Source: Panopea generosa (Eukaryota > Mollusca > Bivalvia > Adapedonta > Hiatellidae). Taken from it: a stretch of DNA of 64,000 nucleotides. Shown one piece after another: positions 1-64,000 of the stretch; positions within the stretch are counted from its first letter, which is position 1, and each line of letters opens with the position of its first letter. A program made the position numbers and the translations under genes. Under the pieces are notes generated by a model, which saw nothing but the letters and a program-made list of their open reading frames with translations, made no database searches and was not told the DNA's origin. Where the stretch lies: the NCBI GenBank assembly GCA_029582155.1, contig CM055908.1, forward strand, positions 25,172,757 through 25,236,756. The letters run 5' to 3'.

Positions 1-544
1 TATTGATTACAGATTAATGAAGGAACCAGTCAACTACAGATTTTAAGTAAAAAATATGGTTATAAAATGTTAGTGTTTTTTTTTCTTAAGTGTTTTAATA
101 TTTGTTATTGAAATTGTATTGTACACATTTAATTGTTATGTAGAAAAATTGAGAATTTATTTCGTGACCTGGTTAATATTTTATATGTATTATTTTTATA
201 CGTATTATAAATGTTGAATGAACTTGGAAGACAGTTTACTGATAATCTGTTTTTTATACAAAATAAATGTAAAACTATTATTACAATTGTAGCAGACAAT
301 ATTCTATCACCAATTACACAAATGATTTTTATTAACTGATAGAATTATTTTTCTGTTTTTCAAAATATTCATATTATACAATATCACATGTTAACCTCAC
401 ACAATGTGATATGGTTCTCCAACAGTCGGAAAAACGAGGAGGACACATTCACTGACAAGTAATACACATTATTATTTAAAGGTTATATTTGTTGATGATA
501 TGTTTGTATGATGCATTATATAAATAAGTATGTAGCCATAAACA
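1..544. other. AT-rich unique sequence, no gene seen
   Basis: Strongly AT-rich with many short poly-T and poly-A runs and stop codons in all frames. I see no repeat shared with the rest of the window and no exon-like stretch. Confidence 0.5.
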
Positions 545-766
545 ATTGCTAGGTTTTAATTCTTATATTTATTTTTACTTAAAAAGTATTTTCATTGAAA
601 ATGCCTTTCTCTAAAATTTTACACAATTCTTTTTATATTATTGTTTATCAATTTTATTGTTGTCAAATCCGTCCATAAACTCTCTACAGGTTTACTTCAA
701 TTAATGATTTAAGCATACATAAAAATTATATACACATATATGTGCTTGAATTTAGTCCAAACTGTT
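545..766 (+). repeat. Long direct repeat, copy 1 (flanks a SINE-like insert)
   Basis: About 222 bp beginning ATTGCTAGGTTTTAATTC and ending near AGTCCAAACTG. The same sequence recurs in the same orientation at 1140-1365 with small indels and substitutions. The two copies bracket a foreign 373-bp segment. The sequence itself is AT-rich and carries no recognisable gene. Confidence 0.9.
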
Positions 767-1139
767 TTTTTAGCCCGTGTGGTTCCGGTTAAGAATAGAA
801 TCACTGCCAATCTCTGCATAGGGGTAGGAATCCTCCGAATGGGTGTCATGTTCATTTTATCATTTTTTGTCATGTTCATTATTGCGGTTAAATTACCAAC
901 CCCTGTGTGGTTTCAGGGAGCCATATGAGTTATGGCAAGAATAGGACCACTGTGGCTCATGCATGTCATAAGAAGCGACAATTTGAGTAATACGATAGCA
1001 TTTGCTGAGGTATCAAGGTTCTAGGTTCGTTCTGCATATTCATTTGTTGGTGTATTTTTGTTTAAATCTGTATGTTAATTTGTCGAATAACCTATAATGT
1101 GTAGGTACGCCGTAAAACCCTTTTCATTCATTCATTACC
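767..1139 (+). mobile_element. SINE-like insert with CATT-repeat tail (family F)
   Basis: The segment between the two direct repeats has a composition unlike its flanks. It ends in a motif resembling a SINE tail, ACGCCGTAAAACCC followed by CATTCATTCATT. The same tail appears in reverse orientation at about 58191-58280, so it is interspersed. The 5' part is not clearly tRNA-like, so the class is uncertain; a non-LTR-mobilised short element is the best reading. Confidence 0.5.
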
Positions 1140-1365
1140 ATTGCTAGGTTTTAATTCTTATATTTATTTTTACTTAAAAAGTATTTTCATTGAAAGTGCC
1201 TTTCTGAAAAAATTTACACAAATTTTTATATAATTGTTTATCAATTTTATTGTAATTGTTTTCAAATCCGTCCATAAACTCTCTACAAGTTTACTTCAAT
1301 TAATGATTTAAGCATACATAAAAATTATATACACATATATGTGCTTGAATTTAGTTCAAACTGTT
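1140..1365 (+). repeat. Long direct repeat, copy 2
   Basis: Second copy of the 545-766 sequence. Shared blocks include CCGTCCATAAACTCTCTACA and ATACACATATATGTGCTTGA. Several substitutions and short indels separate the copies, so the duplication is not recent. Confidence 0.9.
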
Positions 1366-1979
1366 GTTTATTCATATGATTTTTACAGCTGTATTTTTAG
1401 TGATTTCTTCGGAACCATTCTTGGGTCGACAAAAAGAAAACAAACAGAGATTTAAATTAAAAATGACAAGTACCTTTCATTTAACCGATTGATGCATATG
1501 TATTTTATGCATTTTATGTGTATTTTACAACACTTGTTTAAGTTAGAGATGTCCCAGTTTTTGTTAACAAATTTTTTTTTTAATGAATTTGATAAAAACA
1601 TGTTGAGCAATATGTTGTAAATCCATTCCAAATGAAGGTAACTTCAGATCTAGAAGATTGATAAGAAACTGAACATAAATATAAATAAAACTGTTGTCTT
1701 AAAATTATGTATATTGATATAAGGCATATTTTGGTGATATTTTTTAAATATTCTATGAGTTTCCCAAAAAGTATTTCTAGATCTTTTTACCATACAAAAC
1801 ACTTTACCCATCTTGTCAGATATATAATGTTTTGTTTTTTTTATAATCCAAAATGTGTTTACTAAAGTAAAGCTATGTTCCACTCAAACATCAGCCTAGA
1901 AGAATCATATTTGTTATGCATTATAAACATCAGTTAGTACTATAATATATGTTATGCAGGTTTTCTTTCAATAGGCATA
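1366..1979. other. AT-rich sequence, no gene seen
   Basis: No repeat family from elsewhere in the window and no supported exon. A 77-codon minus-strand frame (1650-1883) is AT-rich and shows no protein character. Confidence 0.45.
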
Positions 1980-2138
1980 TACAGTCAAACCTGTCTTAAG
2001 CAGCCAGGCAAGGGAAGGAGCAAATCTTTTAGACAGGTTAACTTGCTCTGAAAACATAGAAATGGGAAAGAGAAAAATTGGCTGCTTAAGACAAGTGGCT
2101 GCTTAATAGAGCTGACCACTTACGCAGGTTTGACTGTA
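1980..2138 (+). mobile_element. MITE family M (TACAGTCAAACCTG ends)
   Basis: Short non-autonomous DNA element with inverted ends TACAGTCAAACCTG and CAGGTTTGACTGTA. The interior contains the family words CTTAAGCAGCCA and GGCTGCTTAA. At 159 bp it is slightly shorter than the roughly 180-bp full copies because of an internal deletion. The TA at each outer edge fits a TA target duplication as in Tc1/mariner elements; the superfamily is inferred. Confidence 0.85.
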
Positions 2139-2554
2139 CTAATAAAGTGTTTCTTTTTTTTTAACAAAAAATAATCATTTGGTTCTTAAACACGAAACAA
2201 CAAAAAATGCCGGACTATCTAAAAATTGAAAATGCTGTTTAATCTATTTATTATTGATGTTTGTACTGTAATATATCATTTGATATAAAGTAATTGTCCA
2301 CTCATTGATGGAACGAAAGCAAGGACTGGTTTGTGTGTAGTTGTTTAATATTTTGTCTCATAGTTAAAGTAGCCCCAAAGCCACATGAATGTAATATTAA
2401 GAACTCCAACAGAACTAAACTCTTTGGCATGCATGTTTCAATATGAATCTAGTTCGAGTTGAAAAATATTTTTTTAGAAAACAATACAAATTGTTTTGTA
2501 AGAAAAGGTAATACAAGGTGTATTGTTTTTTTTTTTAATTTAAAACTTGACAGG

Positions 2555-2634
2555 CCATACTCTCACATAATGTTTTGGACTGAAATTTGAAGGTCCATGC
2601 TCTCACATAATGTTTTGGACTGAGATTTGCTCAA
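2555..2634 (+). repeat. Two-copy 40-bp tandem repeat
   Basis: The phrase CTCTCACATAATGTTTTGGA occurs twice, 40 bp apart, with near-identical flanks. A minor local duplication. Confidence 0.8.
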
Positions 2635-3091
2635 ACCCATGATGGTATGTGGTCATTAGATGAGAGGCCTATGTCACTGACTAGATGACAAATATCGTCT
2701 ATATTGCTTGGCCATGAAATATGTATTGTCAAGTTTATACCGTATGTTGGTTGCAGATGTCATGTAGATTGCATTTCAAGGCCATGCGAATTTGTTGTTG
2801 CAAGGGTTATACAAATGGTACATGTATGGTGTTAGTTGCATATTCATTCTTACATTCATACATCACTGAAGTATCGTGCTAGACTCATATGGACTGTTCC
2901 CCCACCCAGTCATGTTTACTTGGTGTAGCTGAGATTGTATGTTTTACTATTTTGTGGACAGAATAAAGAATGATATGATTATTTATTTGTCTGATCTGTG
3001 ATATAATTGGTTGAGGACTAATTAACTTACTTTATTTTTATATGATACGACGTTGTGATACTTTCTTTAAATATCGCCTCCTTGGTGCAAA

Positions 3092-3134
3092 AAGGTACCA
3101 AGTACCTTCTTATTTCCTATAAACTTGGTACCTT
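3092..3134. repeat. 12-bp inverted repeat
   Basis: AAGGTACCAAGT is followed 19 bp later by its exact reverse complement ACTTGGTACCTT. Function unknown; it could be a remnant of a foldback element. Confidence 0.7.
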
Positions 3135-3404
3135 ACTGCACTAATAAGATGATATACACATGTACTTGTAAACCTGTATATTATCTTTAATTCAGTCATT
3201 TTGTGTAGATATCTGTAAATAATACTCTTGTTCGTTATGTAGTATCTTATTTTCTTTTTGCACATACTGTTTATAAACATAAATATTTTTACATAGATAT
3301 GTGCATCTTGTTTTTCTTTAATCCCACTTTGTGAACATTTTAAATACTTGTATGGTGGATAGCAACTCCTTTTCCATCGTCGAATACCCATGGGTAATCC
3401 ATTG

Positions 3405-3439
3405 CGATACTCTCCATTTATTATGAATGGAGAGTATCG
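3405..3439. repeat. Perfect 14-bp hairpin
   Basis: CGATACTCTCCATT and AATGGAGAGTATCG are exact reverse complements separated by a 7-nt loop. A related word, GATACCCTCTCCAT, lies about 90 bp downstream. Probably part of a degraded foldback element. Confidence 0.75.
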
Positions 3440-3860
3440 AAATTGTCAACAGGGGGGTATCTGACAACGCTCCTTTTCTGGTATTTATTTATAGTGATAC
3501 CCTCTCCATAAAATGGGTGACAGAGGGCATATAAAGCCTTCAATTATAGTTGCTTTGTTTACATTTCCATAGAACTAATAATATAGCTTGGAGAAATGGA
3601 CCATGCACATTGAGGATGCAGAGTAATGACTACATAATGACTAAGCTTAGAGAGGTTAACCATGCACCTCGAGGTAGCGGAGTATAAAACATTCGTCCGT
3701 CCATTTTCTCAATAGAACTCAGACATCTGTGGTCAGATTTAGTAGAAACCTGATTGGAAGGCTTGGGGTGAGATCTTGTGCATATCTCTTTTGCACTGCA
3801 GTTGATTTTTTACTGAATTATGACACTTTCCACATTTGGACCTTAAAATGCCGTTTCCTT

Positions 3861-4126
3861 TTAATTGAATGTTTAGCGTTATTTTTATGTAATTGAGAGC
3901 AAACCACTCTTTCCTGGGATCCTGGAAGGTGAAACAGTAACTGTACACATTCACCTCTGCAAGTAACTGAAAACATTTCCACTTGAAGCAGAGGTGAGAG
4001 ACAATTGACAATGAGTTGTAATGTTGTATACCAATCATCACACAGATTGTAGTCGGATGTGAATTCAAACTTGTGACCCCTGGATTGAGTCAGATGTGCT
4101 ATCAACTGAACTAATCAAGTCTGGCC
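3861..4126 (-). mobile_element. SINE-A, diverged copy
   Basis: Reverse-strand copy of the window's commonest SINE. The tail (TTGAATGTTTAGCG) comes first and the degraded tRNA-like head (GACCCCTGGATTGA, then CTGGCC) last. The A box region is badly mutated, so this copy is old. Confidence 0.85.
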
Positions 4127-5477
4127 TCCTCTTTTGAGCCAACACTTGCCTTCTTTTGAAACTTGCTGAGAAGGACCAGGATGAAATCTTTATGTATATC
4201 CTTTTTACATTCCGATTTGTTGGTGTTTGAGTGAATAAACTTGTCTCCATTTATTCTCTATCAGTATCTGTTGTAATTCACTGAAACTTTCCCTTTATTC
4301 ATTTCGGTTCAGTGAGTTTTGGCTGAGTTACAGACCTTCGGTTATTTCAAATAAAAAATCTTGCCCATGCTTGTCCATAACCGATGACCAAACTTACCAA
4401 AACTTACTGCAAATGATCAAAATGAAACCTTCATGTGCATAATTATATTGATTTTAATTTTGTGCATATATTCATTTTAATTTTCAGTACCATTGCAATC
4501 CTATAACTTGCCAGTTTTGAACATTAACAATAACGCGAGACAATTCTCACTTGAGTGCCAGAGTTGTGGCCCTTATGTCTGTGATATTGAAGTGCAAACT
4601 CGCACAGTAGGTGTTATAACCATAATCTGTTGGACAAAGCCTTGAACTGACTAATTTGGATAAATATTGTGAAAGTTAATTATGGCCCTTGAATTGTCAA
4701 AAATTGTGTTACTTGATGCGTGCACTCTGGTACATGCAGTTTTAATTTGATCTTCACCAAGTTTGCACAGTAGTTATACAAACCATATTCTCTTGGGACA
4801 ATTTTTGAATTGGCCAAATTTATAATAATATAATTATGATACTTTATTTAATGAGGGTAACACAGTTAGTTAAGCTAATCTTCACTGTGGACCTCAACTA
4901 TTTTACAATGAACATGAAATCCAACAAGGCAATAAAACATTAAACTATAAAGAAAACATTCACATAATGCTTACGAATTCAATGAAATAAATATTTATAT
5001 TGAATGCTTTCAATCAAGTAGTCATGTTTTAAACATGGTCGACTATGGAAACATGTTCAATTTGTTTTCACAGGGAAGGAAGGTCATTTTGTAGTTTGAA
5101 ATGATAAGAATCTCTAGAAAATGAAATACTGTCATGGTGCTATACAGTCAATTCACAGTCAAATACTCGAACCTACTGAATTTTCCAAATATTTAGGTCT
5201 AAACAATATTAAATAATATCTTACACTTGACAATAATGTCACAAAGCAAACAATACCTTTGAAAAATCAAATTAAAAATATAAAAACAATATTTTAGATA
5301 TCCAAATGACCAACACTATAATATAAAGGAAAAAAAACAGCAGATGCATTTTTCTATGAAATAAAATATTAAAAAAAATTTATTCGTGTTGACCATTATC
5401 ATTAGATTTTGAAAACATCTCTATGTGTGGCACCACTATTACATTTCCCATAGGACTTCATTGTAACATTCATGTTC
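4127..5477. other. Probable old repeat remnants, no gene seen
   Basis: Phrases such as ACCAAGTTTGCACAGTAG and GAGTGCCAGAGTTGTGGCCC resemble pieces of the diverged interspersed repeat seen near 32755-33820 (AACTTGCACAG motif). The rest is AT-rich and featureless. No exon is supported. Confidence 0.35.
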
Positions 5478-5677
5478 AATTGATTGAATATTTAGCGTCA
5501 TTTTTATGCCATCGAGGACTAACAGACAATCAGTTAACTTAACCGCTGTTTCCTGGGATTAACCAGTACTCAAGCACACCTCATCTCCGCAAGTAACTGA
5601 TAACTTTGCCACTTGAATCAGTGGTGAGAGACGAATGTTCATGAGACACAATGTTGTATATCAATCATCACGGAGAT
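5478..5677 (-). mobile_element. SINE-A, 5'-truncated copy
   Basis: Tail (TTGATTGAATATTTAGCG) and body (CATCTCCGCAAGTAACTGAT) are well preserved. The copy stops at CACGGAGA before the tRNA-like head, as expected for incomplete target-primed reverse transcription. Confidence 0.9.
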
Positions 5678-6591
5678 CATATCCAAAACAAAATGAAAAA
5701 CAAAATCTGCAGCATATGTGTCTGGCCTTAAATCCTTTCCTGGTTCAATATCGATACGCAATTATAAAGGAAAAATAATTATCATCGCAATTTCTACTTC
5801 CTATATTCAATACTGGAACCAGATACATATAAACTAGTAAACTGCTTTTTTGTCAAAAAACTAAATATAGATATATTTCGTAAAAAAAAATCCAACATTT
5901 TTCGTTTTCAACCAGTACGCCCATAAATGTTTTAATTTAAATGAAAGCTATCAATTGTTAACAGTAAAAATAGTCATTTTTAAAATATTTCCATCAGCTT
6001 TAGGCTACTTTGGTAGTCTTACCACGAGACAAAAGTTCAGACATGTGTCACAAGTATTCAAGTGAACGAACAATGCTGAGTGTTATTAATGTATTCTTCA
6101 GTTTTTGAAATATAAATGTTACTTTTTTATGTTTTGCCTTCAGGGATCCCAGAATCAGTCATAATTTTAGGGAAATACTTTTTGGGAACTATGGAAAATA
6201 TTTTTAGAGGATCTGGAGAACAATAGCCATTACTTTAAGAGATCAAGGGAACAGCAATCCCCATGGGAGGGCCTCACCTATTTAGAGCTATGTTTGTTTG
6301 TTTAGATTCTTAACCTTTTTAACGTGGATTTGAGCAGCGACTTAATTGTTTAGGCCTATATAGATCTAGGTATGTCTCTGCAGGGTTTGAGGTTCGAATA
6401 GAAATAGTTTTTTTTTTCTTCTGTTACTTCCAGCAATAGATCTAGATCTAATTTGATTATTATAGGAAGATTCGTTTCCAAGGGTGATTTATGGACCTTT
6501 ACAGGTTAACATAGAAGTTAAGCAAGATATTTTGCGTGCATTGGGTATGACCCTCCCTGTTCACTGTGCTCCGAGGATTACATGCTTTCAC
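5678..6591. other. No gene seen
   Basis: AT-rich sequence without a recognised repeat. A short exon-like stretch after TTTTGCCTTCAG at about 6140 stays open for only some 26 codons and I do not support it. Confidence 0.4.
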
Positions 6592-6625
6592 CAGAGACAT
6601 AGACGCATGTGTGTCTATGTCTCTG
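6592..6625. repeat. Perfect 13-bp hairpin
   Basis: CAGAGACATAGAC and GTCTATGTCTCTG are exact reverse complements around an 8-nt loop. It lies about 200 bp upstream of a candidate first exon. Function unknown. Confidence 0.75.
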
Positions 6626-6739
6626 CTTTCACAGCATCTTGCCCGAATAAAGCACTCTAGGAGTAGGTTTGAAAAAAAAAAACCCTGACATTTCGCCACC
6701 GGTGATCTCTGGATCTTGGTTAACAAACCACGACTCCTT

Positions 6740-6848
6740 AATGCACGATAATTAAATTTTATTTTCCCGCGCTTGTTACATAATATTTGGTCCATGCGCA
6801 AAACGTCACATCCGCCTGCAAGCTGAACCTCTCTTCGACAAGAAACGG
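6740..6848 (+). promoter_or_regulatory. Candidate promoter region and non-coding first exon
   Basis: A short stretch with more CpG than its surroundings (CCCGCGC, ATGCGCAAAACGTCAC, TCCGCC, TTCGAC) ends in AAACGG followed by GTAAGT, a textbook splice donor, at 6849. AACGTCAC contains a TGACGT-type half site on the minus strand. No coding frame is evident, so this would be a 5' untranslated exon. Which downstream exon it joins is unknown: 30611 and 50190 are both on the same strand. It may be chance. Confidence 0.25.
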
Positions 6849-7907
6849 GTAAGTTTATTTTATATGCAGCAATTTCTGATTTATATCATCTGTGTATATA
6901 CAATCAGAGAGCAAAGCACACATTTCTTTTGCTATAGACATGCTTATAATTGTACGGGAACAAATCGGAGGCATTTAGACGTGCCATAATAATTTAACCA
7001 TCCGTTTACGTGTTACTAAAAATAGCTTTTATGTTTCGAACCATGCAAATTCGTACATTGAGAATTCATACTTGTGACGTTTCGTACTCGGTTTCACTTA
7101 CTTCATTCACAGCATATTAATGATTGATAATCTCATATGCAGCATTTAATCACTTTGATGAAGTAATATCAAGTCAATATGTAATAAGATTTAGCAGCGG
7201 ATTCAGATTTCAGTTTAGAGGGGGTGTACTTAAGGCAAGCACAACACAAAATATGAACGGGCACACATGTTATTCAGTAGAAATAAGTGAATTTGAATAA
7301 AATATTGGAGTTTAGGCGGAGGGTGGGGTTGCATACTTTGTTTTTTTTTATAAGTAGATCTGCTATTGATATTGAGTTAATACCCTTTGATGTATAATAA
7401 TCTAGGGATTTAACAGCACCTATATCTAGTGCATAACAAAGCACATTGTCAAACAATTTGAATTTTTTTACCTGATCGTCCTCTAGTCTCATCCATATTA
7501 CGCCGATTAAATGAGACTACATCTATATCCATTATGTCATTCATGATTTGTTGCCCAGTCTCTGCAAAGTCCCTGCTATGATCTGGCCTGTGAAGGTAAG
7601 GGTTACAATTGGTGCATAACATCTATTAGATTTATAGTTTACTAAATTAACTGCGAAGGAAATATCGCTGTGAAATTCAGATGAGGCAGGTATGAGGGTC
7701 AAACTTGTGGGTGATTTAGGAATAAGGAACTGATCATGCATGTATTTAAATTGTTATTAGCTCGCCTCTCAGCAGATGTCAAGCCTGAAGGGGAACTACT
7801 TTAATTGCCATGTGTGAATGGTCTGTTTTGTAATATGTCTGTTTATTGTCAGCACATGCTTTTTTTGATTATATCTTTTCCAAATTTTCACAGTAATTGT
7901 AACTGTA
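6849..7907. other. No supported gene; possible end of a hAT-like element
   Basis: About 7194-7232 reads GCGGATTCAGATTTCAGTTT then AGAGGGGG, matching the left end of the element that begins at 7908. It may be a solitary fragment of that family. The rest shows no recognised repeat or exon; minus-strand frames at 7274-7492 and 7541-7741 have no visible domain. Confidence 0.35.
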
Positions 7908-7973
7908 CAGGTGTGGATCCAGGATTTCAGTTTAGATGGGGCGCGCAGGTGCGAATCCAGTAATGGATGTTGT

Positions 7974-8007
<34 letters not shown>

Positions 8008-8862
8008 AATATATTTTAGTGAATGTATATACATTTATAACTTAATTCTTTTAAATAAATATAAAAATAATAACACAAATACCTTGAATTTTTTATAAAC
8101 ATTTTTATTTACAGGCTCGAACGATAGTCCTCTAGATTGACAGGCCATGCCTTACCTATTACGCTAAAGTACCACTTAGACATTGAGCATTTATTCACAC
8201 AATCATAAGACATCACTCTCTTGTTAGGGGCAGGCCAATGGCATATTGTTTTTTCTGGCTAAATCTTTTTTTTAATATAACATTGAATGAAAATAGAAGA
8301 AACGTAGATTTCAGTGTTGTATTGATGATTTGTTTGCCTCAGTTTGACGACCAGTTTGATTCTTTCTGTCTCGGTGCTTTTACGCAGTGTAGATATTTTA
8401 ATTATATACATGTTTTAGCAGACTGGTCCATTTAAAATCATTTACACATGTCATGACATGCAAATATACATACATTTTCTTCTGCTTTTGACTTTCTGCA
8501 GAATGATGATCTACTTGTAAAAAAGCTATTCAACTTTTTTTTATTTTTTGCTTTCTTTGATGGTGCCGCCATCACAAACTTTTTCACGTAAAATTACCCA
8601 AAACAATAAAGATTTAACATCAAGGAAAAAAACTTAAAAAAAAGAACAATCACTGGGCGACAATAGAATATACTCAAGCATCATGCTAGAAGTAGGAAGT
8701 TTATACATGTTTTAGATACATTAAATACATGCTTAATTTGTTTTAACACAAATTGTTTAGATGGTTACTTGAGTTCAGAATAAATGTGTAGAAGAAAAAC
8801 CTATGCTCGCCAAATTGTAGTGGGGTGCGCGCCAGGTGCGCCCCCACCTGAATCTGCCCTTG
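7908..8862. mobile_element. hAT-like non-autonomous DNA transposon, about 0.95 kb
   Basis: The left end CAGGTGTGGATCCAGGATTT followed by GGGGCGCGCAGGTGCG is loosely mirrored at the right end, where the reverse strand reads CAAGGGCAGATTCAGGTGGG then GGCGCACC. This CAG-GG-CGGATCCAG style of end is common in hAT elements; the assignment is by resemblance. No transposase frame is present. A 32-G run sits near the left end. Confidence 0.5.
7974..8005 (+). repeat. Poly-G run, 32 bases
   Basis: An uninterrupted run of G, exceptional in this AT-rich sequence. The minus strand is poly-C and produces a meaningless poly-proline frame. Likely length-variable and prone to sequencing error. Confidence 0.95.
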
Positions 8863-9206
8863 TTCTAAAATGTTGGCACTGACCAGCAGGTACAATAATT
8901 AATTTCAATGTTGTGGACCTTGTATCATTGAAAATTGTACTATAATCTTTTAAATAAAATAAAAAAATTTAATGAATGAATTTAGATACACAAGTGGGTC
9001 ATTAAAAAATGACACAGTCAATTGGAAAATGTAGACCTGTATCACTCACTGTATTTCGGACTAATTATTTTTGTAATGTATCATTGCGGTAGATGACTTC
9101 ATTGCTACTTGGGGACTCCGTAAAATTTAGAAAAGTTCAATAATGTGTACAACTGCCCATGCTGTCTCCATCCTGTAGAATTTGAACCCGTTCCTCCGTT
9201 AGAATT
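8863..9206. other. No gene seen
   Basis: AT-rich sequence between a DNA element and a SINE. Nothing recognised. Confidence 0.45.
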
Positions 9207-9472
9207 GCCGGGCCTGCTTAGTTTGGTCAGTAGTGAGTTTGACTATCAATCCAGGGGTAGTGAGGTAGAATCCCCCCTCTGGCCACAGTCTCTGATGATT
9301 GATACAACATTGCTTCTCATTGTCATTCATCTCTCACAACTAATTCAAGTGGGAAACATATCATTTACTTGCAGAGTTAGTGGGCTCGAGTACTGGAATC
9401 CCAGGTTAGGTTGACTGATTGTCTGTTAGTCATCAATAGCATAAAATGATGCTAAATATTCAAGCAAACAAA
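9207..9472 (+). mobile_element. SINE-A, diverged copy
   Basis: Starts GCCGGGCC, then a mutated A box (TTAGTTTGGTCAGTAG), ACTATCAATCCAGGGG, a damaged B box, the body (GGGCTCGAGTACTGG) and the end GATGCTAAATATTCAA. The 89-codon frame across it is an artefact of the SINE. Confidence 0.9.
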
Positions 9473-9756
9473 ATGGAATCCTCTTGATGTCTTTTCTCCA
9501 GTTTGATGCACACAATGCACATGGCATAATGATGATAATACCATATTAAATTTCAATTTAGGCCTGTTCTCTATATATTATGGCCAATAATTAGTTTATG
9601 TAACCAGTCACCAGGAAGTAATTATTTATAATCAACAAAAGTCCTGGGGGTATATAAGTGAAATAGTGACATCACTGCTGCTCTCATTAGGAATTACTCA
9701 TCCATCACATAGAATCACATAACCATGTTCAAAACATTAAATGATTATAATATGGG

Positions 9757-10005
9757 TTGTCCATGTCCGAGTTGTCTAAGGTATTGTCTCAAGATCACTT
9801 AACCTCCCACCACTGAGGTCGTGAGTTCGAGTCCCGCTTGGTCCAGACAAAAATTTTATGTGAGAAAGTTTGCCAGTTACTTGCAGATGAATGGTGGCTC
9901 TACTTAGATTTATTCTGAGGTCTTCCTCCACCAATAAAACTTGATATGCCAAATATAACCTGAAATGTGTTGAAAATGGCATTAAACCCTGGTATTAAAT
10001 AAAAA
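9757..10005 (+). mobile_element. SINE-B (Leu/Ser-type tRNA head)
   Basis: The head reads GTCCATGTCCGAGTTGTCTA, resembling the D arm and A box of a class II tRNA (Leu or Ser). It is followed by CACTTAACCTCCCACCACTG and a clean B box, GAGTTCGAGTCCCG. The body has the family words TTTATGTGAGAAAGTTTGCC, TCTTCCTCCACCA and ACCTGAAATGTGTTGAAAAT, and it ends in an A-rich stretch. Confidence 0.9.
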
Positions 10006-10036
10006 TATATATCCTATAATGATATATTTTGGGTGA

Positions 10037-10137
10037 GGAAAAAATGAATCTGAGTTAAACGACCGTCCTTCCGCAAGTTACTGACAAATTTTCTCCGGCA
10101 AAGTTTTTGGATCGTACCTATGACCTCAGTGGTGAGA
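10037..10137 (-). mobile_element. SINE-B fragment
   Basis: Reverse-strand fragment: CAAGTTACTGACAAATTTTC, then GCAAAGTTTTTGGATCGTAC and GACCTCAGTGGTGAGA match the reverse complement of the SINE-B middle. It lies tail-to-tail with the 9757 copy. Confidence 0.75.
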
Positions 10138-10180
10138 AGAAAATAATATTTCTATGCAAGGTGCATTAAATTACAGAGAA

Positions 10181-10362
10181 GGATCCTTTGTGGCCGAGTG
10201 GTCTTAGGCGCTCGCTCCAAAAACTTTATTGTGAGAATTTTACAGTTACTTGCAGAAGGATGGTGGTTCTACTCAGTCCGACTCAGTCTGGGGTCTTCCT
10301 CCACCAGTAAAACTGGATATGCCATAGATAACCTGAAATGTGTTGAAAATGCATTAATTTCT
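10181..10362 (+). mobile_element. SINE-B with internal deletion
   Basis: The head TGGCCGAGTGGTCTTAGGCG is the best-preserved SINE-B A box in the window. It jumps straight to CTCCAAAAACTTTATTGTGA, so the middle segment with the B box is missing. The end ACCTGAAATGTGTTGAAAAT is intact. Confidence 0.9.
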
Positions 10363-10612
10363 TCTTTCAGACTCTCAGACAAGCATTTCAAAGTTACCAA
10401 CATATTCAAAGTTTGTGTTTCAATAAATGAAAAGGGAACTAAAATAATGAATTATCCTTTTTTTGTGTTTTACTCCAATAAACATGTTACTGGTATTGCA
10501 TAGATCCAATTTCTGGAACTTCTCCGAACCCCTTATTCTTTGATAAAGTATCCCAAAGGTTCTAGCTGTTTTAAGAACATTAATTTTTGTCATTTGATTT
10601 AAATGAATGTGG

Positions 10613-10683
10613 AAGTCATACCCCTGGGGTCGTGGAGGTCATACCCCCAGGGTCGTAGGGGGTCATACCCATGGGTTCATGAT
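10613..10683 (+). repeat. Three-copy repeat of about 25-30 bp
   Basis: GTCATACCC occurs three times with following CNGGGGTCGT-like words. A small local tandem expansion. Confidence 0.75.
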
Positions 10684-11321
10684 TATATAGCCTCATTGAT
10701 TTTTTCTGTTGCTGTGCAGGAATTCATGACATTCCTATTGTGGCGTTTTTTTATGACATTCATTCCATGTCGAAGCAGTTGATACTGATGAGAGAAATTG
10801 AGACGTCGTCTGCCAGTGCAGATGCTGGTATTGATTTCTCCGTTATTTCTCCTTTGGACTTACCTTAGTTAACATAGTAACAGAAATTTGGGATTGATTT
10901 ATCGTCGCACGAGGTGAGGAATTTTTGTACATCAGAAGTCGTGGTTCTACTGTTGGTCTTAAAATCTCTTAATTTCTTTTCTTTAGTTTTTGGCTGTTAA
11001 TCAACTGACTTTTGTTTATGTTCATTACTTTAAAATGCAAGAAAATTACTCTGATCTGAAATATGAAAATAGTTTTATATTATGAAATTTTGAAATAAGG
11101 GACAATGTTCGGCCTTGGAATCAGATTAAGATGAATCTAAATGACAAGAAAAAGTATCTACATGTACTTTAATACAGTCACATGGTATATTGGTTTAATG
11201 TAATAAAATTTTTGTTTTATGTTCCAAGAAGGGTAAGCATAACGACTATATTGTGTTTGCATGCATCTATTCATGCTTCAGTCCGGGACATAATGCCACA
11301 CATTCTGAAGGGATTCCATGG

Positions 11322-11600
11322 ACACTAATGGGAAATGGAAAGAAGGCAGTGTGTGGAAGTGCAGAGTGAAAGAACCTTAACTCTATCTTGAATAATGACA
11401 GAGAGAGTATAGAATCACCCTTGTTGTACTTTATTTTTTGTTATTTTTGTCAAGAGCATAATTATCTTCATAATCATCTTTAAAAGTATGTATGGTAATC
11501 CAACATGACTGGGAGCATGGATAGAGGGCAATGTGTGGAAGTCCAGAGAGAAAAATTCTAACTCTATCTTAAATAATGACAGAATTATCCCCCTTAGGCT
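11322..11600 (+). repeat. Pair of related segments about 180 bp apart
   Basis: GTGTGTGGAAGTGCAGAGTG followed by TAACTCTATCTTGAATAATG at about 11349 recurs as ATGTGTGGAAGTCCAGAGAG and TAACTCTATCTTAAATAATG at about 11531. A similar phrase (ATGTGTGGAAGTGCGGAGTG) occurs near 46531, so the unit is interspersed. Class unknown. Confidence 0.6.
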
Positions 11601-12578
11601 AGTTTTACATGTCTAAATTTTGTGTTACAGTTCACTGATTTTTGTTTTTGTTACGGCCTTTTGAAAAATGAAAAGTATTGCTTCTTCTCCACCACCCATT
11701 GACTGGACGCAAGAGCGTCTATGGCTCCACCAGCTAACTATGTGGGTTTGTTTGTTCAGGGATATACAACTGTGTAATACAATGTAGTGTTTACTTAAAG
11801 ACAGTTTGCTTGTCTAAGGAAATTTGTAGAAAAGCAACCAGCATCGATCACTGATTGGATTATCGACTTGTTTGATTGACTGCCTGTATCATGTCAATTA
11901 CCATGTTTTACCATACTTGTTGCAAATTATCGAAGTGATACATTGATGTGCATATTATCCACTTTGCTTTTCTGTGCCATTGCATATCTTCTTGCAGCCC
12001 ATTCACCTGTTCTAAAACTCTCTATTTTTTTGAGCATTTACAAAAGTTTACATTTTTTAAGATGATTTTCACGTAGTATCAGTACCAGGAGATATAGTTT
12101 TTTGTTGATTTTTTTTTTAGCAAGCATGTGGAGATATTCATCTCAAAATGTAATTTGCCACATGAAACTTTGTATTAAAGACATTATTAAAAAACTGTAC
12201 TTATAACTCTAGTGCTATCATGTTAGTTTATATATATCTTACTGGCATTTCCTTTTTGCTCAGTCATATTGTTGAAAACTGATGAAATTAGAATTTATTT
12301 ACCATATTGCTTTTTGCTTTAGATAACCAGAAATCTGCAAATTAAGATGCTTGTTAAACATATATCAGAGTTATGCCCCTTTTCAAAATATAAACGCATT
12401 AAGAGTGAGTACAGTTTTAATTGATATTAACATTATGTAAATACTCTTATGTATATATGTATATATATTATCGAAATTGCTATGATTCACTGTGTACCTT
12501 TAAAACCTAAGAAGATATTATCCAAACACAATAAAGATACATACACTGTCACATGGATTTACATGTTTATAAGCAATC

Positions 12579-12593
12579 AGCGCCCCCTGGTGT
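12579..12593 (-). promoter_or_regulatory. CTCF-like motif
   Basis: The minus strand reads CACCAGGGGGCGCTG, matching the core of the animal CTCF insulator motif. It is a single occurrence in AT-rich sequence. Matching the motif does not show that the site is bound. Confidence 0.3.
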
Positions 12594-12841
12594 AATAAAG
12601 TCTGGATTTGATAGATTATTATTGAAGTGCTAAGTTGGTGATATTGGCCAGTTCAACACAAAAATTTGTGTACTTAATTTATTTTCAGCGTGCACTTTTG
12701 AACTGCCTTTATGTGGTAACCTTGAATAGCGTTACAGGAAAATGTCACTATACCCCACACTCAACAGGTCTTTAATGTGTTTTGTGTAAAGATGAGAAAT
12801 GTTTATTGTAGATTTTCTTTGTGATTTATTATATTGCAAAC

Positions 12842-13021
12842 TACAGTCAAACCTAACTTCAGCAGCCAGTCAAGGAAAGGAGTAAAACTGGCCCTTTAAG
12901 ACAGGTTGTTGCTTAATAGAGGTAAATTTCTTCTGAAAGCATAGAAATTGGAAATAGCAAATATCATATGGATGCTTATCATAATAAAGCCTGGGTGATC
13001 ACTTACACAGGTTTGATTGAA
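12842..13021 (+). mobile_element. MITE family M, full-length copy
   Basis: Begins TACAGTCAAACC and ends ACACAGGTTTGATTGAA. The interior has GGCCCTTTAAGACAGGTTGT and GGAAATAGCAAAT. The right terminus carries a mutation. It sits about 240 bp upstream of the 55-bp minisatellite. Confidence 0.85.
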
Positions 13022-13260
13022 TATAAGAAAAAAAACATGATAGATTGTACTGCATGATATTTAGCATCACTATCAATAATAGTTTTTCTAACCTAGATCC
13101 TGCTATCTCCCCTATCAGGCCTGTTAAACCCCAATGAAAAAAGTAAGAAATTCCAATGCTTGCACTACAGTTCATTTCAAAAGAACTTTCATGCTTACCA
13201 AACTGTGATGTCATCATCTTTCAGCAACAACAAATAAACATGCTCAAATCTCATTGTTAT

Positions 13261-16200
13261 ATGATGGAACCAAGCAGTCTTAACAATTGTTCACTCAGAT
13301 GATAATGTTTTGTATGTGGTGGAACCAAGCAGTCTAAACACTTGTTCACTCAGATGATAATGTTTTGTATGTGGTGGAACCAAGCAGTCTAAACAATTGT
13401 TCACTCAGATGATAATGTCTGTTATGTGATGGAACCAAGCAATCTAAACACTTGTTCACTCAGATGATAATGTCTGGTATGTGATGGAACCAAGCAGTGT
13501 AAACAATTGTTCACTCAGATGATAATGTCTGGTATGTGATGGAACCAAGCAGTGTAAACAATTGTTCACTCAGATGATAATGTCTGGTATGTGATGGAAC
13601 CAAGCAGTCTAAAAACATGTTCACTCAGATGATAATGTCTGGTATGTGGTGGAGCAAAGCAGTCTAAACAATTATTCACTCAGATGATAATGTCTGGTAT
13701 GTGATGGAACCAAGCAGTGTAAACAATTGTTCACTCAGATGATAATGTTTGGTATGTCATGGAACCAAGCAGTCTAAACACTTGTTCACTCAGATGATAA
13801 TGTATGGTATGTGATGGAACCAAGCAGCCTAAACACTTGTTCACTCAGATGATAATGTCTGGTATGTGATGGAACCAAGCAGCCTAAACACTTGTTCACT
13901 CAGATGATAATGTCTGGTATGTGATGGAACCAAGCAGTCTAAAAACTTGTTCACTCAGATGATAGTGTCTGGTATGTGATGGAACAAAGCAGTCTAAACA
14001 CTTGTTCACTCAGATGATAATGTCTGGTATGTGATGGAACCAAGCAGTCTAAACAATCGTTCACTCAGATGATAATGTCTGGTATGTGATGGAACCAAGC
14101 AGTCTAAACACTTGTTCACTCAGATGATAATGTCTGGTATGTGATGGAACCAAGCAGTCTAAACACTTGTTCACTCAGATGATAATGTCTGGTATGTGAT
14201 GGAACCAAGCAGTCTAAACACTTGTTCACTCAGATGATAATGTCTGGTATGTGATGGAACCAAGCAGTCTAAACAATTGTTCACTCAGATGATAATGTTT
14301 TGTATGTGGTGGAACCAAGCAGTCTAAACACTTGTTCACTCAGATGATAATGTCTGGTATGTGATGGAACCAAGCAGTCTAAACACTTGTTCACTCAGAT
14401 GATAATGTCTGGTATGTGGTGGAGCAAAGCAGTCTAAACAATTATTCACTCAGATGATAATGTCTGGTATGTGATGGAACCAAGCAGTCTAAACACTTGT
14501 TCACTCAGCTGATAATGTCTGGTATGTGATGGAACCAAGCAGTCTAAACACTTGTTCACTCAGATGATAATGTCTGGTATGTGATGGAACCAAGCAGTCT
14601 AAACAATTGTTCACTCAGATGATAATGTCTGGTATGTGGTGGAGCAAAGCAGTCTAAACAATTGTTCACTCAGATGATAATGTCTGGTATGTGATGGAAC
14701 CAAGCAGTCTAAACACTTGTTCACTCAGATGATAATGTCTGGTATGTGATGGAACAAAGCAGTCTAAAGAATTATTCACTCAGATGATAATGTCTGGTAT
14801 GTGATGGAACCAAGCAGTCTAAACACTTGTTCACTCAGATGATAATGTCTGGTATGTGGTGGAGCAAAGCAGTCTAAACAATTATTCACTCAGATGATAA
14901 TGTCTAGTATGTGATGGAACCAAGCAGTCTAAACACTTGTTCACTCAGATGATAATGTCTGGTATGTGGTGGAGCAAAGCAGTCTAAACACTTGTTCACT
15001 CATATGATAATGTCTGGTATGTGATGGAACCAAGCAGTCTAAACAATTATTCACTCAGATGATAATGTCTGGTATGTGATGGAACCAAGCAGTCTAAACA
15101 CTTGTTCACTCAGATGATAATGTCTGGTATGTGATGGAACCAAGCAGTCTAAACACTTGTTCACTCAGATGATAATGTCTGGTATGTGATGGAACCAAGC
15201 AGTCTAAACACTTATTCACTCAGATGATAATGTCTGGTATGTGATGGAACCAAGCAGTCTAAACAATTATTCACTCAGATGATAATGTCTGGTATGTCAT
15301 GGAACCAAGCAGTCTAAACACTTGTTCACTCAGATGATAATGTCTGGTATGTGATGGAACCAAGCAGTCTAAACACTTGTTCACTCAGATGATAATGTCT
15401 GGTATGTGATGGAACCAAGCAGTCTAAACACTTGTTCACTCAGATGATAATGTCTGGTATGTGATGGAACCAAGCAGTCTAAACACTTGTTCACTCAGAT
15501 GATAATGTCTGGTATGTGGTGGAGCAAAGCAGTCTAAACAATTATTCACTCAGATGATAATGTCTGGTATGAGGTGGAGCAAAGCAGTCTAAACACTTGT
15601 TCACTCAGATGATAATGTCTGGTATGTGGTGGAGCAAAGCAGTCTAAACAATTATTCACTCAGATGATAATGTCTGGTATGAGGTGGAGCAAAGCAGTCT
15701 AAACACTTGTTCACTCAGATGATAATGTCTGGTATGAGGTGGAGCAAAGCAGTCTAAACAATTGTTCACTCAGATGATAATGTCTGGTATGTGATGGAAC
15801 CAAGCAGTCTAAACACTTGTTCACTCAGATGATAATGTCTGGTATATGATGGAACCAAGCAGTCTAAACACTTGTTCACTCAGATGATAATGTCTGGTTT
15901 GAGGTGGAGCAATGCAGTCTAAACACTTGTTCACTCAGATAATAATGTCTGGTATGTGATGGAACCAAGCAGACTAAACACTTGTTCACTCAGATGATAA
16001 TGTCTGGTATGTCATGGAACCAAGCAGTCTAAACAATTATTCACTCAGATGATAATGTCTGGTATGTCATGGAACCAAGCAGTCTAAACATTGTTCACTC
16101 AGATGATAATGTCTGGTATGTGATGGAACCAAGCAGTCTAAACACTTGTTCACTCAGATGATAATGTCTGGTATGTGTTGAGCAAAGCAGCCTAAACAAT

Positions 16201-16836
16201 TATTCACTCAGATGATAATGTCTGGTATGAGGTGGAGCAAAGCAGTCTAAACAATTGTTCACTCAGATGATAATGTCTGGTATGTGGTGGAGCAAAGCAG
16301 TCTAAACAATTATTCACTCAGATGATAATGTCTAGTATGTGATGGAACCAAGCAGTCTAAACACTTGTTCACTCAGATGATAATGTCTGGTATGTGGTGG
16401 AGCAAAGCAGTCTAAACAATTATTCACTCAGATGATAATGTCTGGTATGAGGTGGAGCAAAGCAGTCTAAACAATTATTCACTCAGATGATAATGTCTGG
16501 TATGTGATGGAACCAAGCAGTCTAAACACTTGTTCACTCAGATGATAATGTCTGGTATGAGGTGGAGCAAAGCAGTCTAAACAATTATTCACTCAGATGA
16601 TAATGTCTGGTATGTGATGGAACCAAGCAGTCTAAACACTTGTTCACTCAGATGATAATGTCTGGTATGTGGTGGAGCAAAGCAGTCTAAACAATTATTC
16701 ACTCAGATGATAATGTCTGGTATGAGGTGGAGCAAAGCAGTCTAAACAATTATTCACTCAGATGATAATGTCTGGTATGTGATGGAGCAAAGCAGTCTAA
16801 ACAATTGTTCAGCTAGATGATGATGTTTTGTATCTG
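13261..16836 (+). repeat. 55-bp minisatellite, about 65 copies
   Basis: The unit contains CACTCAGATGATAATGTCTG, GTATGTGATGGAACCAAGCA and GTCTAAACACTTGTT. Period measured as 55 bp from successive CAAGCAGTCT words. Units fall into a GATGGAACCAAGC type and a GGTGGAGCAAAGC type; the second usually comes with CAATTATT and becomes common in the right half. No continuous reading frame runs through it, as expected because 55 is not a multiple of three. Confidence 0.97.
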
Positions 16837-17880
16837 CATGACACTATAATCTAAGTGCAGTCACACTGGGATATTATTATGTCGCAGATGCAGGGTGTGA
16901 TACCACACCCGTATCAATAAATTGACACTGTTTTCTAAATATCTGATCAGGACTTTTTACCTTAGAGGCCAAAATTCATGTGGATTTTTTCAAATTGAGG
17001 CCAAGCAAATTTTTTTGTTGTCTTACATTAGTGGATAATAAAACCCAACTTGATATGAAGTATTACTGTAATATCTGATAATTATTGGTTAGAACATGAT
17101 CTTACCAGTGATACGCTTTATTTTCAAGTTTGCTAAAGCCTTAAAAAAAATCTCAATTAAACATTTTCAATACCTGAATAACCAATATGTACCGACTGCC
17201 AACCAGATTTTACAACAGTTTGCATCATTTAAAATATGAGAAGAGGCATTCATTGTTGTATCGTATTGCAGCAAGGGCAGTTGCAGCGAGGGCTGACATT
17301 TCCCACTCCTTAGTTTAAATGAAAATGCTTCAAATGTGTTCCCAGAGGTCATGGTTCATGTTAAAAAAATGTTTGTGTATTTAGTGTTTCAGTCAGATTT
17401 TGTGCATGTTTTCATGATTATAAAACTATTCAGTACAGGATGTGTTAGTGCAGCAGTGATGAAGTGGTTTTTACATTTGTGTTATAGCTCTACTGGCCAG
17501 AGGTCCGAAGTGATTAGAGAAAGGTGTGTTGCTCATCATTTGTTTTCTCATCAATTGATCATTGATAATGTCTAATATTGTTGTTGGGCTCCAAAAGTAT
17601 TGAAATTGTGAAACTTCAAATATCTTCATTTCAATAAGTCAAATTTGTTCATGTGTATGTTAATTATAAATTATACTTACATCAGCACAGAGTTGAAGAT
17701 TACACAAATTAAGAGACTGAGATGGTAAGGGCACCATATGGGAACTTTTACTAAAACTATGGGGGAATATTAGTTTTAAATATTGAAGTTGAGACAAATA
17801 AAGGGGTTGTAATGTAAAGTGCATGGTACGAGGAGTAGGCGGGATGGGGTCAGTTGTCAGTTTTCCATTTTGCCAAAGCC
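16837..17880. other. No gene seen
   Basis: AT-rich. Two opposed frames at 17167-17352 and 17336-17575 lack recognisable protein features. No shared repeats noticed. Confidence 0.4.
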
Positions 17881-18000
17881 CAATCTCCCTTCAACCACTC
17901 TGTTTGTTCCCAATCTCCCTTCAACCACTCTGTTTGTTCCCAATCTCCCTTCAACCACTCTGTTTGTTCCCAATCTCCCTTCAATCACTCTTTTTGTTCC
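17881..18000 (+). repeat. Four copies of a 30-bp repeat
   Basis: CAATCTCCCTTCAACCACTC plus TGTTTGTTCC repeated four times; the last copy has two substitutions. The three overlapping frames here (for example PNLPSTTLFV repeats) are products of the 30-bp period. Confidence 0.97.
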
Positions 18001-18606
18001 GAATCTCGATATCTTGCCATGAGCCTCTTCCCAATTTCAAAGGAAAAAAAGCTCTATATGGTGAAATGTCAAAATATTCTTTGGCTACTTATAATGAGCG
18101 GATAGAGCATCTTTTACCCTCTTGGAACTCTTGTTTTACATTCTCTCATATGTTTAGATAATTAAATTCTGGAGAAAAATCCTTTTTATTTTCATTTAGA
18201 TTGACATTTTGAATGTTGCTTCCACCATTACAATTTATACATGCACTTCATTATCATGTGATCAGCAAGTTTTTCTATATTTTTGGAGGAGATTGCATCT
18301 ACATTGTGTTGGGTAGCCTGCCTTGCCTTACAGTCCTTTGTTTCAAACACGCTGTCTGTCCATGTCCCTATCATAGATTGATCACGGGGGTCACAAAAGG
18401 TCATTGTAATCAATCCAACAGTAATTAGGGTCATTCATTAGTAATTAATCCTGTGTTTTAAACAAATACAATAGCCATACTTGCGTCGGAATACATATAT
18501 CTGATTTTCAAGTTTTTGATATTTTCAAATGTATAATTACCTGTTGTTTCCTGGCAGAAGTCCAGTATGTGTGGTAAAAACTACTGAACAATATAAGGAA
18601 TAACTC
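18001..18606. other. No gene seen
   Basis: Moderately AT-rich, no repeat family recognised. The two opposed frames of about 70 codons at 18213-18434 show no conserved features that I can identify. Confidence 0.4.
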
Positions 18607-18758
18607 ATGGGAAGGAGCAATCGTGGCCCTTTAAGACAGGTTGTTGCTTAATGCAGGTTAATTTGCATATAAAGTATAGAAACGGGAAATAGCAACTGTG
18701 GCTGCTTAAGACAAGTGGCTGCTTAATAAAGGTGGCCGCTTACACAGATTGACTGTAT
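18607..18758 (+). mobile_element. MITE family M, left-truncated copy
   Basis: Picks up at TGGGAAGGAGCAAT, continues through GGCCCTTTAAGACAGGTTGT and GGCTGCTTAAGACAAGTGGC, and ends CAGATTGACTGTA. The left inverted end is missing. Confidence 0.85.
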
Positions 18759-19016
18759 ATCTATAGAAGGTTTTGATTATTAATCAGGTCATCAAATTAA
18801 TCAAGGTCCTCCATAGCAGAGTGGTGTAAGGCGCTGTCTCAAGGTCACTTACTGGTACCTCTCACTGCTACGATCGTAGGTTCAAGACCTGCTTGCTTCA
18901 AAAACTTTATGTGAGTAATTTTGCCAGTTTCTTGAGGAAGGACAGTGGACCTACCGGTACTCAGATTCATTCTGAGGTATTCCTCCACCAATAAAACTGG
19001 ACATGCCATTGTATAA

Positions 19017-19734
19017 GGCCATCCTTAAAAAAATATTTGTTTGCTATGCTCCAACCCACTATTTTTCATGTGGGTAGGTAGGTAGCTAATATTTTTAGAG
19101 AAGCCAGATTTTGATTTTGCATAGGTAGTCATTTTAAAGGGATTATATTGGCATATTACAGTCAATTCCCTGTCCTAAATACACACGCCCAGCATGTAGA
19201 TACACTTATAACTTAGAGATATATCCGCCTAAAGTGTCTAATTAAATAACCTCTTTTTTACAAACATTGGATTTCTGAAGCCACGTTTTTGTTTTTGTTT
19301 ACATTTGCTATTTTCAACGAACCGCTTTCGGGTTTCCAATCAATCATCGAATAACATTGTGAAGACTTGTTTCCGATCTCGTTTTCGAGGCTTTGTTCAG
19401 GAAGTTTACAGAGTTCAAGGTAAACATTGCGCAATACTTAATTGCGGGACGTATTAAAGTTTTGGCCAATATTCAATTACTGTTAATTTGATAACTTTCA
19501 AGTAAATAAAGGTTATACGTCAATACATAATATAAGCATTATTTTGTGCACACTGCATACAGGAAAAGTCTGGATTACTAGCGTGTTTTTGTTACTTGCC
19601 AATATAATCCCTTTAAAGAAAAATGGACAGAAATCATGAAAAAAAAGTTAATGCTTTGAAAGTCAATAAGAAAGTTTGGGTAGCTGCAATTTTGAGTAAA
19701 TATGTAGGAAACAATTTGTTTTTTAAGGACGGCC
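19017..19734 (+). mobile_element. MITE family H (Harbinger-like), carrying an insertion
   Basis: Ends GGCCATCCTTAAAAAAATAT and, on the reverse strand, GGCCGTCCTTAAAAAACAAA form long inverted repeats. Both sides are flanked by TAA, the 3-bp duplication typical of PIF/Harbinger elements. Interior words TTTTTCATGTGGGTAGGTAG and GCTTTGAAAGTCAATAAG are shared with copies at 23740, 37603 and 63126. The element is split by the 475-bp insertion at 19138. Confidence 0.85.
19138..19612. mobile_element. TTAA-inserting MITE (piggyBac-like), 475 bp
   Basis: Perfect 16-bp inverted ends, AGGGATTATATTGGCA and TGCCAATATAATCCCT, flanked on both sides by TTAA (19134-19137 and 19613-19616). The flanking host sequence rejoins to match the uninterrupted family H copies (TTTTAAAGAAAAATGGACAG). 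A TTAA duplication is the hallmark of piggyBac. No transposase frame. The CpG-bearing sequence ending in TTCAAG plus GTAAAC at about 19434 lies inside this element and is not a host exon. Confidence 0.88.
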
Positions 19735-19809
19735 TAACCTGAAATGTGTTGAAAATGATGTAAATCCCATTCAAAAAAAAAAAGAAGAAGAAAATCGTTT
19801 AAATTCTCT

Positions 19810-19902
19810 TTGTGGTCCTCCATGGCTAAGTGGTCAAACTCGGTGGTCAGTAACTTGCAGAGTGACAGTGGTTTTACTCAGGTCCACTCCTACTGGTCAG
19901 TT
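19810..19902 (+). mobile_element. SINE-B, heavily deleted
   Basis: The head GGTCCTCCATGGCTAAGTGG is followed almost directly by GTAACTTGCAGAGTGACAGT and TTTTACTCAGGTCCACTC, so most of the middle is gone. Confidence 0.7.
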
Positions 19903-20617
19903 TTTTTCTAAATGAATAAAGGCTAAAATACTACTACAATATACAACAATTTAAATTTTATCAAAAAAATGAAACAGTTATGTTCTAAAAGAAGTGTATA
20001 ACATTATCAAGTATACATTGAATTGATGATAAAAGTTTTAGAGTAATCAAACAGTGCGATATGTGGGTGTTTAAAGTTAAGTATTGTATTTTTGTATACA
20101 AGTAGGCAGTAGTCCTTTGTACTGATATAGCCCCTTTTTTTTTAATCTATGTTGATTAATAAAAATAACCTACCGGTATGTTTATTTTCTGTGGTTTGAA
20201 CATTGGAGTATTTTGAAACCTGAAAGTCAGAGGTTATGTCTGGGAAAAAAACACATGGACATTTGTATAAGGTAATAGGTATAAAAACCAAGGATTGATC
20301 AAAATTGTGAATTGCATGGTCCCCAACCCCTTGGGGCCGGGGCCAGAACAGCAAAATTTAAGGTAAACTTCGAAAATCTTCTTACCATAGGAAGCACTGG
20401 GAAACAAATGGTGAGCATGATTATGGACATGTATGGGTCCTTTATAAAAGACCCTGGGTCTCACAGTTTGGCCCTGCAGGTGGGGCCTACTTAACTAAAT
20501 CTATATGTCATGTCTTGGTTATCTTCTCTTGGATGTGTGATTATAGAATGAGAGCATGTGATTATGGATTATTGAATGTGGGCTTACTTTCTTAAAAGAA
20601 GGGTTATGGAGTTAAAA
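19903..20617. other. No supported gene
   Basis: AT-rich. A GC-rich patch near 20320 (CTTGGGGCCGGGGCC) looks like an interspersed repeat fragment rather than an exon. The short frames there overlap on both strands. Confidence 0.35.
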
Positions 20618-21030
20618 GAGGGATTGTGCAGTGAGGGCTCAAGATCCTATAGCAAGGGCAAAGAGGGATTGTGCAGTGAGGGCTCAAGATCCTATAGCAA
20701 GGGCAAAGAGGGATTGTGCAGTGAGGGCTCAAGATCCTATAGCAAGGGCAAAGAGGGATTGTGCAGTGAGGGCTCAAGATCCTATAGCAAGGGCAAAGAT
20801 GGATTGTGCAGTGAGGGCTCAAGATCCTATAGCAAGGGCAAAGAGGGATTGTGCAGTGAGGGCTCAAGATCCTATAGCAAGGGCAAAGAGGGATTGTGCA
20901 GTGAGGGCTCAAGATCCTATAGCAAGGGCAAAGAGGGATTGTGCAGTGAGGGCTCAAGATCCTATAGCAAGGGCAAAGAGGGATTGTGCAGTGAGGGCTC
21001 AAGATCCTATAGCAAGGGCAAAGAGGGATT
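20618..21030 (+). repeat. 45-bp minisatellite, about 9 copies
   Basis: Nearly identical units of GAGGGATTGTGCAGTGAGGG, CTCAAGATCCTATAGCAAGG and GCAAA. Because 45 is divisible by three and the unit lacks stops in several frames, long open frames appear on both strands (for example SEGSRSYSKGKEGLC). These are structural artefacts of the repeat. Copies differ by at most one or two bases, so the expansion is recent. Confidence 0.97.
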
Positions 21031-21540
21031 AAGGACGATAACTTAGGTGACAGAAATGGGGAGTGATGGCACACACGTTCTCATAAAGGGATTGCAGAGT
21101 AAGGGCAAAGGGTTATAGATTGAGGGCATGGTTTCTCAAGGATTACAAAGAGGGATTTTGGAAGATAAGGGAACAGAACCAGGAATGATGGCACATGCTC
21201 TCATAAAGGGATTGTAGAGTAAGGGCTGGGGCTTATAGATTGAGGTCGTCATGTTTCTCAAAGAGTACGATGAGGGATTATGGAACATTAGACTGGTGAC
21301 AGAATTGTGGAATGATGGCATATTCTCATAAAGGGATTATAGATTATGGGCAGGAGGTTATAGATTAAATACGAGCCTAAATGGGTGCTCAAGGATTACA
21401 AAGAGGAATTATGGAAGATAAGGAGACATAATTGCAGAATTATGGCAAGACATTCTCATAAAAGGATCGTACAGTATAGGCAGGGGATTTAAGCTTGAGG
21501 GCATGGGTTCTCGAGGATTTCGAAAGGATATAAGTATGAT
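21031..21540 (+). repeat. Degenerate repeat of about 125 bp, four copies
   Basis: TTCTCATAAAGGGATT-like words recur at about 21078, 21197, 21323 and 21453, each followed by AGTAAGGGC-like and TTATAGATT-like words and then AAGGATTACAAAGAGG. The copies are diverged. The words overlap those of the adjacent 45-bp array, suggesting a shared origin. Confidence 0.85.
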
Positions 21541-21732
21541 GACTTGTATGTATAGCCTTGTTTGCAATCGCCCGCAATCATAAAGCCATGGAATACATTG
21601 TAGTTTCAGGACTTCCTGCGGTGTACAAGTTAGGTCAAATATATATAGAACATGTCCTGCTTCTCAAGAGGTAATACTTTATGTATACTTGATGACCTCC
21701 ATGTAACTGTCAAGATTCATCATGCTTCATTA

Positions 21733-22153
<421 letters not shown>

Positions 22154-22404
22154 CAGTGAGTAGATTGGTTGTTGATTAACAGTCATTGTTCATCAGTGTA
22201 TAATTGAGCAGATTAATTGTGACATAGGTGGTGTAGTCACAGGATTAGATGTTGGGTGCTTAATTATGCCAGATTTTGTGGGTTCAATCATAGATTCAAC
22301 TCAATTAGCTCTCAAAGTGTAGATCAGCATCATGATAAAAGGTTAATTAATTCACCAAGGCACCAATGTGAAGACTGAAAAAGCATTAACAGTTAAACAA
22401 CACA

Positions 22405-22699
22405 TTGATTGATTGATTGATTGATTGAATATTAAGCGTCATTTTTATGCCATCGAGGGCTAACAGATGATCAGTTAACCTAACCACTGTTTCCTGGGAT
22501 TAACCAGTACTCGAGCACACCCCATCTCTGCAAGTAACTGATAACTTTCCCACTTGAATCAGCGGTGGGAGACAAATGATTATTAGACACAATGTCGTAT
22601 ATCAATCATCACGGAGACTGTTGCCGAGCGGGGATTCGAACTCACGACCCCTGGATTGATAGTCAGACGCGTAACCGACTGAGCTAATCGGGCCCGGCC
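22405..22699 (-). mobile_element. SINE-A, well-preserved full copy
   Basis: On the minus strand it reads GGCCGGGCCCGATTAGCTCA with an intact A box (TTAGCTCAGTCGGTTA), then CTATCAATCCAGGGGTCG, a B box (GAGTTCGAATCCCC), a body of about 180 bp and a CAAT-repeat tail. This is the usual organisation of a tRNA-derived SINE: RNA polymerase III promoter, unrelated body, simple-repeat tail. Confidence 0.95.
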
Positions 22700-23582
22700 A
22701 CATGTATTGAAGTGGCTGACACAACATTATAAAGTGCTAAATAAAACATGTACATGTTTGTTTTGAACACAGGCTATTTTTTCATTTTTTTATATTTAAA
22801 AGATAAATAGATTGTTAAAGATACTATTCACAAAATAATTGATAATTTTAAGCCGATTCAAATATTTTTAAATTTAATGAAGTCGTAATTTAGTAAATGC
22901 TTACTGGTATTAAATAACAAAAAAAAAAAATTTCGATATTGAGACTTTACTGTGTATAAAAAAACTTTGTTTGAAGTCTTATATGCTTGAGTGGTCACTT
23001 ATGAGCAAGGGGGAATTACTTTTGATGTTTACAACAAACAGAATTGAAAATAGATTACAATGTATTGGCAAATGTCTACAACTGTCTGTACATAAAAATG
23101 TCCTATTGAGATATTTTACTACGCTGCATATATACCTAGGTTCTACGTGTGCAGTTTTACATGTGAAACCGTCCGTGGTAAATGGGACTCGACTTTAATC
23201 AAATATATCGGTCAATGTCTCAAATGTTGTTCTCGTATTTAACGAATAAAACAATTTGGAAGTTCAGGATATGTTCTAATGGTGACTTATGATAAATAAA
23301 GTAGATATTTCTTGTCTGGTGAATGGGATAATTGTGGTTGCTGACTGTCTTCAGAAGTTTCACCCTGGGATATATATATATATATATATAAAGCTAGGAC
23401 TGGAAGCTGTATACTTTAGGACTGGTAAGAAAGAATGAAATAGTTTTAATGATGGTCAGTTTAGCATTTGTAGCATTAGTGAGTTTAATCTTGATACCCA
23501 CCCTCCCCCCCCCACGTATTTTCTGACTCGTATGTTATTTTAAACTTACTTGAAAGACACTTTATTTTTTTTAATGATTTAC
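22700..23582. other. No supported gene
   Basis: AT-rich. A 75-codon frame at 22971-23198 has no recognisable feature. A TA dinucleotide run lies at 23370-23392. Confidence 0.4.
23370..23392. repeat. (TA)n microsatellite
   Basis: About eleven TA units in a row. Confidence 0.9.
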
Positions 23583-23715
23583 CTCTGCACTTAGGTTGCG
23601 GGTTCGAGTCTTGTTTAAGCTCAGTCCAGAAAGTTTTAGAAGTCTTCCTCCACCAGACAGACTTGGTACCATTATATATACTGTCTTCAGTGTTGAAAAT
23701 AGTATTAAAACCTCC
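23583..23715 (+). mobile_element. SINE-B, 5'-truncated
   Basis: Starts at CTGCACTTAGGTTGCGGGTT with a B box (GGGTTCGAGTCTTG), then a shortened body containing AGTCTTCCTCCACCAGACAG and GTGTTGAAAATAGTATTAAA. A family H MITE follows 25 bp later. Confidence 0.8.
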
Positions 23716-23739
23716 CCCACATTCATTCTATCCACTTAA

Positions 23740-23978
23740 GGCTCTCCTTAAAAAAAGATTATTTGCCGTGCTCCTACCTATTCACTCAAAATTGCAGCTA
23801 CCCAAACGTTTTGATCGATTTTCAAAGTGTTTTTTTTTTCATGATTTTCTGTCCATTTTCTTTAAAATGACTATGCAAAATCAAAATTTGGCCCCCCCCA
23901 ATTTTTATTAACTACCTACCTACCCATGAAAAATACTGGGTCGGAGCACAGCAAACAAATATTTTTTTGAGGATGGCC
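23740..23978 (-). mobile_element. MITE family H (Harbinger-like), uninterrupted
   Basis: 239 bp with inverted ends GGCTCTCCTTAAAAAAAGAT and, on the reverse strand, GGCCATCCTCAAAAAAATAT, flanked by TAA on both sides. Orientation is opposite to the 19017 copy. This copy shows what family H looks like without insertions. Confidence 0.88.
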
Positions 23979-24145
23979 TAACTAAAGTGGGGTGATGAGG
24001 CAGTGGATAGAATGTTGGCTGCTAACACTGGGTAGCAGGTTTGATCCCAGACAAGATCTCTACAACACTCAGAACTGGTTCTGCTTAGGATGTGGATTTG
24101 AGACCAATTGTGTAAGCTGCCATCAATCAAGGATCAATAAAATAG

Positions 24146-24300
24146 GACAAGGGAAGGAGCAAAAGTGGCCTTTTTAGACAGGTTGTTGCTTAATGCTGGT
24201 TAATTTGCTCTAAAAGCAAAGAAATGGGAAATAGCAAATGTGGCTGCTTAAGACAAGTGGCTGCTTAATAGAGGTGACCACTTACACAGGTTTGACTGTA
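24146..24300 (+). mobile_element. MITE family M, left-truncated
   Basis: Enters at CAAGGGAAGGAGCAAAAGTG and ends with a clean CACAGGTTTGACTGTA terminus. The 61-codon frame overlapping it is not a gene. Confidence 0.88.
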
Positions 24301-25057
24301 TAATCAAAACATTCCCTAGCAAATCTGCTTGACTCCCAGACCTACAATAGGAAAGATGGCATAAACAGGATAGTGTTTTAACAGGGTAATTAAAGGCATC
24401 AATTGCAAGCATTGAATGAGTTTTACATCACTGTCTTGAATATAGTTACTCACGCAGATTTTTTTTTAATTTCTTTTTATTGTTTACCGAATATATAGCA
24501 GTAAATAAATATTCATATTCATACTCGTAATAGATAAATCAGCTTGAAAAATAACTCGCTGAAATCGTTTCACAGCCGTTAAAACTTCAAAAAGATTTTA
24601 AATAATGAATCCCAGACCTACACTCAGATTTAAGAGAGACAGTATTATTTATTTATTTATTTATTTTCAGTAACTCCGTCATTAAACTTACATTAAATAT
24701 AAAGAAATCGGATTCTGTTTGAGAACAAATATATGTAAATTTAAGATTATTTGTATTCAAAATCACTCGTATGGAAATTTGTGTGATTATCATATTTATC
24801 ATATCCTTTATAAAACTGCTAAAAATTCAGGTGACAGATTAAATGATTTCACCGTTATAATAACATGGTTGGGTTTTGTATAAGTTTTGTATGGTATATG
24901 TTGGACCAAGGGGTTTAAGTGGAAAAGGGAAAGCAACACTGATTATAAAGCTTTTGTGTAAGCATATGTATTCATGCAAAATCTCACAAAATTTTGTTTT
25001 TAATTATCTTAACTTCCTTTCATCTCAGGTCTGGAATACAAATCAAATTTAAAGGTT
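24301..25057. other. No gene seen
   Basis: AT-rich sequence with a short TTTA repeat near 24645. Nothing else recognised. Confidence 0.45.
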
Positions 25058-25241
25058 TTTTAAAGGTCCGAGACCCGTTCACTCAAAAAACTGTATCTGA
25101 GAAAGTTTGTCAATTACTTTCAGAAAGATGGTGGTCTTCTCAGATTCATTCTGAGGTCTTCATCCACCAAAAAAAAATGGATATGCCATAATTATATGAC
25201 CTGAGATGTGTTAAATATGGTGTTTAACGTCATTAAAAAAA
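25058..25241 (+). mobile_element. SINE-B, 5'-truncated
   Basis: Begins near the B box (GGTCCGAGACCCG), continues CTGTATCTGAGAAAGTTTGT and CAGATTCATTCTGAGGTCTT, and ends ACCTGAGATGTGTTAAATAT with an A-rich tail. Confidence 0.85.
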
Positions 25242-25623
25242 GAACCTTCATGTTTTATCAAGATGCAAGTTTTTTCGTCTATTTGAGTCCTTGGTTGAGC
25301 TAAACAATTATACAAATTAACCAGTTGTTTGATTTTTAATTAAAAGATGATGCACTGCAACCAATTGCCAAATTTGTTAATTTTTGACTTATTGAAATGG
25401 AGTTTGAATCATGCATGATAAATTTTATAAATCATAAGTATGACATTATGAAACTGTTGTACCAATGTTACTCTATAATTGCCACAATATCTAAAATTTA
25501 CAAGAAATCTGCCCACACCCATGGTAATAATCATACTGAAAAACACTGTAGTTGAAATTCAAAATGTTACATTAGAAATTGTTATACAAGACTAATTAAT
25601 GTACCATTATTCATTTATTAGTA
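25242..25623. other. No gene seen
   Basis: AT-rich, no recognised repeats or exons. Confidence 0.45.
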
Positions 25624-25911
25624 GCCGGGCCTGATTAGCTCAATCAGTAACACATCTCACTATCAATCCAGGGGTCGTGAGTTGGAATCCCCACCCGGCA
25701 ACAGTCTCCGTGATGATGGATATCATCATTGTGTCTCATTATCATTCATCTCTCACTGCTGATTCAAGTGGGAAAGTTATCAGTTACTTGCAGAGATGGG
25801 GTGTGCTAAAGTATTGGTTAATCCCAGGAAACAATGGTTAGGCTAACTGATCGTTTGGTAGCCCTCGATGGCATAAAAATGAAGCTAAATATTCAATCAT
25901 TTAATCATTTG
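25624..25911 (+). mobile_element. SINE-A, full copy
   Basis: GCCGGGCCTGATTAGCTCAA, then CTATCAATCCAGGGGTCGTG and a B box with one mismatch (GAGTTGGAATCCCC). The body and a short ATTCAATCATTTAATC tail follow. Confidence 0.93.
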
Positions 25912-27050
25912 TTAGTACCACAAACCTCTTAGCAAAATTTATGCTCCACCATTAAATACACTGCCCAGCACCCGTTTTGACTTGCCACACTACTTGTTTG
26001 TCTTTCATCCAAATCAGATGTAAACATTTTAAATCTGAATCACAAGTCCTCATTACAGAAAGTGTGTATTTTATTTTTAAAACACTTTATAAAATACACC
26101 ATTTAAAAGTTTGAATTCTCAGACCAAATAAATGCCCCTCCTCCACACAATGCACCACACAGGGGGTGGGGGTGGGGCATTTATTTGATTTTTGTTTCAG
26201 AAACATGGGGAGTGGGGCTTTTAGTTGTGATTTTCCAGATGTTAAACTGTTAAAACGCTTAATTTAAATAATAGTACCAGCAGTTCATTACAACATCTAA
26301 GGTATGAGCCCTTGATTTATTATTGTTATGTTTAAGAGCATTGAAAAGTTAAAAGTTATATAAGATTGAAATTATTTTTAGTATAGAACTAGAGCATTTT
26401 TTAATCTATCTGATATATATGTAGGCGTATGTAAGTGAAATTGATGTAACAGTGCCTTCAAGTTGATGGTTATATATAGGATATAAGCAGTATTATATAT
26501 AAGTATCTGGGTTTGCATCTAGGTGGTTTTGACTTGCCAATTATGGCACATATATGTCTTTTGTGTATAAATGGTGTTAGCTAACAAAAATCATAATTGT
26601 GTTTTCCTTCTAAAAAAAATAGCAATTACACAAGTAATTGAGGTTGTTGTACAAAGGCTATCTGTACCGAGATGCACGTTATTGGGAAAATGGTGCCCGA
26701 TCAATATTCCTTGCACTGGGACTAATACATAGCTGATGGCACCGTTCTTTTTTTTAAAAAAAAACACAATATTTTATGATCCTCTGTCGGTGTGGTGCAC
26801 TGTGGGATTGATGACAGGTATGAGTCATCACACAGCATGCTGTTGTTGTTGATATCGATTCCGGCATGTCTGCAATCATGATAGCCCTGATGCTTACGAG
26901 TTCAGAGGCAATTTTTGTTCAGACGAAAATCGTTATTAGTTTTGTTTGTAAACAGGAATGCGTGAGGTCAAGGTCAGTAGTGTTTTGTGCTCTCCGGAGT
27001 GTACAGATTGATGTACCAGTACAAAGTGGTCAATTTCATTCTCTTTTTTT
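25912..27050. other. No supported gene; one hairpin
   Basis: Contains the inverted repeat at 26125-26187. A 67-codon frame starting at 26866 has a hydrophobic N-terminus (MSAIMIALMLTSS) but runs into the next SINE and is not supported. Confidence 0.4.
26125..26187. repeat. Perfect 14-bp inverted repeat
   Basis: CAAATAAATGCCCC and GGGGCATTTATTTG enclose a 35-bp GC-rich loop. Possibly a tiny foldback element. Confidence 0.75.
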
Positions 27051-27328
27051 GGCCGGGCCCGATTAGCTCAGTCGGTAATGCGTCTGACTATCAAACCAGG
27101 GGTCATGAGTTTGAATCCCCGCCCGGCAACAGTCTCTGTGATGATTGATATACGACATTGTGTCTCATTATCATTCGTCTCTCACCAATGATTCAAGTGG
27201 GAAAGTTATCAGTTACTTGTGGAGATGGGGTGTACTCGAATACTAGTTAATCTTTCAGGATCCCAGGAAACAGTGGTTAGGTTAACTGATGGTCTGTTAG
27301 CCCTCGATGGCATAAAATTGATGCTAAA

Positions 27329-27378
<50 letters not shown>
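27051..27378 (+). mobile_element. SINE-A, full copy with long CAAT tail
   Basis: Near-consensus: GGCCGGGCCCGATTAGCTCA, GTCGGTAATGCGTC, a B box (GAGTTTGAATCCCC), the body, and a tail of about ten CAAT units. It retains CTTTCAGGATCCCAGGAAAC, which some copies have lost. Confidence 0.95.
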
Positions 27379-27380
<2 letters not shown>

Positions 27381-27571
27381 CTCTTTTGAATGTTTTCAAG
27401 AAAAAAATTGGCTAGAACTACACTCTTATTCTCATGCATCCTTATGAACTTATGAATTTCCTATCCTCAGTCGGACATTTAACATACTTGCAGAAAACCT
27501 TTAAACCAGTTTTTATCATATAAGGTATAATCCTCCAGAAACACCCAATCAGAAAACTTGTATATTCAATA

Positions 27572-27872
27572 CACCGCAGGGGTGGTCTAATGGTAGTGTC
27601 AACCCGTGGGTAAATAGGCACTGGCCAGGTGACCATATCAAAGACTTGAAAAATGGTACTAGAAGTTTCCTCGCCAGGTGGTTAGCATTTCCAGGATAGT
27701 TCTAAATTTGGTTGGCCTGGTGTCAGTTTAATGTGACTGGGTGGGGGTATCATATCCTGTGTCTATGGCATGTTACTCCGGTGTAAGAATACTGTCTCAG
27801 TAGACACAGTTGTGATATGACTGAAAAGTTGTTGAAAGCACACTAAACACCACATAACATACAAAAACAATA
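27572..27872 (+). mobile_element. SINE-C, diverged copy
   Basis: The head (GGTGGTCTAATGGTAGTGTC) is tRNA-like. Family body words follow: AAAATGGTACTAGAAGTTTC, TGACTGGGTGGGGGTATCAT, CTGTCTCAGTAGACACAG and ACTAAACACCACATAACA. It is related to the better-preserved copy at 51731. Confidence 0.88.
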
Positions 27873-28254
27873 TAATTTCAATTAATAAAATAAAAGATAT
27901 TTTAATGTTTAAACCTAAATGAGATGTAACCATATGATATATAATTTTATTGCCAAATTATTAATTTGCCAAAGGCATCTCCTCACAGCCATTGACACAG
28001 CAAGGCATGTTGAACTTAATTTCAACTTGAGATGGACAAGGAGACTAGAGTAAGTTTGTTAAGTTATGAAAACTTTACCTTGTTGTGATATTGATCTATT
28101 TGACTTGGACTCTACCTGCCTCATTAATCAATGCCCCAGTCATGCTTTCTCAGTTGGTAAATATTCAGTTGATTAATTCTCTTATGTTACATGTTCTAAG
28201 GAAATGATATTAACAATTTTGGCATCTCAAATTTACATACTGATTAACATTGAT
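27873..28254. other. No gene seen
   Basis: AT-rich, no repeats recognised; the 17-bp minisatellite begins at its right edge. Confidence 0.45.
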
Positions 28255-29449
28255 TGGGTTCCTTCATTGATCAGGTTCCTCCATTGTTCCGGTTCCTCCA
28301 TTGACCAGGTTCCTCCATTGTTCAGGTTCTTCCATTGACCAGGTTCCTCCATTGATCAGGTTCCTCCATTGTCCAAGTTCCTCCATTGATCAGGTTCCTC
28401 CATTGGCCAGGTTCCTCAATTGGCCAGGTTCTTCCATTAACCAGGTTCCTCCATTGACCAGGTTCCTCCATTGATCAGGTTCCTACATTGGCAAGGTTCC
28501 TCAATTGACCAGGTTCCTCCATTGGCCAGGTTCCTCCATTGATCAGGTTCTACCATTGATCAGGTTCCTCCATTGACCAGGTTCCTCCATTGACGAGGTT
28601 CCTCCATTGATCAGGATTATCCATTGATCAGGTTCCTCCATTGACAAGGTTCCTCCATTGATCAGGTTCCTCCATTGATCAAATTCCTCCAATGACCAGG
28701 GTTCTCCATTGATCAGGTTCCTCCATTGACCAGGGTCCTCCATTGATCAGGATTATCCATTGACCAGGGTCCTCCATTGATCAGGATTATCCATTGACCA
28801 GGGTCCTCCATTGATCAGGATTATCCATTGACCAGGGTCCTCCATTGATCAGGATTATCCATTGACCAGGGTCCTCCATTGATCAGGATTATCCATTGAC
28901 TAGGGTCCTCCATTGATCAGGATTATCCATTGACCAGGGTCCTCCATTGATCAGGATTGACCAGGGTCCTCCATTGATCAGGATTATCCATTGATCAGGG
29001 TCCTCCATTGATCAGGATTATCCATTGACCAGGGTCCTCCATTGATCAGGATTATCCATTGACCGGGGTCCTCCATTGATCAGGATTATCCATTGACCAG
29101 GGTCCTCCATTGATCAGGATTATCCATTGATCAGGATCCTCCATTGATCAGGATTATCCATTGATCAGGATCCTCCATTGACCAGGTTCCTCCATTGACC
29201 AGGGTCCTCCATTGATCAGGATTATCCATTGACCAGGTTCCTCCATTGACCGGGGTCCTCCATTGATCAGGATTATCCATTGACCAGGGTCCTCCATTGA
29301 TCAGGATTATCCATTGATCAGGATCCTCCATTGATCAGGATTATCCATTGATCAGGTTCCTCCATTGATCAGGGTCCGCCATTTATCAGGTTCCTCCATT
29401 GACCACGTTCCTCCTTGACCACATTCCTCCATTGATCAGGTTCCTCCAC
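28255..29449 (+). repeat. 17-bp minisatellite grading into a 34-bp dimer array
   Basis: The basic unit is GGTTCCTCCATTGATCA with T/C variation, about 70 units in total. From about 28740 the units alternate regularly between GGATTATCCATTGACCA and GGGTCCTCCATTGATCA, forming a 34-bp higher-order unit. The minus-strand frames (WRNLINGG repeats) are artefacts. Confidence 0.97.
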
Positions 29450-29880
29450 CAGTATGGTAGGACTTGTGAATTAGAACCACTGCCATTGCATCTATAAACA
29501 GGGGTAAAAATAATCCAAGGTTCTGGACCTTTTTTTTCTGCTGACCCTTGTATTTTTAATTGACCTTTCAAATGTTTTTTTACATGATTAATCGTCGACC
29601 TTCCAACTGTACAAGCAGTAGACCCATTTCTGCATCTCCGTTCATGAATTGATAGCAGTAAAACTTAAGTAATATAGTAATGCAGCATATTATTTATGCT
29701 GTGGCCATTTAGCTGATCAATTTATATGCCAGTAAAATTTTATTTTGAGCCCCTGTTAAAATTATCAGCCCCTGTTGTGTTCCTTGGTGCCACATAAATG
29801 CTGTTAAGAATATAGGGTTTGTGAGACTCATACAGTCATATTGTAGGAGGTGAACATTCGGAATAAAATATTTGCTATTA

Positions 29881-29955
29881 GGTCATAATAGATTAATTGC
29901 TAAATTATCAACCCCGCCCTGCCCGCCTCCTATCACGCCCATAAATTTTGATAAT
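29881..29955 (+). mobile_element. MITE family E, solitary left end
   Basis: After TTA it reads GGTCATAATAGATTAATTGC and AAATTATCAACCCCGCCC, matching the left end of family E. No right end follows. Confidence 0.7.
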
Positions 29956-30610
29956 TCAGTTCTGTTTCCTTGACCATATACTTGGAGCTGCGGGTTCATG
30001 CTTTAAACAATGCTTTTTAATGGCACTGAGATCAGAAGCGGGTTCATGGAAGCCAGTAGCCTTGTTCTAGAGGTACAATTGCTTTATTATTTAGTCTGTC
30101 ATTAATTTACGTTATGGTGCTTTGCCAAAAGATTGTACAAAACGTGAACGTTGGTCTAAATAATAAATAACCAATCAGTGACTAGGGTCAATAAAAGTCA
30201 TTCATTGATCAATAATATTTATCTTGCAACTAGGGATTATAATCTGTTAATATCATTTTGAACCAAATTTCAAAATGTTGCCAAAGTGACCAATGACGGA
30301 TTTTGAATCTTTAAAGATAATGGTAAATCTGTTTATAATCTATATTAGCGGAGTATTGATGATCACAACTAATGGAAAGTCAGTTGATTTTTGGTGAAAA
30401 GTTAGGGCCAAAGCTCAAAATGACTATTTCCATTAATTTGAACAAAAAAAGCCGCACATTAAACAGTTCCAGAATGTATTAAAGACACTGTTGTAATATG
30501 CTATAACATCAGTGTTGTACAAGATTTTATACAGCCATGTAATATTGAACATTTTGCAGTATAAGTAGGTAGTTTTTGTATTTATTGAATATCATTAAAC
30601 AACTGATCAG

Positions 30611-30767
30611 TATCATTGAAAACAAGAAGACTTTGCTATGGGATCTGACAATGATGCATAGAAGGTCGCGTTCAGATGACCTTTCTGCCAGCCGCTATGT
30701 TTTTAAGAACAGAATTGGGAGACAGATTCACAAAAGCTGTAAGCTTTCTTCTGAATCTCTTTCATAA
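30611..30767 (+). CDS. Candidate terminal coding exon, unrecognised protein
   Basis: After a weak acceptor (CAACTGATCAG) an open frame runs to a TAA at 30765-30767. Its peptide includes MMHRRSRSDDLSASRYVFKN and ends CKLSSESLS, rich in Ser, Arg and Lys and unlike the Ile/Phe/Tyr-rich noise frames elsewhere. Local GC is higher than in the flanks. A polyadenylation signal AATAAA (30828-30833) follows about 60 bp after the stop, as in a last exon with a short 3' UTR. The frame is closed upstream by TAG at 30570-30572, so an upstream exon would be needed. No domain is recognised. It could be chance or a pseudogene fragment. Confidence 0.25.
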
Positions 30768-30827
30768 TTGAATACACATGTTTTAACTAATATGTGATAT
30801 TTTCAATGTAATTGTATTCTATTTGTG

Positions 30828-30833
30828 AATAAA
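30828..30833 (+). terminator. Candidate polyadenylation signal
   Basis: AATAAA located 60 bp downstream of the candidate terminal exon's stop codon. In AT-rich DNA such hexamers are common by chance, so it carries weight only with the exon. Confidence 0.25.
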
Positions 30834-31825
30834 ATATGTTTAAACTAAGAACAGAATTTACAGTATTTCGAGTATCCGTCATATTGAAGGTTATGCCGAA
30901 CGGCTGTCAAAATTAGTACTTTGATCAGTTGAAATAAAAAATTGCCTAAAAATAGCAATATTGGAAATCCAGTTATTTTAGAAGAAGAATTTGAATAGAT
31001 TTTCATCAGATCTTATATTAAGAAAGATCGTGTAGTTTAGTCAGAATTGGTAAAATCGTGTACTTGTGTCAGATTGATAATTGATTAGCAAATCATTTCA
31101 GTGTGGCAATGTTGTAATGGATAGGATGTCACATGCTTATGCCAGACATCGTGGTTTCAATCTTAGAATTGATTCTTCATAAAGTTGAAAACCTGCAAAA
31201 GTGCAAGTAAAAGTAGGAATAAGTGAGACAGTCTGGTATCTTAGGTGCAACGCAGCTTATGTTGCTGAAAAAAGAAATAAAAGAACATAGTTCCTTCTGT
31301 TGTAACAGCATCTGTTGCTGTTCATGTTCTGTGTGATAATAATTAAGATTTTGTAATGTGATGTAAATTTAGGCAAAGCTTGCTTTTTGGAAATAAAGTC
31401 ATGGTCACTATTACTAAAAATAGAAAAAAAATAGACAATGTCTTTCACTTATTTTAGTTCCTTACAAGACATTTGATGAAATTATGTGGATAGGTTTATA
31501 AGAGCTTTTTTTTTATTACTTTTGAACCAAATTGGGTCAAGGTCATTGATACTGAAAATTAAAAAAATGTTTTCACCTGCTTAATAACTTTATCGGGCTA
31601 CCTGTTAGATATTTTAATGAAAATTTGTATTGTCCTACTTTCTCAACAGATTTTTCAAAATAGAACATAATATATATACATACTGTATACATATATATAT
31701 TATTATGGAGATAATTATTTGTGAATAACCAATATATATTATATACTTCTACCCTATACATAGAAATTTCAAAATCGGAGAGAAGTCACTTTAGATATTG
31801 CAATGTAGCGTAAACAAAATATATA

Positions 31826-32704
31826 CAATTGAAACTTGTTATCTCGATATCGTTTGAGTCGATATTCCGGTAGTGTCGATATTTTTTGCCATCCCAAACT
31901 TTCCCCCTTCTTTGTGTATGTAAATATATTCCTTTTTACTCGATATTGTCTGTATCAATATTTCGGATATCTCGATCCCAGTTTTAGTTCCCAATTGATC
32001 ATTTCACACCTTTAATTGAATGTTTGTCTCAATATAATTATTGTTGACATAATATTGTGTTTTTCGACATGTGTGAAAATATATTCACAGTTTGTTTAAC
32101 CCTTTACTTCAAATAGACGCCTTTGAACACCTCTATTATAGACGCCTTTGGACACCTTATATAGAAGGCTTTTGAATTATTGGGTGAATTATGTTTATAT
32201 TTACTGAGTGGAAAATAGTGCAGGAAGTGTTCAGATTGCTCGTTACGAGCAATCTGAACTCTTCCTGCACTGTTTTCAAAGGCCTTCTGTGATTGGTGCC
32301 GGAAACCGCGTATCTATGAAGTAAAGGGTTAAGATGTGGCACTAATTGCTGGTTAACGGGCAAAGGTGTCAGTTGTAATGACTGACAGAATTTTGCAAAC
32401 ATCTTGTCATTGAATTGGGTGATTGCATTTAGATTGTATAAATATCATTTGATTCAATCAATCAGCCTCAACTTATATCTCGCTGTTGAAAAGTTCAAAG
32501 AATGACCCGGATATCATTATTTATCACGACAGTGTAAATCTACTGCACAGACCTTCATATGAAAGCGAAAGTACAACTGAAATACGACAGTTATCAGGTG
32601 ATGAAAATAAATATTGATCTTGAGATAAAATCTATGTTGGTATTCGGATATCTCGATGCTTTTTTTGGCAGTCCTTTCAATATCTAGATAACGAGTTTCG
32701 ACCT
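31826..32704 (+). mobile_element. Tc1/mariner-like element with nested insertion
   Basis: The left end CAATTGAAACTTGTTATCTC and the reverse strand of the right end, AGGTCGAAACTCGTTATCTA, are long diverged inverted repeats. They continue through GATATTCCGG- and GATATCCGAA-like words. TA flanks both sides. The interior has no intact transposase and is interrupted at a TTAA by a 229-bp MITE. Superfamily inferred from TA flanks and terminal style. Confidence 0.65.
32100..32328 (+). mobile_element. Palindromic TTAA MITE (family P), copy 1
   Basis: Flanked by TTAA (32096-32099, 32329-32332), with ends CCCTTTACTTCAAATAGACG and CTATGAAGTAAAGGG. The middle contains a long near-palindrome around GATTGCTCGTTACGAGCAAT. 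CCC/GGG ends with TTAA duplications are the piggyBac signature. A repeated GACGCCTTTG word near the left end is specific to this copy. Confidence 0.9.
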
Positions 32705-32754
32705 TAGATTAATTTCAATTATTTAAATTTTGAATAGTGTTAAATAGCACTTGT

Positions 32755-33820
32755 TAGCTCTTCTGGCCAAATGTCAGCAGGGCCTATGTCATGGTAAATT
32801 GTCAGTCGTTCATCAGTTAACCTTTTTCTTTTAGACGCAATAGCACCTTCCTTCATTTTTCATTGAATCTAAATGAAACCTGCACAGCTGTTATATAAAA
32901 ACAAGATCTTGAACAACAAATTACCCCATAGGGGCCACAGTGCTTATAAGCATATTTTAAGCGAAACTTTAAAAAACATTTTTTCCGGAAGTTCAATACC
33001 TAACCCTTAGAATCTGATATTTTATGTGTAGCATTGCTTGGGGTTCCCCTAAAACGTTTGTTGAAGTTGGGTTCCTGGGGTCAAATTTGGAGCCGCAACA
33101 GGGGTCACTGTTTTACAAAGAGTTATATATATAGGGAAAATGTTGTAGAGCGCTCTCACTCCCATTTTTCATTGAATCTTAACAAACTTGCACTGCAAGA
33201 TTTTGGACAAGTTCTTGAACCAGCGTGATTCTAGCACAAATGCCCATGCCATAGGGCTTATATGCGCTATCACCCCCCTTTTTCATTGAATCTTAACCCT
33301 TTACTCCACAGATACGCGTTTTCCCGCACCAATCACAGAAGGCCTTTGAAAACAGTGCAGGAAGAGTTCAGATTGCTCGTAACGAGCAATCTGAACACTT
33401 CCTGCACTGTTTTCCACTCTGTCAGTTAATATAAACATAATTCACCCATTGCTGATATGTGGTGAATTAATGCTTTCAATATTAGAGGTGTCCAAAGGCG
33501 TTTATATGAAGTTAAGGGTTAACCAAACTTGCACAGCAGTTATATAACCACAAGATCATGTTGAAGTTCTTGAACCAGTGTGATTCGACCACATATGTCT
33601 CCGCCACAGGGCTTATAAGCACATTGCAAAACTTTAAAAAAACAATTTCTAGATGAAAGTTTAAGACCTAGTCCTAAGATATTTTATGCGTCTAAGTATT
33701 GCATGTCAGGTCTCCTAAAAGGTTTGTTTAAGAGGAACTAACAAAAAACATTTCATCTTAAATGTATCTGTTCATTTGTTGCCAGCAGAGTCATTCAGAT
33801 CCACTTGGACCTCTTGTTAA
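32755..33820 (+). repeat. Unclassified interspersed repeat with internal repeats
   Basis: The word TTTTTCATTGAATCT recurs at about 32858, 33166 and 33280, followed by AACCAAACTTGCACAGC-like text and GCTTATAAGCA-like text, so the element contains diverged internal repeats of roughly 120-310 bp. It ends near CAGATCCACTTGGACCTCTT. A family P MITE is inserted at 33297. No coding capacity is seen; class unknown. Confidence 0.5.
33297..33518 (-). mobile_element. Palindromic TTAA MITE (family P), copy 2
   Basis: TTAA on both sides (33293-33296, 33519-33522). The ends read CCCTTTACTCCACAGATACG and TTTATATGAAGTTAAGGG. Reverse orientation relative to copy 1, with the central palindrome preserved apart from one mismatch between arms. 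Nested in the 32755 repeat. Confidence 0.92.
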
Positions 33821-34338
33821 AAAGTTAAAGCAGCGACTTGGTCATTCATGTGAACCTTTATTTTAATGTTTATAAAATTATGTAAATACTTTTTAATAAG
33901 GGGCTTTATGGCATGTCAGTGAATAAAAAAAGGTTTTAATGATTATGACCCCAGCAGGAAAATCTACTCCATGCTTAATCGCTTGTGATAAACAGAATGA
34001 AATACACCCCCAAAGCACCCACACAGTGATGCCACCCATGCTTGTAAAGCAGCTTCATAAACAGTGTTCATAATTTATTATTATGGATATGGCAAAAAAT
34101 GATAGAATAGACGTGAGGATTTTAGAGGATTTCTTCTCCTCAGTGCTGAAGTCGGCAATATTCTTTGAGGTCAGAGAATCACAGTGGTTTATATAGTTAC
34201 AGTGACTTCAGAAAATTGGTAAAATGTCCGAGAATTTTTAATTGGGATTGAATGTTATACTCAGTGTTGTATGTCGGCCAGTTTGATTGGAAGAGGAAGA
34301 CCCGCTGAGAATGGTCTAGAGCGCGCGCTGCCATATAA
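33821..34338. other. No gene seen
   Basis: AT-rich, no recognised repeat or exon. Confidence 0.45.
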
Positions 34339-34565
34339 GAACAAATGAAAAAAATATTTTTGTTTCCTGTGACATGCTGAAAAAAATTGGGTCGGTACGA
34401 GGAAATTCTTTTTGTTTTTTGCATGGTGATCGTAATAGAGCTAAAGGCAAAACAATAATTAAAAAAAGTTGAAACAAAATTTAAAAAAAAATTAAAAAAA
34501 TTGATGGGGGTTAAAATATTGAATCAGTTGGATCACAGGAAACAAAAATATTTTTTTATTTGGCC
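34339..34565. mobile_element. H-related MITE with poly-A/T-rich inverted ends
   Basis: AAAAAAATATTTTTGTTTCC TGTGA is present at the left end and, as its reverse complement, at the right end (TCACAGGAAACAAAAATATT). TAA flanks both sides and the right end finishes in TTTGGCC. The termini resemble family H but the interior is different, so it is a related subfamily. Confidence 0.75.
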
Positions 34566-34570
34566 TAATT

Positions 34571-34724
34571 AATGACTACTAAACTCCCAATGCTGAGGTT
34601 GTGGGTTTAAGCCTAGATTAATCCAAAAACTGTATGTGAGAATGTTTGCCATGCAGTTACTTGCAGAGGGATGATGGTTCTACTTGAATTCATTCTGAGG
34701 TCTTAAATCCCATTAAAAACATTT
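34571..34724 (+). mobile_element. SINE-B fragment next to a MITE
   Basis: Begins within the middle segment (CTCCCAATGCTGAGGTTGTG), with a degraded B box (GGGTTTAAGCCTAG) and the body words GCAGTTACTTGCAGAGGGAT and CATTCTGAGGTCTTAAATCC. It starts almost exactly where the preceding MITE ends, so that MITE probably inserted into this SINE and the SINE's left part is lost. Confidence 0.8.
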
Positions 34725-35383
34725 TTTATGATAGAAATACTACAGTCATACATTTATGAAAACATGTACATGAACCTGAAATAATTGACTAGTTATTTTC
34801 GAAGTACACAATTTGTTGTCAATTTATGTGTCATGCTTGCTGATATTTGAATAAAATTTTATGAACCCTTGAACACACTCAACAATTTAGCTCTTCCTCC
34901 TTTAGTGTTTGATTTGAAGGTGTGTTTTACATCTGAAGGCCTGATCAATGTTTGGAGTGAAACATGAACTATGTTTAGATTTTCAGAGATACTTGACAAA
35001 CATACTTGCTTATTAAGTTACATATATATGCCCAACTTGGCTTTGTTTCCGCACTGACAACTTGCCTATATGATAGGACTTCGGCCATAACAAAGCTGCA
35101 CATAAACACTACATTCGGCAGAGCTGAAAGGCAAACAAAAGTTCAAGACAATAATCTGATTTGAACCAAATTTTCTTAATTCATTTTTTACTGTTTTAGA
35201 TAGACATTAAATGACAGGTTACAATTGTAGTAAATGCATATGGTACAGGTTGTCTGCATTTATAAAACACTTAAAAAAACAGTGACAGTAAACACGTGTA
35301 GCATCTTATATCTATGCAAACATACTTTGACATAATTAAAGAAAGGTATGTCAGCAGTAAAGATATTGCATATTGCAAAAGAT
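34725..35383. other. No gene seen
   Basis: AT-rich sequence before the 29-bp minisatellite. Confidence 0.45.
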
Positions 35384-37254
35384 CATATTGTGATGAACAA
35401 GTGATCAGTTACATAATTTATTGTGAATAAACAAAAGATCTGTTACATATTGTGAATAAACAAATGATCAGTTACATATTGCAAATAAACAAAAGATCAG
35501 TTACATATTGCAAATAAACAAATGATCAGTTACATATTGTGAATAAACATATGATCGGTTACATAATTTATTGTGAATAAACAAAAGATCAGTTACATAT
35601 TGTGTATAAACAAATGATCAGTAACATATTGTGAATAAACAAATGATTAGTTACATAATTTATTGTGAATAAACAAATGATCAGTTACATATTGCGAATA
35701 AACAAATGATCAGTTACATAATGAGAATAAACAAAAGATCAGTTACATATTGCAAATAAACAAATGATCAGTTACATAATTTATTGTGAATAAACAAAAG
35801 ATCAGATACATATTGCGAATAAACAAATGATCAGTTACATATTGCAAATAAACAAATGATCAGTTAAACATTGCGAATAAAACAAATGATCAGTTACATA
35901 TTGTGAAAAAACAAATGTTTAGTAACATATTGTGAATAAACAAATGATCAGTTACATATTGCGAATAAACAAATGATCAGTTACATAATGAGAATAAACA
36001 AAAGATCAGTTACATATTGCGAATAAACAAATGATCAGTTACATAATTTATTGTGAATAAACAAAAGATCAGATACATATTGCGAATAAACAAATGATCA
36101 GTTAAACATTGCGAATAAACAAATGATCAGTTACATATTGTGAAAAAACAAATGTTTAGTAACATATTGTGAATAAACAAATGATCAGTTACATATTGCG
36201 AATAAACAAATGATCAGTTACATATTGCGAATAAACAAATGATCAGTTACATATTGCGAATAAACAAATGATCAGTTACATATTGAGAATAAACAAATGA
36301 TCAGTTACATATTGCAAATAAACAAAAGATCAGATACATATTGCAAATAAACAAATGATCAGTTAAACATTGCGAATAAACAAATGATCAGTTACATATT
36401 GTGAAAAAACAAATGTTTAGTAACATATTGTGAATAAACAAATGATCAGTTACATATTGCGAATAAACAAATGATCAGTTACATAATGAGAATAAACAAA
36501 AGATCAGTTACATATTGCGAATAAACAAATGATCAGTTACATAATTTATTGTGAATAAACAAAAGATCAGATACATATTGCGAATAAACAAATGATCAGT
36601 TAAACATTGCGAATAAACAAATGATCAGTTACATATTGCAAATAAACAAATGATCAGTTACATAATTTATTGTGAATAAACAAAAGATCAGATACATATT
36701 GCGAATAAACAAATGATCAGTTAAACATTGCGAATAAACAAATGATCAGTTACATATTGCAAATAAACAAATGATCAGTTAAACATTGCGAATAAACAAA
36801 TGATCAGTTACATATTGTGAAAAAACAAATGTTTAGTAACATATTGTGAATAAACAAATGATCAGTTACATATTGCGAATAAACAAATGATCAGTTACAT
36901 ATTGCGAATAAACAAATGATCAGTTACATATTGAGAATAAACAAATGATCAGTTACATATTGCGAAAAAACAAATGTTTAGTAACATATTGCGAATAAAC
37001 AAATGATCAGTTACATATTGCGAATAAACAAATGAACAGTTACATATTGTGAATAAATATTGTGAATAAACAAATGATCAGTTACATATTGTGAATAAAC
37101 AAATGATCAGTTATATATTGCGAATAAACAAATGATCAGTTTCATATTGCGAATAAATAAATTGTAAATAAACAAATGATCAGTTACATATTGTGAATTA
37201 ACAAATGATAAATTACATATTGTGAATAAACAAATGATCACCTACATCTTGCAA
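35384..37254 (+). repeat. 29-bp minisatellite, about 63 copies
   Basis: The unit is GAATAAACAAATGATCAGTT plus ACATATTGC; a longer variant inserts AATTTATT. Spacing of 29 bp was measured in the uniform stretch at 36181-36300. A marked variant carrying AAATGTTTAGTAACATATTG recurs at about 35915, 36151, 36415, 36828 and 36970, showing blocks of units copied together. Confidence 0.97.
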
Positions 37255-37602
37255 AATTCCTTGTGTTTTTCATTTTGCATTATTCTAAATGTCATGTGTT
37301 GGATTTCAAATATTTTTATTTATACAGTAAAACTTATAGGTATTAACAATCTGGACATTTTCTTATCACCGTGACTGTCCATCGATAAATTCACATTTGA
37401 TACATAAAAAACTGGGACATTGGATGTTTTGTTTTTTAAAATCTCCAAATAATGTAAGGTTCAATGATCTTTACTAGAGTAAAGATTGTAAATCGGCAAG
37501 TTATGAAGAGCAGGGACGAGGTATCGTGAGATAAAGATGACAAATAAGATGGCGCTAGCAAACAATCAAACACTCCAGTAACACCTTGCATGCATACAGC
37601 TT
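37255..37602. other. No supported gene
   Basis: AT-rich with one CpG-bearing patch (GGGACGAGGTATCGTGAG, AAGATGGCGCTAGC) around 37510-37560. No exon boundaries seen. Confidence 0.4.
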
Positions 37603-37827
37603 GGGCCGTGCTTAAACAATAAATCGTTTGCCCTGTTCCTACCTACTAACTCAAAATTGCAACTTTTTTATTGACTTTCAAGGCGTTTAAAATTTTTTTT
37701 CATGATTTCTGTTCATTTTTCTTTAAAATGACTATGCAAAATCAAAAAAAGATTTAGCTACTTATCTACCCACATGAAAAATACTAGGTTAGAACACAGC
37801 AAACAAATATTTTTTTGAAGGATGGCG
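37603..37827 (-). mobile_element. MITE family H, diverged copy
   Basis: Shares TTTGCCCTGTTCCTACCTAC, AAATGACTATGCAAAATCAA and AGCAAACAAATATTTTTTTG with the 23740 copy. Its outer ends are degraded (GGGCCGTGCTT and GAAGGATGGCG), and the TAA duplication is no longer visible. Confidence 0.85.
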
Positions 37828-37868
37828 TTGTGATTGTCATGCTCAAATTTGTATAAGTTTTATTTTAA

Positions 37869-38091
37869 CCCTTTACTTCATATTGACGCCTTTGGACACC
37901 TCTTATATTGAAAGCATTATTTCACAACGTATCAGCAATGGGTGAATTATGTTTATATTAACTGACAGAGTGGAAAACAGAGCAGGAAGTGTTAAGATTG
38001 CTCGTTACGACCAATCTGAACTCTTCCTGCACTGTTTTTAAAGGCCTTCTGCGATTGGTGCAGGAAAAACGTGTATCTATGGAGTAAAGGG
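37869..38091 (+). mobile_element. Palindromic TTAA MITE (family P), copy 3
   Basis: TTAA flanks at 37865-37868 and 38092-38095, ends CCCTTTACTTCATATTGACG and CTATGGAGTAAAGGG. The central palindrome has a few mismatches here (GTTAAGATTGCTCGTTACGA then CCAATCTGAAC). Confidence 0.92.
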
Positions 38092-38098
38092 TTAAAAC

Positions 38099-38165
38099 AA
38101 AGGTTTCTCCATGGCTGAGTTGTCTAATGCACAAGTTGCCTCCCACTGCTGGTGAGTACTTGCAC
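38099..38165 (+). mobile_element. SINE-B head fragment
   Basis: TTTCTCCATGGCTGAGTTGT then CTAATGCACAAGTTGCCTCC and CACTGCTGG resemble the first 65 bp of SINE-B. The match then stops. Confidence 0.5.
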
Positions 38166-38279
38166 ACTCAGCATTCTGAAGTTTGAGTCATTGTAATGAA
38201 GCTGGCATTAATGCTGCTCTGCTCAATCTCTATATAACATGAATGGGTAGGTGGGATAATATGATTAGCTGACATAAGT

Positions 38280-39110
38280 TTGTATGTTACATTGTATTAA
38301 TATCATATTTAATTGTTTGCTGGATCAAGAGCTGCTGTATGTTACATTGTATTAACATCATACTTAACTGTTTGCTGGATTGAGAGCTGCTGTATGTTAC
38401 ATTGTATTAACATCATACTTAATTGTTGGCTGGATCGAGAGCTGCTGTATGTTACATTGTATTAACATCATACTTAATTGTTGGCTGGATGGAGAGCTGC
38501 TGTATGTTACATTGTATTAACATCATACTTAATTGTTGGCTGGATGGAGAGCTGCTGTATGTTACATTGTATTAACATCATACTTAATTGTTTGCAGGAT
38601 CGAGAGCTGCTGTATGTTACATTGTATTAACATCATACTTAATTGTTTGCAGGATCGAGAGCTGCTGTATGTTACATTGTATTAACATCATACTTAATTG
38701 TTTGCTGGATTGAGAGCTGCTGTATGTTACATTGTATTAACATCATACTTAATTGTTGGCTGGATTGAGAGCTGCTGTATGTTACATTGTATAAATATCA
38801 TATTTAATTGTTGGCTGGATGGAGAGCTGCTGTATGTTTCATTGTATTAACATCATACTTAATTGTCGGCTGGATGGAGAGCTGCTGTATGTTGCATTGT
38901 ATTAACATCATACTTAACTGTCGGCTGGATGGAGAGCTGCTGTATGTTACATTGTATTTACATCATACTTAACTGTCGGCTGGATTGAGAGCTGCTGTAT
39001 GTTACATTGTATTTACATCATACTTAATTGTCGGCTTGATGGAGAGCTGCTGTATGTTACATTGTATTAACATCATACTTAATTGTTGGCTTGATCGAGA
39101 ACTTTTGCCA
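38280..39110 (+). repeat. 55-bp minisatellite, about 15 copies
   Basis: The unit contains AGAGCTGCTGTATGTTACAT, TGTATTAACATCATACTTAA and TTGTTGGCTGGAT. Period measured as 55 bp. It is unrelated in sequence to the 55-bp array at 13261. Confidence 0.97.
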
Positions 39111-40599
39111 AAGTTATTTGTATTTAAGACTCAACATTCGAGTGCTTGTTATTATTTACTTTTTAAGGATTGATATATGACTGTTTTCCAATGGAAAAGC
39201 TTCATTTTTGTTTTTGTTTTCTCCATTATTGTGAGAGAAAAATGAACTTTTAATAATAAAACATGGAACTTTATTTAATAATCTGGTAATGGATAGATTA
39301 TTCACATTTATACAGTTTCAAATAATTTTAAGATGATTTTATAATTTGGCCTTAAAATACTGTGATATAATTTATTATATGAATTTTTTTTTTAAAGAAT
39401 ATATGGGAGAAAATGCTTTTAAATATAGTTTGTTTACTGCAGCTAGGTTGTTTTGTGTTTTTTTTTTTCAATTAAGGTGCACTACATGAGACTTCTGGAA
39501 AAATGAAATAGTTAAAGTCGAAAATTCTAATTAATATTTCGCTTTTTTTCTTAACTGACATGGGTTTTGTGATGTTTTGCTGTATTAAAATGCTGACTGG
39601 TAATGAATCATTGAAGTTTTTCTCTTTTATAAATTTGTCAACTCTCTTATCTTTCTACAAAATTGAATATTATAATTGAAATTTAATTAAACATAATAAT
39701 TAACATGCCTATAAAACCATGCAAGAGAACATTATAAATTCAGATGTCTGTCAGCAATAGGTAAGGTTTTACAGAACTCACGGCCTAAATGTTAATGATG
39801 ATTACAATATTTGTAATTTACAAAGATTTGATATTATCAATTAAATATCAATTATGTTTTTATTTGCTGTATCTATAGTTGTTAACCAAGTATTTCAATG
39901 TGTGTACTTCTAAAGATAATGGTTCCCACCGCCCTCAAATGGGTTAATTTTGAAATCGTTATACACTGAAAGGAAAAAGAAAGTATGCATTTTGGTTTTT
40001 AAAATTATTTCATTATTGGCTAAGTTTATTCATGTACTGGAATTGAACTGATTTTTTCTTATTGTTTTGCTTTGAAATGAATTAAATGTTTGTTTTTTGA
40101 TTCAACAATATGATGAAATATAAATATACAAAATTTATATGCAATTTATTTATTGTTCCTTGACCTGTAGACGTTTATAGGTATGTATACATTCTTTTTC
40201 CTTTCACTGTATTTGCAATTTCTACTGATAGACATAACTTCCTTATCTGTTATGTTAACTTGGGACAATGAAGGTGTGAAATGCTTTCTGCATGCTGTGT
40301 ACATAAGCAGTAAACCAAATGATGAATGTTGGTATGTGACACATATAATCTCTGATTGTATACGCTGTTTACTCTAGTAGAAGCAGTGCCAATTTTGTAT
40401 ACAATTTTTATGGTCAGGCCAAAAATAGTAAAAAATAAAATAGAAAGTTAGGGATTCACCGTTAAGAATATATGCAAATGTAAAAAAACTAGTCTTGATA
40501 TACTGAGTGAAATATACATAATTTTGCTGAGAGTTTTTTTTCTATAAGTGCTTTGATAAACATAACTGTTTGGGGGCACAAGTATGCATTAATGTCTTG
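39111..40599. other. 1.5 kb AT-rich, no supported gene
   Basis: Very AT-rich with many homopolymer runs. A 64-codon frame at 40183 begins with a hydrophobic stretch but has no splice or family support. Confidence 0.4.
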
Positions 40600-42243
40600 A
40601 TCTGTATGTATTATCTAGAGCATTATCTGTATGTATTATCTAGAGCATTATCTGTATGTATTTTCTATATGTATTATCTAGAGCGTTATCTATATTTATT
40701 ATCTAGAGTATTATCTATATGTATTATCTAGAACATTATTTATATTTATTATCTAGAGCATTATCTATATTTATTATCTAGAGCATTGTCTAGTATTATC
40801 TAGAGCATTATCTATATGTATTATCTAGAGCATTATCTATATGTATTATCTAGAGCATTGTCTAGTATTATCTAGAGCATTATCTATATGTATTATCTAG
40901 ACCATTATCTATATGTATTATCTAGAGCATTGTCTAGTATTATCTAGAGCATTATCTTTATGTATTATCTAGAGCATTGTCTAGTATTATCTAGAGCATT
41001 ATCTATATGTTTTTATCTAGCATTATCTATATTTATTATCTAGAGCATTATCTAGTATTATCTAGAGCATTAGAGCATTGTCTAGTATTATCTAGAGCAT
41101 TATGTATATGTATTATCTAGAGCATTATTTATTATTATCTAGAGCATTGTCTATATGTATTATCTAGAGCATTATTTATTATTATCTAGAGCATTATCTA
41201 TATGTTTAATCTAGAACATTATCAGATCTAGTATTATCTAGAGCATTATCTATATGTATTATCTAGAACATTATCAGATCTAGTATTATTTAGAGCATTA
41301 TCTATATGTATTATCTAGAGCATTATCAGATCTAGTATTATCTAGAGCATTATCTATATGTATTATCTAGAACATATCAGATCTAGTATTATCTAGAGCA
41401 TTTTCTATATGTATTATCTAGAGCATTATCAGATCTAGTATTATCTAGAGCATTATCTATATGTATTATCTAGAGCATTATCAGATCTAGTATTATCAAG
41501 AGCATTATCTATATGTATTATCTATAGCATTATCAGATCTAGAATTATCTAGAGCATTATCTATATGTATTATCTAGAACATTATCAGATCTAGTATTAT
41601 CTAGAGCATTATCTATATGTATTATCTAGAATATATCAGATCTAGTATTATCTAGAGCATTATCTATATGTATTATCTAGAGCATTATCGGATCTAGTAT
41701 TATCTAGAGCATTATCTATATGTATTATCTAGAGCATTATCGGATCTAGTATTATCTAGAGCATTATCTATATGTATTATCTAGAACATTATCGGATCTA
41801 GTATTATCTAGAGCATTATCTATATGTATTATCTAGAACATTATCGGATCTAGTATTATCTAGAGCATTATCTATATGTATTATCTAGAACATTATCAGA
41901 TCTAGTATTATCTAGAGCATTATCTTTATGTATTATCTAGAACATTATCAGATCTAGTATTATCTAGAGCATTATCTATATGTATTATCTAGAGCATTAT
42001 CAGATCTAGTATTATCTAGAGCATTATCTATATGTATTATCTAGAACATTATCAGATCTAGTATTATCTAGAGCATTATCTATATGTATTATCTAGAACA
42101 TTATCAGATCTAGTATTATCTAGAGCATTATCTATATGTATTATCTAGAACATTATCAGATCTAGAATTATCTAGAGCATTATCTATATGATTTATCTAG
42201 AGCATTATCAGATCTAGAATTATCTAGAGCATTATCTATAATT
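40600..42243 (+). repeat. TCTAGA-rich minisatellite with a 52-bp higher-order unit
   Basis: The left part is an irregular mix of ATGTATTATCTAGAGCATTA (about 22 bp) and shorter GTCTAGTATTATCTAGAGCA units. From about 41205 it settles into a 52-bp composite that adds CAGATCTAGT and alternates GAGCATT with GAACATT. Dozens of TCTAGA palindromes and many AGATCT words result. Confidence 0.96.
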
Positions 42244-42637
42244 ATGTATTAATTAATCTAATATCTGAGAGTGTACATGCTTGAATGTCCAGGAGCATGC
42301 ATGTATGCATAAATGTTTACTATATGTATGTGTGTATGTATGAATGTCAGAGCATGTCTGCATAATATTCAATGTCTGAGCACATATTCATGAAATTCAA
42401 TGTCTAATAGGATTTATGAATGTCAGATAGAATATATGCTTGAATGCCAAGAGCACATGCGTGAATGTCAAGAGCATGTATGCATGAATAATCAATATCT
42501 GAGAGTGTGTATGCATGAATGTCTAAGAGCATTGAGCATCCAGCACATGAACTGGACTGTGTCCTGTTATACAAACTAAAGTGATCCAGAATTCTGTGGG
42601 GCAGAAATGAGTTTTATCGTCATTTCAACACACACAC

Positions 42638-42687
<50 letters not shown>

Positions 42688-42731
42688 TGTACATATATTA
42701 TATGTATGGCAACTAATTTATTGTTCTAGAA
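42244..42731. other. Degenerate repeats and a dinucleotide run, no gene seen
   Basis: 42280-42540 has loosely repeated GCATGAATGTC- and GAGCATG-like words. A CA/TG and TA run lies at 42629-42686. Confidence 0.5.
42629..42686. repeat. CACA-TGTG palindrome and (TA)n run
   Basis: ACACACACATATGTGTGTAT leads into an uninterrupted TA run of about 38 bp. Confidence 0.95.
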
Positions 42732-42990
42732 CCTGGGCCCAGTAAGCTCAGCTGGTAGTGCATCTCACTATAAATCCAGGGGTTGTGAGTTTGAATCCCA
42801 ACCTGCCCGCTGTTTCCATGATGATTAATATGCAACATTAATTGTGTCCCATTGTTCCTAATCTCTCAATGATTCCAGCGGAAAAGTTATCAGTTACTTC
42901 AGGTGATTGAGTGCAGGTTAACCTTCCAGGATCCCAGGAAAGAGTGGTTAAGTTAACTGCATGATCGTCTGTTTGCCCTCGAAATTTATA
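42732..42990 (+). mobile_element. SINE-A copy
   Basis: CCTGGGCCCAGTAAGCTCAG, ACTATAAATCCAGGGGTTGT and a B box (GAGTTTGAATCCCA), then body text with CTTCCAGGATCCCAGGAAAG. The tail is replaced by an A-rich stretch. Confidence 0.92.
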
Positions 42991-43021
42991 AAAAAAAATA
43001 ATTAAAGAAGACTTTAGAGAT

Positions 43022-43122
43022 AAGAGTGTCTGCCTTACATGCATACATTTGCAGATTTGAACCAAAGCCTAGTCATGTACCAAAGACTTTAAAAAATGAT
43101 ACTAAAAGTTGAACTTCACCTG
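43022..43122 (+). mobile_element. SINE-C fragment
   Basis: GAGTGTCTGCCTTACATGCA, a degraded B box, then GTCATGTACCAAAGACTTTA and AATGATACTAAAAGTTGAAC correspond to the head and first body part of SINE-C. Confidence 0.7.
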
Positions 43123-43407
43123 TCACTTTTTTGGCAAATTGCTTTTTACGTACAAGTTTATTGTAAAGTATAGTGCGCAAAAAGGACACTACCCCAATAT
43201 ACTGTTGATATCATGATAAAAAAAAACAAAACGCTGACGTAATTCCATGATTATTTTTTCTGTTTAGCTATCAGTAACCTAACTTTGGGAGAATTCTTAA
43301 ACAAATATTGAACATATTATTGAGATAAAGTAACGTTAATGTCTAAAGGCCAAAGTTTTTGTTTCCTGGCTCACACACTTTAATGCCCATTTAGGCGTGA
43401 GCCAACT

Positions 43408-44089
43408 ATATATAGCGATGTTTTATGTTACTGCAACACATTGCTTTATCTGCGACTAAACATAGCATACACATAGCTGTATACTGTTTATGGTGACTGA
43501 ATCACGACTGACTCTGTTAGAAAAGTAGACTAGCTTTATCAGAATATCGAGTGTACTTAGTGTATTACTCCAACGAAGGTACTTGTAACTGTACTGCAAT
43601 TAGACATGCTCTATCTTACATGGACGACAGATCGAAGTTAGTACGATTTAGCTCCGAGCCTTTCTGTATTGCACTGCACACAGTCCAAGTAACTTGAATT
43701 GAAATATATTGATAGAAAATAGTCGCGGATTGTTGGATTGGGAACCCTGACTGATACTCTAAGCAGACACAGCACTAGTTGGCAGTGTCAACAACGGACC
43801 GGTGAATGAGCTGTCTAATACCCTGTACATGGATCGTATTGATTGTAACATTTAATATTGGGGGACACGTTATCACGCTGGACAGATAGAGCTGGCCCCA
43901 GATTATGGCATTATCGGAGTTAAACTGATACCTGCTGGGGTTGGTGTTTCTATATTTGGAGATATTTTTATGTGAAGGATTACTGATACTTGTATACCAT
44001 TGTATAAAGGGATTATTTTCTGTGCATATATGTGTGTGTCTTAAGTTTATTCTTGTGTTGGACTACTTTAAAATACACAAATTAATTAG
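43408..44089 (+). promoter_or_regulatory. Candidate promoter and long non-coding first exon
   Basis: A TATA-like TATATATA (43408) sits in a stretch that matches none of the window's repeats and is richer in CpG than its flanks (CAACGGACCGGTGAATGAG, GGACACGTTATCACGC). About 680 bp later TTAATTAG is followed by GTAAGG, a good donor at 44090. No long frame is open, so this would be 5' UTR. The next + strand exon is at 50190. Entirely inferred; an unrecognised transposon is an alternative. Confidence 0.2.
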
Positions 44090-45055
44090 GTAAGGTATTT
44101 TTTGTATTTTGAATTTACTCACTTTCATTTTTAGTTTTATAAAAAAAGTTATATGAAAGTATATATAGAGTTTATAAGAAGTGACTTATCATCACAGGGT
44201 TCTCGTTTGCCCAATTTTTTTGGACTGTTATTCTGCCCTGTTCCAAATGGCAAATAGTATCTTTTTTCCCCAATCCAAAGTCAGAAAATTCCCAATTTCA
44301 AAATGCCAAAAGAAATATTTGGGGGAAAATGTTTTTTTTTAATATTATAATTTTATATATATAGTATAGTCTACTACAAGAACATCACATATTTTCTTAT
44401 ACATTTAATATACATTACACATATATTGTTAAATATATTGAAGGAGCCTGTGGTATGCAATTTTCCAAATTTCTTTTAAAATAATGCTAATGTTGCCAAA
44501 GTCAGGGCCCCTGACACCATTCCCAAAAGTGCGAGCAAGAGCCCTGCATCGGCCAGTTTCACAACTAGATAAACTAAGCAGTTTAACGAACGTTTATAAA
44601 GAGAAGCTGGAAAAAAGTGTCAATGTGTTGATGTATGGGGTCAAACACAATATTCAACACGTAACATATCCGTTTTTTGGTGGAGGCATACCCCAGACTG
44701 GTGATACTGAGTAGAACCACTGTCCTTCCCCAAGTAACTGGCAAAAATAAACTCACATGATGGTTTGCACAGCATAAAAAATAAAAAAATTATTTTTTTT
44801 TGTCTTTAACTGATAATAATTGAAACCTGTACAAATTTCATTTATACCTATATAACCAGTGCATAGAATAAAGTTAAAAAACATTAGTTTTTAATGAATG
44901 TTAGTAGATGTGGTGTGATAGATTTTCTTATATTTTTCATTAATGCATTGAATCTAGGGATAATATGTGCTGTGAAACACGGCACATTGATGACTTTGAT
45001 ACAGGTGTTTGACACACGCAGAGCCGCAAAATTTCAGCATATTATCTACAATTTA
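44090..45055. other. Mostly AT-rich; SINE-B fragment inside
   Basis: Apart from the SINE-B piece at 44647-44770 nothing is recognised. The 76-codon frame at 44484 overlaps that SINE. Confidence 0.4.
44647..44770 (-). mobile_element. SINE-B fragment
   Basis: Reverse strand of the SINE-B 3' half: ATATTCAACACGT, TTGGTGGAGGCATACC, GAGTAGAACCACTGTCCTTC and AAGTAACTGGCAAAA. Confidence 0.75.
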
Positions 45056-45449
45056 TACAGCCAAACCTCACATTGTGGGCAGCCACTTGTTTTGAGCAAC
45101 CACATTTGCCGTTTCTCTTTTCTATACTATCAGAGCAAATTAAACTGTTTTAAGCTTCAACCTGTTTTAAAAAAACCAAAAAACTTTTGCTCCTTCCCTT
45201 GACTGGCTGCTTAACCCTTTACTCCATAGATTTCCCTCTCCAATCACAGAAGGCATTTGAAAACAGTGCAGGAAGAGTTCAGATTGCTCGTGACGAGCAA
45301 TCTGAACACTTCCTGCACTGTTTTCCACTCTGTCTGTTAATATTAACATAATTCACCTATTGCTGACATATGGTGAAGTAATGCTTTCAATATTAGAGGT
45401 GTCCAAAAGCGTCTTTATAAAGTAAAGGGTTAAGGCATGTTCGACTGTA
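45056..45449 (-). mobile_element. MITE family M interrupted by a family P MITE
   Basis: The outer ends TACAGCCAAACCTC and TTCGACTGTA and interior words (GCCACTTGTTTTGAGCAACC, CTTCCCTTGACTGGCTGC) define a reverse-orientation family M copy. It is split at its TTAA by the 215-bp element at 45215; removing that element restores GGCTGC-TTAA-GGCATG. Confidence 0.9.
45215..45429 (-). mobile_element. Palindromic TTAA MITE (family P), copy 4
   Basis: TTAA flanks at 45211-45214 and 45430-45433, ends CCCTTTACTCCATAGATTTC and TTATAAAGTAAAGGG. The palindrome arms are near-perfect around GATTGCTCGTGACGAGCAAT. Confidence 0.92.
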
Positions 45450-46049
45450 TAATATTGTGTAATTTGTCGCCTCTTGCAAAATACAGGTCAAAGTCAACTT
45501 ATTCTTGCCACTTCTATGGATCTCACAATGTCATAAAATTTGATGCCCACAGATACAGGGATGTTTATATGACATGGGCGTAACACAAACTTGTGACATT
45601 ACCAGATACCCAGTAATCCATATCTCTAGTAAAAAAAATCACCACTGCGTCCTCTATTATGAAGTTTATGACAGATGTCTCCCATATTGTGCAATATCAA
45701 TGTATGGTGGGAGTAGAGAAGATTTTTTAAATGCATTAATTTATATGTTTACTGTTGACATTTTAATAACAGAAAATTGTTGTTGAAATACATTGATAAT
45801 TAAAAAAAAATCAATCAAAAGTTTTTGTTAAGAGTAGAAAATCAAGCAAAGATAAAATATTACAAAACATGAACATTTAAAATTTGAAGAGAATATTCAA
45901 ATAAGCCCATATTGGACAATGAGATTTAAGTTTGACAGAAATGCGTGACATGGGAAATCCATGAGATTTGAGCATGATTTTGTGGCAGATTGGGAAATTA
46001 TTTTGAAAAATAGTGTTGTAAAATTCATATTTGAGATTAGTTCATGTTG
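45450..46049. other. No supported gene
   Basis: AT-rich. The 70-codon frame at 45574-45786 has no recognisable motif. Confidence 0.4.
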
Positions 46050-46470
46050 GACTGGTTCGTTTGATTCCGTTCATTACCATGATTACCAAATCCTTGTCAG
46101 GGCTGTTTCTCTAAAATCTTTTGTTGAAAATTTATGAAACTTACTGGAATGTATCAACACCAGGTGGAGACGTGCATATTGTGTTTTTGGTTCAACGATT
46201 TTTCATAAAGTGACATTCCTTTAATTCCTTTCTTTACCAAATTTTTGTCAGGGCTATTTCTCTAAAAAATTTGTTGGAAATACTAGGATGTATCGCTACC
46301 AAGCGGAGATGCACATATTGGTGTTTTTGGTTCAACGATTTTTCACAGAGTTTTTCTCATTTGATTCGTTCATTGCCAATTTCTTGTCAGGGGCTATTTC
46401 TCTACATTATATATATATGTTATATTGTGTTTTGGTTCGTTGATATTTCATAAAGTCACAGCCGTTCCCA
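46050..46470 (+). repeat. Tandem repeat of about 140-160 bp, three diverged copies
   Basis: TTGATTCCGTTCATTACC, TTAATTCCTTTCTTTACC and TTGATTCGTTCATTGCC head successive copies. Each is followed by TTGTCAGGGCTATTTCTCTA-like and GTGTTTTTGGTTCAACGATT-like phrases. Copies are clearly diverged. It is probably part of an interspersed repeat. Confidence 0.8.
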
Positions 46471-46989
46471 AATTCTTGTTTTTGTTCCGGAGTATAGGAA
46501 TTGATCTTCCAACAAGATTGGATAGAGGTTAATGTGTGGAAGTGCGGAGTGCAGGAACCAAAATCTGTTCCTAAAGTTATCTTTCCTTTACACCCCATTT
46601 TCATTTACAAAAAATGCAGCTACTACTCAATCAAGCACTTGTTTGGGAAGCATCCATTGGTTTCTCCGATATCTTGTTATTACTGATAGCATGTTTTGCA
46701 GAATCTTAGTCAAAATTTTAGCATGAGAATTGCTATAATATAGTAGATATGGATACACTTATACCATGTAATAATGTGGCAATGAAATTGAAGGAACTTG
46801 ATATTTTACCATAATATATTGTAGCAGACCTCGGATATGTTCATAATGCTATATATATATGTTAGCAATTAGCAAGTGACTTTTAGAGAATTTGTGAAAG
46901 ACATGGAGATTTTTGCTTTCACGAAAATATAAGCATGATGGTAAAAAGTTTTAGATATTTTGTTGTTTTGAACTTATTTATTTTTTTAG
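46471..46989. other. No supported gene
   Basis: Contains a phrase (ATGTGTGGAAGTGCGGAGTG) shared with the 11322/11531 repeat. Opposed 60-codon frames here have no support. Confidence 0.4.
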
Positions 46990-47170
46990 GAGCGCATGGT
47001 CCAATGGTAGAGCACCAAACCCATGATCGGAGGGTCGTGGGTTCAATCCTTCGCTATGGCTATGTGTAGTGTCCTTGAGCAAGACACTTTTTTTTCACAT
47101 ATGCTTAGTACTGGTTCTACCCAGAAAGACTTGTTTCACAATCAGAGTAAAATAAATAAGTTTATAAACT
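46990..47170 (+). mobile_element. SINE-D (tRNA-like head)
   Basis: GCATGGTCCAATGGTAGAGC resembles a tRNA D arm with A box, and GTCGTGGGTTCAATCC is a B box. The body has GTGTCCTTGAGCAAGACACT and GGTTCTACCCAGAAAGACTT. Confidence 0.75.
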
Positions 47171-47199
47171 ATTTTACCTAAATTGTGAAATAAGTGGTT

Positions 47200-47322
47200 A
47201 CAACTTAGACAAATCATGCTCTAGGTCTACCTGGGTAGAATCAGTATATATACAACTCAAGGTCGCCACACATAGCGTGGCAGAAAATCGAACCCACGAC
47301 CCTCAGATCCTGGGTCCGGAAT
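47200..47322 (-). mobile_element. SINE-D, inverted copy
   Basis: The reverse strand reads GGACCCAGGATCTGAGGGTC, a B box (GTGGGTTCGATTTT), then CTATGTGTGGCGACCTTGAG and TGATTCTACCCAGGTAGACC. It faces the 46990 copy tail to tail. Confidence 0.75.
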
Positions 47323-47856
47323 ATTTGTTCAAAATGACAATCAACTCATTTAGTATGATATTTTGACACGCTAACGAATATTAAAATTTGAATAAATGAA
47401 CTTATGTTATTGTTATTCAACATCAAAGACAAATATTTTGTTTCTTCCATTAATTTCTGTGTTGGCTACAATTGGTATTCCTAATTAATTAGTTCTCTCT
47501 CTGATGCTGACAAAACACACAAAGTTGTTAAATTCTCTGTAGAGAATTAATTAACTTTAACTTTTTATTGTCATAAATTTGTTCAATGGTAAGTGATGAC
47601 TCAGGTCAGAGAGATCTTGGTACCCTGTACACAATCATCAGTGAGTCAGATGCTGGTTTCACAGCATTTTAAAAATTTACTATCTTTATCTGCTTCCATC
47701 TGAATTTAATTAGTTGGAAAATGGTTATTTGATACAGTGCATTATGGGAAACATACTTTTTAGCTTGTCTACTAAAAGGATAATGGAGGTTGAAATTGCA
47801 ATGACACCTTGGCTTCATATCTTGATTGTTTTCATGGTTTTCATGATTATTTGTGG
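47323..47856. other. No supported gene
   Basis: AT-rich. The 103-codon frame at 47714-48025 overlaps the next SINE-D and is not supported. Confidence 0.4.
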
Positions 47857-48040
47857 GCTGCATGAAACAATGGTAGAGCATCAAATCCAAGTTTGGGGGA
47901 TTCTAAGCTTGTTCCTTTCATGGCTGTGTGTGTGTTGTCCTAGAGCAAGGCACTTTAATATCCACATCTGCTTAGTTATGATTCTACCCAGAAAGATTTC
48001 GAGCATGATTTTATATTCGATGTAAAAATTATATAAGTTT
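47857..48040 (+). mobile_element. SINE-D, degraded copy
   Basis: CATGAAACAATGGTAGAGCA, GTGTTGTCCTAGAGCAAGGC and ATTCTACCCAGAAAGATTTC match SINE-D. The B box is lost. Confidence 0.7.
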
Positions 48041-48178
48041 AAAACTTGACATTCTTATTGCAAGCTGATTATTGTGGACACTACCACTCCCAGATCTAGA
48101 TTTTTAGGTCATTCTAAGGCCAAGGTCATTGGTGTCAAATAAGTAAGCCTTCTTTTGGGAGGTTGAACATAATGAGAT

Positions 48179-48471
48179 AATTGATTGATTGAATATTTAG
48201 CGTCATTTTATGCCATCAAGGGCTAACAGACAATTGGTTAACCTAACCACTGTTTCCTGGGATCCTGGAAGGTTAACCAATACTCAAGCACACCCCATCT
48301 CTGCAAGTAACTGATAACTTTCCCACTTGAAAAAGCAGTGAGAGATGAATGATAATGAGACACAATGTTGTATATCATTCATCAGGGAGACTGTTGCCGG
48401 TGTGGATTTGAACTCACGACCCCTGGATTGATAGTCAGACTCGCTAACTACTGAGCTTATCAGGCCTGGCT
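48179..48471 (-). mobile_element. SINE-A, full copy
   Basis: The tail TTGATTGATTGAATATTTAG comes first, then the body with GATCCTGGAAGGTTAACC, a reverse-strand B box (GAACTCACGACCCC) and a head ending CAGGCCTGGC. The A box has several changes. Confidence 0.93.
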
Positions 48472-48958
48472 AAAAAAAAAGGGGTTAATAAAACTTGCAT
48501 ACGTACATGAGTAAAACATGCTGTTTCTGATTTTGGATATGCATTTTTTTCCCGTTTATGATTTTTTATTTTGTGCGACTTTAGGATTTTTTTTGGTGGG
48601 AATTTCCCTGAATTGATTTCTGCCTTCACATGACTATATATTTACTGACGAAGTAAACATTGTTTCCTAAACTTAGTTGTTCTGTTGTTACACTTTAATT
48701 ATTTCACGGAATAACAAAGAGTTAATACATTAGCATTTTCAACATGACATTAACATAAAAACCTTACGACTTACCTCACTTACCTTGCGACAATCTTCAA
48801 GTTGTTCAACAAATTGTAACAGAGGTGAAACTGTTTATAATGTTAATACAGGAAGTTTTTTTTACCCATGAGCCGTTCATTGCTACACTAGGAACAGATT
48901 GGGATAATAGACTGTGAGTCAATGACCATATCTGAAAAGCCCTGGACCCGCTTTATTA
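48472..48958. other. No gene seen
   Basis: AT-rich, no recognised repeat. Confidence 0.45.
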
Positions 48959-49168
48959 GGCCATAATAAATTAATTGCTAGATTATCATCCCTGCCCGCC
49001 CCCTAATTTTCATGCGACCCTTTTTATTTTTCTAAAAAAAAATAAATAAAAAAACCAAACCTATAGATATTTTTTTTTTATATTTTTCAGGGGGTAAAAA
49101 AACATCAAACATTTTAAAAATAAAAAATAAAATCCTCCTGATAATCTAGCAATTAATTTATAATGGCC
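48959..49168. mobile_element. MITE family E (Harbinger-like), complete
   Basis: 210 bp with inverted ends GGCCATAATAAATTAATTGC and, on the reverse strand, GGCCATTATAAATTAATTGC. Exact TTA duplications at 48956-48958 and 49169-49171. The interior is C-rich then A/T-rich with no coding capacity. The 3-bp TTA target supports a PIF/Harbinger origin. Confidence 0.9.
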
Positions 49169-49218
49169 TTATTTGCTGTTGTTTTTTTTGTTGTTGAAAA
49201 TATAGTCCATATAAGAAG

Positions 49219-49403
49219 TACATTTAAACCTGTGTCAGCGGTCACCTCTATTAAGCAGCCACCTGTCTTAAACAACCATATTTTCTGTTTCCCATTTCTA
49301 TACTTTCAGAGTAAATTCACCTTTATTAAGCAACAACCTGTCTTAAAAGGTCACTTTTACTCATTCCCTTGACTGCATGGCTGCTTAAGACAGGTTTACT
49401 GTA
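49219..49403 (-). mobile_element. MITE family M, full copy, reverse
   Basis: From TACATTTAAACCTGTG to ACAGGTTTACTGTA, with the full interior (CTATTAAGCAGCCACCTGTC, TTAAGCAACAACCTGTCTTA) and the uninterrupted GGCTGCTTAAGACAGG target seen split in other copies. Confidence 0.9.
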
Positions 49404-49730
49404 CCAATCTTCATATTCATACAGATGAGATTTTATTCTATTAAATGACATTTGAAGTGTTAGAGGTCATGGTCACCCGTGAAATGGAAACCAAACTGAA
49501 TTGTAATGAGAGTAATCAGACTATTGCGTAGTTTTCTATTAACTGTAGAATTACCAGCACTTTAATAGTATGATTTCTGAGCAATTAATGGTGAATATTT
49601 GTTTGAAAATCTTGTAGTAAACTCAGGTTTTATGATTTATAGTTTTATAATGATGTTCTTATTTATAACAAAAATGCAATTAATCACAGAGACTATTCAT
49701 AACACGACACATATTTTAACCACATGCCTT

Positions 49731-50150
49731 TAACTGCACAATTTATTCCACACACAGTTTATTGCACAACTTCTCCCACACACCTTTTACTGCACAACTT
49801 CACCCACATTTAGCTTCCGGTTACTACACAACTAATCCTACACACAGCTTACTGCACAACTTCACCTACACACAGCTTTTTGCACAGCTTCATGCACACA
49901 CAGCTTACTGCAAAACTAATTCCACTCACAGCTTACTGCACAACTTCACCCACACACAGATTACTGCACAACTAATCCTACACATAGTTTACTGCACAAC
50001 TTCACACACACACAGCTTACTGCAAAACTAATCCCACACACAGCTTACTGCATGACTTCATCCACACACAGCTTACTGCACAACTTATCCTACACACAGC
50101 TTATGCACAACTTTACCCACACACAGCTTACTGCACAACTTAAACCTACA
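49731..50150 (+). repeat. 28-bp minisatellite, about 15 copies
   Basis: Diverged units of ACTGCACAACTTCACCCACA plus CACAGCTT. It ends 40 bp upstream of the splice acceptor of the first coding exon, so it would lie in the preceding intron or upstream region. Confidence 0.95.
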
Positions 50151-50189
50151 TGGTGCACAAGAATTAAGATAAATGTATTTCTTTTTCAG

Positions 50190-50276
50190 GTGTTGAAATT
50201 CATTTATACTAAACTCAACAAACTTCCACAATGAAGTGAAGACAGTGATCTTGAATGTGTTACCACGGTAACCAGC
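50190..50276 (+). other. 5' untranslated part of the first coding exon
   Basis: A pyrimidine-rich acceptor (TATTTCTTTTTCAG, AG at 50188-50189) precedes this stretch. In the frame of the downstream ATG there is a TGA at 50232-50234, so translation is unlikely to enter from an upstream exon. A two-codon upstream ORF (ATG AAG TGA at 50231-50239) is present. Confidence 0.4.
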
Positions 50277-50378
50277 ATGATGCTGGCCCTGGACGTGAAC
50301 CTCCTCACAACAAAGCTACAGAAACAGACATTAGAGGAGGGAAAAACAGCGGCTGCAGCAGCTCCCAATATCAAACTT
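50277..50378 (+). CDS. First coding exon of an unrecognised gene
   Basis: ATG at 50277 (with another ATG as codon 2) opens 34 codons, MMLALDVNLLTTKLQKQTLE followed by EGKTAAAAAPNIKL. It ends exactly at a strong donor (CTT followed by GTGAGT) in phase 0. The peptide has a helical, Leu/Lys/Gln-rich start and an Ala-rich run; no signal peptide or known domain is recognised. The frame continues open into the exon at 58621. The other frame with an ATG (50255) hits a stop early in that exon, supporting the chosen start. GC is clearly above the surroundings. The exon lies between a minisatellite 40 bp upstream and a MITE 27 bp downstream. Confidence 0.6.
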
Positions 50379-50405
50379 GTGAGTAGTCACCTACAGGATG
50401 TTTTA

Positions 50406-50623
50406 GGCCATTATAAATTAGTTGCTTGATTATCATCCCCGCCCTCTAATTTCCATGCCGCCCCCGACCCTTTTAATTTTCATAAAAAAAAAATATTAGA
50501 AAAAATATATATATAAAAAAAAAACATCAAAATTTTAAAAATGAAAAAAAAAAAAAAATTATCCCACCCTTCCCATTTTTAAGAAAAATTTGGATGATAA
50601 TCTAGTAATTATTTATAATGGCC
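50406..50623. mobile_element. MITE family E, complete, just inside the intron
   Basis: Inverted ends GGCCATTATAAATTAGTTGC and, on the reverse strand, GGCCATTATAAATAATTACT; TTA duplications at 50403-50405 and 50624-50626. It begins 27 bp after the coding exon ends. Confidence 0.9.
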
Positions 50624-51717
50624 TTATATCTAAAAAAACTTAAACGAGACTATTATAACTTATTTTAATAGTAAAATATCTTGAGTATGGTAAATTATAG
50701 TAATTATGGTAGCTGATCAGTTACTTTTTGCGTGTAAAATGTTTCTACCCAATAGTTTTGAAAAATGTTTAAATGGTATTATTTATTTATATTGGTGAAG
50801 TACTTTCTTAAGAAATGAATTATTGTTATGGGTGACATTAAATGTAGGTATAAATGTATTTGAAATGGATGATGTACAAAGCATCTGACTTACATTGTCA
50901 CGAATAATTAAAATCTGCCAAAATGTGACAAAAAAAAAACAAAACGATATTTCAATCGGAGTGGGGAAATTGGAATAACTTCCCCTTTCGAAATCTTTCT
51001 AAAATGAAACAATACAATAAATTGTGTAATCAGTTTGGCAAATCAAATTGAAATCAAAATAAAATCATGGAACTTGTTTTAATTTCAGTGAAAAATCTAT
51101 TTTAGTCTAACTTAGGCCACGTTAGGAAATCCCCTTTCAATATGTTATTATGGTATATTTGAATAGATATCCTTATGACAATATGGGCATGATAATGATA
51201 GATTAGGATATTTTTTTTTGGCCCTTTTTTGCCCTTTTTTTTTTTACAATTCTTGATATAGTTCCTTTAAAGTCGTCAACTTGGAAAGAAATTATGGGAT
51301 GTTGTTACCACCTGTCAGTTACCAAGAGCTGCAGATGCAATCAGTAATGATGGACTTTTATTCGTCATTAAATTATATTATGTGAAGGAATTGTCATTCT
51401 TGCTTATAACTAATTTGAATGTTAGTAGGACAAAATTGTTGGTAGCTAATCAATTTACTTTTAACAACCTCATCTAAGGCAACAACATGTCTGACAAATA
51501 CAGTGTCGAACCACTCTATCCATTTTTCGAAAAAATAAAAATCCGATGTTGCTGACCATTTTTATAGAAAACGGATTATAAATTAATCATGATTTTAAAT
51601 CTTAATCCTCTGATTTATCAATTAATGAATTCCCAATACTAAATGTGTATTTTGAGTTCCATAAGTATTTATTAACATAAAATTTAAGGTTTATAATAAT
51701 ATTCAATATTTGTTTTT
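50624..51717. other. Intronic AT-rich sequence, nothing recognised
   Basis: Lies between the two candidate coding exons. No repeats or exons noticed. Confidence 0.45.
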
Positions 51718-51730
51718 TCTTTCAAACTGC

Positions 51731-52042
51731 GTGGTCTAGTGGTAGAGTGTCCGCCTCGCATGCGGAAGGTCGTGGGTTCAGTCCCCGGCAGGGTCATACC
51801 AAAGACTTTAAAAATGGTACTAGAAGCTTCCTTGCTTGACGCTCAGCATTTAGAGGAGAGTTCTAGGTCTAGTCGGCCCGGTGTCAGTATAATATGACTG
51901 GGTGGGGTATCATACCATGTGTCTGCGGTATGATACTCCAGTGTGACAGTGCTAAGAATACTGTCTCAAGTAGACACTGTCGCGATATGACTGAAAAATT
52001 GTTGAAAGCGACGCTAAACACCATACAACAACAACTACAACA
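51731..52042 (+). mobile_element. SINE-C, complete with target site duplication
   Basis: The head GTGGTCTAGTGGTAGAGTGT, anticodon-arm-like CCGCCTCGCATGCGG and a clean B box (GTGGGTTCAGTCCCC) are followed by a 230-bp body and an ACAACAACAACTACA tail. Perfect 13-bp duplications TCTTTCAAACTGC flank it (51718-51730 and 52043-52055), proof of retroposition. The acceptor stem does not pair, so it is not a tRNA gene. Confidence 0.95.
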
Positions 52043-52055
52043 TCTTTCAAACTGC

Positions 52056-52903
52056 ATAATACATTGTAATAACAAACACTTTCTGTGGTTATTTTCTTTC
52101 CAAACAATACTCTGTTAGTGTACACGTCAAATAATAACTAAAACAATGTAATATGGTGACTGAAATTTAAAAAAAAGTGCTGTTGGGTTTGAATCATGTA
52201 TAGCTTCCCCATAGTCATCTTGTGTCTTTTATATTGCAATTGAGACTTTAAAGGGCTTAAATAGGGCAAAAAAAACTATAAATATTATCCTAAAAAATAA
52301 AATTATTTTTAAAATTGATAAAGAGCAATCTCACTATCATAAATAAATAAAATAAGAATTGTTTGGTATCTCAAATTGACCAAAACGTGACAAAATCTAT
52401 ATTTCAGTCGAAAACAAAATCCCCATTCTAAAAATAGACAGCACTTCAATACTGCTCAATGACCCAAGTTAGGAAACTCATTTTCAATATAATTATTTTT
52501 TTGTCATGTTTAAATAAATATCATTTGGCAATACGGGGTCAGTGAGTATGTGAGTATATATAGGCATGATATATTGAAAAAGATGTTTTAGCCAATTTTA
52601 AATTTTGAAAAATCCTGATATACTCTCCTGATATGTCCCTTCTTTCCTTTAACCAGTAACACATGAAGTTGGTTTAATGTTGAATAAATGTCTAATTACT
52701 TGCAGTGGTTTTATGCCATTTTGCACACATTTCATAATTATGAATTTTAAAATTTTAATTTTTTCGGTCTCGAATACCTTCCCCTTCCCATTACCCCTCA
52801 GGGTGGGGGTTGGGTCCGGAGGGGAAAAGGGTAAATACGATTGTATGCAACAACACTGAACCCTATAATAGCTACCCCACTTTGTGTAGTTAACCTTTTT
52901 AGA
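52056..52903. other. Intronic AT-rich sequence
   Basis: No recognised repeat. A GC-rich patch near 52785 (CCCCTTCCCATTACCCCTCA and GGGTGGGGGTTGGGTCC) is unassigned. Confidence 0.4.
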
Positions 52904-52923
52904 TACAGCCAAACCTGTCTTAA

Positions 52924-53145
52924 CCCTTTACTTCATATAAACGCCTTTGGACATCTCTAATATTGAAAGCATTAATTCACCACATATCAACAATGGGTGA
53001 ATTATGTTTATATTAACTGACAGAGTGGAAAACAGTGCAGGAAGTGTTCAGATTGCTCGTTACGAGCAATCTGAACACTTCCTGCACTGTTTTCAAAGGC
53101 CTTCTGTGATTAGTGCGGGAAAACGCGTATCTATGGAGTAAAGGG
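52924..53145 (+). mobile_element. Palindromic TTAA MITE (family P), copy 5
   Basis: TTAA flanks at 52920-52923 and 53146-53149. Ends CCCTTTACTTCATATAAACG and CTATGGAGTAAAGGG. Contains a perfect 67-bp palindrome (33-bp arms at 53028-53060 and 53062-53094 around one central T), the cleanest of the five copies. Confidence 0.95.
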
Positions 53146-53162
53146 TTAAGCAATAACTGATT

Positions 53163-53390
53163 CAGATAAGCACTATTTGGGGGTATTTAAGCATTGAAAT
53201 TTCTGAATGAAGCATTGAAATTTAAATTAAGGGGTAAAATAAGCATTGGTTATTCTCAATTTCAGTGTTGATTAGTTTGTTTTAAATGGCAATTTGATAA
53301 GATTGTTTAATTTTACCGTTAACATTTTGAAAATAAGCATTGCATACTAAATTAAGGGGTAAAATACTCATTTGAAGAAAAGCTTATCTG
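53163..53390. mobile_element. Small inverted-repeat element inside family M copy
   Basis: CAGATAAGCACTATTT at the left and GCTTATCTG at the right are inverted ends of at least 9 bp. The interior has repeated words (ATTAAGGGGTAAAATA twice, AAGCATTG several times). It separates the family M left end from its body. Class unknown. Confidence 0.5.
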
Positions 53391-53563
53391 GAGCACTGGG
53401 CTGCAACCAGTCACGGGAAGGAACAAACATTGCAGTGAGACAGGCTGTTGCTTAATACAGGTTAATTTGCTCTGAAAGCATAGAAACGGGAAATAGCAAA
53501 TGTGGCTGCTAAAGATGGTGTTATTTTTCAATAGAGGCGAACACTTACACAGGTTTGACTGTA

Positions 53564-54347
53564 CTCAAATTTTAATTTGCAATTGATTAAAACTTTGGGT
53601 GGCCACACAGGATATGAAGTAGAGCGTAGACCTTTGAATAAAGAAAAACAACAAGAATTTCCTTCTTTGTCTATATGGTCAATCATTCTTCCCATAATTG
53701 TATTTAAGGGAATAAAGTAAACTATTGGACTATGATAATTGCATGGTTAGATAAAATTAGAAATTAAGAAGCGTGAAAATGTTTTATATATATTTTTCAT
53801 TTTATCTCGAGTTGACGCCTTTGTTATCTAAGGTTTAACAAACTGCTAGTCTTTTGTGAATTTAAAATGTTTTTTGTAAGTTGGGCAATTTTACGTAGGC
53901 AGGGGAGAATAATGTTGAAATGCGTATACCGTGTGTTACAACCGTAATTGTGTATAATTAAGCATGTGAGTAACTTTCTTTAAAGGAAAATTGTAAATCA
54001 ATATTTAATGGCGAAATTTGAAACAAATGGAAGATTGAAAATAGTAGGTAATTACGTACACACTGTGTCGGATTAACTTTCAGTTTGACAGCTTGAAGAA
54101 GATTTACTGTTATTCAATGGCTGTAAGAAAGGTAATTGCCAATATTTGATCGTTATGTAGAGTAAGTATAATGACTTAATTGAAAATTATAGACAGGAAC
54201 AATGGTCTGTTTACATGTTAAACCCTGTCTGTATGTGCTTAATTTTGGTTAGAAACACACATGCTGCATTTTGTGAAACAGGGACAAATTTGAAAATCCC
54301 CATTATAGAACACATCTCCATAGTAAATGCTGCATTTAAGCTTATGC
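53564..54347. other. Intronic AT-rich sequence, nothing recognised
   Basis: No repeat or exon noticed. Confidence 0.45.
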
Positions 54348-55305
54348 GACGGGGTGGTAGATAGTGTGACTGGGTGGTAGTGTGACTGTAGTAGATTGTG
54401 TGACTGGGTGATAGATAGTGTGACTGGGTGGTAGATAGTGTGACTGGGTTATAGATTGTGTGACTGGGTGGTAGACAGTGTGAATGAGTGGTAGAAAGTG
54501 TGACTAAGTGATAGATAGTGTGACTGGGTGGTAGAAAGTGTGACTAGATGATAAATAGTGTGACTGGGTGGTAGATAGTGTGACTGGGTGGTAGATAGTG
54601 TGACTGGGTAGTAGATTGTGTGACTGGGTGGTAGATAATGTGACTGGATGGTAGATAGAGTGACTGGGTGAAAGAGAATGTGACCGGGTGATAGATGGTG
54701 TGACTGGGTAGTAGATTGTGTGACTGGGTGATTGATAGTGGGACTGGACGGTAAATGTGTGACAGGGTGGTGGAAAATGTGACTGAGTATTTGATAGTGT
54801 GATTTTGTGGTAGATAGTGTGACTGGGTGATTTAAATTGTGACTGAGTAATAGATAGTGTGACTTGGTAAAAGAGAATGTGACTGAATGATAGATCAATA
54901 GTGTGAGCGAGTGATAGATAATGTGACTGAGTGATAGATTGATAGATAGTGTGACTGGGTGGTAGAAAGTGTGACTGGGTGAAAGAGAATGTGTCTGGGT
55001 GATAGATAATGTGACTGGGTGATAGATAATGTGACTGGGTCATAGATAATGTGACCGGGTGGTAGATAATGTGACTGGGTGATAGATAATGTGACCGGGT
55101 GGTAGATAATGTGACTGGGTGATAGATAATGTGACCGGGTGGTAGATAATGTGACTGGGTGATAGATAATGTGACTGGGTGATAGATAATGTGACTGGGT
55201 GATAGATAATGTGACTGGGTGGTTGATAATGTGACTGGGTGGTAGATAGTGTGACTTGGTGGAAGGGACTGTGATGGATAGTAAACAGTGTGTCTTGGTG
55301 GTAGA
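54348..55305 (+). repeat. 20-bp minisatellite, about 47 copies
   Basis: The unit is GTGACTGGGTGGTAGATAGT with frequent changes. Left units vary in length and sequence, while right units (about 55000-55230) are nearly uniform GTGACTGGGTGATAGATAAT. Minus-strand frames of 149 and 179 codons (YHPVTLSTTQSH-like) are products of the repeat, not genes. Confidence 0.96.
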
Positions 55306-56337
55306 TTATTAAATTTGGCTGTGTAACAGGTAGAAAGAATTACTGGTGATGAAATCAGTGAAAATTTTGTATGGCTTTACTCCTGTGTAAGTTTCCTGCC
55401 ACACTACCAGTCTACTGTTTTCAGATGGTATTAAATGCTTAAAATGTCATTTACCCTGCTGGCCTGGAGCGAATATTTATAAACTAAGTGGTCAATATTT
55501 TAAAAGCATTAACTTGTATGTCAATATGACAGTCTATATGCTAGGAGCATCAATGAAAATTGTCAATATTTATTTAGGTATTTTTCACATAAAAACAAAA
55601 TGTCATTGTGGGGTGAATTACTTTGGAAAACAAAAAAAGTAGGCTAAAGTGAGTGATGTAATTGAAATACAGTAAATTTTAATTATAAAAACGGCTTTTG
55701 GCAAAATTAGTGGAAGTAAGAGTATTTTATAATGGATTGACAGAATGTCAATATATATACAGCCTGAATATGAGGAACTAGCAGTTGCCCTTGCATGACT
55801 GAACAATGCGGATTTTTGCCTTGTAAACAGTAGAAAACCTTTAACTTTCATCTCAGGCCATAATGAATGAATTCCTAAGTTTTCAGAATTTTTCTTTAAT
55901 TTTGTTAAGAATTTCAGTTTCATTTCTTATTTAACAACAGTCAACAGTAATTGCATATTTTTTCAATGATGGCCTGGAAAGATCTCAAAATAGTACTATA
56001 TACATAATATATATATACACCAGTATTTATTAATAGAATAAAAGAAATCTGATCTTTTTTCCACCATTTTATGATGAATATTGATTAGTTGTTTGACATA
56101 GAATGTGTTTGACCTAAATGATTATATTTTTATATTATCTTTTGTAAAATAAAGATAAAGTTGCAACCCTGCTTCAAGCTACTGGATGGAAGCCAAATGT
56201 TAAATTAAATTTAATATTGCCAGAGTTTGTAATAGGTGAAAGAGGGGATCTTGGAGAAGGGCAGGGTATTATATCAATCTATAATTGTCTTAAAATGTTT
56301 AGAGTGTAACTGTGAATCTATTATATGTTATAACATG
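55306..56337. other. No supported gene
   Basis: A 101-codon minus-strand frame (55618-55923) is AT-rich and lacks splice or motif support. Confidence 0.4.
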
Positions 56338-56523
56338 TACAGTAAAACCTGTCTTAAGCAGCCAGTGGGGGGAAGGAGCAAAAGTGGCTTTTTAAGACAG
56401 GTTGTTGTTTATTAATACAGGTTAATTTCCTCTGAAAGCATAGTAATTGAAAATAGGAAATGTAGCTGCTTAAGGCAAGTGGCTGCTTAATAGATGCGAC
56501 TCGCTTATACTGGTTTTACTGTA
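56338..56523 (+). mobile_element. MITE family M, full copy (AAAACC subfamily)
   Basis: Ends TACAGTAAAACCTGTCTTAA and TACTGGTTTTACTGTA. Both ends carry the TAAAACC variant, shared with the 57343 copy, indicating a subfamily. Confidence 0.9.
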
Positions 56524-56559
56524 CATATATATGGCATCAAGTTTAACTGATGGATGGCC

Positions 56560-56754
56560 TATCTGACCATTATTCATGGTAGAACCATGCACCATCTTTG
56601 TGCAAGTAACTGGCCAACTGTCTTAGGGTGCAGGACTCAGGAGGCAGGGGGGGGGGGGGGGGGGAGTGGGAGGACTTAACAATGACCTCAGCAGTGAGAT
56701 GTAATTGATCTTGAGAGAACACGTTTGGCCAGTTGGTCAATAGAGGACCTTGGC
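56560..56754 (-). mobile_element. SINE-B copy, reverse, with G-run
   Basis: TGGTAGAACCATGCACCATC, CAAGTAACTGGCCAAC, then a 17-G run, TGACCTCAGCAGTGAGATGT and GGTCAATAGAGGACC are the reverse of the SINE-B body, middle and head. Confidence 0.8.
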
Positions 56755-57342
56755 AAGTGGGGAGAGGGGAGAGTGGGGGAAGTCACAAATGTAACAGGAG
56801 GAATATGAGTTGACAGCTATTAACAAATATTTGGACATTTGCTGTGGAAAATCTGTGAATCCACGCATGCATTATGTTCGAATTAGTTCGAAATGGTTTA
56901 CATGTCAAATAAACATATTTCATTGTAATACATATCTATATATTATTGTACAGTATTATTCTGTTAATTAATGATTTTAAAACAAAATCTAAAATCGGTC
57001 ACACATTTCTACAACAATCAACTATTGGTGTACACTCTGCCTACAGTTGGGGATTATTTTGTTGAAAATCAGCCAGACATGTTTCCAGGCCACTGAATCT
57101 TGTAATCTAATATAAGTTAGGTTTTTTTCTTGTGTATGAAATCCTGGCACTGATGTGTTTTTGATGATTAAGCCGTTAAATCAATGCCACTGTATGTATT
57201 GTGTTGTACATTGATTACAGTGGTTATCCACTGGTGTGACTGGATATATCACAGACACTAAACTAACAGTCCTGCTACAGGACTGACCACTCCCAGTATT
57301 AGCCTCGTTATAGCAGAGTGCCAAGTGAGGAAGAAAATCAAG

Positions 57343-57523
57343 TTCAGTAAAACCTGTCTTAAGCAGCCAGTCAAGGGAAGGAGCAAAAGTGGCCTTTTAA
57401 GAAAGGTTGTTGTTTAATACAGGTTAATTTCCGCTGAAAGCATAGAAATAGGAAATAGGAAATGTGGCTGCTAAGGCAAGTGGCTGCTTAATAGAGATGA
57501 TCGCTTATACAGGTTTTACTGTA
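57343..57523 (+). mobile_element. MITE family M, full copy (AAAACC subfamily)
   Basis: TTCAGTAAAACCTGTCTTAA at the left and ACAGGTTTTACTGTA at the right, with a near-consensus interior. Followed 8 bp later by a truncated SINE-A. Confidence 0.92.
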
Positions 57524-57530
57524 TGTGTAC

Positions 57531-57779
57531 CTGACTATCAATCAAAGGGGTGGTAAGCCTGGCCACAGTCTACGCAATGATTGATATATGTATAACATTG
57601 GGTCTCATTGTCATTCTTTTCTCATCGCTGATTAAAGTGGAAAAGTAATCAGTTACTTGCGGAGATTGGTGCGCTCGAGTACTGGTTAACTGGATACAGG
57701 ATCCCAGGAAGGTTAACTGATCATCTGTTAGTAATTAATTACATCAAAATGTGCTTAATATTCAAACAAACAAACAAAT
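57531..57779 (+). mobile_element. SINE-A, 5'-truncated
   Basis: Starts at CTGACTATCAATCAAAGGGG, lacks the A box, has a deleted B box, and continues through GGTGCGCTCGAGTACTGG to a CAAACAAACAAA tail. Confidence 0.88.
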
Positions 57780-58620
57780 CAAATGTTCCATCAATTACTC
57801 TAATATTGAAGATTGTTTGGTATGATGAACTTGGATTCAAACATTTATCTTTAATCAAATGTAAAGCAATATTTATGCATTTCATATATTATAATCCATT
57901 AAACAGCCACTTTTCCAATTAGCAAAAAATGTGTTAAACTTGAGTAGTCGATCTCTGCCATATTTAAATTACCTCATAAATTACCTGCCTAATAAGAAAT
58001 TTATGTTTCTGATGTCTAATACTTAAAGACATAGCAACATCATTGGAAACAGGAAATGCTTCTGTGGGGTAGTCACATGATGGCGGTTATAAATAATTCT
58101 TGTTTCTAAGTCTTCGTTAAAAATACGTTTTCCTTATTTTAATGGTCATTTTTTTATTTGAATGGCATTATTGATGTATTTTGAACATTTTGAATGAATG
58201 AATGAATGAATGAATGAATGAATGAATGAATGGTGTTTTACGGCACGTCGACACATAAATAGGTCATTTTGTGCGCGCAAGGAAATTTTGAAAGCATTGT
58301 CATGTTTTAATTGTGAATTTAGAAAAATAAAATTGATGTTTGGAAATTGGGGTATGAATACATGATTTCAGAAGTCAAACATTTATTATTTACTATAGAA
58401 TATCAAACAAAAAATAGATAGTGGGCTAACACCTATATCTAAAAAGTCTAAACTTCAATTTGAAATGACAAAATAATCTGGTGAACAGAATGATGAAACG
58501 TTCGAATAAAAAGGTCAAGATGATTCATTGGCAGGCTATTAAAGATTTCATGAACATCGTAGAGAGCACTTTTCTAGATGACATTTCAATAAACATATTG
58601 TGTATTGTTCATGTTTTCAG
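57780..58620. other. Intronic sequence with a SINE-F tail
   Basis: AT-rich apart from the fragment at 58191-58280. The last bases are the acceptor of the next coding exon. Confidence 0.45.
58191..58280 (-). mobile_element. SINE-F 3' end fragment
   Basis: A GAAT-repeat run is followed by GGTGTTTTACGGCACGTCGA and CACATAAATAGGTCATTTTG, the reverse complement of the tail region of the 767-1139 insert. Confidence 0.7.
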
Positions 58621-58687
58621 ATAAATCAAGATGCGGGATTCAAGTTGAGTGAGTCCGCTCAAGCCAAGCTCGGCGCTGTTGGACAAG
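58621..58687 (+). CDS. Second coding exon of the unrecognised gene
   Basis: A pyrimidine-rich acceptor (TGTTCATGTTTTCAG) precedes 67 nt ending CAAG at a GTAGCT donor (58688). In the frame set by the 50277 exon it reads INQDAGFKLSESAQAKLGAV then GQ, fully open, leaving phase 1. It is GC-rich compared with its flanks. The composition (Ala, Ser, Lys, Gln) fits a soluble helical protein; I do not recognise the family. At least one further exon must lie beyond the window, and a possible acceptor occurs at its last bases. Confidence 0.6.
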
Positions 58688-59784
58688 GTAGCTACAATAA
58701 ATATGTATTAAAGATGCTTGGTACTGCAACATAACAGTTCTTATTTTGACAAATTTACATGAAGGGTGCCAGATAGTCAGAATTGTTCTACATAGAAATA
58801 TAGAGATTACCATGTTATTGCCAGAATTAGGTGAAGTAGCGAAAAAAAATCAAGCACAACCTTTGTTGGCAAGTACTTCATTTTTTTTTGGTGCTGAATC
58901 TCAATTTTAGCCCAGCAAACAAACCCATGTGTGTACATCTGCACCAGAATATGATTCCAAATTTGATTGAAGAAATTAAAACGAAAGATATGTACATTGC
59001 TGTTTTATGGAAACTGTTCAACACAATTATAATTATTAGTAAATATTTATTGACATTGATAACAGTTAACCAAATGGTTAAAAAAATGTGACATGGGCTT
59101 GACACAACACAAAAACAATGACATCATCGATTTATGTGTTGCTAACATGATAAACCTTCTATGCCAATAAAGCAAAAGTTTATCTTGCCCCCACTTTATT
59201 ATGTAAAATTAAACATAAAGATCCAATACAGTAGAATGGCATTCTTAAGTAATATTATTAGAAAAAACAAACTCACAGGAAATAACTTAATAAAATTCGA
59301 TTCCGAATTTATACAAACGTTATGTCATTACAAGATGAGTCTAAAGCAGTGTTTCAAGATGACATACTTGTACTGTGAAGTCCCACATCAATGATGGCAA
59401 TTAGACATCTTGAGTCGTTCATCAAAGAAGCAGTAATTAGTGCCCTTAATTAGTCATCTGTTTCCTTTGTTCAATATCTGCCTGTTAAGTGTACCATATT
59501 GTGTGGTTTAGTCATGATCTACCTACTTCTTTAACTTAAAGTTTGCTGTTCACCATTTACAAACAAGGTAAACCCAGATCAGTTGACTCACTGTCTGGTC
59601 AGGATCTACAGTGTTTGCCTCTCAGTCACTCTTGATTACACTGAGTGATCATGAGACAGCGTTGCCTCAGACCACTTTGTGACAGAGGACCCCATTACAC
59701 TTGTAGAAATGGAAATGAAATGGTCCACAAACAAGAAATGGATGAGGTTATTATAGAACTGAGGGTAAAGTTTTAGTATGAATT
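58688..59784. other. Intronic AT-rich sequence
   Basis: Nothing recognised. Opposed frames of 60-77 codons at 58878-59394 are AT-rich and unsupported. Confidence 0.4.
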
Positions 59785-62398
59785 AGGGTCCTCCGTGACT
59801 AAGTGGTCACTTACCTCTCCCCACTGAGGTTGGAAATCACTTACTTCTCACCGCTAAGGCTGGAAATCACTCACCTCTCACTGCTGAGGTCAGAGATCAT
59901 TTACCTCTCACCGTTAAGATCACTTACCTCTCACTGCTGATGTCAGAGATCATTAACCTGTCATTGCTGAGGTCAGAAAACACTTACTCTCACCACTGAG
60001 GTAAAAAATCACTAACCTCTCAATGCTGACATCAGAGATCACTTACCTCACACTGCTGAGGTCAGACATCACTGAATTCTCACCACTGAGGTCTTAGATC
60101 TCTTACCTATCACTGCTGATGTCAGAGATAACTTACCTCTCATGACTGAGGTAAGAGATCACTAACCTCTCACCATTGAGGTCAGAGATCACTTACCTCC
60201 CACCACTGAGGTCAGAGATAACTTACCTCTCACCGCTGAGGTCAGAGATCACTTACCTCCCACCACTGATGTCAGAGATAACTTACCTCTCATGACTGAG
60301 GTAAGAGATCACTAACCTCTCACCATTGAGGTCAGAGATCACTTACCTCCCACCATTGAGGTCAGAGATAACTTACCTCTCACCGCTGAGGTCAGAGATC
60401 TCTTACCTCTCACCGCTGATGTCAGAGATAACTTACCTCTCACCAGTGAGGTCTTAGATCACTTACCTCTCACTGCTGAGGTCAGAGATCTCTTACCTCT
60501 CACCGCTGATGTCAGAGATAACTTACCTCTCACTGCTGAGGTCAGAGATCACTTACCTCTCACCGCTGAGGTCAGAGATAACTTACCTCTCACTGCTGAG
60601 GTCAGAGATAACTTACCTCTCATCGCTGATGTCAGAGATAACTTACCTCTCACTGCTGAGGTCAGAGATAACTTACCTCTCACTGCTGAGGTCAGAGATA
60701 ACTTACCTCTCACCACTGAGGTCTTAGATCACTTACCTCTCACCGCTGATGTCAGAGATAACTTACCTCTCACTGCTGAGGTCAGAGATCACTAACCTCT
60801 CACCGCTGATGTCAGAGATAACTTACCTCTCACCAGTGAGGTCTTAGATCACTTACCTCTCACTGCTGAGGTCAGAGATCATTTACCTCTCACCACTGAT
60901 GTCAGAGATAACTTACCTCTCACTGCTGAGGTCAGACATCACTTACCTCTCACCACTGATGTCAGAGATAACTTCCCTCTCACTACTGAGGTCTTAGATC
61001 ACTTACCTCTCACCACTGAGGTCAGAGATCACTTACCTCTCACCACTGAGGTCAGAGATCACTTACCTCTTACTGCTGAGATAACTTACCTCTCACTGCT
61101 GAGGTCAGACATCACTTACCTCTTACCACTGATGTCAGAGATAACTTTCCTCTCACTGCTGAGGTCTTAGATCACTTACCTCTCACCACTGAGGTCAGAG
61201 ATCACTTACCGCTCACCACTGAGGTCAGAGATCACTTACCATTCACCATTGAGGTCAGAAATAACTTACCTCTCAATGCTGAGGTCAGAGATACTAACCT
61301 CTCGCCACTGATGTCAGAGATCACTAACCCCTCACTGCTGAGGTCAGAGATAACTTACCACTCACCGCTGATGTCAGAGATAACTCACCTCTCACCGCTG
61401 AGGTCAGAGATCACTTTTCTCTCACTGCTGAGGTCAGAGATAACTTAACCTCTCACTGCTGAGGTCAGAGATAACTTACCACTCACCGCTGATGTCAGAG
61501 ATAACTCACCTCTCACCGCTGAGGTCAGAGATCACTTAGCTCTCACTGCTGAGGTCAGAGATAACTTAACCTCTCACTGCTGATGTCAGAGATAACTCAC
61601 CTCTCACCGCTGAGGTCAGAGATCACTTAGCTCTCACTGCTGAGGTCAGAGATAACTTAACCTCTCACTGCTGAGGTCAGAGATAACTTACCACTCACCG
61701 CTGATGTCAGAGATAACTAACCTCTCACTGCTGAGGTCAGAGATCACTGCTGAGGTCAGAGATCACTTACCTCTCACCGCTGAGGTCAGAGATCACTTAC
61801 CTCTCACCGCTGAGGTCAGAGATCACTTACCTCTCACCACTGAGGTCAGAGATCACTAACCCCTCACTGCTGATGTCAGAGATAACTAATCTCTCACCAC
61901 TGAGGTCAGAGATAACTTAACCTCTCACTGCTGAGGTCAGAGATAACTAACCACTCACCGCTGATGTCAGAGATAACTAACCTCTCACTGCTGAGGTCAG
62001 AGATCACTTTCCTCTCACCGCTGATGTCAGAGATCACTTACCTCTCACCACTGAGGTCAGAGATCACTAACCTCTCACCACTGAGATCAGAGATCACTTT
62101 CCTCTCACCACTGAGGTCAGAGATCACTAACCTCTCACCACTGAGGTCAGAGATCACTTACCTCTCACCGCTGAGGTCAGAGATCACTGACCTCTCACCA
62201 CTGAGGTCAGAGATCACTTTCCTCTCACCTCTGAGGTCGAAGGTTCAAGTTCGGAACAGTCCAAAAACTTTATGTGAGAAAGTTTGCCAGTTACATGCAA
62301 AACGGTAATGGTTCTTGTCAGATTCATTTGGAGATCTTCTTCCACCATTAAAACACATAACCTGAAATATTGTTGAAAATGGCTTTCAACCTAATTCA
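59785..62398 (+). mobile_element. SINE-B with a 2.4-kb internal tandem expansion
   Basis: Left piece: AGGGTCCTCCGTGACTAAGT plus GGTCAC, the SINE-B head. Right piece from 62238: AGGTTCAAGTTCGG (B box region), CCAAAAACTTTATGTGAGAA, GAGATCTTCTTCCACCATTA and ACCTGAAATATTGTTGAAAA. Between them the SINE's own 30-bp segment GATCACTTACCTCTCACCGC TGAGGTC has been amplified about 80 times. The A and B boxes are now 2.4 kb apart, so the internal RNA polymerase III promoter cannot be functional. Confidence 0.9.
59806..62237 (+). repeat. 30-bp minisatellite derived from SINE-B, about 81 copies
   Basis: The unit is AGATCACTTACCTCTCACCG plus CTGAGGTCAG, with variants AGATAAC, ACTGCTGAT and CACCACTGAGG. The period is 30 bp with occasional 15-bp or 1-bp indels. 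Because 30 is a multiple of three, frames such as SEITYLSLLR repeats stay open; they are not genes. Leftmost units differ most. Confidence 0.97.
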
Positions 62399-62564
62399 AA
62401 ATTATTCTTTTAATAATTGTTTTTGTCTGTTGACTCTAGTGTTACCTTATCCTTGTATTTTACAGTGTTTCACTGGCATAAAAAGCATAACAAATGTTAC
62501 ACTAGATATTGTGGTGTAAATAAAAAAAAAAAAAAATTGTCATACAATATTAGCTGTTAAAATG

Positions 62565-62696
62565 TCTAATGGATTTCTGCATAATTTGAGATGATATTAT
62601 ATGAACTGTTTAATGCTTTTTATAGTCGCTTGTAGTATAGTACCATACATCCCCAAATAAACACCTCCTAGTTGGTGCATTTTAAAAAGGGGTGTG
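62565..62696 (+). repeat. 131-bp direct repeat flanking a SINE, copy 1
   Basis: Begins TCTAATGGATTTCTGCATAA and ends GCATTTTAAAAAGGGGTGTG. It abuts the SINE-A that starts at 62697. Confidence 0.9.
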
Positions 62697-62972
62697 TCGT
62701 TAGCGCCTCTGACTATCAATCCTGGCATCGTGAGTTCGAATCCCTGCCAAGCAACAGTCTCCGTGATGATTGATATACAACATTGTGTCTCATTATCATT
62801 TGTCTCTCACTGCTGATTCGAGTGGGAAAGATATCAGTTACTTGCGGAGATGGAGTGTGCTCAAGTACTGGTTAACCTTCCAGAATCCCAGGAAACAGTG
62901 GTTAGGTTAACTGATCATCTGTAAGCCCTCGATGGCATAAAAATGATGCTTTATATTCAATGAATCAATCAA
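62697..62972 (+). mobile_element. SINE-A, 5'-truncated, between direct repeats
   Basis: Starts inside the A box (TCGTTAGCGCCTCTGACTAT), has a good B box (GAGTTCGAATCCCT), a full body with CTTCCAGAATCCCAGGAAAC and a short CAAT tail. Confidence 0.93.
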
Positions 62973-63103
62973 TCTAATGGATTTCTGCATAATTTGAAAT
63001 GATAACAATATTATATTCTGCTTGATGCTTTTCATAGTAGCGTGTTGTCTAGTGCCATATACCCCCCAAATAAATAGTGTGGTGCATTTTAAAAAGGGGT
63101 GTG
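62973..63103 (+). repeat. 131-bp direct repeat flanking a SINE, copy 2
   Basis: Same start and end words as copy 1 (TCTAATGGATTTCTGCATAA ... AAAAAGGGGTGTG), with about one difference per 6-8 bases in the middle. Confidence 0.9.
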
Positions 63104-63125
63104 GGACTTTGTATGAAGTGTTTAA

Positions 63126-63653
63126 GGCTATCCTTAAATAAATATTTGTTCTGACCCAATATTTTTCATGTGGGTAGGTAGGTAGGTAATTTTTGTTTGG
63201 CTAAATTTAGATTTCGTATTAAAGATTCTATTTTAAAGAAAAATGGACAGATTGATTGATTGATTGAATATTTAGCGTCATTTTTATGCCATCGAGGGCT
63301 AACAGACGATCAGTTAACCTAACCACTGTTTCCTGGGATTAACCAGTACTCGAGCACATCCCATCTCCGCAAGTAACTGATAACTTTCCCACTTGAATCA
63401 GTGGTGAGAGACGAATGATAATGAGACACAATGTCGTATGTCAATCATCACGGAGACTGTTGCCGGGTGGGGGATTCGAAGTCACGACCCCTGGATTGAT
63501 AGTCAGACGCATAACCGACTGAGCTAATCGGGCCCGGCAAAATCATGAAGAAAAAAAAATAAACGCTTTGAAAGTCAATAAAAAAGTTTGAATAGCTGCA
63601 ATTTTAATTGAGTAGGTAGGAGCATGGCAAACAGTTTTTTTTTAAGGATGGCC
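63126..63653 (+). mobile_element. MITE family H interrupted by a SINE-A
   Basis: Ends GGCTATCCTTAAATAAATAT and, on the reverse strand, GGCCATCCTTAAAAAAAAAC; TAA flanks at 63123-63125 and 63654-63656. The host interior breaks at AAAAATGGACAG and resumes with AAATCATGAAGAAAAAAA, the same order as in the uninterrupted sequence. Confidence 0.9.
63250..63538 (-). mobile_element. SINE-A, well-preserved full copy nested in family H
   Basis: Reads on the minus strand GCCGGGCCCGATTAGCTCAG, an A box with GTCGGTTATGCG, a B box close to consensus (one change), the body and a TTGATTGATTGATTGAAT tail (reverse). Its head is almost identical to the 22405 copy. Confidence 0.95.
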
Positions 63654-64000
63654 TAAAGTGCCAAAAAACATGCTGTTGGTTTATTCAACTGTTAACAACA
63701 GACTTTGAGCACATGCCAACTTAATGGTCTAGTTATGCTATTTGAGGAAGTTTAAAAAAAATAAAAAATTGTTAAGTTTTCCATTTCCAAAATGGTCCAG
63801 CTTTTTGCTATGAGAGAGTTTTTATTTTCACGTTTCAGAACTCACGAAACATCTGAGTAATATTTAAAATTGGATATGGGGGATATTGATGAGTCGTCTT
63901 TTTGTTTGCCATGAAAATGGATGAGAGTGTATTTATTCAGGGATATATAATTATGATATATTGTAACTAGTTAAGCAGTAACTTCAATTTATGTTGTAGG
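63654..64000. other. AT-rich sequence, possible splice acceptor at the edge
   Basis: No gene or repeat recognised. The last bases, ATTTATGTTGTAG then G, could be an acceptor for the next exon of the 50277/58621 gene, but the exon itself is outside the window. Confidence 0.2.

Follow-up and report, generated by a model that had tools for sequence, protein, structure and literature searches.

A minisatellite of about 82 head-to-tail 30-bp units in the genome of Panopea generosa is made from a segment of a SINE and is bordered on both sides by sequence of the same SINE family, and tandem arrays with other units are found inside SINEs of this family elsewhere in the genome. The stretch of DNA that was analysed, 64,000 nucleotides in length and referred to here as the window, corresponds to C15:25172757-25236756 in the genome searched, which comprised 1,474,161,289 bases in 39 contigs. 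The reading that we favour, to which we give a probability of roughly 85%, is that a SINE was inserted, that its nt 40-69 were duplicated and that the duplication expanded in place, a course of events that recurred across the genome.

The unit of the array descends from the SINE. A consensus of the element was built from 20 fetched stretches, out of 41 genome matches listed to the right flank of the array (the best 40 of 2227 candidates being scored), and the SINE is thus represented as a dispersed family with a common consensus. The unit is identical at 27 of 30 positions to nt 40-69 of this consensus, the stretch directly before the B box, and the best of 60 shuffled units, in any rotation and anywhere along the SINE, reached 19/30. 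The first-pass annotation of the window, which had equated the unit with the SINE's own segment and had proposed aligning the unit consensus to a genome-derived SINE consensus as a check, is borne out by this alignment. Within the window, shuffled units reached the unit's score against the single SINE copies in 0/1000 (copy at 9757), 2/1000 (18805) and 9/1000 (34580) cases, and in 0 cases against the − strand copies at 10150 and 56600; of these five copies, three give a strong match and two a thin one. Nine of the ten other tandem units in the window scored at most 20 against the copies at 9757 and 18805, and the tenth, which scored 24 and 26, is itself a duplicated SINE piece, namely a small tandem duplication (period 40, 2.2 copies; TRF and alignment) that lies where head meets body in a diverged SINE copy, at 2543..2629 on the − strand. 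The two copies used for these comparisons (9755..9990 and, with a short insertion in addition, 18805..19000, both on the + strand and identified by alignment and shuffle test) hold the segment once, which is the ancestral state, as had been said of them at the outset. A further copy (10182..10385, + strand, by alignment) is without the segment, its head being joined to its body.

These data bear on the idea of a pre-existing satellite that is similar to the SINE by coincidence or was captured by it, which we regard as extremely improbable. It is opposed by the failure of any of the 60 shuffles (0/60) to come near the unit's match, by the presence of the segment in single-copy SINEs and by the exact junction between units, whose matches in the genome all (25/25) lie within the window array, which is therefore local and not a dispersed satellite; nothing was found in favour of this idea.

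The array extends over 59805..62242 on the + strand, as established by TRF, decomposition and the consensus match. TRF placed it at 59807-62238 with a period of 30, 81.8 copies and 82% matches, decomposition against the unit divided 59805-62242 into 82 units, three of which are short (19-23 bp), and a separate decomposition, on which the statistics are based, yielded 83 rows over this stretch. The first 10 units are the most diverged, with a mean identity to the array consensus of 0.86 compared with 0.90-0.94 for the other ten-unit blocks, and at four positions of the unit a second variant is present in 19 to 32 of the 83 rows. When 15 lags were compared with 200 shuffles of unit order, identity between units was raised at lags 2-6 (z 2.0-2.7) and at lag 13 (z 2.0) and was not raised at lag 1 (z 0.1), and because unit likeness exceeds chance at lags 2-6 and 13 and not at lag 1, blocks of several units have probably been copied within the array. 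The DNA fold of two array units (one dimer, one strand) gave a z of −2.27, with 2/200 shuffles equally good, and a hairpin as the driver of the expansion is only suggested by this modelling. On the − strand, the unit (59805-62242) reads AGGTAAGT, which we take to resemble a strong 5′ splice site and which recurs along the array.

The two flanks of the array belong to the same SINE family and have the same order and strand. On the left is the SINE 5′ head (consensus nt 1-23) at 59785..59806 (+ strand, 87%, E 8e-5), and on the right, at 62226..62400 (+ strand, by consensus match), the last unit is followed by the B box (GGTTCAAGTTC), the body and the 3′ end; this right flank matches consensus nt 59-240 at 76.5% (E 3e-38), the remainder of the SINE being present on the two sides of the array. 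The first-pass description of a SINE head on the left and of B box, body and tail on the right is accordingly upheld as to family, order and strand, except that the head is shorter than described, as 20 nt of SINE sequence (nt 24-43, or nt 22-41 in the other phase, as read from alignments) are absent between it and unit 1, a loss that needs a second event. The last unit continues straight into the B box, and both unit 1 and the last unit adjoin the SINE in the right order and strand with no foreign stretch between. As had been claimed for these flanks, the origin of the array can be read from the SINE on both of its sides. That the two halves are one insertion is likely rather than proven, because of the 20 nt that are missing before unit 1 and because no target site duplication (TSD) was detectable at the window locus (shuffle p 0.49).

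The same two features, the missing TSD and the 20 nt absent from the left edge, together with chimaeric copies of another insertion on C25 and C27 (5/14), speak for an origin in which the two SINE halves come from different insertions, one of which already contained an array, and were brought together by recombination within this array or beside it. The way in which the first and last units enter the SINE, in the right order and strand and with no foreign stretch, speaks against it, as does the finding that array-bearing SINEs elsewhere have TSDs. Two of the four loci tested were positive, that on C16 with 12/12 (0/2000 shuffles) and that on C6 with 10/11 (p 0.017), and the C5 locus gave no TSD (p 0.61). 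We consider such a joining of two insertions improbable at the window. The earlier proposal that a mobile element seeded the array in place is supported by the unit and by both flanks, and the missing TSD leaves a small chance to the two-insertion origin.

As far as the data go, the SINE is tRNA-like only. Two motifs in the head of the consensus, TGGCCGAGTGG and GGTTCGAGTCC, were spotted by eye and are A- and B-box-like. The term tRNA-like is used, and nothing stronger, because models fail to recognise the head as a tRNA: ARAGORN reported no tRNA in the window or in the SINE consensus, and Rfam gave no family at the gathering threshold in the window and, for 5 loci, no family even at E values up to 1. 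The SINE head folded as RNA showed no special fold (z −0.34), and a pattern scan of viral contigs gave 0 matches.

The window case is unexceptional in its genome, as internal tandem copies of the SINE were read at 21 other loci. The 22 loci read, a number that includes the window and counts a multi-copy insertion once, have 2 to 124 units with periods of 19-62 bp, and at least 30 units are present in 8 of them; the loci were picked by pattern matches and give no measure of the share of SINE copies affected. They include arrays of 124 units of 47 bp (5.8 kb) at C18:11.6M, 102 of 27 bp at C2:96.5M, 76 of 40 bp at C3:38.5M, 58 of 42 bp at C2:6.03M, 34 of 40 bp at C1:97.02M, 32 of 30 bp at C5:43.20M, 18 of 34 bp at C6:4.06M and 11 of 45 bp at C1:63.09M. 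Smaller numbers were read at C7:20.42M (three units of 19 bp), at C9:31.6M (2.6 copies of 62 bp and a 110-bp duplication) and at C4:24.6M and C10:41.4M (two units of 43 bp each). The period is 35-36 bp at C1:14.09M, where the left end was not reached, 46 bp at C3:0.62M and at C4:72.6M, where the right end was not reached, 39 bp at C4:61.25M and 45 bp, from the 3′ body, at each of C1:8.01M, C2:64.72M, C2:83.23M and C3:73.15M. Two kinds of unit can be seen in one SINE copy at C4:61252550-61253600 (L123-L124), which has 21-bp head units, then 39-bp arm units and then the body.

A SINE-matching TRF array was present in 18 of the 20 entries tested; the remaining two are two-unit copies. In a search that included 10 array bases, a SINE match of any kind lay to the left of the array in 15/18 and to the right in 17/18, and when SINE outside the unit was counted alone, the head was on the left in 13/18 and the body on the right in 16/18. 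A looser junction pattern led to other arrays of the nt 40-69 segment with other junctions (68 matches). Of these matches 14 were excluded, being single SINEs in which changes in the head had made it look like the pattern; five of the excluded rows were fetched, and four (L096, L098, L099 and L100) are one SINE without such an array and the fifth (L097) is partial (nt 1-109).

The multi-copy insertion, with a 28-bp period, recurs in related stretches on C13, C16, C18, C20, C25 and C27, three of which are 97-99.5% alike over ~1.1 kb. Fourteen copies were read (the best 40 of 1443 candidates were scored and more copies may exist), and the number of units is 2 in four of them, 3 in five and 9 in five. 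The nine copies with 2 or 3 units have a common right flank and a TSD, which is exact in three of them and shorter by two bases in the other six. A change of unit number in place, whichever its direction, is shown between 2 and 3 units only. The five 9-unit copies (L091-L095, on C25 and C27) have the left flank of the C20 insertion and another right half, and recombination in or beside the SINE array is involved in them; it follows from this other right half that recombination can place halves of two insertions around an array. A pair of SINE halves from different insertions had been named beforehand as the finding that would overturn the seeding of the window array in place, and such chimaeras do exist, in 5/14 copies of this insertion, even if that origin is unlikely for the window. 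The search for SINEs with differing unit numbers, also suggested beforehand, was positive elsewhere in the genome, one insertion being present with 2 as well as with 3 units between a common pair of flanks and with 9 units next to the other right half. In a fifteenth copy, at C19:14.15M, most of the SINE is gone. A candidate empty site of this insertion was not accepted: 25 of the 40 scored matches to the left flank plus head (1443 candidates) stop near the insertion point, and the two that were read lack the right flank.

Arrays arise from the head, arm, head/body boundary, body and 3′ end of the SINE. The arm (nt 40-60) as the exclusive seed was rejected, since arrays come from other SINE parts as well. 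Searches with pairs of identical 13-base anchors (spacer 8-38) gave 1492 matches for the arm, 8 for the head/body boundary, 102 and 494 for the body and 34 for the 3′ end. The exact anchors are present in 3, 10, 8, 10 and 7 of the 20 SINE stretches, which were chosen by likeness to the window SINE body, and no rate per region follows from the counts because matches are not loci, because at most 100 matches per search were listed for the arm, the body and one further pattern, and because the anchor frequencies differ. Reversed control patterns gave 7 matches for the arm search, 2 for one other and 0 for the remaining eight genome searches.

Microhomology is weakly enriched at the founding junctions, with a mean of 1.09 nt compared with 0.70 when the same periods were placed at random (p 0.02), in a test in which 32 of 41 units, hand-picked from TRF rows and listed matches, were mapped to the consensus at 80% or more; the value for the window unit is 0 or 2 nt, according to phase. 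By eye, four junctions coincide with direct repeats that are 4-6 nt long in the consensus, with spacings of 36, 17, 11 and 45. A direct-repeat model of the first duplication was not adopted, the 41-unit test being weakly enriched and the spacing-36 case having scored 0 nt, and direct repeats are kept as a possible contributor. The plain reading of the junctions is duplication with little homology, followed by expansion.

The first duplication might also have been older than the individual arrays, the mobile form being a SINE that already had two units and several arrays having started from this inherited pair. The arrays at C5 and in the window use nearly the same 30-bp segment, and one 45-bp junction in the 3′ body is common to at least nine loci among the matches listed, both of which fit such a pair; periods and borders otherwise vary widely, with units of 11 to 62 bp drawn from all SINE parts, and this tells against it. 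We think an inherited pair rather unlikely, though deserving some weight, and it would alter the place of the first duplication and not the position of the arrays inside SINEs.

In the course of events that we favour, namely duplication and expansion within the inserted element, a tRNA-like SINE would have inserted at the window site and its nt 40-69 would have been duplicated head to tail, perhaps through an error of replication or of end joining. The pair would then have grown to ~82 units by repeated unequal exchange or block slippage, where both the direction of growth and the mechanism are what we infer, and the two ends of the SINE would have stayed on either side of the growing array. 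The same process would have taken place many times in the genome, affecting various SINE copies and giving rise to various units.

Minisatellites born from transposable elements (TEs) have long been known, as the first-pass annotation had correctly stated for SINE-seeded arrays, and the window array is a known kind of event; the interest lies in the number of loci and in the differing unit numbers of one insertion. In human, Alu and other TEs have given rise to minisatellites: Ahmed and Liang, who cite Jurka and Gentles (2006), report 7,276 TE-derived minisatellites, with Alu-derived arrays that average 2.30-2.42 units in three Alu classes and with two AluS regions that are richer in arrays (Ahmed and Liang, 2012; PMC3389668). 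The human Alu minisatellites are like the arrays here in that an internal SINE segment was tandemly duplicated and locally expanded, and differ in their mean of 2.30-2.42 units (PMC3389668); at least 30 units are present here in 8/22 loci, a set picked by pattern rather than sampled at random. Mouse VNTRs from SINE B1, as given in a table row (Bois, 1998, in PMC9659126), are likewise arrays born inside a SINE, with (GGCAGA)n as the unit compared with 30 bp here. The PcH-sat of the limpet Patella caerulea, derived from Nin-SINE, is also a mollusc tandem repeat with a long tRNA-type SINE segment, and its unit is 179 bp long, with 118 bp matching the SINE; it is mainly pericentromeric and makes up ~10% of the genome; unlike PcH-sat, the arrays here are single-locus minisatellites with the SINE still around them (PMC11121367). 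For Hy/Pol III of salamanders and Satellite 1 of Xenopus laevis, which were compared by table rows alone, the tRNA-related region of SINE-like elements is given as the source (PMC9659126). In the literature searched, with most subscription papers beyond reach, there was no single SINE family feeding many long single-locus arrays together with stages of one insertion.

The chances seem to us about even that this SINE family is a minisatellite nursery, in which stretches along the whole length of the element are repeatedly duplicated and expanded in place, from 2 to more than 100 units, with nt 40-60 and the 3′ body the most productive. If so, tandem expansion in the germline of this species would be unusually strong and would not be tied to one sequence. 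Since one seldom knows from which sequence a minisatellite started, its beginnings are difficult to investigate; here the starting sequence is known, being the SINE, which is present in many copies. A single copy, a pair, a triple, a nine-mer and a long array are found in one genome, and with them it would be possible to measure directly where the first duplication had its borders and how fast later change proceeded. These arrays also raise the question of what share of the heavy tandem-repeat load stems from mobile elements.

Twelve chosen TRF stretches make up 14,166 of the 64,000 bases of the window (22%), among them 65 copies of a 55-bp unit at 13258-16833 and, at 21858-22153, a perfect (TCTG)74. 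Shortly 3′ of the end of the array-bearing SINE, a repeated stretch is present at 62565-62696 and 62973-63103, the two copies being 79% alike.
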